From: a virus
Strand: one strand, 5' to 3'
Virus record (IMG/VR): IMGVR_UViG_3300025411_000061
Coordinates: 1-28,651 of that record
Length of the DNA: 28,651 nucleotides
In this document: in pieces, positions 1 to 28,651 of the stretch
Layout of the letters: every line of letters begins with the position of its first letter
Position numbering within the stretch: position 1 is the stretch's first letter
Program-made: the position numbers and the translations under genes
Notes under the pieces: model-generated
Seen by the model: the letters and a program-made list of their open reading frames with translations, nothing else
What the model was told of the DNA's origin: nothing
The model's database searches: none

Positions 1-1
1 G

Positions 2-160
2 TTTGTCACGGCGCTTGGACAAGGAGATAATAAGCGAGGGGCAGAAATTTTGGACGGCATGCGTGAAAAGTTGCGAGCTCATAAGCGCAACGCTCCTCTG
101 TCTAAGATTCCACCGAAGGCTAAGTCTCCCCTTGATTACATAAAAAAGGGAACGAAGTAA
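2..160 (+). CDS. 3' end of an unknown late gene (partial)
   Basis: An open frame enters from the left edge and ends at the TAA at 158-160, three bases before the next gene. The visible 52 residues are basic (many Lys and Arg) and end in a short Lys-rich tail, with a Pro/Lys segment (KIPPKAKSPLDYIKKGTK). Nothing identifies the family. Its position directly before virion-type genes and the short spacing suggest it belongs to the same late operon. The start is outside the window. Confidence 0.7.
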   Translation, partial: FVTALGQGDNKRGAEILDGMREKLRAHKRNAPLSKIPPKAKSPLDYIKKGTK

Positions 161-163
161 ATC

Positions 164-1786
164 ATGGCAAACTTACTACAGTCCTCACAAAATAAATCGA
201 CCTGTGCGCCGTCGTATTACACGAACTACCTTCAAAACCTAGCAACCAAAGGTCAGCAGGCACAGTGTGGCGCACAGTTCGTAGGGGCTCAACCCCTGCA
301 ACAAGAGGCTTTTTGTAAGGCCGCGACAAACTTTGGAGCCCAACAGGGCAACTTTGCAACTGCTCAAAATTTGTTGGGATGCGCGGCTAAACAGAACATC
401 ACCGGTTCTGCGGCTCCTTTCCTGACCGCAGGCACGAGCACCAACCCACTGTCAACCCTTCAGCCATATGCCAATCAGGCCATGGCTACCACTGGTGTGC
501 AGGCGGCAACTCCTGACATTGCCAAAGGCACAGCATTGTGTGCGGCAGGTGCGGCGAGCCCATACATTCAACAAGCGGCGGCTAAAGGTGGTCTATGCGC
601 GGCTCAACCTGATTTGAGCAAAGCTCTTGGTACAAACATTTTAGGCACAGCACAAGGATTGATTTGCAAGGCCGCTTCAAGAGGCGGTTTATGCGCGGCA
701 CAGCCTTACTTGAACAAAGTATCAGGCACTTGCACTGCTCAGTTGGCTCAGTCTTACATGAGCCCTTATTTGCAGTCTGCTGTGCAAAACATGTCAGACA
801 TTGCTAACCGCAACATTCAGCAGAATTTGGCTCCTCAAGCCACTGCGGCGGCTGTTGGCTCAGGTCAATTTGGTTCTCAGCGTGGTGCTCAAGTGTTGGG
901 CCAAGTTGAGGCCAACGCAATGCAATGCTTGAACAGTCAGATCGCCAACATGGAAAACCAAGGCTACGGTCAAGCTCTTACTGCCGCAGGCCAGAAACAA
1001 CAGATTTGCGCAGGGCTTGGTCAGACTGCCGGTACATTGGGCGAACAGCAACAAAGCTTGCTTGCAGGCTTGGCAGGCACCACTGGTTGCTTGGCGGCAA
1101 AGTGCGCATCTACAGCGTTGCAAGCAGGTCAAACTGCAGGTTCATTGGCTCAACAACAACAAAACTTGTTGGGTACTTTGGGTGGCACTACAGGTCAATT
1201 GACTGCATCTCAGATGCAAAACTTGATCAACGCCGGTGGCACTTTGGGCCAACAGCAAACTGCGGCAAATCAAATTGCGGCAAACTTGGGCTCTACTGCG
1301 GCAAATGCTCAACAGGGCTTCAACACAGCCAATCTGCAGGCAGGCCAAACAGCCGGAACGATGGCGGCAGAACAGGCTCGCGCGCTCACAGCGGCAGGTC
1401 AAGGCATGGGTTCTCTTGGCGTACAAGCGGCAGGTCAGAATCTGGCTTGTATCAACGCTTTGGCGACTCTGGGTGCTCAATGCCAGACCATCAAGCAAAA
1501 CCAACAATGCTATCCATTCACGACCTTGTCCAAGCTTTCAAGCTTGTTGCAGGGCGCGCAGATTCCTACCAGTGTCAAGACAACGATGTGCATGTCACCT
1601 CTGTCTGGATTGGCGGCAGGTGCCGGACTCATTAAAGGTATTGCATGCTGTTCTAACCTTTTGTGCGATGTCAAATGTTGGTTCAAAGGTTGCGCTGAAG
1701 GTGGTTTAGTAAGCGCTAAAGGCGGTGGCAGTATTGGATGCAGGTCAACTCGTCATCTTGGCGGCTTGCCCGGTGGGAGAAAATAA
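164..1786 (+). CDS. Cys-rich, Ala/Gln/Gly-rich putative virion protein
   Basis: This 540-residue protein has low complexity and is rich in Ala, Gln, Gly, Leu and Thr. It contains imperfect repeats such as GGLCAAQPDL/GGLCAAQPYL (roughly residues 145-190) and many AGQTAG-LAQQQQ-LL units (residues 270-430). The section around SDIANRNIQQNL and GSGQFGSQRGAQVLGQ resembles long helical structural proteins I associate with environmental tailed phages, so a tail-associated or internal virion role is inferred. It carries about 23 cysteines, while the next two proteins, with nearly 1100 residues together, have none. The C-terminal 60 residues are especially Cys-rich, with a CC pair and C-x3-C and C-x4-C spacings. 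The stop overlaps the start of the next gene (TAATG), so translation is probably coupled. The function is not established. Confidence 0.8.
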   Translation: MANLLQSSQNKSTCAPSYYTNYLQNLATKGQQAQCGAQFVGAQPLQQEAFCKAATNFGAQQGNFATAQNLLGCAAKQNITGSAAPFLTAGTSTNPLSTLQPYANQAMATTGVQAATPDIAKGTALCAAGAASPYIQQAAAKGGLCAAQPDLSKALGTNILGTAQGLICKAASRGGLCAAQPYLNKVSGTCTAQLAQSYMSPYLQSAVQNMSDIANRNIQQNLAPQATAAAVGSGQFGSQRGAQVLGQVEANAMQCLNSQIANMENQGYGQALTAAGQKQQICAGLGQTAGTLGEQQQSLLAGLAGTTGCLAAKCASTALQAGQTAGSLAQQQQNLLGTLGGTTGQLTASQMQNLINAGGTLGQQQTAANQIAANLGSTAANAQQGFNTANLQAGQTAGTMAAEQARALTAAGQGMGSLGVQAAGQNLACINALATLGAQCQTIKQNQQCYPFTTLSKLSSLLQGAQIPTSVKTTMCMSPLSGLAAGAGLIKGIACCSNLLCDVKCWFKGCAEGGLVSAKGGGSIGCRSTRHLGGLPGGRK

Positions 1787-3756
1787 TGGCAGATATCGGC
1801 GGTTTAGCCAAGGCAATGGATTTGTCAAACACCAACTTGTATGGTGCGGATACTGATCGCCTGCAGGAGCTCAGAGATGCCCAATCCAAGGCCATAGAAG
1901 CCCTACAGCACCGCTATGACCATCCAAACTGGTTCAAGGTAGCGGCAGGCTTTGCCAAGCCCCAATTAGGCGGTTTTGTGGCCTCCTTGGGTAGTGCATC
2001 TGATGCCTTGGGTGATTGGGTTGAAGAGAAGCGTCAAAACCAAATTCCTGTCAGCCAACTGGAGCTCACAAAAGCTCAGACCAACATGCTGTTGGGCAAC
2101 GAAGCCAAAGCGGCAGACATTGTCACCAAAGCAAAGACAGAGAACCGTCAACTCACGCCTGCTGAAATTCAAGAGATTACAAACTTGTCACCCAAGCGCG
2201 GTGAGATGCTCTTGAAATCCCAGTCAGGCAGAGCCGCTGAAGTTGCAAACAACATCGCAATCACTAAGCAAAACTACCAAGCGCGTGGAGAGCCCATGCC
2301 TCCGCTCAATGAGATGGGCCTGCCAGACACAGGGAAATACCCAACTGGTGCAAATAGTGGCACCGGTGGCGGTGCAGGCGGTGGCGGCTCTGGCGTTATT
2401 CCTGACAATGTTGCCGGTGGCGATAAAGGCCCGACTGTCAATGCACAAGAAGGTCAAGGTGCAGTTGTTCCCAATAAGGGCGGCATTGAGGCCAACATTG
2501 GCGGTGACAACGCAGGTCGCACATTGCCTTCTGCTGTACCTCCTGCGGCTCCTGCCCCTCAAGCACAGCCACAAACAAAGAACATTTATGTGTTGCCCAA
2601 CGGCGCGCGCGCAAGCGAAGATGTCTATGCATTGCACAAGGCAGGCGTTCCAATCATCAGCAACATCCGCACTCAAGAAGAGCAAGATGCGCTGAAAGAT
2701 CACCAAGATGCAAATGGCAATTGGTACACCAAGCAAGGTTTGCCTGTTGCCGCAAATGGTGGCAAACACTTGTCTGGCGATGCAATGGACATCGACACTA
2801 AAAAGCTTACAGACGATCAGAAAAAACTTTTGGACGACAAGGGTTGGCATCAGCCTGCATGGGCTACAAACCCCAAGAGCTCACAGTACGACCCCAACCA
2901 TTGGGAGCGCGACACAACTGGTGCTCAGGCTCCTGCACAAACTGCTCAAGTCAAGAAGCCTGAAGACACCACCAAACAGCCAAGCAAGCGCGAGGTGATT
3001 GTTTCCAATTGGCGTGATGCATCGCCCATCAATCCTTACACTAATCAAGAAGCCGGTATTAAAGAAACGCAAGCTTATTTGAATGGTCAAGGCAAAACAT
3101 ATGCTGATGGCCTGAATGCTACTGGAAGCAATCAAGTGCATGCCAATGTAATGCGCCCTATCAGTAACTTAGAGTCTGAAGCACAAGACCCGCGCTTTGA
3201 TCAAGTCATGGGTATTTTTGGCGGTAAGGGATTATTGTCTGGCTTGGCTCAATTGGTTCAAGGTGGCGTGAATGTGAATTTGGCAGACTTCAATGCTCAA
3301 GTCGGCGTTAATTTGCAAAAAATTGCTCAAGCTTCTTTGCCTGCTGAGGTAGTTCCTTTTGCGCAAGAGGTATATCGCAATTTAGCGCAGATGGCATTAA
3401 ACAATCAAAAATCAGCAGGTGTAAGCCCAAGCACCGCTCGCAATGCTGAACTAGGTATTTTGGCTGATGCAAGTGCTCATCCTGAGACTTCACCTGCCGC
3501 CGCGCGTTTGTATATTCGTCAATCAAATCTGGCTCAACGCATGAACCGTGATTTGTATTTGGATCATCAAAAATTGATTACCAACACTCACCCTGATTTT
3601 GTATTGGATTCCAAATCACCTGTGCCTTTGTATGACGCATCACGCGCCAAAAGCCAACAGTCCATCATTGATGACTATAACCAAGCTCTTGAAAACGAAG
3701 TAAAGAAATTTAGAGAACAAACTGCCGCTAAGAAGAAGGGGGCAAACAATGGGTAA
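1786..3756 (+). CDS. Large virion-type protein with embedded M15 peptidase domain
   Basis: I place the start at the ATG at 1786, which overlaps the previous stop, and not at an in-frame ATG 48 bases upstream. This gives 656 residues. The N-terminal 180 residues are helical. A Gly-rich linker follows (about 188-205), then a Pro/Ala linker (about 245-262). A domain at about 265-376 resembles peptidase M15 (VanY/D-Ala-D-Ala carboxypeptidase or L-Ala-D-Glu endopeptidase). It has the zinc motif H328-x2-G-x-A-x-D335 (KHLSGDAMDID) and a later H372-W-E pair. The C-terminal half is helical and unassigned. In this family the enzyme cuts peptide bonds in peptidoglycan. Fusion to long helical regions in a late operon suggests a virion-borne cell-wall enzyme used at entry, though a lysis role cannot be excluded. 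The protein contains no cysteine. Confidence 0.8.
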   Translation: MADIGGLAKAMDLSNTNLYGADTDRLQELRDAQSKAIEALQHRYDHPNWFKVAAGFAKPQLGGFVASLGSASDALGDWVEEKRQNQIPVSQLELTKAQTNMLLGNEAKAADIVTKAKTENRQLTPAEIQEITNLSPKRGEMLLKSQSGRAAEVANNIAITKQNYQARGEPMPPLNEMGLPDTGKYPTGANSGTGGGAGGGGSGVIPDNVAGGDKGPTVNAQEGQGAVVPNKGGIEANIGGDNAGRTLPSAVPPAAPAPQAQPQTKNIYVLPNGARASEDVYALHKAGVPIISNIRTQEEQDALKDHQDANGNWYTKQGLPVAANGGKHLSGDAMDIDTKKLTDDQKKLLDDKGWHQPAWATNPKSSQYDPNHWERDTTGAQAPAQTAQVKKPEDTTKQPSKREVIVSNWRDASPINPYTNQEAGIKETQAYLNGQGKTYADGLNATGSNQVHANVMRPISNLESEAQDPRFDQVMGIFGGKGLLSGLAQLVQGGVNVNLADFNAQVGVNLQKIAQASLPAEVVPFAQEVYRNLAQMALNNQKSAGVSPSTARNAELGILADASAHPETSPAAARLYIRQSNLAQRMNRDLYLDHQKLITNTHPDFVLDSKSPVPLYDASRAKSQQSIIDDYNQALENEVKKFREQTAAKKKGANNG

Positions 3757-5068
3757 GTATTCTTCAGGCTTAAATGATATTTATGGAGCAGAAACTCCTG
3801 CAGATGGCGAGGAAAAAAAAGCCTTAGCGCCTAATGAAGAGGTTGTGCGCAAAGAGCCTCAAGGAAACGCAGATGCAGGCTATAAAGGCTTGCCTGAGAT
3901 GAACTATGGCACCATCAAAGTAGATCAACAGGCGCCTAGCGGTGGCCCCGGCATTGGTGAGGTTTTGGGTGGTGGCGCCGCAGGCTATGCCGCTCACAAA
4001 ATCAATCAGGCAACGATGATTCCTGATGCGGCTCGCAACAATGCAATCAATGTGCGCAACACCAACAAAGCGCTTGATCAAGCTATCTTGAACCATGCGC
4101 CCAATGAGGCTGAATTGGCAGAAGCTGAACTGGGTCACAAGTTTTGGCACAGCGAAGAAGCTCTGAACAAGAACATTGATCCTGCCGATCTGCCTGAGCC
4201 TCCACCCAAGGAGCCGGTCAAATTGGAATTCAGCCACGAGGGTGGCCCCGGAGTAGAAAACTATGAAGGCAAGTTTGTTCCAAACGAATTTGACAAAACT
4301 TCTCCAAGCATGTCGCACACACAAAAAGTCGTCATTCCTGCGAATGAAGCGGCTTCTTTGCGTACTCAGGAAATTGCCCCCGGCACAGCGATAGAGAAAG
4401 AGACTGGGTTGGCCCTTGACCCTGCGGCGCAAAAGGCTCAGATGGAGCGCAAACAAGCCGCATTGGACAAAGCCGAGGCTGACAAACTTGCCTATGAGCA
4501 AAAGGTGGCTGACGCCAAGGCAAAGGCCGAGATCAAGATTCAGCCTCAGCGTGACGCCGCAACTCAACGGTTGGAAGCCGCCAAAGCTAACGCACAAGCA
4601 ACAGGCAAAGAAGTCAGCCGATTGACTGGCAAGTCAGCCCAACAGACGGGCAACCTTAACGCCAACACGGCAGAGATGAATCCTGCAAACGCTCAAAGAC
4701 TTGAGAATATTGCGACGAAGGGTTCCATGCTTGGCGACATCGTGGAAAGCGGTGGACGCTTGATCAGGAAGTATGGTGGCCCTGCGGCGGCTCTAGCGGC
4801 TCCATATGAGTTTGGACAAGCCGCTGATGCTTGGCATGGTGGTGACACCACTGGAGCCATCAAACACGCTGTAAGTGGGCTTGGCGGTCTTGCACAAGCC
4901 GCTCCTATGGTTGCGGCGGCAGGTCTTATGGCACCTGAGATTGCGGCAGGGACAGCCGTTGCCGGTGGGTTAGCCGGTGCCGGTGTCCTTGCGCATGATG
5001 TTTATGAGAATTGGCCCGAAATCAAGAAGTGGGGCGCGAGCCATTTACCAGACTCTTGGACTAAGTAG
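3749..5068 (+). CDS. Putative virion protein with coiled coil and glycine-zipper-like C-terminus
   Basis: This 439-residue protein starts at 3749, overlapping the previous gene by 8 bases. The N-terminal 200 residues are acidic and mixed. Residues about 222-285 form a strongly charged Ala/Lys/Glu/Gln coiled coil. Residues about 330-425 are rich in Ala and Gly with hydrophobic stretches (AAPMVAAAGLMAPEIAAG, AVAGGLAGAGVLAHDV) that could insert into a membrane. This combination suits a protein ejected from the virion or an internal virion protein, which is inference from composition and context. It is the last gene before a strong terminator. I do not recognise the family. Confidence 0.75.
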   Translation: MGKYSSGLNDIYGAETPADGEEKKALAPNEEVVRKEPQGNADAGYKGLPEMNYGTIKVDQQAPSGGPGIGEVLGGGAAGYAAHKINQATMIPDAARNNAINVRNTNKALDQAILNHAPNEAELAEAELGHKFWHSEEALNKNIDPADLPEPPPKEPVKLEFSHEGGPGVENYEGKFVPNEFDKTSPSMSHTQKVVIPANEAASLRTQEIAPGTAIEKETGLALDPAAQKAQMERKQAALDKAEADKLAYEQKVADAKAKAEIKIQPQRDAATQRLEAAKANAQATGKEVSRLTGKSAQQTGNLNANTAEMNPANAQRLENIATKGSMLGDIVESGGRLIRKYGGPAAALAAPYEFGQAADAWHGGDTTGAIKHAVSGLGGLAQAAPMVAAAGLMAPEIAAGTAVAGGLAGAGVLAHDVYENWPEIKKWGASHLPDSWTK

Positions 5069-5103
5069 TTCCTTCACGCTGAGATCATCTCCCTCAGTGT
5101 TTT

Positions 5104-5130
5104 GCCCCCCTTCAGTGGGGGGCGTTTTTT
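5104..5130 (+). terminator. Rho-independent terminator of the left late operon
   Basis: A 7-bp perfect GC stem (5104-5110 GCCCCCC with 5117-5123 GGGGGGC) with a 6-nt loop is followed by G and six T. It lies 35 bases after the stop of the preceding gene. There is no T-run on the opposite strand, so it should work rightward only and shield the convergent leftward operon. Confidence 0.9.
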
Positions 5131-5206
5131 ACTTAAACCAGACGAAGTAATTGGCGAATAGGACGATCAAACCCATCACAAAAATGAAGTTGAAGATCAT
5201 GCGCAT
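5129..5206 (-). CDS. 25-aa single-pass membrane peptide
   Basis: Reading leftward from the ATG at 5206 gives MRMIFNFIFVMGLIVLFANY followed by FVWFK and TAA (5131-5129). It is almost entirely hydrophobic, one membrane-spanning helix with a basic end. A strong ribosome site (GGAGG at 5218-5214) lies 7 bases before the ATG, and the gene overlaps the end of the upstream gene. A second ATG at 5200 forms an ATGA overlap but is poorly spaced from the ribosome site. The gene closes the leftward operon, and its stop overlaps the T-run of the convergent terminator. The role is unknown. Phage peptides of this kind can act in lysis, superinfection exclusion or regulation. Confidence 0.65.
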   Translation of the reverse strand: MRMIFNFIFVMGLIVLFANYFVWFK

Positions 5207-5445
5207 GGGTTGGCCTCCAAACCTTTGATTACAGGCACACGCACCTCAAGGAGCTTGGCGCCCACATTGGGGTTTAAGTGGCCCACGATTTCTGCGCAGG
5301 TCGCGAGCTCTTCCTTCATGATGGCAGGGCGAGCGGCGCGCACAAAGGCGTTTGCAAGCTTATGCAGGTCGTCTTCGAGGAAGTTGTAGTTGTCCTCAAG
5401 TTGAACCTCGTGGAATATCTTGTTGACCTCTTTTTTACTTAGCAT
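5197..5445 (-). CDS. Small acidic/helical phage protein, unknown
   Basis: This 82-residue protein starts at the ATG at 5445, preceded by a GAAGGGGAAG ribosome site. The longer open frame would begin at a TTG and lacks such a site. The protein is helical, with charged N-terminal segments (KKEVNKIFHEVQLEDNYNFLEDD) and a hydrophobic C-terminal half (KLLEVRVPVIKGLE). It overlaps the upstream gene by 11 bases and the downstream membrane peptide by 10, so it is part of the leftward operon with the nuclease and RtcB. I recognise no domain. Confidence 0.7.
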   Translation of the reverse strand: MLSKKEVNKIFHEVQLEDNYNFLEDDLHKLANAFVRAARPAIMKEELATCAEIVGHLNPNVGAKLLEVRVPVIKGLEANPCA

Positions 5446-5662
5446 CTTCTTCCCCTTCAAAGTCGAGTTCTTGGTTGGCCTGACGCGCCTGTTGCACTTT
5501 CATACCGGCGGTCAGCAATTTGACCAAGTCCATCTGAGATGCAACCTCAGCGGTGAATTGGCTATTCGCAATAAACGCAACGGCACTTTGACGGCTTGGT
5601 GCATTGACCAAAGCGGTTTGGTTGTTGCCGGTGACGAGATAGATTCTTTCCTTCATTTTCAT
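5435..5662 (-). CDS. Small phage protein, unknown
   Basis: The start is the ATG at 5662, which overlaps the stop of the nuclease gene (ATGA) and has GGAG 5 bases upstream. This gives 75 residues. The N-terminal part looks like a small beta-strand domain (ERIYLVTGNNQTALVNAP) and the C-terminal part is helical and ends in an acidic tail (ELDFEGEEDAK). Tight overlaps on both sides imply co-expression with the nuclease. A regulatory or accessory role for the nuclease is only a guess. No family is recognised. Confidence 0.7.
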   Translation of the reverse strand: MKMKERIYLVTGNNQTALVNAPSRQSAVAFIANSQFTAEVASQMDLVKLLTAGMKVQQARQANQELDFEGEEDAK

Positions 5663-6453
5663 ACTCCAAATTGATTTTTGAGTTGCCAGTATTGCAACAG
5701 GCACTTGAACATTTCCCACCCGCGCGTCAAGTCTTCCTCAGACCATTCCACGATCTTGATCAGACCGGGTTTAGTGCGTGATGCGAAGACATTGGCGCAA
5801 CGAGCGTGAGGCAGTCCCAAACCATGGCGGTAGGCCGCAAGCTGTAGCAGGTGCTCATCGTATGCCTCGACCTTGTCGTCCTCATCAAAGTCTTTTGACT
5901 TGGCGTCAAGTACGATGCCGGTGGGCGCATGCTGATCCGGCTTGCAGTACAAGTCGATCTTGCCGCCATACCCCAGAGGGCTTGCAAAAGACCGCTCTGT
6001 GAGCCATGGTTGGTGTGGGTGAGTGCCAAAGTGGATGAAGACTTTTTCTTCAAACGCCTCAGCAATCTCACGGTGAAAGATGTCACCACGCACACCCTCG
6101 TACCATGCCTCGATGGATTCATGGATGCGTGTGCCCAGTTCAGCCGCTTGCTTGCCTGTCTCTTTTGAGTCGGCAACGATACGGGCGATGAAGTCCTTCT
6201 CAGACTCTTCAGGTTTGCGCGGCAGGGTAAGGGCGGCGAGAAGCATTTGCTCCTGCTTCCAGACCTCCAAACCGGGCTTTGCGGCGATTTTCAGAACGGT
6301 GGTGACCGAAGGTACCAAGTTCATCTTTCGCGCGTCCCTGAGGGTCGTGGGACGGTCTGAGCCATCCTTTGCTTTTACGGTGTACTGTGGTGCGCCGTCT
6401 TCGGCTTTGTACCAGTGAACACTCTCTGCTGATCTTGCGATGATTGTTGTCAT
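5659..6453 (-). CDS. PD-(D/E)XK nuclease, RecB/Cas4-like phage exonuclease
   Basis: This 264-residue protein carries the full RecB/Cas4-type motif series. It has G107-T-R-I-H111 (GxxxH), D167 in GGKIDLYC, D183-A-K185 in IVLDAKSK, and Q204-x3-Y208 (QLAAY) after the core. These residues bind metal and cut DNA. In phages such enzymes usually act as 5'-3' exonucleases that prepare ends for recombination or degrade host DNA. AAGGAG sits 7 bases before the ATG at 6453, inside the last codons of rtcB, so the two genes are translationally linked. The SSB-like gene in the same operon supports a recombination and replication role. No annealing protein (Erf, Beta or Sak type) is evident. Which polarity it has cannot be read from the sequence. 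Confidence 0.85.
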   Translation of the reverse strand: MTTIIARSAESVHWYKAEDGAPQYTVKAKDGSDRPTTLRDARKMNLVPSVTTVLKIAAKPGLEVWKQEQMLLAALTLPRKPEESEKDFIARIVADSKETGKQAAELGTRIHESIEAWYEGVRGDIFHREIAEAFEEKVFIHFGTHPHQPWLTERSFASPLGYGGKIDLYCKPDQHAPTGIVLDAKSKDFDEDDKVEAYDEHLLQLAAYRHGLGLPHARCANVFASRTKPGLIKIVEWSEEDLTRGWEMFKCLLQYWQLKNQFGV

Positions 6454-7650
6454 TTATGCTCCTTTGACGCACATGACTTGTTTGAGAATATGAACCACTT
6501 CGACTAAGTCTGTTTGGTTCGCCATGACTTGATCAATGTCTTTGTAGCTACTAGGAATTTCGTCAATAACTGACGCATCTTTGCGGCACTCGACACCTTC
6601 GGTTTGCTTGATGAGGTCATCAATGCTGAAACGCCTTTTAGCCTCAGCTCTGGACATACTGCGTCCTGCCCCATGCGAACAAGAACAATAGGATTGAAGC
6701 TCACCTTTTCCACGGACAATATACGATTTTTGACCCATAGAACCCGGAATAATTCCCAAGTCTCCTGATCTCGCACGAATAGCTCCTTTACGGGTAACCC
6801 AGAGATTTCGTCCAAAGTGATGCTCCTTTTCGACATAGTTGTGATGGCAATTGATCGCCTCTTGGGTAATCGTGAATTCTTTTGGAATATGCTTTTTGAG
6901 CGCTACCAAAACAACTTCCATCATCAACTTTCGATTTTCCAAAGCATAGTCTTGCGCCCACTGAACGGCTTCCATGTAGTCATTGAAATCTTCAGTGTCC
7001 TCAGGCAAATAGGCCAAGTCTGAATCAGGCAAGCTGATAAAGAATTTTTCCATTTGACGCTTGGCTTTTTCGATGTAGTGCGACCCAATCATGTTGCCAA
7101 TGCCACGAGAGCCAGAGTGAAGCATGACCCACACATCTTGATTCTCATCAATGCAAAGTTCAATGAAATGATTGCCTGATCCAAGTGTGCCAAGTTGGGG
7201 CGCGGCTTTTTTCCAGTAATCACCGGCAATCTCGTTGAGGTTTTCGCAAAGATTGAATGATGTTTTAGGAAGGCGACCTAACCGATTGTTGACCTCTTCA
7301 TCTCGCTGTAAACGACCACCTGCACCCAGCGGGATGTCGCGCTCAATTTGGGCGCGAATATCTTTCAAGGATTCGGGCAAGTCGGAAGCTTTTAATGAGG
7401 TTCTGACAGCATTCATGCCACAACCAATGTCAACACCTACAGCCGCAGGAATGATGGCTTTCTCGGTGGCAATAACAGTGCCCACGGTAGAGCCTTTTCC
7501 TGCATGAACATCAGGCATGCAAACCACGCCATGATGGTTGATAAAAGGTAGACGCGCCAAATTCTTAAGTTGAGTTAGCGCCTCTCCTTCTACATCGTCA
7601 GTCCAAATTTTGATTGGGCGCGAGCCCTCTTCTTGAATGACTTGTTTCAT
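6454..7650 (-). CDS. rtcB: RNA-splicing/tRNA-repair ligase RtcB
   Basis: This 398-residue protein is full length for the family and has every hallmark. They are MPDVHAGKGSTVGTV (45-59), GVDIGCGM with metal-binding D74 and C77, LGSGNHFIEL with H161, HSGSRGIG with H178, NCHHNYVEKE (267-276), the GxIPGSMG loop, SHGAGR with the nucleotidylated H326, and a C-terminal VKG. RtcB joins RNA 2',3'-cyclic phosphate or 3'-phosphate ends to 5'-OH ends using GTP and Mn2+. In a phage this would reseal tRNAs cut by host anticodon nucleases; the tRNA cluster in this window fits that, by inference. It starts 2 bases after the SSB-like gene with no good ribosome site, so translation is probably coupled. No archease gene is seen. 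Confidence 0.97.
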   Translation of the reverse strand: MKQVIQEEGSRPIKIWTDDVEGEALTQLKNLARLPFINHHGVVCMPDVHAGKGSTVGTVIATEKAIIPAAVGVDIGCGMNAVRTSLKASDLPESLKDIRAQIERDIPLGAGGRLQRDEEVNNRLGRLPKTSFNLCENLNEIAGDYWKKAAPQLGTLGSGNHFIELCIDENQDVWVMLHSGSRGIGNMIGSHYIEKAKRQMEKFFISLPDSDLAYLPEDTEDFNDYMEAVQWAQDYALENRKLMMEVVLVALKKHIPKEFTITQEAINCHHNYVEKEHHFGRNLWVTRKGAIRARSGDLGIIPGSMGQKSYIVRGKGELQSYCSCSHGAGRSMSRAEAKRRFSIDDLIKQTEGVECRKDASVIDEIPSSYKDIDQVMANQTDLVEVVHILKQVMCVKGA

Positions 7651-7652
7651 GA

Positions 7653-8312
7653 TCAGAAAGGGATGTCGTCGTCTTCGTCGAACGCAGGCTTCGGTGAGTT
7701 GGCCTCAGCGTTTGCGTCCTTCTGGTAGTCAGCGGCCTTCTTGACCTTTTCAAACTCTGGCGAGTTGATGATCTTTTGTTTCAGGTTGTCGCTGAATGTT
7801 TCAAACAGAACCCAGTCAGGCTCCTGCAGATTGAACATCTCGTTCTTGTTGACCGGATTTGGCAGGCCGTTTTGCTTGATGATGGTGGGCACTGGCGACA
7901 CGCTGTCCACATTGGAGTAGGTGTTGCCATTCTGACCTTGGCGCTCGATCACATTGAGCATGCACCATGCACCCAAAACATTCTTTAGGTCAAACTTGCG
8001 CATCTCTTCTTGGCTGAAGGGCTTACCGCGCCATGACTGTAGATCAAGGCGAAGATTTGCTTTCTCAGACCAACTAAGCGTATAGTTTTTGAAGATTGCA
8101 AAGGGGCGCCCGTCTATCATCTTGAGGGGTTTGCCACTGTCGTCTACACCGTGAAGTTCCCACCCGATCATGATCTTGTGGAGGTACTTGGTTTGACCCA
8201 TATACTCGGACTTTTGTGTGCCCAAGTCCACGATTCGGTAGCACCTTGCTAAGTGCATACCGGGAGGGCTTCGCTCGAAATTCCCACCCTTGTCTTCTAC
8301 ATAAAAGCTCAT
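7653..8312 (-). CDS. Putative single-stranded DNA-binding protein
   Basis: This 219-residue protein has a beta-rich N-terminal two thirds (for example ARCYRIVDLGTQKSEYMG and KYLHKIMIGWEL), compatible with an OB-fold, and a charged helical region after about 165. It ends in DEDDDIPF (212-219), the acidic tipped tail typical of SSB proteins, which recruits replication and repair partners. The tail is seen directly; the fold is inferred. It is the first gene of the leftward operon, with AAGGAG before the ATG at 8312, and it precedes RtcB and the nuclease. It could coat single-stranded DNA during replication or recombination. Confidence 0.75.
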   Translation of the reverse strand: MSFYVEDKGGNFERSPPGMHLARCYRIVDLGTQKSEYMGQTKYLHKIMIGWELHGVDDSGKPLKMIDGRPFAIFKNYTLSWSEKANLRLDLQSWRGKPFSQEEMRKFDLKNVLGAWCMLNVIERQGQNGNTYSNVDSVSPVPTIIKQNGLPNPVNKNEMFNLQEPDWVLFETFSDNLKQKIINSPEFEKVKKAADYQKDANAEANSPKPAFDEDDDIPF

Positions 8313-8371
8313 CTCTTACTCCTTGAAAAACGGTCTTACTGACCTTTACCCGGCGACTGTGCCGTGAAAAG

Positions 8372-8377
8372 ACTATA
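8372..8377 (-). promoter_or_regulatory. -10 box of leftward promoter for the SSB-rtcB-nuclease operon
   Basis: On the minus strand TATAGT (8377-8372) lies about 60 bases before the SSB-like start. The -35 region would fall in the inverted repeat 8385-8401, so one bound regulator could cover both divergent promoters. No strong -35 hexamer is visible. Confidence 0.45.
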
Positions 8378-8384
8378 CCACAAA

Positions 8385-8403
8385 TCTAATTTTGTGTTAG
8401 ACT
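8385..8403 (+). promoter_or_regulatory. Operator/promoter element O1 before the Cro-like gene
   Basis: The inverted repeat TCTAA-N7-TTAGA (8385-8401) has a -10-like TAGACT (8398-8403) overlapping its right arm. Close copies occur at 13770, 14679 and 19163, with diverged forms at 16846 and 21331. It lies 28 bases before the Cro/YdaS-like gene, so autoregulation is likely. The -35 is weak. Confidence 0.65.
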
Positions 8404-8431
8404 ATTTGTTAGAGTTTCAGAAAGGAGTTCT

Positions 8432-8632
8432 ATGAACCTAAAAAAATATTTCGAGGAAGAGCCCTACGGGGCCAAGAAAGAGATGGCTGAGTACCTCGGC
8501 ATCACCCCAACATGGTTGGGATTGTTATTGAGGAAAGCTCGCCGACCTTCAGCAGAGTTGGCAAAGAAGATCGAGAAGGCAACGCAAGGACTGGTCACAG
8601 CAAAAGAACTACGCCCCGATTTATTTGACTGA
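8432..8632 (+). CDS. Cro/YdaS-like helix-turn-helix regulator
   Basis: This 66-residue protein resembles the Cro/YdaS antitoxin-like DNA-binding family. It has a helix-turn-helix at about 14-36 (AKKEMAEYLGITPTWLGLLL), a KARRPSAELAKKIEKAT segment, and the ending ELRPDLFD that is typical of YdaS-type proteins. Such proteins bind short inverted repeats as dimers. It has a good ribosome site (AAAGGAG) and sits just downstream of operator O1, in the divergent region facing the leftward operon. It is therefore the best candidate for the protein that reads the repeated TCTAA-N7-TTAGA operators. Whether it represses or activates cannot be seen. Confidence 0.85.
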   Translation: MNLKKYFEEEPYGAKKEMAEYLGITPTWLGLLLRKARRPSAELAKKIEKATQGLVTAKELRPDLFD

Positions 8633-8651
8633 AATTTAACAGGAGATGTGA

Positions 8652-9455
8652 ATGAAAAGAACGCTGAAATTGGTACCCATCAACACCGTGAGGATCGATG
8701 GAGACACCCAATCAAGAGTAGAGATGGACGCCAACTGGATTCAGAAGATCGTTGACGATCTGAAGAATGACATGGAGTACGACCCGATTGAGACACGCTT
8801 TGACGGTTCGCACCACTGGCTATCAGATGGCTTCCATCGCTACCTTGCGTACAAGCAACTTGGCGTGAAGGAAATCAATGTCAACTATTTGCCCGGCTCG
8901 CAGTTTGATGCCCAAGTGGACTCATACGGCGCCAACGGCAAACACGGTAGAGCTCGCACACGGGCCGACAAAGAGCGCAGTGTTGAGAACGCCATTAACA
9001 ACCCACTGCTCAAGGACAAGAGCAACTACGAGATCGCCAAAATCTGCGTGGTATCTCAGCCCTTTGTGGCTTCAGTGCGTGACCCAGAGCGCAAAAAGAA
9101 GCAGGCAGAGAGCGTCAAGAAGCACTTCGAGAAGAAGATTCAAGAGAAACAAAATACTAATTTAATTAGTAGTGAAAAACCAACAGATAGGGAAAATCCC
9201 TACGCCGGTGAGGCGCCCTCAGACGAGGAAATCAAGGCGGCAGAGTTGGCGCTGATTGCTGACCAAGAGGCCATGTACAAGCTCTTGGACTCAGACGATG
9301 CACTGGCGACAGCACACGAAGAAATCAAGCGCCTGAACTACTTGAATGCTCAACTAGAGACACGCCTTCATGGACTCATGAATGAGCGCAACGAGGCCGT
9401 GAAAATGGTCAAGAAACTTCAAAAAGAAAATGACAAACTGAAAGCCAAAAAATGA
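8652..9455 (+). CDS. ParB-like protein (ParB/Srx domain, HTH, coiled coil)
   Basis: This 267-residue protein has an N-terminal ParB/sulfiredoxin-like domain with the signature D59-G-F-H-R63 (LSDGFHRYLAYKQLG). An HTH-like segment follows at about 123-143 (NYEIAKICVVSQPFVASVR), then a basic linker and a long C-terminal coiled coil (about 215-267). ParB-family domains bind nucleotides and, with the HTH, palindromic DNA sites; some phage relatives act as nucleases or regulators. Its linker coding region (codons 168-174) contains one copy of a palindrome that recurs three more times in the genome. AGGAG precedes the ATG, and its stop overlaps the helicase start (ATGA). There is no parA-like ATPase nearby. 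Confidence 0.85.
   Translation: MKRTLKLVPINTVRIDGDTQSRVEMDANWIQKIVDDLKNDMEYDPIETRFDGSHHWLSDGFHRYLAYKQLGVKEINVNYLPGSQFDAQVDSYGANGKHGRARTRADKERSVENAINNPLLKDKSNYEIAKICVVSQPFVASVRDPERKKKQAESVKKHFEKKIQEKQNTNLISSEKPTDRENPYAGEAPSDEEIKAAELALIADQEAMYKLLDSDDALATAHEEIKRLNYLNAQLETRLHGLMNERNEAVKMVKKLQKENDKLKAKK
9155..9171. repeat. Palindrome copy 1 (TACTAATTTAATTAGTA), inside the ParB-like gene
   Basis: A perfect 17-bp palindrome around a central T lies in frame within the ParB-like linker region. The 30 bases that follow resemble those following copy 2 (AAAA-x-CAACA then TAGGG), so the repeated unit is longer than the palindrome. Confidence 0.85.
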
Positions 9456-10978
9456 CCTCAAAACTCCTAGCGCCAAGTGGGCGTGATGATGGATTCCCAA
9501 CCCCTCGTCAATTCCAAATTGATGCCCATGAAGCCCTGCGCCAAGGGTTTCGTGAGGGACATAAAAACCAGTTGATCATGGCGCCCACAGGGGCCGGTAA
9601 GACTTACCTTGGATTACGAATTTGTAATGAAGCAATCCAAAAGGGCAAGCGCGCTGTGTTCCTGTGTGACCGCACCACGCTGATCAACCAAACCTCTGCG
9701 GTGGCTGACCGCTACGGCATGTACAACCATGGCGTCATTCAAGCCAACCATTGGCGCCGCAGGCCAAGTGAGCTCTTCCAAATTGCCAGTGTGCAGACCG
9801 TCGCCAAGCGCGCGTTCTGGCCTCAAATGGATGTGTTGGTGGTCGATGAAGCGCACACCACATACAAGGCATGGACTGAGTTTGCAAAAGCAACAAACGC
9901 AACGGTCATTGGCCTGTCTGCCACGCCCTTCACGCCGGGCCTTGGAAAAATCTTTACCAACTTGGTAAATGCAACCACGATGAACGATCTCACGCAGGAG
10001 GGTACTCTGGTGCCCATGCGGATTTTCTCGTGCCAAAAGCCCGATATGACCGGCGCAGAGGTCAAAGGTGGCGAGTGGACAGACAAGGCGGCTGAGGAGC
10101 GCGAGCTCAAGATCGTAGGTGATGTGGTCAACGACTGGATCAAGTTCGGCGACAACCGTAAGACCATCGTGTTTGGGGCCACCATCGCCCACTGTGAAGA
10201 GCTCTGCAGGCAGTTCATTGCCCAAGGCATCATGGCGGCGATGTTCACCTCTGAGACGAAGGAGCGCGAGCGCGAGGAACTCTTGAAGGAGTACCGCAAG
10301 CCTGACACCTACCTGCGCGTGTTGATCAGCGTGGAGGCCCTCGCAAAGGGCTTTGATGTGCCTGATGTTGGCTGTATCTGCGATGCGCGCCCATTGCGCA
10401 AGTCACTCTCGACTGCGATTCAGATGTGGGGCCGTGGCCTGCGGAGCTCGCCTGAGACAGGCAAGAAGGATTGCCACCTGCTCGACTTCAGCGGCAACAT
10501 CATCCGGTTCTTTGAAGACTTCAACGACATCTACTTCAACGGGTTGGAGAAGCTCGACGATGGCGAGAAGCTCGACAAGACAGTGCGCACGAAGGAGGAG
10601 TTCGATACCAAGGGCTGTCCGAAGTGTGGCTACACACCTTTCCACAAGCGGTGCATGGCTTGCGGTTACGAGCGCGTGAGCCGTGAGATCAGCGACGCGG
10701 TGCCGGGCCACATGAAGGAAATCTTCATCGGTGAAGGCAAGAACAAAAAGAAACTCGCAGACAACGCCGAACACTTGTGGCATCAACTGTGTTCGTATGC
10801 GCGGATTCACAGCAAGGCAGACGCGCAGTCAGGCAGGGCATGGCACTTATACCGGCAGATCACAGGCCAAGAATCGAAGTGGGCATTCAGTAATGCCCCG
10901 ATGGTCGAGATCAACAGGAATGTGTACAACAAGATTCAACAGATGAACATTGCATGGAAAAAAGGAGCAGGACGATGA
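9452..10978 (+). CDS. SF2 DNA/RNA helicase (SSL2/RecQ-like DEAH) with zinc ribbon
   Basis: This 508-residue superfamily 2 helicase has motif I APTGAGKT (44-51), motif II DEAH (132-135), motif III SAT (156-158) and motif VI Q324-MWGRGLR331. A Cys4 zinc ribbon (C389-x2-C392, C401-x2-C404) follows the helicase core, and a helical tail ends the protein. It couples ATP hydrolysis to nucleic-acid unwinding or translocation. The nearby TOPRIM primase suggests a role in phage replication, although SF2 helicases of this type also serve in repair and transcription. It overlaps the ParB-like gene and the next small gene by 4 bases each. The zinc ribbon probably adds nucleic-acid binding. Confidence 0.93.
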   Translation: MTSKLLAPSGRDDGFPTPRQFQIDAHEALRQGFREGHKNQLIMAPTGAGKTYLGLRICNEAIQKGKRAVFLCDRTTLINQTSAVADRYGMYNHGVIQANHWRRRPSELFQIASVQTVAKRAFWPQMDVLVVDEAHTTYKAWTEFAKATNATVIGLSATPFTPGLGKIFTNLVNATTMNDLTQEGTLVPMRIFSCQKPDMTGAEVKGGEWTDKAAEERELKIVGDVVNDWIKFGDNRKTIVFGATIAHCEELCRQFIAQGIMAAMFTSETKEREREELLKEYRKPDTYLRVLISVEALAKGFDVPDVGCICDARPLRKSLSTAIQMWGRGLRSSPETGKKDCHLLDFSGNIIRFFEDFNDIYFNGLEKLDDGEKLDKTVRTKEEFDTKGCPKCGYTPFHKRCMACGYERVSREISDAVPGHMKEIFIGEGKNKKKLADNAEHLWHQLCSYARIHSKADAQSGRAWHLYRQITGQESKWAFSNAPMVEINRNVYNKIQQMNIAWKKGAGR

Positions 10979-11253
10979 TTTTTCCAAAACACAAAGCGGG
11001 CCTGTACTTGACTCACAACGAGCACAAGGACTACTACGAGACGGTGGCAGAAAGAGTCGGATATCACCCATCTGTTGATGATGAGCATTATTGGGTTTCG
11101 CCTGAGGACAAACAAAAGTGCATCGACACCGATGAACTGTGGGAGTTGCAGTGGTATCCAGATACACCTGTTGGTTTTCACAAGGTGTGTGGATCGACAT
11201 TAGACATTGTTCTCAAACGAGCTTTAGAGATTGAAGAGGAGTACTTGAAATGA
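10975..11253 (+). CDS. Small phage protein, unknown
   Basis: I choose the ATG at 10975, which forms an ATGA overlap with the helicase stop and has GGAG 8 bases upstream, over an ATG 21 bases earlier. The 92-residue product is acidic and rich in Tyr and Trp (YYETVAERVGYHPSVDDEHYW, ELWELQWYPDTPVGFHKV). It ends in a charged helix. No family or motif is recognised. It is part of the replication operon between helicase and primase. Confidence 0.75.
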   Translation: MIFPKHKAGLYLTHNEHKDYYETVAERVGYHPSVDDEHYWVSPEDKQKCIDTDELWELQWYPDTPVGFHKVCGSTLDIVLKRALEIEEEYLK

Positions 11254-11438
11254 AAGCAAAAACCATTGACGCATTGATTGCCAACCGTGAGGCGGCACTC
11301 TTAACCAGAATCAAGCTTCACCACGAGCTCAAGGACAAGATCAGACTTGCCGAGCTTCGACTGTTCAAGAAAAATCTCAAGTTGATGCTGAAGCAGACCA
11401 CCTACACCTACCAGTCATACGGAGGTAGCGGAGAATGA
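11250..11438 (+). CDS. Small basic helical protein, unknown
   Basis: This 62-residue protein is linked to both neighbours by ATGA overlaps. It is rich in Lys, Arg and Leu, and residues 5-50 are probably one long amphipathic helix. The tail is Tyr/Gly/Ser. The composition would suit a coiled coil or nucleic-acid binding, but no motif supports either. A weak ribosome site (GAGGAG, 10 bases) precedes the start. Confidence 0.7.
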   Translation: MKAKTIDALIANREAALLTRIKLHHELKDKIRLAELRLFKKNLKLMLKQTTYTYQSYGGSGE

Positions 11439-11644
11439 CTGACGAACAAATTATTGAGATGGCTAGAGAGGCAAACTTACCAAGTTGTTTAGCAACGCAT
11501 CCAAAAGCACTTAAACGCTTTGCCAAACTGGTAGCACAGCATGAGCGTGATGCATGCTCTATCAGAGCAAGTGTTGCACTTCTTGGCACTTTGAAAGATA
11601 CCGCAGATCGAGTTTTGAGGGCCATAAGGAGGGGTGATCTATGA
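11435..11644 (+). CDS. Small phage protein, unknown
   Basis: This 69-residue protein begins MTDEQIIEMAREA, an opening seen in many small phage early proteins, and continues as a helical chain with two cysteines. It overlaps the genes on both sides by 4 bases and has GGAG upstream. It probably belongs to a widespread family of short helical phage proteins without a known role. Confidence 0.7.
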   Translation: MTDEQIIEMAREANLPSCLATHPKALKRFAKLVAQHERDACSIRASVALLGTLKDTADRVLRAIRRGDL

Positions 11645-11838
11645 ATATCGAAGCATGGATTGCCGAGAGGGTGAATCGCGGCGAAGATGCGACTATCAGT
11701 TTGCGTTTGCTTGAAAAATTGATGTATGAGCCTGCAATCAAGCATTGGATTTCAAGCACATCCAAAAAGTTGGGTTGCAGTGTCACTATTCATTGGCCCA
11801 GTGGTGTTGTGACCTTTTACCCAGTGAGTGCATCATGA
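11641..11838 (+). CDS. Small phage protein, unknown
   Basis: This 65-residue protein has a helical N-terminal half and a C-terminal beta-like segment (CSVTIHWPSGVVTFYPVS). AGGAGG lies just before the ATG, and the stop overlaps the primase start (ATGA). A competing frame from 11745 runs through its 3' half, but that is only an upstream extension of the primase frame. The function is unknown. Confidence 0.7.
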   Translation: MNIEAWIAERVNRGEDATISLRLLEKLMYEPAIKHWISSTSKKLGCSVTIHWPSGVVTFYPVSAS

Positions 11839-12701
11839 GCTTCATCGACTTTGCACGAGCTCACGGGGTAGAGATCGACCACGACAAGCTGTACCCTTCT
11901 GAGCGCATCAAGCGAACTGGTACGGTCAGCAAGCCCAAGTCAGACAATGGCGCCTACTTCTGGGATGGTCAGCGCGGATGGGTCATGGATTGGTCAGGAG
12001 AGGCCAGAGTCGTTTGGTACGAAGACCCTCATGCCAAACCATGGACTGACGCAGAAAAGCGCGCATGGGCCGATAAACGGCGCGTACAGCAGTCCGACAA
12101 GGAGGCAGGCTACCAACGGGTGGCCCTGCAGGCTGACATCACGCTCAGGTCAGCTAAGAAAGAGAACCACGCCTACCTGCAGTTCAAGGGTTTTAAAAAT
12201 GAGTTGGGGCTCGTGTTGGACAACAAGCTGTTGGTGCCCATGCGCAATGTCAGCACGATGGCTTTGCAGGGCTATCAGCAGATTTACTACGACTACGACG
12301 CGCGACAATACGAAAAGAAGATGCTCCACGGCATGAGGGCCAAGCATGCGGTTTTTTACATCGGCAACAGGAGCCTGCCTGAGGCGTGGTTGGTTGAAGG
12401 GTATGCCACCGGCCTGTCGGTGCATCAAGCCCTTAGGAGCTGTGGCGTGATGGCCTCGGTGATAGTGTGCTTCTCAGCATCGAACATGATTGCGGTGGCT
12501 GACCAGATACCCGGCAACCGGTTCATCTTTGCCGACAACGATGCCTCAGAGACGGGCAGGAAGGCCGCAGAGGCCACCGGATTGCCTTGGACGATGGCTG
12601 ACACCGTCGGATGGGATGCGAATGATCTACATACCAAGGAGAGCGTTTTTAAGGTGGTGGAAAAAATCATCGAATGTAGAAGATCAGCGGTATACTCCTG
12701 A
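11835..12701 (+). CDS. TOPRIM-domain primase-like protein
   Basis: I place the start at 11835, where ATGA overlaps the previous stop. The open frame extends 90 bases further upstream but runs through the preceding gene. The 288-residue product has a C-terminal TOPRIM domain with E188 (WLVEGYATGLS), D234-N-D236 (FIFADND) and a following GWDANDLH (259-266), the arrangement of phage primases of the Toprim_3 type. The N-terminal region has Trp-rich segments but no clear Cys4 zinc finger and no fused helicase; the SF2 helicase is a separate gene. It would make primers for phage DNA replication. The end of the gene contains a good -10 box (12691-12696) pointing into the RNA island. Confidence 0.85.
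   Translation: MSFIDFARAHGVEIDHDKLYPSERIKRTGTVSKPKSDNGAYFWDGQRGWVMDWSGEARVVWYEDPHAKPWTDAEKRAWADKRRVQQSDKEAGYQRVALQADITLRSAKKENHAYLQFKGFKNELGLVLDNKLLVPMRNVSTMALQGYQQIYYDYDARQYEKKMLHGMRAKHAVFYIGNRSLPEAWLVEGYATGLSVHQALRSCGVMASVIVCFSASNMIAVADQIPGNRFIFADNDASETGRKAAEATGLPWTMADTVGWDANDLHTKESVFKVVEKIIECRRSAVYS
12691..12696 (+). promoter_or_regulatory. Possible -10 box for structured RNA A
   Basis: TATACT lies within the last codons of the primase gene, and transcription would begin near 12702, just before helix P1 of the RNA candidate. No convincing -35 box is seen, so an activator or read-through from the primase transcript may be involved. Confidence 0.4.
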
Positions 12702-12965
12702 CTCTCTAGAAAGTCGTGCTGATGGACTGTAAACATCAGCGCCAACACACATGGGGATTGGCGTGGGAAACGACTTGGTGCTTCACTGCGCGTCGCCAAC
12801 TGCCTTTCAGTCTCCAGTTGTGTTGGTGGCAGATGCGGTGATCGGGCGAGTGGTTCAGTCCACAGTTCCCCATTTGCGGCCACCAACAACTTGCATAAGC
12901 CGAAGGCTCGACGGTTAATCTGACCCGTCTGAGGTATGACCCACCAAGAAACAGAAGGGTCATGT
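12702..12965 (+). ncRNA. Structured RNA candidate A (multi-helix, long-range loop pairing)
   Basis: The segment has no plausible coding frame but contains nested perfect helices. P1 is 12711-12717 with 12770-12776 (7 bp). P2 is 12718-12724 with 12734-12740 (7 bp) and P3 is 12741-12745 with 12758-12762 (5 bp); both lie inside P1 with no unpaired bases between P1, P2 and P3. Further 3' are 12797-12802/12815-12820 (6 bp), 12821-12830/12879-12888 (10 bp), 12910-12914/12925-12929 and 12936-12942/12957-12963 (7 bp). The P3 loop (12751-12757, ATGGGGA) is perfectly complementary to 12867-12873 (TCCCCAT), and the P2 loop (12725-12729) to 12856-12860. This suggests loop docking. It lies next to phage tRNAs, as GOLLD and ROOL RNAs do, but is much shorter. 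The function is unknown and the ends are approximate. Confidence 0.6.
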
Positions 12966-12983
12966 TTACAAAACTCAAAAAAA

Positions 12984-13013
12984 TGTACATGACAGCCATC
13001 TCATGTATATAAT
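12984..13013 (+). promoter_or_regulatory. Promoter for the tRNA cluster
   Basis: There is a perfect -10 TATAAT (13008-13013) with TGTACA (12984-12989) 18 bases upstream as a 4/6 match to the -35. The -10 is followed by TCA, as in the second RNA promoter (ATAATTCA shared). Transcription would start near 13020, about 35 bases before tRNA-Pro. Confidence 0.6.
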
Positions 13014-13054
13014 TCATCCAATCATGAACACATCTCTCCCACGACCCCCTATCT

Positions 13055-13129
13055 CTGTGCGTAGCGCAGTGGTAGCGCGCGTGTCTTGGGCACACGAGGT
13101 CGTAGGTTCGATCCCTACCGCACAGACCA
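13055..13129 (+). tRNA. tRNA-Pro(TGG)
   Basis: The cloverleaf is perfect. The acceptor is CTGTGCG/CGCACAG (7 bp), the D stem GCGC/GCGC with loop AGTGGTA, and the anticodon stem CGTGT/ACACG with loop CTTGGGC (anticodon TGG at 13087-13089). The T stem is GTAGG/CCTAC with loop TTCGATC, followed by A and an encoded CCA. It reads CCN proline codons, mainly CCA and CCG. Confidence 0.97.
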
Positions 13130-13157
13130 ATCATCATCGAAATTGACCCTATCCCAT

Positions 13158-13235
13158 TGTGGTAGAGCAAGCAAGGTGTATGCGCTCGGCTGTTAACCGA
13201 GAATGAGTTTGGTTCGATTCCAAATACCACAGCCA
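13158..13235 (+). tRNA. tRNA-Asn(GTT)
   Basis: The acceptor is TGTGGTA/TACCACA (7 bp). The D arm has a short GCA/TGC stem and a large loop. The anticodon stem is CTCGG/CCGAG with loop CTGTTAA (anticodon GTT at 13192-13194), and the T stem is TTTGG/CCAAA with loop TTCGATT, followed by G and an encoded CCA. It is 28 bases after tRNA-Pro. Confidence 0.95.
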
Positions 13236-13241
13236 CTTTAT

Positions 13242-13315
13242 GGTGTCGGTAGTGTAGTGGTAGCACGACAGCCTGTGAATCTGTCAGCGAGAGTTCGATT
13301 CTCCCCTTCACCCCA
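13242..13315 (+). tRNA. tRNA-His(GTG), irregular acceptor stem
   Basis: The D arm (GTGT/GCAC), the anticodon loop CTGTGAA (anticodon GTG at 13275-13277), the T loop TTCGATT and a 3' CCA are present. G at 13242 fits the extra G-1 of tRNA-His. The acceptor stem is poor: GGTG pairs with CACC, but the next two pairs are T-T and C-T. The 3' strand is one base short for a G-1 tRNA, the anticodon stem has a C-T closing mismatch, and the T stem has an A-C mismatch. It may be degenerate or need editing or special handling. Confidence 0.75.
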
Positions 13316-13324
13316 AAAAAAGAC

Positions 13325-13355
13325 TTGACAAGCAAAATTTGCTTGTGGTTATAAT
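13325..13355 (+). promoter_or_regulatory. Promoter of RNA B with 19-bp palindromic operator in its spacer
   Basis: A perfect -35 TTGACA (13325-13330) and a perfect -10 TATAAT (13350-13355) are separated by a long 19-base spacer. The spacer and the end of the -35 are filled by a perfect 9-bp inverted repeat, ACAAGCAAA-A-TTTGCTTGT (13328-13346). A dimeric regulator bound there would block the promoter, or a MerR-type protein could activate it by twisting the long spacer. Confidence 0.8.
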
Positions 13356-13359
13356 TCAC

Positions 13360-13482
13360 TTGCAAGGCGTGAGAACCTGTGCAAGCGAAAGCCGTTAAGT
13401 CAAACTCCGACCCCGAATGGGGTGCCGTCCTTCCAAAAGAAGGATGTGTTCTCACCGGGGTTTGTCTTAACGGCTTTTTTTT
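13360..13482 (+). ncRNA. Structured RNA B with pseudoknot and intrinsic terminator
   Basis: The RNA of about 120 nt starts 5-7 bases after a perfect -10 box. A 12-bp helix (13388-13399 with 13466-13477), one T-T mismatch and 9 more pairs (13401-13409 with 13456-13464) enclose two hairpins. These are ACCCC-GAAT-GGGGT (13410-13423) and a 6-bp stem with loop CAAAA (13428-13444). GTTCTCAC (13448-13455), between the hairpins and the closing helix, is an exact complement of GTGAGAAC (13369-13376) near the 5' end, giving an H-type pseudoknot. The long helix is followed by a T-run (13475-13482) and so also serves as terminator. No open frame is present. The family is unknown to me; a regulatory or mimic RNA is possible. 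Confidence 0.75.
13466..13482 (+). terminator. Terminator of RNA B
   Basis: The 3' strand of the 12-bp helix (partner 13388-13399) ends in eight T residues (13475-13482). The stem is long and stable, so this should also stop transcripts coming from the tRNA cluster. Confidence 0.85.
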
Positions 13483-13769
13483 GATCTCATACTTTGTCGC
13501 TGAATCGGACGCGCACTGGCGGTAGCGATCAGGGACAGCTCTACTACGGGAAAGATGTTGAGATAGAGCAAAGGGTGGCGAAGTGAGTGCCCTTACATCG
13601 AACGACTGACGGGTCAGAAACTCCGACGGGTATCTGTGAAGGCTCATCCTCTCTTGGGAGGGCTGAGTCTGTCCACCTCTGGGTATCAGGAAAGAGACAG
13701 TAAGGTAGAAATAAAGAAAGGGTAATTTTGATTAAGGTCAAAAGACCTTCCATTTTCCCTACGCAAAGT
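13483..13769. other. Gene-free stretch with small inverted repeats
   Basis: No frame with a ribosome site or plausible protein is seen on either strand. Short inverted repeats occur: AAGGG/CCCTT (13571-13594), CTGA/TCAG near 13605-13616, CTCA/TGAG around 13643-13667, CTGTC/GACAG (13669-13700), and a 6-bp hairpin AAGGTC-AAAA-GACCTT (13734-13749). The last is followed by a T-rich but interrupted tract and could be a weak terminator. It may be a third RNA or the 5' flank of the O2 promoter. The evidence is weak. Confidence 0.4.
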
Positions 13770-13791
13770 TCTAATTCCGTGTTAGACTTTT
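13770..13791 (+). promoter_or_regulatory. Operator/promoter element O2
   Basis: TCTAA-N7-TTAGA (13770-13786) overlaps -10-like TAGACT (13783-13788), 27 bases before the oxygenase-like gene. It shares 15 of 17 bases with O1. No good -35 is seen, which suggests dependence on an activator or a modest promoter. Confidence 0.65.
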
Positions 13792-13814
13792 GATAGTTCA
13801 ATCAGGAGAAAAAC

Positions 13815-14459
13815 ATGGACAAACTTGAAGAGTTCCACTACTTCACCACCCCGATCTACGCGGTGAAGTTGCCACAGTTTTTGGAACCCATTCGCAAGAT
13901 TTCGAATCAATACCTTGCCAAGTCAAGGGCGCGGCACAAGAACAAAAAGAACCCCATGACCGTGATGACTGCAAGCTTCTCGCACGAGCCGGATGCCGCA
14001 GAGTTTGCGCAGTATGTCTCCCAAACCGCATGGAACATCTTCGCGGCTCAGGGCTACAACATGGACAACTTGGTCACCTTCTTTCAAGAGATGTGGACTC
14101 AAGAGCACAACTTCCAATCTGCCATGGAGACTCATGTCCACGGCAACGGCGCGGCGATCAGCGCGTTCTACTTCCTCAACATGCCAAAGAACGCCATGAA
14201 GATGGTGATTCACGATCCACGCCCCGGCAAAGTCATCACCAATTTGCCGGTTAAGGACAACAAGAAAGTCGCGCCTGCATCGACGCAGGTGGTCTTCACG
14301 CCTGAAGAGGGCACACTCATCTTCACACCGGCATGGTTGCCTCACCAGTTCAGCCGCAACCTTAACCGCGAGCAATCGGTGAAGTTCGTCCACATGAATC
14401 TTGGCGTCACGCAAGCACCACAGGAGGCGGCGGCTGACCCTAAAGTGGAGGTGATATGA
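13815..14459 (+). CDS. 2OG-Fe(II) oxygenase-like protein
   Basis: This 214-residue protein follows the pattern of the putative 2OG-Fe(II) oxygenase family common in aquatic phages (2OG-FeII_Oxy_5 type). It has H107-V-H109 (ETHVHGNGAAISAFYFLN), an IHDPRPGK segment (132-138), then GTLIFTPAWLPH177 with downstream R185. Family members use Fe(II) and 2-oxoglutarate to hydroxylate proteins, nucleic acids or small molecules; the phage substrate is unknown. The first metal motif is HxH and not the classical HxD, so catalysis is likely but not certain. AGGAG precedes the ATG. It is the first gene after the RNA island and overlaps the next gene by ATGA. Confidence 0.75.
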   Translation: MDKLEEFHYFTTPIYAVKLPQFLEPIRKISNQYLAKSRARHKNKKNPMTVMTASFSHEPDAAEFAQYVSQTAWNIFAAQGYNMDNLVTFFQEMWTQEHNFQSAMETHVHGNGAAISAFYFLNMPKNAMKMVIHDPRPGKVITNLPVKDNKKVAPASTQVVFTPEEGTLIFTPAWLPHQFSRNLNREQSVKFVHMNLGVTQAPQEAAADPKVEVI

Positions 14460-14683
14460 AATACCGCATTCGCTACAACAAAACCGCAGGCCAACCGGGG
14501 CGCGGCACCGTTGATCACAAGTGGCGCGTGTTCGATGAGAACAACAAAGAGATCATCTGTAAAGGGGTGAAGATTCAATCCGTAGCATGGACAGAGATGG
14601 ATCCAAACGGTGTGGATTGGAACTTCGTCACAGAAGGAAAGTTGATAGTTGAACGAGAGACTTCAACTGTTGTCATTGTCTAA
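14456..14683 (+). CDS. Conserved small phage protein, unknown
   Basis: This 75-residue protein begins MKYRIRYNKTAGQPGRGTVD. I associate this opening with a conserved phage hypothetical, often found near 2OG oxygenase genes in aquatic phages (memory, unverified). It looks beta-rich. It is translationally coupled to the oxygenase by ATGA with GGAGGTG upstream. Its stop codon falls within operator O3. Confidence 0.75.
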   Translation: MKYRIRYNKTAGQPGRGTVDHKWRVFDENNKEIICKGVKIQSVAWTEMDPNGVDWNFVTEGKLIVERETSTVVIV

Positions 14684-14697
14684 TTCTGTGTTAGACT
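14670..14697 (+). promoter_or_regulatory. Promoter with operator O3
   Basis: -35 TTGTCA (14670-14675, 5/6) and -10 TAGACT (14692-14697) are 16 bases apart. The inverted repeat TCTAA-N7-TTAGA (14679-14695) fills the spacer, so a bound dimer would cover the promoter. It drives the small-gene operon from 14738. Confidence 0.7.
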
Positions 14698-14704
14698 CTC
14701 TAAC

Positions 14705-14720
14705 ATCACAATATTGTGAT
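14705..14720. repeat. 16-bp perfect palindrome in a 5' leader
   Basis: ATCACAAT-ATTGTGAT is a perfect palindrome just downstream of the O3 promoter and 17 bases before the next ATG. In DNA it could be a second operator. In RNA it could not form a normal hairpin loop without losing its central pairs. The T-rich stretch after it is interrupted. Confidence 0.75.
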
Positions 14721-14737
14721 TTTATTGGAGGGTCAAC

Positions 14738-15043
14738 ATGAGGCTACTTAAGCCAGAAGAGATCGACATCTATGTCAAACGACACGAACGCCGCCGGCAA
14801 CGCTTCGAGACGGAAGGCTTATCTCCTGACGAAGCATGGGAGCTCGCAGACAAACTCTGGGAGCGAGACAAAGACGGTACCGATGACCGGCGTTTGTGTT
14901 TCGAGTGTCAAAACTACAACGACAACAGGAAGACCTGTTCAAAGATTGTTGACCACAAGCGCCAACCACAAACCCCACTGCGATTCATCTTGCAACGCTG
15001 TGAGTGGTTCAAACTGAGGGAGACAAAACATGGTGTCCGATGA
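14738..15043 (+). CDS. Small Cys4 zinc-binding-like protein
   Basis: This 101-residue protein has a charged helical N-terminus (KRHERRRQRFETEGLSPDEAWELAD) and a C-terminal motif C54-x2-C57-x9-C67-x20-C88 (CFECQNYNDNRKTC and LQRCEWF). This pattern occurs as a putative zinc knuckle in phage and mobile-element proteins. GGAGG lies 8 bases before the ATG. It probably binds zinc, while the partner and role are unknown. Confidence 0.75.
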   Translation: MRLLKPEEIDIYVKRHERRRQRFETEGLSPDEAWELADKLWERDKDGTDDRRLCFECQNYNDNRKTCSKIVDHKRQPQTPLRFILQRCEWFKLRETKHGVR

Positions 15044-15296
15044 CTTCGCCTACTGGCTGTCTGTTCAAGGAAAGCCCGGCATATTGCCCAACCAAATCAA
15101 GACCGTCAAAGACATCTTAAACCGCATGCCTGAGGCTGATCTGATCAGCATCATGTACCACGGCGCAGATGATCTGGCCTCCAAGGCTCTCAACGAGCTC
15201 AAGCGCCGATTCGAGGACGAGCTCAACGCATTGGAAGAGATGCATCAACACATGGTCAACAGTGAAAGGTCAGTACATGAGAGTGATTGGAATTGA
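15030..15296 (+). CDS. Small acidic helical protein, unknown
   Basis: This 88-residue protein overlaps the preceding gene by 14 bases, with GAGGGAGA upstream, and the resolvase gene by 20. The N-terminal part is mixed (DDFAYWLSVQGKPGILPNQ) and the rest helical (ELKRRFEDELNALEEMHQHM). Steep overlaps suggest tight co-translation with the resolvase. No family is recognised. Confidence 0.7.
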   Translation: MVSDDFAYWLSVQGKPGILPNQIKTVKDILNRMPEADLISIMYHGADDLASKALNELKRRFEDELNALEEMHQHMVNSERSVHESDWN

Positions 15297-15726
15297 TCCC
15301 GGCGCATCGGGCGCGATTGTTCTGCTTGAGGATGGCGAGCCCATCGAATGGCTGTTGATGCCCACCATGAAGGTTGGCTCGACCACCAAGGTGAACGCGG
15401 CTTCACTGGCCCGATTCATCTTCGATTCAGGCGCCCTCAAGGTGTATGTCGAATTCGTGCATTCAATGCCAAAGCAAGGCGTGAGCTCGTCGTTCAACTT
15501 TGGGCACTCCTGCGGCGTCATAGAGGGCATTCTGGGCGCGGTCATGACGCCCTATGAACTGGTGACACCACAGAAGTGGAAAAAGGCCGCAGGGCTCATT
15601 GGAAGCGACAAAGACGCGGCGCGCGTGAAGGCCATTCAGATGTGGCCCAAGTGGCAATGCTTGGACAAGAAAGGCCAAGGCCAAGCACTGGCTGACGCGG
15701 CACTGATTGCGAGGTTTGGGGTATGA
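15277..15726 (+). CDS. RuvC-like Holliday junction resolvase
   Basis: The 149-residue product starts at the ATG at 15277 with AAAGG upstream; the open frame extends further but overlaps the previous gene. It has the RNase H-fold/RuvC signature: D7 in VIGIDPGASGAI, E59 in VYVEFVHSMPKQG, and D140 in ALADAALIARFG. The SSFNFGHSCGVIEG segment is typical of phage RuvC-like proteins. It would cut four-way junctions formed in recombination and clear branched DNA before packaging. It is slightly shorter than E. coli RuvC (173 residues), and its stop overlaps a small gene that follows. Confidence 0.88.
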   Translation: MRVIGIDPGASGAIVLLEDGEPIEWLLMPTMKVGSTTKVNAASLARFIFDSGALKVYVEFVHSMPKQGVSSSFNFGHSCGVIEGILGAVMTPYELVTPQKWKKAAGLIGSDKDAARVKAIQMWPKWQCLDKKGQGQALADAALIARFGV

Positions 15727-15887
15727 GTAGCAAAGCACCACCAAAAGAAACTTGCCTGCAGATGGCAAAGTTCTATTCCGACTCACGCAATCCAATGGCG
15801 CAAAAGTTGATGTGGGATTGGCTGATTTGTTGGGGCTTTTATGAACACTGGGTAGAGGAGTATTGGAATGAACCAAAAGGACATTAA
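15723..15887 (+). CDS. 54-aa Trp-rich small protein
   Basis: ATGA overlap with the resolvase stop (ATG at 15723) opens a 54-residue frame ending with TAA at 15885-15887. The second half is unusually aromatic (MWDWLICWGFYEHWVEEYW, six Trp in 19 residues). The next gene starts inside it, 20 bases before the stop, as is common in this genome. It fills what would otherwise be a 141-base gap in a region with no other gaps. The function is unknown. The Trp/Tyr-rich helix might bind a protein partner or membrane surface. Confidence 0.7.
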   Translation: MSSKAPPKETCLQMAKFYSDSRNPMAQKLMWDWLICWGFYEHWVEEYWNEPKGH

Positions 15888-16206
15888 CGACGCGGTGGAC
15901 TACCTCTACACGCATGGTCGCAAATACGCCGAGGCCAAGGCTCACCGCACCTACTTGGAAGAGTACCGCAAGAGCCAAAAAGCCATGCTGATGAAGGCCG
16001 CATTGTCGCGCGGCATCAAGACCGTGGCGGCGGCAGAGATCGAAGCCTATGCAGACCCATCGTATGTGGAACTGCTCAAGGGCCTAGAGGGGGCCGTGGA
16101 GGCCGAAGAGACACTCAGATGGGGATTGGTATCAGCGCAGGCTCGAATCGAGGTTTGGCGCTCAACTGAAGCCTCCAACAGGGTGATGGATAAATCAGTA
16201 ATGTGA
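15868..16206 (+). CDS. Conserved helical phage protein
   Basis: This 112-residue, almost wholly helical protein contains ELLKGLEGAVEAEETLRWGL and ARIEVWRSTEASNR. That pattern recurs in short phage proteins near recombination and replication genes (general impression, unverified). GAGGAG precedes the ATG at 15868. A coiled-coil adaptor is likely, but no activity can be assigned. Confidence 0.75.
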   Translation: MNQKDINDAVDYLYTHGRKYAEAKAHRTYLEEYRKSQKAMLMKAALSRGIKTVAAAEIEAYADPSYVELLKGLEGAVEAEETLRWGLVSAQARIEVWRSTEASNRVMDKSVM

Positions 16207-16216
16207 AGGAGAAAAC

Positions 16217-16510
16217 ATGAAGCACTTAAAAGAAACCGAAGTCTGGCAAAAAGAGAAGCTTGCGCGCGACCACCGGCTCGCCGTCATGATGATGATTCGT
16301 CAGCAGATCGACATGGTTGGTCAACTCATGGAGCGGCACAAAGAGCTTGTGAAGGCGCCTTTGTCCTACAACATGTGTGTTGGCCTGCTTGAGCAATTGC
16401 AGGGGCATTCGTTCGCGGCATTCAACGAAACCGGCGCCGCCGCACCTTACACACCCGACGGCAACTCAACTCCTTATTTCAAATTCCCGAATGAGATCGT
16501 TGGCCTATGA
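16217..16510 (+). CDS. Small helical protein, unknown
   Basis: This 97-residue protein has a charged, Met-rich helical N-terminus (KLARDHRLAVMMMIRQQIDM) and a Pro/Asn-rich C-terminal third (PYTPDGNSTPYFKFP). AAGGAG lies upstream, and its stop overlaps the HNH gene start (ATGA). No family is recognised. The overlap suggests co-expression with the nuclease. Confidence 0.7.
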   Translation: MKHLKETEVWQKEKLARDHRLAVMMMIRQQIDMVGQLMERHKELVKAPLSYNMCVGLLEQLQGHSFAAFNETGAAAPYTPDGNSTPYFKFPNEIVGL

Positions 16511-16779
16511 ACGGCAGTTACGACACGCTTGAAAAGAAGTGGGTGGGGCTCGTCAAAGAACAGCCCTGCTCAGTCTGTGGACAGCCGGGGCCCAGTGATG
16601 CACACCACATCGAGCAAGGTGAGCACTTTACGGTGGTGGCCCTCTGCAAGTCCTGCCACCAAGGCTCGAACATGGGATGGCATGGGAACAAGCGCGCGTG
16701 GGCTATTGCCAAGATGGATCAGCTCGATGCCCTGAATGTGACCATCCGGCATGTGTTTAAGTTCCTGACTACTAATTAA
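16507..16779 (+). CDS. HNH/Ref-like small nuclease
   Basis: This 90-residue protein has C21-x2-C24 (CSVCGQPG), D31-A-H33-H34, then C47-x2-C50-H51 and GWHGNK (57-62). The set matches Ref-like/HNH zinc nucleases such as the phage P1 recombination enhancement function, which cuts DNA together with RecA, but is limited to that core. Whether it needs RecA cannot be told. The last codons and stop lie within palindrome copy 2. Confidence 0.75.
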   Translation: MNGSYDTLEKKWVGLVKEQPCSVCGQPGPSDAHHIEQGEHFTVVALCKSCHQGSNMGWHGNKRAWAIAKMDQLDALNVTIRHVFKFLTTN

Positions 16780-16787
16780 ATTAGTAG
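16769..16787. repeat. Palindrome copy 2 (19 bp) at the end of the HNH gene
   Basis: CTACTAATT-A-AATTAGTAG is a perfect 19-bp palindrome and the longest copy. It overlaps the HNH stop codon (16777-16779). It is followed by the CAACA and TAGGG blocks shared with copy 1, and by an AT-rich stretch to about 16835. Confidence 0.88.
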
Positions 16788-16836
16788 CGTAAAAGCAACA
16801 TTAGGGTTTTCCTTAGAAAATATTTTTAAAAAGTGC

Positions 16837-16864
16837 TTGCAAGACTCTAACTTAGAGTTATACT
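16837..16864 (+). promoter_or_regulatory. Promoter with diverged operator O5
   Basis: -35 TTGCAA (16837-16842) and -10 TATACT (16859-16864) are 16 bases apart. The spacer holds TCTAA-C-TTAGA (16846-16856), a compressed form of the operator family, followed by GTTATA. It drives the gene at 16907 and its followers. Confidence 0.7.
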
Positions 16865-16868
16865 TCTC

Positions 16869-16900
16869 ATCACTGCACTGTCGCAGGTTTAATCAAGGAG
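16869..16900 (+). promoter_or_regulatory. Conserved mRNA leader, copy 1
   Basis: The leader ATCACTGCA ... GCAGGTTTAATCAAGGAG matches the leader at 19186-19216 almost base for base. It includes a hairpin CTGC-N6-GCAG (16873-16886) whose stem is the same in both copies while the loop differs, then the ribosome site. It may stabilise the mRNA or boost translation. Confidence 0.65.
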
Positions 16901-16906
16901 ATCGAA

Positions 16907-17227
16907 ATGATCACAGAAGTTCAAGCAAACATTCAAGCCCTCGCAACTGTCGAGTCTCTCGTATCTGACATCGATGCACTCTTTGTGCTCGACCAACAAG
17001 CCAAAGCTCTGGCAGAACAAGTCAAGGCCATGAAAGAGGCCATCGCCAACAAGTACGGCGAAGGCAAACACCAAGGTGAGTTGCACAGCGTTGACATCAA
17101 GCTCGTGCAAGTTAAGGGCACCGTTGATTACGGCAAGCTCTGCGTCTCCTACGGCATCCAAGATGATGTGCTCGACACCTTCCGCAAAGAAGGCCGCGCC
17201 GACATCCGAGTAACCCCAGTCAAATAA
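16907..17227 (+). CDS. Conserved phage protein with coiled coil, unknown
   Basis: This 106-residue protein has an N-terminal coiled coil (LFVLDQQAKALAEQVKAMKEAI, about 25-47) and a small mixed C-terminal domain with a KVTPVK-like end. It has its own promoter (O5) and the conserved leader with a strong AAGGAG site, suggesting high expression. The layout resembles small early phage proteins of the Siphovirus Gp157 kind in outline only. The function is unknown. Confidence 0.72.
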   Translation: MITEVQANIQALATVESLVSDIDALFVLDQQAKALAEQVKAMKEAIANKYGEGKHQGELHSVDIKLVQVKGTVDYGKLCVSYGIQDDVLDTFRKEGRADIRVTPVK

Positions 17228-17232
17228 TCAAC

Positions 17233-17246
17233 GGGGCCTCGGCCCC
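17233..17246 (+). other. GC hairpin between genes
   Basis: GGGGC-CTCG-GCCCC forms a 5-bp stem with a CUCG tetraloop between the stop at 17225-17227 and the ribosome site of the next gene. There is no T-run, so it probably protects mRNA ends or modulates the next ribosome site and does not terminate. Confidence 0.55.
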
Positions 17247-17259
17247 TTAGGAGATCACC

Positions 17260-17454
17260 ATGAGCGTAACAATCGAAAACAAAGACACCTCCATCAAGAT
17301 CGTCGAGTCTGACCGCAAGATCATGGTCAGCGACTTTGACGACGGTTCACACATGTCTATCTTCTTCCCCGGCGGTCACGCATCAGTGGCTATGTCCCGC
17401 GAAGAAACCGAAGCCCTCATCGAGGCCCTGCAACGCGCAATTTCCAAGGAGTAA
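17260..17454 (+). CDS. Small phage protein, unknown
   Basis: This 64-residue protein has a beta-rich N-terminal part (VTIENKDTSIKIVESDRKIMV) and an amphipathic C-terminal helix (SREETEALIEALQRAISKE), giving a compact alpha/beta fold. AGGAG lies 8 bases before the ATG. It is followed 3 bases later by the next gene. The family is not recognised. Confidence 0.7.
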   Translation: MSVTIENKDTSIKIVESDRKIMVSDFDDGSHMSIFFPGGHASVAMSREETEALIEALQRAISKE

Positions 17455-17457
17455 ATC

Positions 17458-17763
17458 ATGAACTACGCAAATCACTACGGTTGGTCAGATGTCAATCCCT
17501 ACGAGGTCGTGAAGAAGGTCAGCGACAGGACTCTTGAAGTGCGAGAGATGGATGCAGAGAAGGACGAGAGCGTCAAGACCACCTTCGTGCCCGGCGGCTT
17601 CAGCGCGGTGAGCGACAACGCGCAGGCATGGCACATCAAGAGCAATCCTCAGAACCCAATCATCCGCATTCGCCTGCATAAGTCGGGCACATGGAAGGAC
17701 AAGCATGGGCGCCGGTTTGGGCTATCGAATTCACCACAGAAGTTTTACGATTACAACTTTTGA
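17458..17763 (+). CDS. Conserved phage/plasmid protein, unknown
   Basis: This 101-residue protein begins NYANHYGWSDVNPYEVVKKVS and ends with RIRLHKSGTWKDKHGRRF...KFYDYNF. I recognise the layout of a conserved hypothetical found on many proteobacterial phages and mobile elements, with a central VPGGF segment. It looks like a small beta-barrel-type protein. AAGGAG precedes the start within the end of the previous gene. No activity is known to me. Confidence 0.78.
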   Translation: MNYANHYGWSDVNPYEVVKKVSDRTLEVREMDAEKDESVKTTFVPGGFSAVSDNAQAWHIKSNPQNPIIRIRLHKSGTWKDKHGRRFGLSNSPQKFYDYNF

Positions 17764-17764
17764 T

Positions 17765-18214
17765 ATGACACTCCAAGACCTTCAATTGATCTTGGAAGTC
17801 CTCACCAGTGACTGGACACACGCAGACACTGGTGCGGCAATCCAAGCTGTGAAAACGGAGATCGCCAAGATGTCGCGCAAGAAGCGCAAGTCACTCGGCG
17901 AGCTCCCACCACATCAACGCCATAGTGACACGAGCATCGCCTCGGCCCTGAAGGCATCTGAGAAGTTCAGTGATGTGCGACGCTCGGTGTTGGTGGCTAT
18001 CGCAAAGCGGCCTATCACCGACGAAGAAGGTCAGCAGGCCCTCAACATGCCGGGCAACTCATACCGGCCTTGTAGGGTCACTCTGATGGACGCAGGACTG
18101 GTTGAAGATTCAGGCCACCGGCGTCAAACTGTCTCCAAGCGTAAAGCAGTCGTTTGGAGGATCACACCCGAAGGGCTCAGTCATCTGGGCATCAACACAA
18201 AGGAGGTAGCATGA
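17765..18214 (+). CDS. Winged-helix DNA-binding protein
   Basis: The start is the ATG at 17765, one base after the previous stop; the open frame extends upstream through the previous gene. The 149-residue product has a C-terminal winged helix (about 72-140: RRSVLVAIAKRPITDEEGQQ, then a recognition-type helix and VVWRITPEGLSHL). This is like phage wHTH regulators that test pyrimidine/arginine-rich wings (HRRQTVSKRKAVVW). The N-terminal half is helical and basic. It is probably a transcription regulator of middle genes or an accessory DNA-binding protein. The choice cannot be made from sequence. Confidence 0.75.
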   Translation: MTLQDLQLILEVLTSDWTHADTGAAIQAVKTEIAKMSRKKRKSLGELPPHQRHSDTSIASALKASEKFSDVRRSVLVAIAKRPITDEEGQQALNMPGNSYRPCRVTLMDAGLVEDSGHRRQTVSKRKAVVWRITPEGLSHLGINTKEVA

Positions 18215-18423
18215 ATCAAGATAACGAACATGTCTGGACACCAACAGGCACCGACATCACCGTGAGGTGGCGCCAGATGGGTTGGGTGCCTGCAAGTGAG
18301 TTGCCTGAGTTTCAAGCCAAATGGAAGTTCTATCAGGGACTTCCATTGCGTAAGCTCGACGACAAGGCCAAGGCCGAGTACGAGTTGGTGATGAAGCGCG
18401 CGAAGGTGGCACGAATTAAATGA
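18211..18423 (+). CDS. Small phage protein, unknown
   Basis: The start at 18211 forms ATGA with the previous stop and has GGAGG upstream. It gives 70 residues, Trp-rich near the N-terminus (VRWRQMGWVPASELPEFQAKW) and ending in a basic helix. Short proteins with the phrase GWVPASE are common in phage early regions. The function is unknown. Confidence 0.72.
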   Translation: MNQDNEHVWTPTGTDITVRWRQMGWVPASELPEFQAKWKFYQGLPLRKLDDKAKAEYELVMKRAKVARIK

Positions 18424-18530
18424 TCACGACCATCCTAAATTTTCTTTTGATTGCCGGCCTTACCATCGTGGTAATTATTTTGGTGGCGCTTGGCATGTTG
18501 TGGTGGTTACAAAAAAACGAGAGGTATTAA
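18420..18530 (+). CDS. 36-aa single-pass membrane peptide
   Basis: ATGA overlap with the previous gene opens a frame that reads MITTILNFLLIAGLTIVVII and continues LVALGMLWWLQKNERY, ending at TAA 18528-18530. Residues 5-30 form one hydrophobic helix, followed by a short charged tail. The next gene begins at the very next base. It fills a gap exactly, which argues for a real gene. It may act in lysis timing, exclusion or membrane docking; no family is recognised. Confidence 0.7.
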   Translation: MITTILNFLLIAGLTIVVIILVALGMLWWLQKNERY

Positions 18531-18785
18531 ATGGAAAAGAAAGAATTGAGCCCATTGGCTCGCCAATTGTTGGGAAACGCAGGAACCATGAAGTTCTTCA
18601 CTCAAATTGAATTCGACGAGGCTTTGGTGCTTGCCAAGGCTGAGATCATGCAGGTGGCAATTGAGACGACCAAGCAGGCCATCTTCATCGAGCGCCAAGC
18701 CTGCGCAGACATCGCCAAAGAGGCAGGCCAAGATGAGATCGCCGAGAAGATTCGCAATCGCATCCCTAGCCAAATGGTGCAGTGA
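18531..18785 (+). CDS. Small helical protein, unknown
   Basis: This 84-residue protein directly abuts the membrane peptide, with GAGAGG upstream. It is helical, with one central amphipathic stretch (EFDEALVLAKAEIMQVAIE) and a C-terminal ACADIAKEAGQDEIAEKIRNR segment. That Cys-Ala-Asp-Ile pattern is frequent in short phage early proteins. Its stop overlaps the next start. Confidence 0.7.
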   Translation: MEKKELSPLARQLLGNAGTMKFFTQIEFDEALVLAKAEIMQVAIETTKQAIFIERQACADIAKEAGQDEIAEKIRNRIPSQMVQ

Positions 18786-19126
18786 TGAGTATCGAAAAAG
18801 ACATCGAAAAGGTCGGGGAGCTTCTGAAAAGGGTTGACCCGCTCATTCAACGGTACTTCCACCAGATCATGGATAAGCATGGACACGATGTATGCCTGTC
18901 TGTGGCGGCAAATATCAGCACCACCCTCATGACCCTATCCATCCTCATCGTGGAGCGCCGTGGGGGCGAAATAGACCCCTTCATGCACATCATGATGAAG
19001 GAGGTCAAACACAAGTTCGACAATGCCCATGCATCGCAGGCAACGCAGGACTTGCTCGACAAGGTCATGAATCTGGGCCAGTTTGGCGACTGGAACACCT
19101 GCAGGCCACCGCCGACCAAACATTAG
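18785..19126 (+). CDS. Small helical phage protein, unknown
   Basis: I use the ATG at 18785, whose A is the last base of the previous stop, giving 113 residues; a GTG start three bases upstream is less likely. The protein is helical with a hydrophobic core (CLSVAANISTTLMTLSILIV) that could be a buried or membrane helix, and a Pro-rich end. It is the last gene before a promoter. The function is unknown. Confidence 0.7.
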   Translation: MSIEKDIEKVGELLKRVDPLIQRYFHQIMDKHGHDVCLSVAANISTTLMTLSILIVERRGGEIDPFMHIMMKEVKHKFDNAHASQATQDLLDKVMNLGQFGDWNTCRPPPTKH

Positions 19127-19150
19127 GGAAAGTACCTACAAAAATAAATG

Positions 19151-19181
19151 TTGACGACACAATCTAACTTTGTGTTAGAAT
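19151..19181 (+). promoter_or_regulatory. Promoter with operator O4 (best inverted repeat)
   Basis: -35 TTGACG (19151-19156) and -10 TAGAAT (19176-19181) have a long 19-base spacer. The operator TCTAAC-TTTGT-GTTAGA (19163-19179) is the most perfect copy, with 6-bp arms. The long spacer matches the one in the RNA B promoter. Confidence 0.75.
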
Positions 19182-19185
19182 TCTA

Positions 19186-19216
19186 ATCACTGCAACGAAG
19201 CAGGTTCAAACAAGGA
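19186..19216 (+). promoter_or_regulatory. Conserved mRNA leader, copy 2
   Basis: This is nearly identical to the leader at 16869-16900. It has hairpin CTGC-AACGAA-GCAG (19190-19203), then GGTTCAAACAAGGAG and the ATG. The stem is kept while the loop bases change, which supports a functional RNA hairpin. Confidence 0.65.
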
Positions 19217-19223
19217 GTTAGAT

Positions 19224-19472
19224 ATGTCATACATCGCAGAAATTGAAAGCCGTGTCGCAGGCATCCCATGCATCATTGGCGTGACCCACTACGAGTGCGT
19301 GAAGGGCTCTTACAGCTACCACGCCGCCAGTGACTGGGACTACCATGGCTACACCGAGTGTGAGTTCGAAGTGCTTGACCGTCGTGGTCGCAAAGCCGCA
19401 TGGCTTGAGCGCAAGCTTGACGACAAGATGACCCAAGAGATTGAGTCAGAGATTGCTGAATATTTCAACTAA
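19224..19472 (+). CDS. Conserved phage protein, unknown
   Basis: This 82-residue protein begins SYIAEIESRVAGIPCIIGV and contains SDWDYHGYTECEFEVLDRRG and a C-terminal helix. I recognise the pattern as a conserved hypothetical of proteobacterial phages. It is mostly beta in the first 60 residues. It has its own promoter (O4) and strong leader, so expression should be high. The role is unknown. Confidence 0.78.
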   Translation: MSYIAEIESRVAGIPCIIGVTHYECVKGSYSYHAASDWDYHGYTECEFEVLDRRGRKAAWLERKLDDKMTQEIESEIAEYFN

Positions 19473-19482
19473 GGAGAATGAC

Positions 19483-19749
19483 ATGGAAGACTTCAAACCA
19501 ATGATCAAGATGTCCACCAACAAAGTGGTAGAAATTGCCCTCGACACCGCAGGCAAGGCCACAAGCATAATGGCCTACTGCGACTACATCGCCAACAGCA
19601 TCAAGCATGCCCTGCCAGTGACTGGCGTGGCTACAAGCACAGTAAAGTCTGACCTTCACCCAGAGGGCGGCTACCTGCTCACCACCAAGAAAACCATCGA
19701 GGCAGAATACCTTGGCAAGAAATACAAAATCACTGTGGAGGAAGCGTAA
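19483..19749 (+). CDS. Small phage protein, unknown
   Basis: The start is the ATG at 19483 after AAGGAG; an upstream in-frame ATG lies inside the previous gene. The 88-residue product has a helical N-terminal half and a beta C-terminal half (GGYLLTTKKTIEAEYLGKKYKITVEEA). It is probably a small alpha/beta protein in the O4 operon. The function is unknown. Confidence 0.7.
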   Translation: MEDFKPMIKMSTNKVVEIALDTAGKATSIMAYCDYIANSIKHALPVTGVATSTVKSDLHPEGGYLLTTKKTIEAEYLGKKYKITVEEA

Positions 19750-19753
19750 GATC

Positions 19754-19960
19754 ATGAACTACCAACAGCAAGAGGAATCCCTCCTCGACAAAATCATCAT
19801 CGGCACCCTCTTCGTGGCATTCATCGTTGGCATGGCCTTCATGCCTGATCTGGTGCCCGTACAGCATGAGGCCAAGTACGATTGCCGCATTGCAGAGATT
19901 TCCCCTGACTTCCCTAAAGCAGTGCGTGAAGCCTGCAGAAAGCAAAACAATGGCAACTAA
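19754..19960 (+). CDS. Small membrane-anchored protein with Cys pair
   Basis: The start is the ATG at 19754 (GGAGG upstream). It gives 68 residues: a charged N-terminus, one transmembrane helix at about 14-34 (IIIGTLFVAFIVGMAFM), then a short domain with C44 and C61 (YDCRIAEISPDFPKAVREAC). The orientation would place the Cys pair in the periplasm, where a disulfide is possible. I have seen similar CxxAEISPD...C endings in other phage proteins, unverified. The role is unknown. Confidence 0.72.
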   Translation: MNYQQQEESLLDKIIIGTLFVAFIVGMAFMPDLVPVQHEAKYDCRIAEISPDFPKAVREACRKQNNGN

Positions 19961-25953: not shown

Positions 25954-28431
25954 ATGGCTGAAAAAGACGACGACCTAAACATTCAAGAGCAAGAAGACGG
26001 CTCCGCTGTGATGGACATGCCTGCATTCGACACTGACGAATTGCCAGACGGTTCAGCCATTGTTGACATTGACGATGGCCCAGAATTCAACCCAGAGTTC
26101 TATGACAACCTAGCAGACTCTGTTGATCCCGGTGTTTTGTCGGACATCGTCTTCAATTACTTAGACTTACTTGAGAGCGATAAGCAGGCACGAGAACTGC
26201 GCGACAAACAATATGAAGAGGGTATTAAACGGACTGGTATGGGCAATGATGCCCCCGGAGGTGCAACCTTTATGGGAGCCTCTAAGGTCGTGCATCCTGC
26301 CATGGCTGAGGGTTGCGTTGACTTTGCCGCTCGCGCAATCAAAGAGCTCTTTCCACCAGATGGCCCGGTCAAGTCGAAGATCATTGGTAAGGTTGACGAT
26401 CTCAAGACGGCGGTGGCAGATCGCAAGGTCGAGTACCTCAACTGGCAGATCACTGAGCAGATCGAAGAGTTCCGCGACGAACAAGAACAACTGCTGACCC
26501 AACTGCCACTCGGCGGCTCACAGTACATGAAACTGTGGTACGACGAAGACAAGAAGCGTCCATGCATCGAGTTCCTGCCGATTGACCGTGTGATCCTGCC
26601 CTTTGCGGCAACCAACTTTTACACGGCACAGCGCGCCGCTGAGATTCACGAGATCACCCAATTCGAGTTCGAGCGCCGCATCAAGTCGGGCATGTACCGC
26701 GACATCAACTATGTGCAGGCATCCGGCACGATTGATGAAGGCAAGGTAGCCAAGGCCAACAACAAGATTGAAGGCAAGCAGTTCGAAGAGAACAAGGACG
26801 GCATTCGCACCGTCTATCACATCTACACATGGCTTGAGCTCGAAGAAGACAAGCACAGCAAGGGCAAAAACGCGCCTTACATCTTGATGATTGATGTGCT
26901 CGACAACGAGGTCGTTGGTTTGTACCGCAACTGGGAGGAAGCAGATGAGACGCTCACCAAACTTGACTGGGTCGTGGAGTTCAAATTCATTCCATGGCGC
27001 GGTGCTTACGCTATTGGCCTACCTCATCTCATTGGCGGTCTGTCTGCCGCTCTTACTGGCTCTCTCCGCGCTCTACTGGACAGTGCTCACATTAACAACG
27101 CCGCTACTATGCTTAAGCTCAAGGGCGCGAAGATTAGTGGGCAGTCTCAGCAGGTCGATGTAACCCAGATCATTGAGATTGAAGGCGCGCCCGGTGTGCA
27201 AGACATCCGGCAGATCGCTATGCCGATGCCCTTCAACCCACCAAGCGATGTGCTCTTCCAACTGCTTGGCTTCTTGGACAAAGCCACGAGTTCTGTGGTC
27301 ACGACGGCTGAAGAGAAGATTGCCGATGTGAATGCACAGTCGCCTGTGGGCACCACGCAAGCATTGATCGAGCAAGGCTCTCAAGTCTACTCATCAATCC
27401 ATGCGCGCCTGCATGCATCACAAGCTCGTGTGTTGAAGATTCTGTGCCGCCTGAACCGTTGGTACTTTGACGACATGCAAAAAGCAGACATCGTGTCTGA
27501 CCTTGAGATCACGCGCGAAGACTTCTCCAAGAACACCGATGTACAGCCGGTGTCTGATCCCAACATTTTTTCTGAGACTCAGCGCATGGCGCAGTCTCAG
27601 GCAGTGTTGCAGTTGGCACAGCAGTTCCCTGATCAGTTCAAGATTGGGCCAGTGATTGCTCGCATGCTCAAGCAAATGAAAGTGCCCAACATCAACGACA
27701 TCATGAATGATGTGCCTGCACCTGAGCAACGCACCTCAGCAGATGAGAATGCGGCAATGCTCGTGGGCCAGTCAGCCTATGCGTACATCCAACAAGATCA
27801 CATTGCTCACATTCAAGACCACTTGCAGTTTGCTATGAATCCGTTCTTGGGCCAAAACCCATTTGCAGACCCGGCATACCTCAACAACTTGATCGAGCAT
27901 TTGAAACAGCACATGACCTTGTGGTACTTGAACCGCTCGAATGGCTATGTGCAAGAGATGACCGGCAAGCCAATTGACGACTACGATAATCCGAACCTCA
28001 CACCGACCATCGACAAGGTCTTCACGACCATTGGCGCCCATGTGATGTTGGATGTCAATGATGTGTTTGGTGACTTGATGCCGTCGTTCCAGAAGATCAT
28101 TCAAATGGCTCAAGAGCGCAGTCAACCCAAGCCACCTCCAATACCACCTGATGCACAAGTGGTACAGCAGACAAGCATGGCTGAGACACAGCGCAAGACC
28201 CAGAAAGATCAGCAAGACGCTCAACTGGCTCAGGCTCGTTTGGCTCTGGATCAACAAAAAGCTCAGATGGACAATCAGACTAAGATTGCCATTGAGAACG
28301 CCAAGATGACGCATGAGACGATTCGACAAGCGGCTCAAGCTCAAGCACAGGTACCTCAAATGCCTGTGACACCACCGGCCCCACAAGGGCCACAACCTCA
28401 ACCACAAGGAGCTCCAAATGGCAACATCTGA
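25954..28431 (+). CDS. Portal (head-tail connector) protein
   Basis: This 825-residue protein has an acidic N-terminus and the segment ASKVVHPAMAEGCVDFAARA, typical of podovirus-like portal proteins. A conserved core continues to about residue 620, and a Gln/Pro-rich coiled C-terminal tail follows (about 720-825). It would form the dodecameric ring through which DNA enters and leaves. The size and the position after terL support the call, while subfamily (P22-like) is inferred. AAAGGA precedes the ATG. The C-terminal extension may be internal to the capsid. Confidence 0.82.
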   Translation: MAEKDDDLNIQEQEDGSAVMDMPAFDTDELPDGSAIVDIDDGPEFNPEFYDNLADSVDPGVLSDIVFNYLDLLESDKQARELRDKQYEEGIKRTGMGNDAPGGATFMGASKVVHPAMAEGCVDFAARAIKELFPPDGPVKSKIIGKVDDLKTAVADRKVEYLNWQITEQIEEFRDEQEQLLTQLPLGGSQYMKLWYDEDKKRPCIEFLPIDRVILPFAATNFYTAQRAAEIHEITQFEFERRIKSGMYRDINYVQASGTIDEGKVAKANNKIEGKQFEENKDGIRTVYHIYTWLELEEDKHSKGKNAPYILMIDVLDNEVVGLYRNWEEADETLTKLDWVVEFKFIPWRGAYAIGLPHLIGGLSAALTGSLRALLDSAHINNAATMLKLKGAKISGQSQQVDVTQIIEIEGAPGVQDIRQIAMPMPFNPPSDVLFQLLGFLDKATSSVVTTAEEKIADVNAQSPVGTTQALIEQGSQVYSSIHARLHASQARVLKILCRLNRWYFDDMQKADIVSDLEITREDFSKNTDVQPVSDPNIFSETQRMAQSQAVLQLAQQFPDQFKIGPVIARMLKQMKVPNINDIMNDVPAPEQRTSADENAAMLVGQSAYAYIQQDHIAHIQDHLQFAMNPFLGQNPFADPAYLNNLIEHLKQHMTLWYLNRSNGYVQEMTGKPIDDYDNPNLTPTIDKVFTTIGAHVMLDVNDVFGDLMPSFQKIIQMAQERSQPKPPPIPPDAQVVQQTSMAETQRKTQKDQQDAQLAQARLALDQQKAQMDNQTKIAIENAKMTHETIRQAAQAQAQVPQMPVTPPAPQGPQPQPQGAPNGNI

Positions 28432-28591
28432 TTACGAACAGAGAACCATTGATGTGCCGCAACACAAGCGTATCGCTCAAGGCGAAAAACTTGACGGCAC
28501 TTCAATGCAACCTAAGGGTGGAAGTCAATCTTCCTCTGAAGGTAAAAAATCTGGCGGTCTGGCACATGCTGTGACCAAAAAGAATAAATGA
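28418..28591 (+). CDS. 57-aa hydrophilic protein, unknown
   Basis: The start at 28418 (AAGGAG 6 bases upstream) overlaps the portal gene by 14 bases and ends at the TGA at 28589-28591. The product begins MATSDYEQRTIDVPQHKRIA and is rich in Gly, Ser, Lys and Gln, so probably disordered. It fills the gap before the next gene, to which it is linked by ATGA. The function is unknown. Confidence 0.7.
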   Translation: MATSDYEQRTIDVPQHKRIAQGEKLDGTSMQPKGGSQSSSEGKKSGGLAHAVTKKNK

Positions 28592-28651
28592 TTGAGCAAC
28601 TGATCCATAGGATCAAATTACGACAAGACGAGTTGAAGGTGGCTCTATCCG
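28588..28651 (+). CDS. 5' end of an unknown late gene (partial)
   Basis: ATGA overlap opens a frame that reads MIEQLIHRIKLRQDELKVAL and leaves the window. It starts with an amphipathic helix. Only 21 residues are visible, so no family can be named. Confidence 0.6.
   Translation, partial: MIEQLIHRIKLRQDELKVALS

Follow-up and report, generated by a model that had tools for sequence, protein, structure and literature searches.

The DNA window analyzed here, a stretch of 28,651 nucleotides (positions 1 to 28,651 of the IMG/VR virus record IMGVR_UViG_3300025411_000061), raises the question of why one phage gene should be loaded with cysteine next to genes that have none. The open reading frame at 164–1786 (+) encodes 540 amino acids, of which 23 are Cys and only 4 are Asp, and the Cys recur in CAA and CKA contexts. 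The probability of at least 23 Cys in 540 residues was about 7e-8, taking as background the 1.1% Cys of the other ORFs on the same phage contig. By contrast, no Cys was found in the following 656 and 439 residues. The original prediction, made from the sequence alone, had pointed out this contrast, the near absence of Asp and the Cys contexts, and all three were confirmed. The first of the Cys-free genes occupies 1786–3756 (+); the ORF list gave its start as 1738, and the overlap with the target gene favors the ATG at 1786. This gene is Cys-free in nearly all of the relatives too. Part of its product (HLSGDAMDID ... HWE) resembles a Zn peptidase motif by eye, and the protein had no Pfam or PHROG match. 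The second gene lies at 3749–5068 (+), where the relatives have a transglycosylase at the equivalent place.

That this excess of Cys is an artefact, due to base calling, assembly or recoded Cys codons, is hardly credible, even if low-complexity repeats can mislead assembly. Three further IMG/VR contigs, assigned to metagenomes with other numbers, match the target gene at every base, and since these assemblies carry the same gene a base-calling error, a concern raised together with the original prediction, is very unlikely. In the poly-Cys tail runs of the relatives the codons TGC and TGT are mixed, and a conserved module follows these runs in frame; on these grounds, a sequencing or frame artefact in the target was rejected. 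Recoding of the Cys codons was also rejected, as TGT and TGC are read as Cys at conserved sites of other genes of the window, namely DIGCGM in an RtcB protein, CSVCG in an HNH protein and CPKCG in a helicase.

Regarding the identity of the target, neither this protein nor its upstream neighbor matched any Pfam family, and the window protein itself remained below threshold against the PHROG profiles. However, PHROG 4287 (DNA ejection protein) was matched by 8 of the 53 aligned relatives (best value 1.7e-5) and by the homologue from Caulobacter phage RW, gp065c (1.6e-9). In the relatives the gene is placed beside a transglycosylase or other lytic virion genes, and in MW202545.1, a phage from Manatee Spring, the same block holds a gene annotated as phage stabilisation protein and a transglycosylase. 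The window phage also encodes a SU10-type adaptor and an Sf6-type small terminase. Judging from profile matches and gene order, the target is thus in all likelihood a DNA ejection protein of the PHROG 4287 type, encoded by a short-tailed phage, which supports the earlier assignment to a virion-type protein. In Escherichia phage SU10, gp20–24 are present in the virion and lost upon genome release (PMC9509320). The target family resembles the PHROG 4287 proteins (SU10 gp21 and gp22, RW gp065c) in the profile match of its relatives and in gene place, and both are helical and rich in Gln and Ala. These three known proteins contain no Cys, whereas the Cys-rich form of the family has 7–42 and an extra C-terminal module. 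The target is predicted to have a helical core (N-terminal and central), followed near residue 464 by a disordered Cys tail, with the terminal module GCRSTRHLGGLP at its end. An AlphaFold2 model of low confidence (pLDDT 61, pTM 0.29) was mostly helical with such a tail, and a fold search gave no significant match.

The Cys content was compared in 101 distinct full-length relatives, obtained by scanning IMG/VR and bacterial genomes and by a protein search of annotated phages. They are the top scorers of a larger family, for which one scan gave 332 candidates; their contigs are partly fragments, and all of the Cys-rich members are uncultured. Going by MAG names alone, freshwater Burkholderiales are a guess at the hosts of the Cys-rich members. 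The count was all-or-none: 55 relatives had no Cys, 46 had between 7 and 42, and none had 1–6. The original prediction was to be doubted if closely related phages lacked these Cys; half of the relatives are indeed Cys-free, but all of the close ones are Cys-rich. The extra C-terminal module, a Cys tail followed by GC..ST..G.LP, was present in 43 of 44 Cys-rich relatives and in none of 53 Cys-free ones, and the median number of Lys was 15.5 in the former and 4 in the latter. Cys-free relatives such as L098, L093 and L087 share with the Cys-rich ones the N-terminus MANLLQSS, the core, the gene order and the C-terminal domain of the upstream protein, but they have no Cys, little Lys and no GC..ST..GxLP module, and their upstream linker is rich in Thr, Pro or Asp instead of Cys. 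With the Cys columns left out of tree building, the best topology needs at least three changes of Cys state, and the starred branches force only one. The Manatee Spring phage mentioned above carries a true member of the family (L099, at 8001–9239 of MW202545.1), with 412 amino acids, 33 Cys, the same gene order and a Cys tail reaching runs such as CCSCCCSCCCSCCCSCCC. It is the only annotated Cys-rich relative, and its product is labelled "coronavirus S2 glycoprotein", most likely by false transfer.

The impression that Cys stands where Asp, Asn or Gln would be expected was borne out in the core. At 17 of the 21 core Cys columns the commonest residue of the Cys-free relatives was polar (D, E, N, Q, S or T), when 9 were expected (p 1.5e-4), and Asp made up 9.6% of their residues at these columns versus 1.2% at the other core columns, an eightfold difference. 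At position 429, 44 of 45 Cys-rich members have Cys, while 20 of 26 Cys-free ones have Asp. Since the core Cys take the place of polar residues, they fit exposed rather than buried sites. Cys is also near-universal in the Cys-rich group at positions 476 and 526 and occurs at 510 in 35 of 45 members; the remaining sites mostly drift while the total stays high. Core Cys counts showed no preference for parity (25 even, 20 odd). Some Cys columns co-occur, for example 197 and 449 with a phi of 0.84, but the search for specific disulfide pairs by co-occurrence was set aside because relatedness is still in this signal. A helical-face analysis was set aside as well, there being too few Cys per helix.

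Upstream of the target, the window holds the 3' end of another gene (1–160, +), the bulk of which is cut off and was thus out of sight of the original prediction. The whole gene was found on contig G001 (46625–49207, −), 3 bases from the start of an identical target gene; it encodes 860 amino acids, of which 141 are Cys, and contains CCCDT/CCCDM pentads strung together in a run. Its repeat length is less sure, given how such repeats can be misassembled. The highest count, 148 Cys, was reached in the upstream gene of another relative (L078), where a stretch of 150 residues is 57% Cys, with no Lys and no aromatic residue. Such blocks are unusually dense and of possible interest for protein materials. 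They lie in the variable linker that precedes the C-terminal domain, a region of about 150 residues (GTGQSDDIPAMLHDGDYVMDA ... VPAKIADGEYVFP) which is kept in both Cys states and parts of which weakly match tape-measure PHROGs. In the Cys-free phages the same linker is of low complexity and made of Thr, Pro, Asp or Lys. The motif GCAS(T/K)...G(G/A)LP occurs inside the upstream proteins of three relatives (L028, L035 and L089) and at the C-terminus of the target (residues 525–536), in the manner of a signal for docking or processing common to the gene pair.

The two genes are coupled in their Cys content. Beside Cys-free targets the upstream gene has 0–4 Cys, and beside Cys-rich ones up to the maximum given above. 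The Cys densities of both genes were correlated at 0.94 (Spearman) across 97 phages, a figure that kinship makes descriptive rather than a test, and at 0.79 inside the Cys-rich group alone, again a description of related phages. This tight coupling points to joint action of the two proteins rather than to separate outside targets. It therefore speaks against a thiol surface directed at the host or at particles, where free thiols or mixed disulfides with envelope proteins would anchor the virion or the channel, or thiols would scavenge oxidants. The Cys density in itself and the conserved C-terminal Cys module, predicted to be exposed in the disordered tail, would agree with such a surface, which we nevertheless regard as improbable.

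The Cys density is under selection at the protein level. In the upstream gene of a close pair of phages (L019 and L027), 107 Cys are common to both, of which 35 are encoded by synonymous codons that differ between the two phages, and Cys gains nearly balance the losses; this pattern means that the density is selected in the protein. These data count against the idea that Cys codons in the variable linkers expanded neutrally or mutationally and were then inherited in one lineage, with no thiol function of their own. The low-complexity repeats would suit such an expansion, and the few tree changes needed for two states mean that common descent explains much of the pattern. However, Cys are also scattered in the core outside of the repeats, never as one or a few, and among the Cys-rich members the Cys of the two genes rise and fall together, making the neutral alternative quite improbable. 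The all-or-none counts, the coupled upstream gene and the Cys retained through synonymous changes support the class of thiol chemistry put forward in the original prediction, which had offered disulfide cross-linking, metal binding or a reactive surface; disulfides and metal are not separated by them.

As the best explanation, we tentatively propose that the ejection protein and its upstream partner form a thiol-dense pair that may become cross-linked by disulfides in an oxidising environment, a reading that the sequences make possible but which stays somewhat short of probable. Both proteins would be part of the virion, and the upstream one may be ejected as well, as its gene position suggests. 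Their thiols would stay reduced during synthesis in the host cytoplasm, and disulfides would form between and within the two proteins on meeting the oxidising environment, whether after ejection into the periplasm or while still in the released virion. What had been a flexible protein layer or tube would then become a covalent network. It weighs against this reading that cross-links formed already in the head would leave a protein hardly able to get through the tail channel, so that their timing would have to be controlled. The all-or-none counts hint that thiols in small numbers may be harmful in ejection proteins, which would be threaded through a channel and refold in the oxidising periplasm, and they suggest strict selection on thiols in DNA delivery. 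The Cys-rich phages would have adopted the opposite solution, placing many thiols in two proteins whose mutual contact is plausible. Drifting Cys sites, the lack of parity preference and the low-complexity blocks would point to cross-linking in bulk and not to a fold held by defined disulfides. With the rule reversed in two adjacent genes, these phages are a natural setting in which to ask if an envelope-spanning channel can be built by covalent cross-linking or by metal.

Against disulfides, metal binding accounts for the Cys density nearly as well. The Cys blocks would then be metallothionein-like segments binding Zn, Cu, Fe or another soft metal, which might fold or protect them in the virion or be carried by them into the host. 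Metallothioneins are Cys-dense, with few aromatic residues and with CC and CxC spacings, and Lys is usually adjacent to their Cys. The upstream blocks are alike in Cys density, in being almost without aromatic residues and in their CC, CxC and CxxC spacings, with Asp and Thr between the Cys. By contrast, the upstream protein is much longer than a metallothionein and of virion type, Lys is nearly absent from its densest blocks, several blocks contain few CxC spacings, and the scattered Cys of the target's helical core form no clusters in the sequence. The likeness is one of possible working only, and metal binding, the main rival to disulfides, seems rather unlikely. The proposed disulfide network also has a parallel in the ultra-high-sulfur keratin-associated proteins, which are built of short repeats that are very dense in Cys and also contain Pro, Thr and Ser. 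Similar repeats, such as CCAPTCCAPT and CCVPTDCCVPT, are found in the upstream proteins. Here too the parallel concerns only the way of working: no homology is claimed, the proteins are of phage origin, and their cross-linking would be a matter of analogy.

Additionally, a 2OG-Fe(II) oxygenase (PF13759, 47.3 bits versus a cut-off of 27) is encoded at 13815–14459 (+) of the window, and its His motifs are kept in 10 relatives. Among the contigs of sufficient reach, it was present in all 21 Cys-rich ones and in one of 8 Cys-free ones; since the tree holds a single independent contrast, descent alone can explain this association, and the enzyme is a candidate partner of the Cys-rich state, confounded with lineage. 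In a more elaborate version, these phages would possess a dedicated thiol system for DNA delivery. Two virion proteins that evolve together, of which at least one is ejected, would polymerise through their dense Cys blocks to build a conduit linked covalently or by metal, and the oxygenase would modify these blocks, while related phages without these parts would use an ordinary Cys-free ejection set. So complete a scheme is doubtful and has little probability. Counting against disulfide cross-linking in general, no thiol oxidase or thioredoxin family was found among the 25 Pfam families shown for 62 proteins of contig G001. No phage tRNA-Cys that could meet the Cys demand was found in three genomes scanned. 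Genes for tRNA-His, tRNA-Asn and tRNA-Pro adjoin the oxygenase on contig G001 (about 13055–13314 of the window, on the − strand side; 14471–14730 in L107).

The ejection protein family is already known, but its Cys-loaded two-gene state is new as far as could be found, as no description of Cys-rich ejection or virion proteins of phages was met in the literature searched. The Cys-packed gene pair points to an unstudied thiol-based step in phage assembly or DNA delivery. Poly-Cys did not appear as a common phage trait in DNA-pattern scans of IMG/VR (CCDCCDCC and CCTDCCTDCC), whose hits were for the most part frames that were short or unrelated; long ORFs clearly rich in Cys numbered just two, one from the target family (L185) and one unrelated (L197). 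The latter, at 7623–7826 (+) of an unrelated viral contig, belongs to an ORF of 237 residues with 64 Cys in CCDC/CSHC/CSYC repeats.

Moreover, a GP88 family protein of unknown function (PF17338) is encoded at 24006–25763 (+), adjoining the terminase and the portal; it was rejected as a partner of the Cys-rich state, since it occurs in Cys-free phages too. The RtcB protein of the window (6454–7650, −) is a full-length RtcB-type RNA ligase (PF01139, E 2.1e-131), with perhaps a role in the repair of tRNA cut by host defence.

Follow-up and report, generated by a model that had tools for sequence, protein, structure and literature searches.

Which protein reads the inverted repeat TCTAA-N7-TTAGA that recurs at the promoters of an uncultured freshwater phage, and what does its binding do? 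The stretch of DNA analysed here (the window) is a contig of 28,651 bp and represents a fragment. Its leftward operon encodes an SSB-like protein (7653-8312, minus strand), the RNA ligase RtcB as second gene (6454-7650, minus strand; PF01139, E 2e-131) and an exonuclease. The SSB-like function is suggested by the C-terminal tail DEDDDIPF of the product; no Pfam match was obtained for this protein, and its PHROG matches (phrog_6599 and phrog_862) are both of unknown function. In the rightward direction, a gene for a 66-aa regulator (8432-8632, plus strand) is followed by genes for a ParB-like protein (8652-9455, plus strand; phrog_1033, E 6e-9) and a helicase. Further content comprises a primase-like gene, tRNAs, small middle genes, a 2OG-Fe(II) oxygenase gene (13815-14459, plus strand; PF13759, E 3e-12; phrog_81), an operon from 14738 containing a RuvC-like resolvase, and terminase and portal genes. 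The genes for tRNA-Pro, -Asn and -His (13055-13314) lie beside a segment (13498-13614, plus strand) that strongly matches the Betaproteobacteria-1 sRNA in Rfam (92.6 bits) and is located just upstream of the promoter at 13770.

Four exact copies of the dyad are present in the window, all on the plus strand and of the form TCTAAYTYYGTGTTAGA(C/A)T. Each overlaps a -10-like box (TAGACT in three cases, TAGAAT in one) upstream of a start codon, as a first, sequence-only reading had described. They are located at 8385-8401 (TCTAATTTTGTGTTAGA) in the regulator's own promoter, at 13770-13786 (TCTAATTCCGTGTTAGA; -10 box TAGACT, 13783-13788) before the oxygenase gene, at 14679-14695 (TCTAATTCTGTGTTAGA; TAGACT, 14692-14697) before the operon at 14738, and at 19163-19179 (TCTAACTTTGTGTTAGA; TAGAAT, 19176-19181) before the gene at 19224. 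The first of these is followed by an additional TTAGA half-site at 8409-8413. In first-order Markov simulations of the window the exact dyad was absent from 299 of 300 runs and occurred once in the remaining one. When all 5-bp dyads with spacers of 0-20 were considered, none came to four copies in 40 simulations. Matches with up to two mismatches numbered 13, against 6.1 ± 2.3 expected.

Two diverged forms had been proposed as additional members, and one of them holds. The site at 16846 (TCTAACTTAGAGTTATACT) has one mismatch; the operator TCTAACTTAGAGTTATA (16846-16862, plus strand) precedes the gene at 16907 and has a -10 box TATACT at 16859-16864. Since about 35 relatives carry a canonical site at the orthologous promoter, it is considered a genuine diverged member. 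The other form, at 21331 (CTAAGAGTTACACTTAT), was rejected: it deviates from the composite motif by three mismatches, and relatives carry no dyad in the promoter region of terminase. A one-mismatch match at 19206 coincides with the Shine-Dalgarno/start region of the next gene and was also rejected. The description of the family as genome-wide had to be given up. A near-identical relative of 53,156 bp encodes the same regulator and holds the same four exact dyads with no further exact ones, and in relatives nearly all sites are found either in the intergenic region next to the regulator or 3.5-10 kb downstream of that gene. The site set is limited to early and middle promoters.

YdaS/HTH_3-type sequence spans the whole of the small 66-aa protein. 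It matches YdaS_toxin (PF15943; E 8e-11, 42 bits with a cut-off of 30, residues 12-65), the transcriptional repressor family phrog_35 (E 6e-12) and, among solved structures, the chains 8co2/8c7k, which were deposited as Cro antirepressor, and carries Gly30 in the predicted recognition helix TPTWLGLLLRK. The Pfam label "toxin" is no guide to function here because YdaS of the prophage CP-933P is a Cro analogue. The palindrome at 8385-8401 is situated between the regulator and the divergent genes and is conserved in relatives; the genes opposite the regulator encode the SSB-like protein and RtcB and not a CI-type repressor as in a lambdoid switch. Fifteen near-complete relatives of 44-57 kb were searched for tyrosine integrases (PF00589) with no match, which alone does not prove a lytic lifestyle. 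The relatives also lack matches to the single-subunit RNA polymerase PF00940 (T7 control positive) and to the sigma70 region-2 family PF04542 (cellular controls positive), and a promoter family for a phage RNA polymerase or sigma factor was rejected on this result. Since no tyrosine integrase, T7-type RNA polymerase or sigma factor was matched in the 15 relatives, these data agree best with a Cro-like autorepressor that works on promoters of the host sigma70.

Most plausibly, the TAGACT boxes represent extended -10 boxes for host sigma70 (TGTTAGACT). In the rightward regulator promoter the box at 8398-8403 (plus strand) is preceded by TGT and overlapped by the operator's right half, and TGTGTTAGACT, which covers this half and the -10 box, is nearly fixed at the regulator promoter of relatives. 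The left half of the dyad is placed at about -25 to -21. Back to back with this promoter, the leftward SSB-rtcB promoter has a -10 box TATAGT at 8372-8377 (minus strand). Its counterpart in relatives reads TGTTATAGT with TC(T/A)AA or TTTAA 7 bp ahead, and many relatives possess an own in-register leftward half-site, TC(T/A)AA-N7-TTATAgt, so that three half-sites with a 12-bp pitch serve two back-to-back promoters. The window has a single shared dyad, which matches the register of the rightward promoter alone; immediately next to it lies the leftward -10 box.

That the right half is itself an extended -10 box and that the sites are always oriented with transcription would also be expected if the motif were a mere promoter class, read by host sigma70, a phage polymerase or a phage sigma factor, with its symmetry incidental. 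Such a class leaves the left half unexplained, which is fully conserved at fixed spacing at -25 to -21, where to our knowledge sigma70 makes no sequence-specific contact. This half also changes with the helix of the regulator, as detailed below, and neither of the two phage factors was matched in the relatives (PF00940, PF04542). We therefore regard a mere promoter class as improbable.

The link between regulator and dyad was examined in about 100 related loci retrieved using the regulator itself plus three of its diverged versions. Unique sites were counted with the test motif TNWAAY-N4-TGTTANANT, in which the second base is free. Next to Gly30 regulators 120 of 121 unique sites have C at this position, i.e. 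TC(T/A)AA, and next to Ser30 regulators the base is T in 23, G in 5 and C in 4 of 32 sites, mostly TTTAA. A clade with K26/A30 has the operator TGTAA...TTACA. Both halves of the dyad shift together (TTTAA...TTAAA and TGTAA...TTACA), and the motif with four wrong spacings yielded 7 matches in total. The 0.84 Mb around Gly30 regulators contain 101 perfect copies of TCTAA-N7-TTAGA, and the 0.74 Mb around Ala/Ser/Phe30 regulators none. Residue 30 was picked after inspection of the data; in a scan of all 65 regulator columns, run as a check on that pick, column 30 had the highest mutual information with operator base 2. In statistical terms column 30 is hence the best predictor of this base, and the recognition helix would set the DNA specificity.

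These sequences are related, and kinship remains a caveat for the association. On a tree of four neighbouring proteins the regulator and site traits each change at least five times; among independent pairs three agree and none disagree, a number of changes too small for a significant sign test. L037 (Gly30) has four C sites and its sister genome L054 (Ser30) three T sites; all sites found in the two have changed along with residue 30. Exceptions are L045 (Ser30 with TCAAA), L062 (Phe30) and some K26/A30 genomes whose site is of the C type. In relatives, the promoters orthologous to those of the oxygenase gene, the 14738-type gene and the 16907-type gene carry the same site, and three phages that share the SSB-like gene and gave no regulator match have no site in 129 kb. 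A scan of viral contigs for the site returned 107 stretches, with a strong regulator match in one of 24 records outside the regulator set; these are mostly single-site records, many of them fragments, and chance matches are expected in so large a collection. The comparison of relatives indicates that the dyads are probably docking sites for the phage's own Cro-type protein, changing genome-wide with one residue. As the link of the 66-aa protein to the dyad is one of predicted binding, another factor such as a host regulator could in principle own the sites. However, an operator lies within the regulator's own promoter, the site changes alongside the 66-aa protein, and this protein is the sole HTH_3 match in 13 of the 15 near-complete relatives, all of which makes another owner very improbable.

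We thus consider it likely that TCTAA-N7-TTAGA is the operator of the 66-aa regulator and that a bound dimer occludes RNA polymerase in a Cro-like feedback and temporal switch. The operator assignment is well supported by comparative data, which establish the site family, its position in promoters and its joint change with the regulator. A regulator dimer bound to the 17-bp dyad would cover the spacer and the -10 box of promoters of the host sigma70 type, often with an extended -10, and so block access of the polymerase. By this, the regulator would limit its own expression in a negative feedback, and as it accumulates would shut down the middle operons and the SSB-rtcB promoter that lies back to back with its own; one dimer may occlude both divergent promoters. 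The idea that the protein runs one regulon is supported for its own promoter, for SSB-rtcB through the half-site of the relatives, and for the operators that change together with residue 30. It has to be narrowed to early and middle promoters, without the site at 21331, and the leftward promoter of the window lacks an in-register dyad of its own.

Repression is probably the likeliest mode of regulation, yet the same binding might activate middle promoters, for instance if it reshaped a long spacer. Several mid promoters have the dyad between -35-like and -10 boxes with spacers of 16-19 bp, as well as imperfect -10 boxes; in some of this class TTGACA-like boxes are found about 19 bp from the -10 box, a spacing also found with MerR-type activators. 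Activation seems unlikely, as the right half covers the -10 box itself, the regulator's own promoter has no -35 box, and a studied YdaS/Cro relative represses from such positions (PMC8630535).

A second feature, missing from the sequence-only reading of promoter and operator, is a hairpin 7-8 nt past the -10 box at most regulated promoters of the window. Hairpins were located at 8351-8364 (minus strand; CGGC-acagtc-GCCG in the leftward mRNA, 7 nt past the -10 box), 14705-14720 (ATCACA-atat-TGTGAT), 16873-16886 (CTGC-actgtc-GCAG) and 19190-19203 (CTGC-aacgaa-GCAG), the last three on the plus strand; the promoters of the regulator and the oxygenase have none. With transcription starting 6-8 nt past the -10 box, the mRNAs would begin with a stem-loop. 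Counterparts of the hairpins occur in relatives, and because the folds in the window are modest at 16846 and 19163, the case for the hairpins rests on these. In an offset test that asked for a Watson-Crick stem of at least 4 bp starting 6-8 nt past the -10 box, 31 of 35 leftward sites (shuffled mean 1.4) and 80 of 92 middle sites (shuffled mean 2.5) were positive. No stem was present at any of the 21 promoters of the regulator class or at any of the 21 of the oxygenase class; the oxygenase zero is partly built in, as that class was sorted partly by missing common stem letters, a procedure that does not affect the regulator zero. The leftward hairpin covaries strongly (29 sequences, 97.7% paired, five of six pairs changed on both sides), with far lower values in slid controls. 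Stems vary inside one genome (CTGC, CCAC, CGGTC), and thus structure is kept and not sequence.

Paired 5' ends of mRNA slow RppH- and RNase E-dependent decay (PMC3997798), and our literature search gave no clear precedent for hairpins directly behind phage promoters. Tentatively, each Cro-type operator-promoter and the 5'-terminal RNA hairpin joined to it at a constant distance of 7-8 nt could form a two-level cassette. One phage gene set would then be under control at the DNA, and its messages would be tagged or protected at the RNA, so that they might, for instance, escape decay in the host or be recognised by an RNA factor of the phage. This cassette of operator-promoter and hairpin is the less ordinary part of the system.

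Other leader elements were observed. The SSB leader has a second hairpin, GGTC-agtaa-GACC, around 8330-8345 (minus strand), whose GTCCTACGGGAC-like forms in relatives apparently compensate as well. In ten relatives a conserved, structured-looking leader (GGGGAAAGCGGATGCTG ... GCAGCGAGTACCCC) is situated about 100 nt ahead of the regulator gene, between it and the promoter; this leader is absent from the window. Its closing stem seems to covary, one example tested had no match in Rfam, and it represents a candidate for a new RNA element. A different conserved late-leader element (TATGCGCTGAAACGANTGCGCGACAAAGGACTGGAATATGACC) lies before the terminase region of several relatives, with a diverged form in the window near 21345-21385.

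Three close homologues of the regulator (65-82%) are located in MAG bins named Betaproteobacteria/Burkholderiales, which suggests this group as the host. An uncultured phage lineage with matches to betaproteobacterial MAGs thereby gains a predicted master regulator and regulon. The natural pairs Gly30/TC(T/A)AA, Ser30/TTTAA and Lys26/Ala30/TGTAA make DNA recognition by YdaS/Cro proteins testable, and if the hairpins matter, these phages would link control of transcription to control at the RNA level within a single repeated cassette. What appears to be new is that a Cro-like regulator with no evident CI partner is combined with dispersed promoter operators coupled to 5' hairpins.

Several parts of this arrangement have counterparts in known systems. 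Lambda Cro is a small protein that binds 17-bp operators overlapping early promoters and represses its own synthesis. The phage studied here resembles it in the small Cro-type protein and the 17-bp operators on early promoters, and autorepression would be a further likeness; in contrast to the clustered triplets of OR and OL, its operators are scattered over many operons, and no CI gene is seen. YdaS of the cryptic prophage CP-933P in E. coli O157:H7, a Cro analogue, footprints over and regulates both divergent promoters; it belongs to the same family, is encoded beside a divergent operon and has palindromes overlapping promoters (PMC8630535). It acts together with the CI analogue PaaR2 and the CII analogue YdaT on 18-bp GTTTAGTAA palindromes (PMC8630535), whereas our phage has single 17-bp sites over five promoters in 11 kb, usually no second HTH_3 protein and, as judged from PF00589 in relatives, no integrase. 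In Cluster A mycobacteriophages, too, a single phage regulator has numerous oriented sites in each genome, the stoperators, whose consensus diverges with the repressor among relatives (PMC6550527). Unlike our sites, which are symmetric and all within promoters, these 13-bp stoperators of temperate phages are asymmetric, number up to about 30 per genome and lie mostly away from promoters (PMC6550527). Lastly, the 5'-terminal stem-loops of ompA and papA stabilise bacterial mRNA (reviewed in PMC3997798) and, like the predicted ones here, are located at the extreme 5' end of the message; in contrast to these, the hairpin of our phage is a recurring promoter part, set at a fixed offset and built from different stems in one genome.

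Follow-up and report, generated by a model that had tools for sequence, protein, structure and literature searches.

A phage ParB-like gene that carries the predicted DNA target of its own product in linker codons

The ParB-like gene and its in-gene palindrome

The window, by which we mean the whole stretch of DNA analysed, is a 28.6-kb virus record, from an aquatic phage, and contains a ParB-like gene with a palindrome inside its coding sequence. The features of this gene are as follows.

8652–9455, plus strand: ParB-like gene (sulfiredoxin/ParB fold, HTH and coiled coil), 267 aa, matching phrog_1033 ParB-like with E 5.9e-9
9024–9080, plus strand: HTH codons (residues 125–143)
9054–9062: start of the recognition helix, S135-Q136-P137, whose x1/x2 residues predict the site
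9156–9197, plus strand: the only disordered segment (residues 169–182, pLDDT < 50), which hosts the palindrome
9155–9171, no strand assigned: in-gene 17-bp palindrome S1, TACTAATTTAATTAGTA, predicted to be bound by the ParB-like protein

The structure model (pLDDT 86) consisted of a ParB/sulfiredoxin fold, the HTH, a long helix, the disordered linker, and a coiled coil. Profile matches to 7o0n/7bnk (E 1e-6) identified the ParB/sulfiredoxin (ParB-CTPase) fold, and the best structural matches were KorB (8qa9_B, Z 11.9 over residues 4–169), Noc (11.8), and ParB (11.3), while Pfam ParB_N matched only three of 59 members. Across these 59 members, the P motif GxxR (Box II) was kept as G60-F-H-R63, with G60, H62, and R63 invariant and A66 nearly so, and Box III was divergent, reading N95..H98-G99 instead of ENxQR. 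The nucleotide specificity of ParB-like proteins is not predictable from sequence (PMC12704722).

The first-pass annotation had placed one palindrome copy in the linker region of this gene and paired it with a second copy. Both copies are real, S1 lying in the linker codons NTNLISS, and a doublet extends the pair to four exact copies of TACTAATTTAATTAGTA in the window (starting at 9155, 16770, 23640, and 23669), far above chance, as none was expected from 100 shuffles. The three further copies and the ORF overlapping one of them are listed below.

16507–16779, plus strand: HNH-like ORF, whose last codons overlap S2
16770–16786, no strand assigned: second copy S2, at the 3′ end of the HNH-like gene, syntenic in relatives
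23640–23656, no strand assigned: third copy S3a, in the gap separating the large terminase gene (TerL) from the ORF after it
23669–23685, no strand assigned: fourth copy S3b, 29 bp from S3a

A promoter-like sequence (16837–16864) follows S2 at a distance of about 50 bp, and S3 directly precedes the ribosome-binding site of the next ORF. The 29-bp doublet after TerL was also found in three other phage lineages (G008, G032, and MW202545.1) and is thus common to four. The spacer of the doublet is inverted between the window (23657–23668, AGGGTTTCTACC) and MW202545.1 (L132, 49136–49147, AGTAGAAACCCG), which looks as if recombination between the palindromes had flipped it.

Conservation of the in-gene site among relatives

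Relatives were fetched by protein and grouped into clusters with less than 90% identity to each other. Most of them, down to approximately 30–40% protein identity, have retained the palindrome at an equivalent position in the disordered linker that follows the HTH, and the gene keeps one or two copies there. A perfect 8/8 palindrome was present in the first 55 codons past the HTH in 44 of the 74 clusters, and a 7/8 one in five more; most in-gene palindromes lay at the floor of the synonymous-codon null (p about 0.0025). The sequence drifts through compensatory substitutions while the symmetry stays, as in TACTAATCCGATTAGTA, TACTAGTTCAACTAGTA, GAGTAATTTAATTACTC, GTGTAATCGGATTACAC, GTGCAGTTAAACTGCAC, and others.

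Several apparent misses carried a variant instead: L177 has two copies of the even 16-mer GTGGAAGCGCTTCCAC, L183/L186/L187 have two of GTGGnAACAAyTCCAC, which is less symmetric, and in L161/L163/L164 the core is shortened. No clear in-gene site was seen in L167/L168 or L189, and Acidovorax phage AP1 reached only 6/8. In a distant clade (L199, L202, L206, L211, L221, and L229), palindromes of modest significance lay 7–8 codons after the HTH, and no further palindrome copies were found in these six loci. With the exception of the planctomycete pair L225/L227, the in-gene palindromes of the distant clade are leads only.

The planctomycete chromosome CP087563.1 contains two ParB-like genes with CTGCG..CGCAG palindromes in the gene and extra copies 6–7 kb downstream, at the following positions.

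L225: 10413 and 16358–16430
L227: 10425 and 16441–16513

In L185, two sites 57 bp apart (2163–2236) were observed in a Thr/Ser-rich coding stretch of an upstream gene.

Selection on the DNA rather than on protein or RNA

If the palindrome is a DNA site, it should be kept beyond what codon choice needs, as had been proposed from the sequence of the window, and relatives with the same linker residues and synonymous loss of the palindrome would speak against it. Linker peptides of the form T-[NS]-x-[IT]-S were therefore picked by residues alone from 90%-clusters. Exactly palindromic codons were present in 26 of the 28 peptides, for each of which neutral codon choice predicts 0.2–0.6%, and the palindrome is accordingly kept beyond codon need. 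The search for synonymous loss returned the two remaining peptides, one being an overlapping out-of-register match and the other a single-base decay.

The in-gene copies are transcribed and translated, as an RNA hairpin or a protein-coding constraint in place of a DNA site would demand. However, pair 8, which lies beside the 1-bp centre, was complementary in 50 of the 52 in-gene sites with seven matching outer pairs; such a pair is unusable in an RNA hairpin with a 1-nt centre and therefore fits a duplex site. Furthermore, L173 and L184/L213 translate the same DNA, GTGTAATCsGATTACAC, in two different frames (GCNPITL and GVIGLHL/SVIGLHP, respectively), non-coding copies exist, and the site covaries with the recognition helix. 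The RNA hairpin was ruled out by the pair-8 and reading-frame tests, and a constraint on RNA or protein is hardly credible as the origin of the palindrome. The compensatory substitutions, the extreme codon bias, and the frame change in some relatives indicate that selection acts on the DNA.

The recognition helix and the site code

The code was read in the motif S-x1-x2-F-V, with which the recognition helix begins. After 18 relatives, and ahead of retrieval of the held-out set, the rules for P/S and Q/K were fixed, and new sites were found by symmetry alone. Residue x2 predicted position 6 of the site in 38 of 38 clusters, with P going together with A (18 clusters) and S or T with G (18 and two clusters, respectively), over about 11 independent switches on a tree built without the HTH and the linker. 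The held-out P/S cases followed the rule in 20 of 20 instances. Residue x1 predicted position 3, where Q corresponded to C in 23/23 and K to G in 5/5, one L119 half-site having A. Sister pairs in which protein and site switch together include L117/L216, L118/L121, the window/L156, and L123/L125.

Since x1 and x2 predict the half-site, it is very likely that the protein recognises the palindrome in its own gene, and we regard this cognate binding, as read from sequence covariation, as close to certain. The earlier suggestion that the gene carries the target of its own ParB-type product thereby gains support, and the 38/38 covariation with about 11 switches points in silico to a palindromic site recognised by the ParB HTH, as in ParABS systems. 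By its motif, x1 appears to match residue 173 of ParB/Noc, where R173/Q173 sets specificity (PMC7383237).

Dispersed sites in phage genomes

Only full-core sites were counted in the phage genomes, as a loose 13-bp pattern gave non-zero controls. Most of the longer records searched contained about 3–12 matching sites over 50–57 kb, for example eight in MW202545.1 (57 kb, circular), 11 in G043, and 12 in G047, with none in the reversed-pattern controls. The sites recur in the parB linker, where the HNH gene ends, in the gaps separating TerL and portal from their respective next ORFs, and within a tail-fibre gene, in which the encoded residues follow the HTH class of the ParB (TSQTS, TNQIS, or SNQIT). 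Nearly all dispersed sites agree with the HTH class found in the phage that carries them, the discordant ones being an extra G024 site (TACTAAT in an SQS genome) and the overlapping in-gene site in L125. In three of five genomes, the sites were spaced somewhat more evenly than expected by chance (p 0.02–0.03; per-genome p 0.02–0.21), which is weak evidence as the syntenic genomes are non-independent.

In the 22 records of 40–57 kb, a ParA (PF13614) was found in none, with 14/14 controls detected, and no integrase was found in these records. The family combines parS-like sites, predicted to be read by the HTH and dispersed over the genome, with the lack of ParA, as is characteristic of an orphan ParB.

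Proposed function and rival explanations

In the mechanism that we propose, the 17-bp palindrome would be the parS-like target of the protein whose gene hosts it. An orphan ParB with a KorB/Noc/VirB-like fold would load as dimers at the dispersed sites free of ParA, as KorB, Noc, and VirB do, and we consider this reading probable. In loading, the protein may act as a clamp gated by nucleotide and spread outward from several entry points, steps to which we give about even chances. The loaded ParB could coat or organise the phage genome, control transcription over a long range, or both. The in-gene site would tie loading or feedback to the gene, in line with the self-loading or feedback that the first-pass annotation had put forward, and its placement would let site and specificity travel together. 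A bolder and rather doubtful extension is a genome self-recognition system of virulent phages, in which the ParA-less ParB, with its target inside its own gene, would mark its own genome at many dispersed loading sites. Protein and site would switch together rapidly (about 11 switches among relatives), perhaps so that related phages in a co-infection do not bind each other's sites, much as plasmid incompatibility works.

If the protein were a plain transcription factor with each site acting on the adjacent promoter only, the distance of S2 from its promoter-like sequence and the location of S3 at a ribosome-binding site would be accounted for. However, no promoter-like sequence was found at S3, S1 and the tail-fibre site are among those inside genes, and up to 12 sites are dispersed over a genome, which leaves the local operator possible but unlikely. 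The bacteriophage lambda origin lies inside the O gene, with the sites of the O protein in its own linker codons, and a replication origin within an initiator gene that recruits the replisome would likewise place the sites of a DNA-binding protein in linker codons. The order of genes in the window (YdaS-like, ParB-like, helicase), the primase nearby in MW202545.1 and AP1, the two in-gene sites 24–42 bp apart in some relatives, and a local AT content of 59% versus 48% overall would suit such an origin. Unlike lambda O, the protein has a different fold and equivalent sites occur throughout the genome, late and tail-fibre genes included; in addition, the window has a single in-gene site, and the cumulative GC skew of MW202545.1 makes no turn at the gene (minimum near 25 kb, maximum near 50 kb). 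The origin is therefore weaker than the orphan ParB reading, and we hold it improbable.

The centromere of a ParABS partition system in a plasmid-prophage would likewise pair a ParB fold with an in-gene palindrome. In Bacillus subtilis, a parS lies inside spo0J, and the phage gene resembles chromosomal ParB/parS in having a parS-like site within parB itself; it differs in the absence of ParA, in a site that diversifies fast with the HTH, and in the half-site TACTAAT, which is unrelated to the chromosomal parS. Phage N15 has palindromic ParB-type sop centromeres dispersed over its genome, which is the likeness to the sites described here, but N15 has SopA (a ParA) and a plasmid prophage. The lack of ParA and of integrase in the 22 records makes partition unlikely and a virulent life style likely, and the protein shows no visible ParA-binding motif of the LGR/KGL type. 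ParABS partition was rejected on the missing ParA and integrase, and we consider its chances very small.

Comparison with known systems

Among the systems for which the orphan ParB reading has close counterparts, the best structural match is KorB with its OB operators on plasmid RK2, where the ParB fold is used for long-range regulation from palindromic sites that are both promoter-proximal and promoter-distal (PMC11790492). Unlike KorB, no KorA partner was identified here, the site sequence is unrelated, ParA is absent, and the phage site lies inside the gene as well as in late and tail-fibre genes. Noc with its NBS sites in Bacillus is likewise a ParB paralogue that lacks ParA and whose sites are scattered across the genome, and its specificity is set by Q173 of the recognition helix (PMC7383237), apparently x1 in the phage protein. 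In contrast to Noc, the setting is a phage and not a chromosome, the half-site is different, and no membrane or division role is evident. Shigella VirB with virS is a protein of ParB type that has become a regulator independent of ParA and has parS-like sites (PMC10770331); it differs in that the phage protein has no known silencer and has an in-gene site.

Neither orphan ParBs in phages nor dispersed parS-like sites are new as kinds. Orphan ParB-like proteins are common in phages, and little is known about the DNA that they target or the roles that they play (PMC12704722). We found no report in the open-access literature of a phage family regularly carrying the target in its own linker codons together with a recognition code, and a literature search on StrR-type activators with in-gene sites gave nothing usable. 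As the gene itself reveals the target, it becomes readable from sequence for a whole protein family. The two-residue recognition code, switched many times, offers a natural series for the coevolution of protein and site, and the phages offer a directly testable ParA-free ParB system in which a DNA site overrides the protein sequence, even in a tail-fibre gene.

Flanking elements and other features of the window

The 30-nt flanks of the first two copies had been aligned as a conserved, directional unit of about 45 bp, in which a TAGGG block was included.

9188–9202, no strand assigned: TAGGGAAAATCCCTA block after S1 (the block noted as TAGGG), not a constant part of the site

The AAAA, CAACA, and TAGGG blocks are indeed present in both flanks. 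The conserved unit did not hold up, as the flank alignment was not above the AT-matched background in 11 of 13 genomes and TAGGGaaagtCCCTA occurs upstream of other promoters. In the window, 11% of AT-matched segments matched the flank of copy 1 equally well or better, and the shared-flank test gave p < 0.05 in only two of the 13 genomes, L116 and MW202545.1, whose clear shared flank was GCGnAAAAnCAACACC. The TAGGG..CCCTA block is a separate element, seen again ahead of other promoters with no palindrome present. In this phage group, TAGGGaaagtCCCTA was observed 20–40 bp upstream of promoters, independent of the ParB-type site, at the following positions.

Window: 19124–19138
L114: 19137
L161: 17326
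L113: 16932

A second operator-like family, TCTAAnnnnnGTGTTAGA, was observed at several operon promoters, among them the one for the YdaS-like gene (8432–8632), and is likely the operator of this YdaS-like small HTH protein. Its members in the window are listed below.

8383–8401
13768–13786
14677–14695
19161–19179

A Betaproteobacteria-1 sRNA (RF02932, 92.6 bits) was located at 13498–13614 beside tRNA-Pro, tRNA-Asn, and tRNA-His. On the basis of this match and of a relative in a Betaproteobacteria MAG, the host of the window phage is likely betaproteobacterial. Finally, an ORF on the minus strand (6454–7650) encodes a putative RtcB-type RNA ligase, as judged by a sequence motif.
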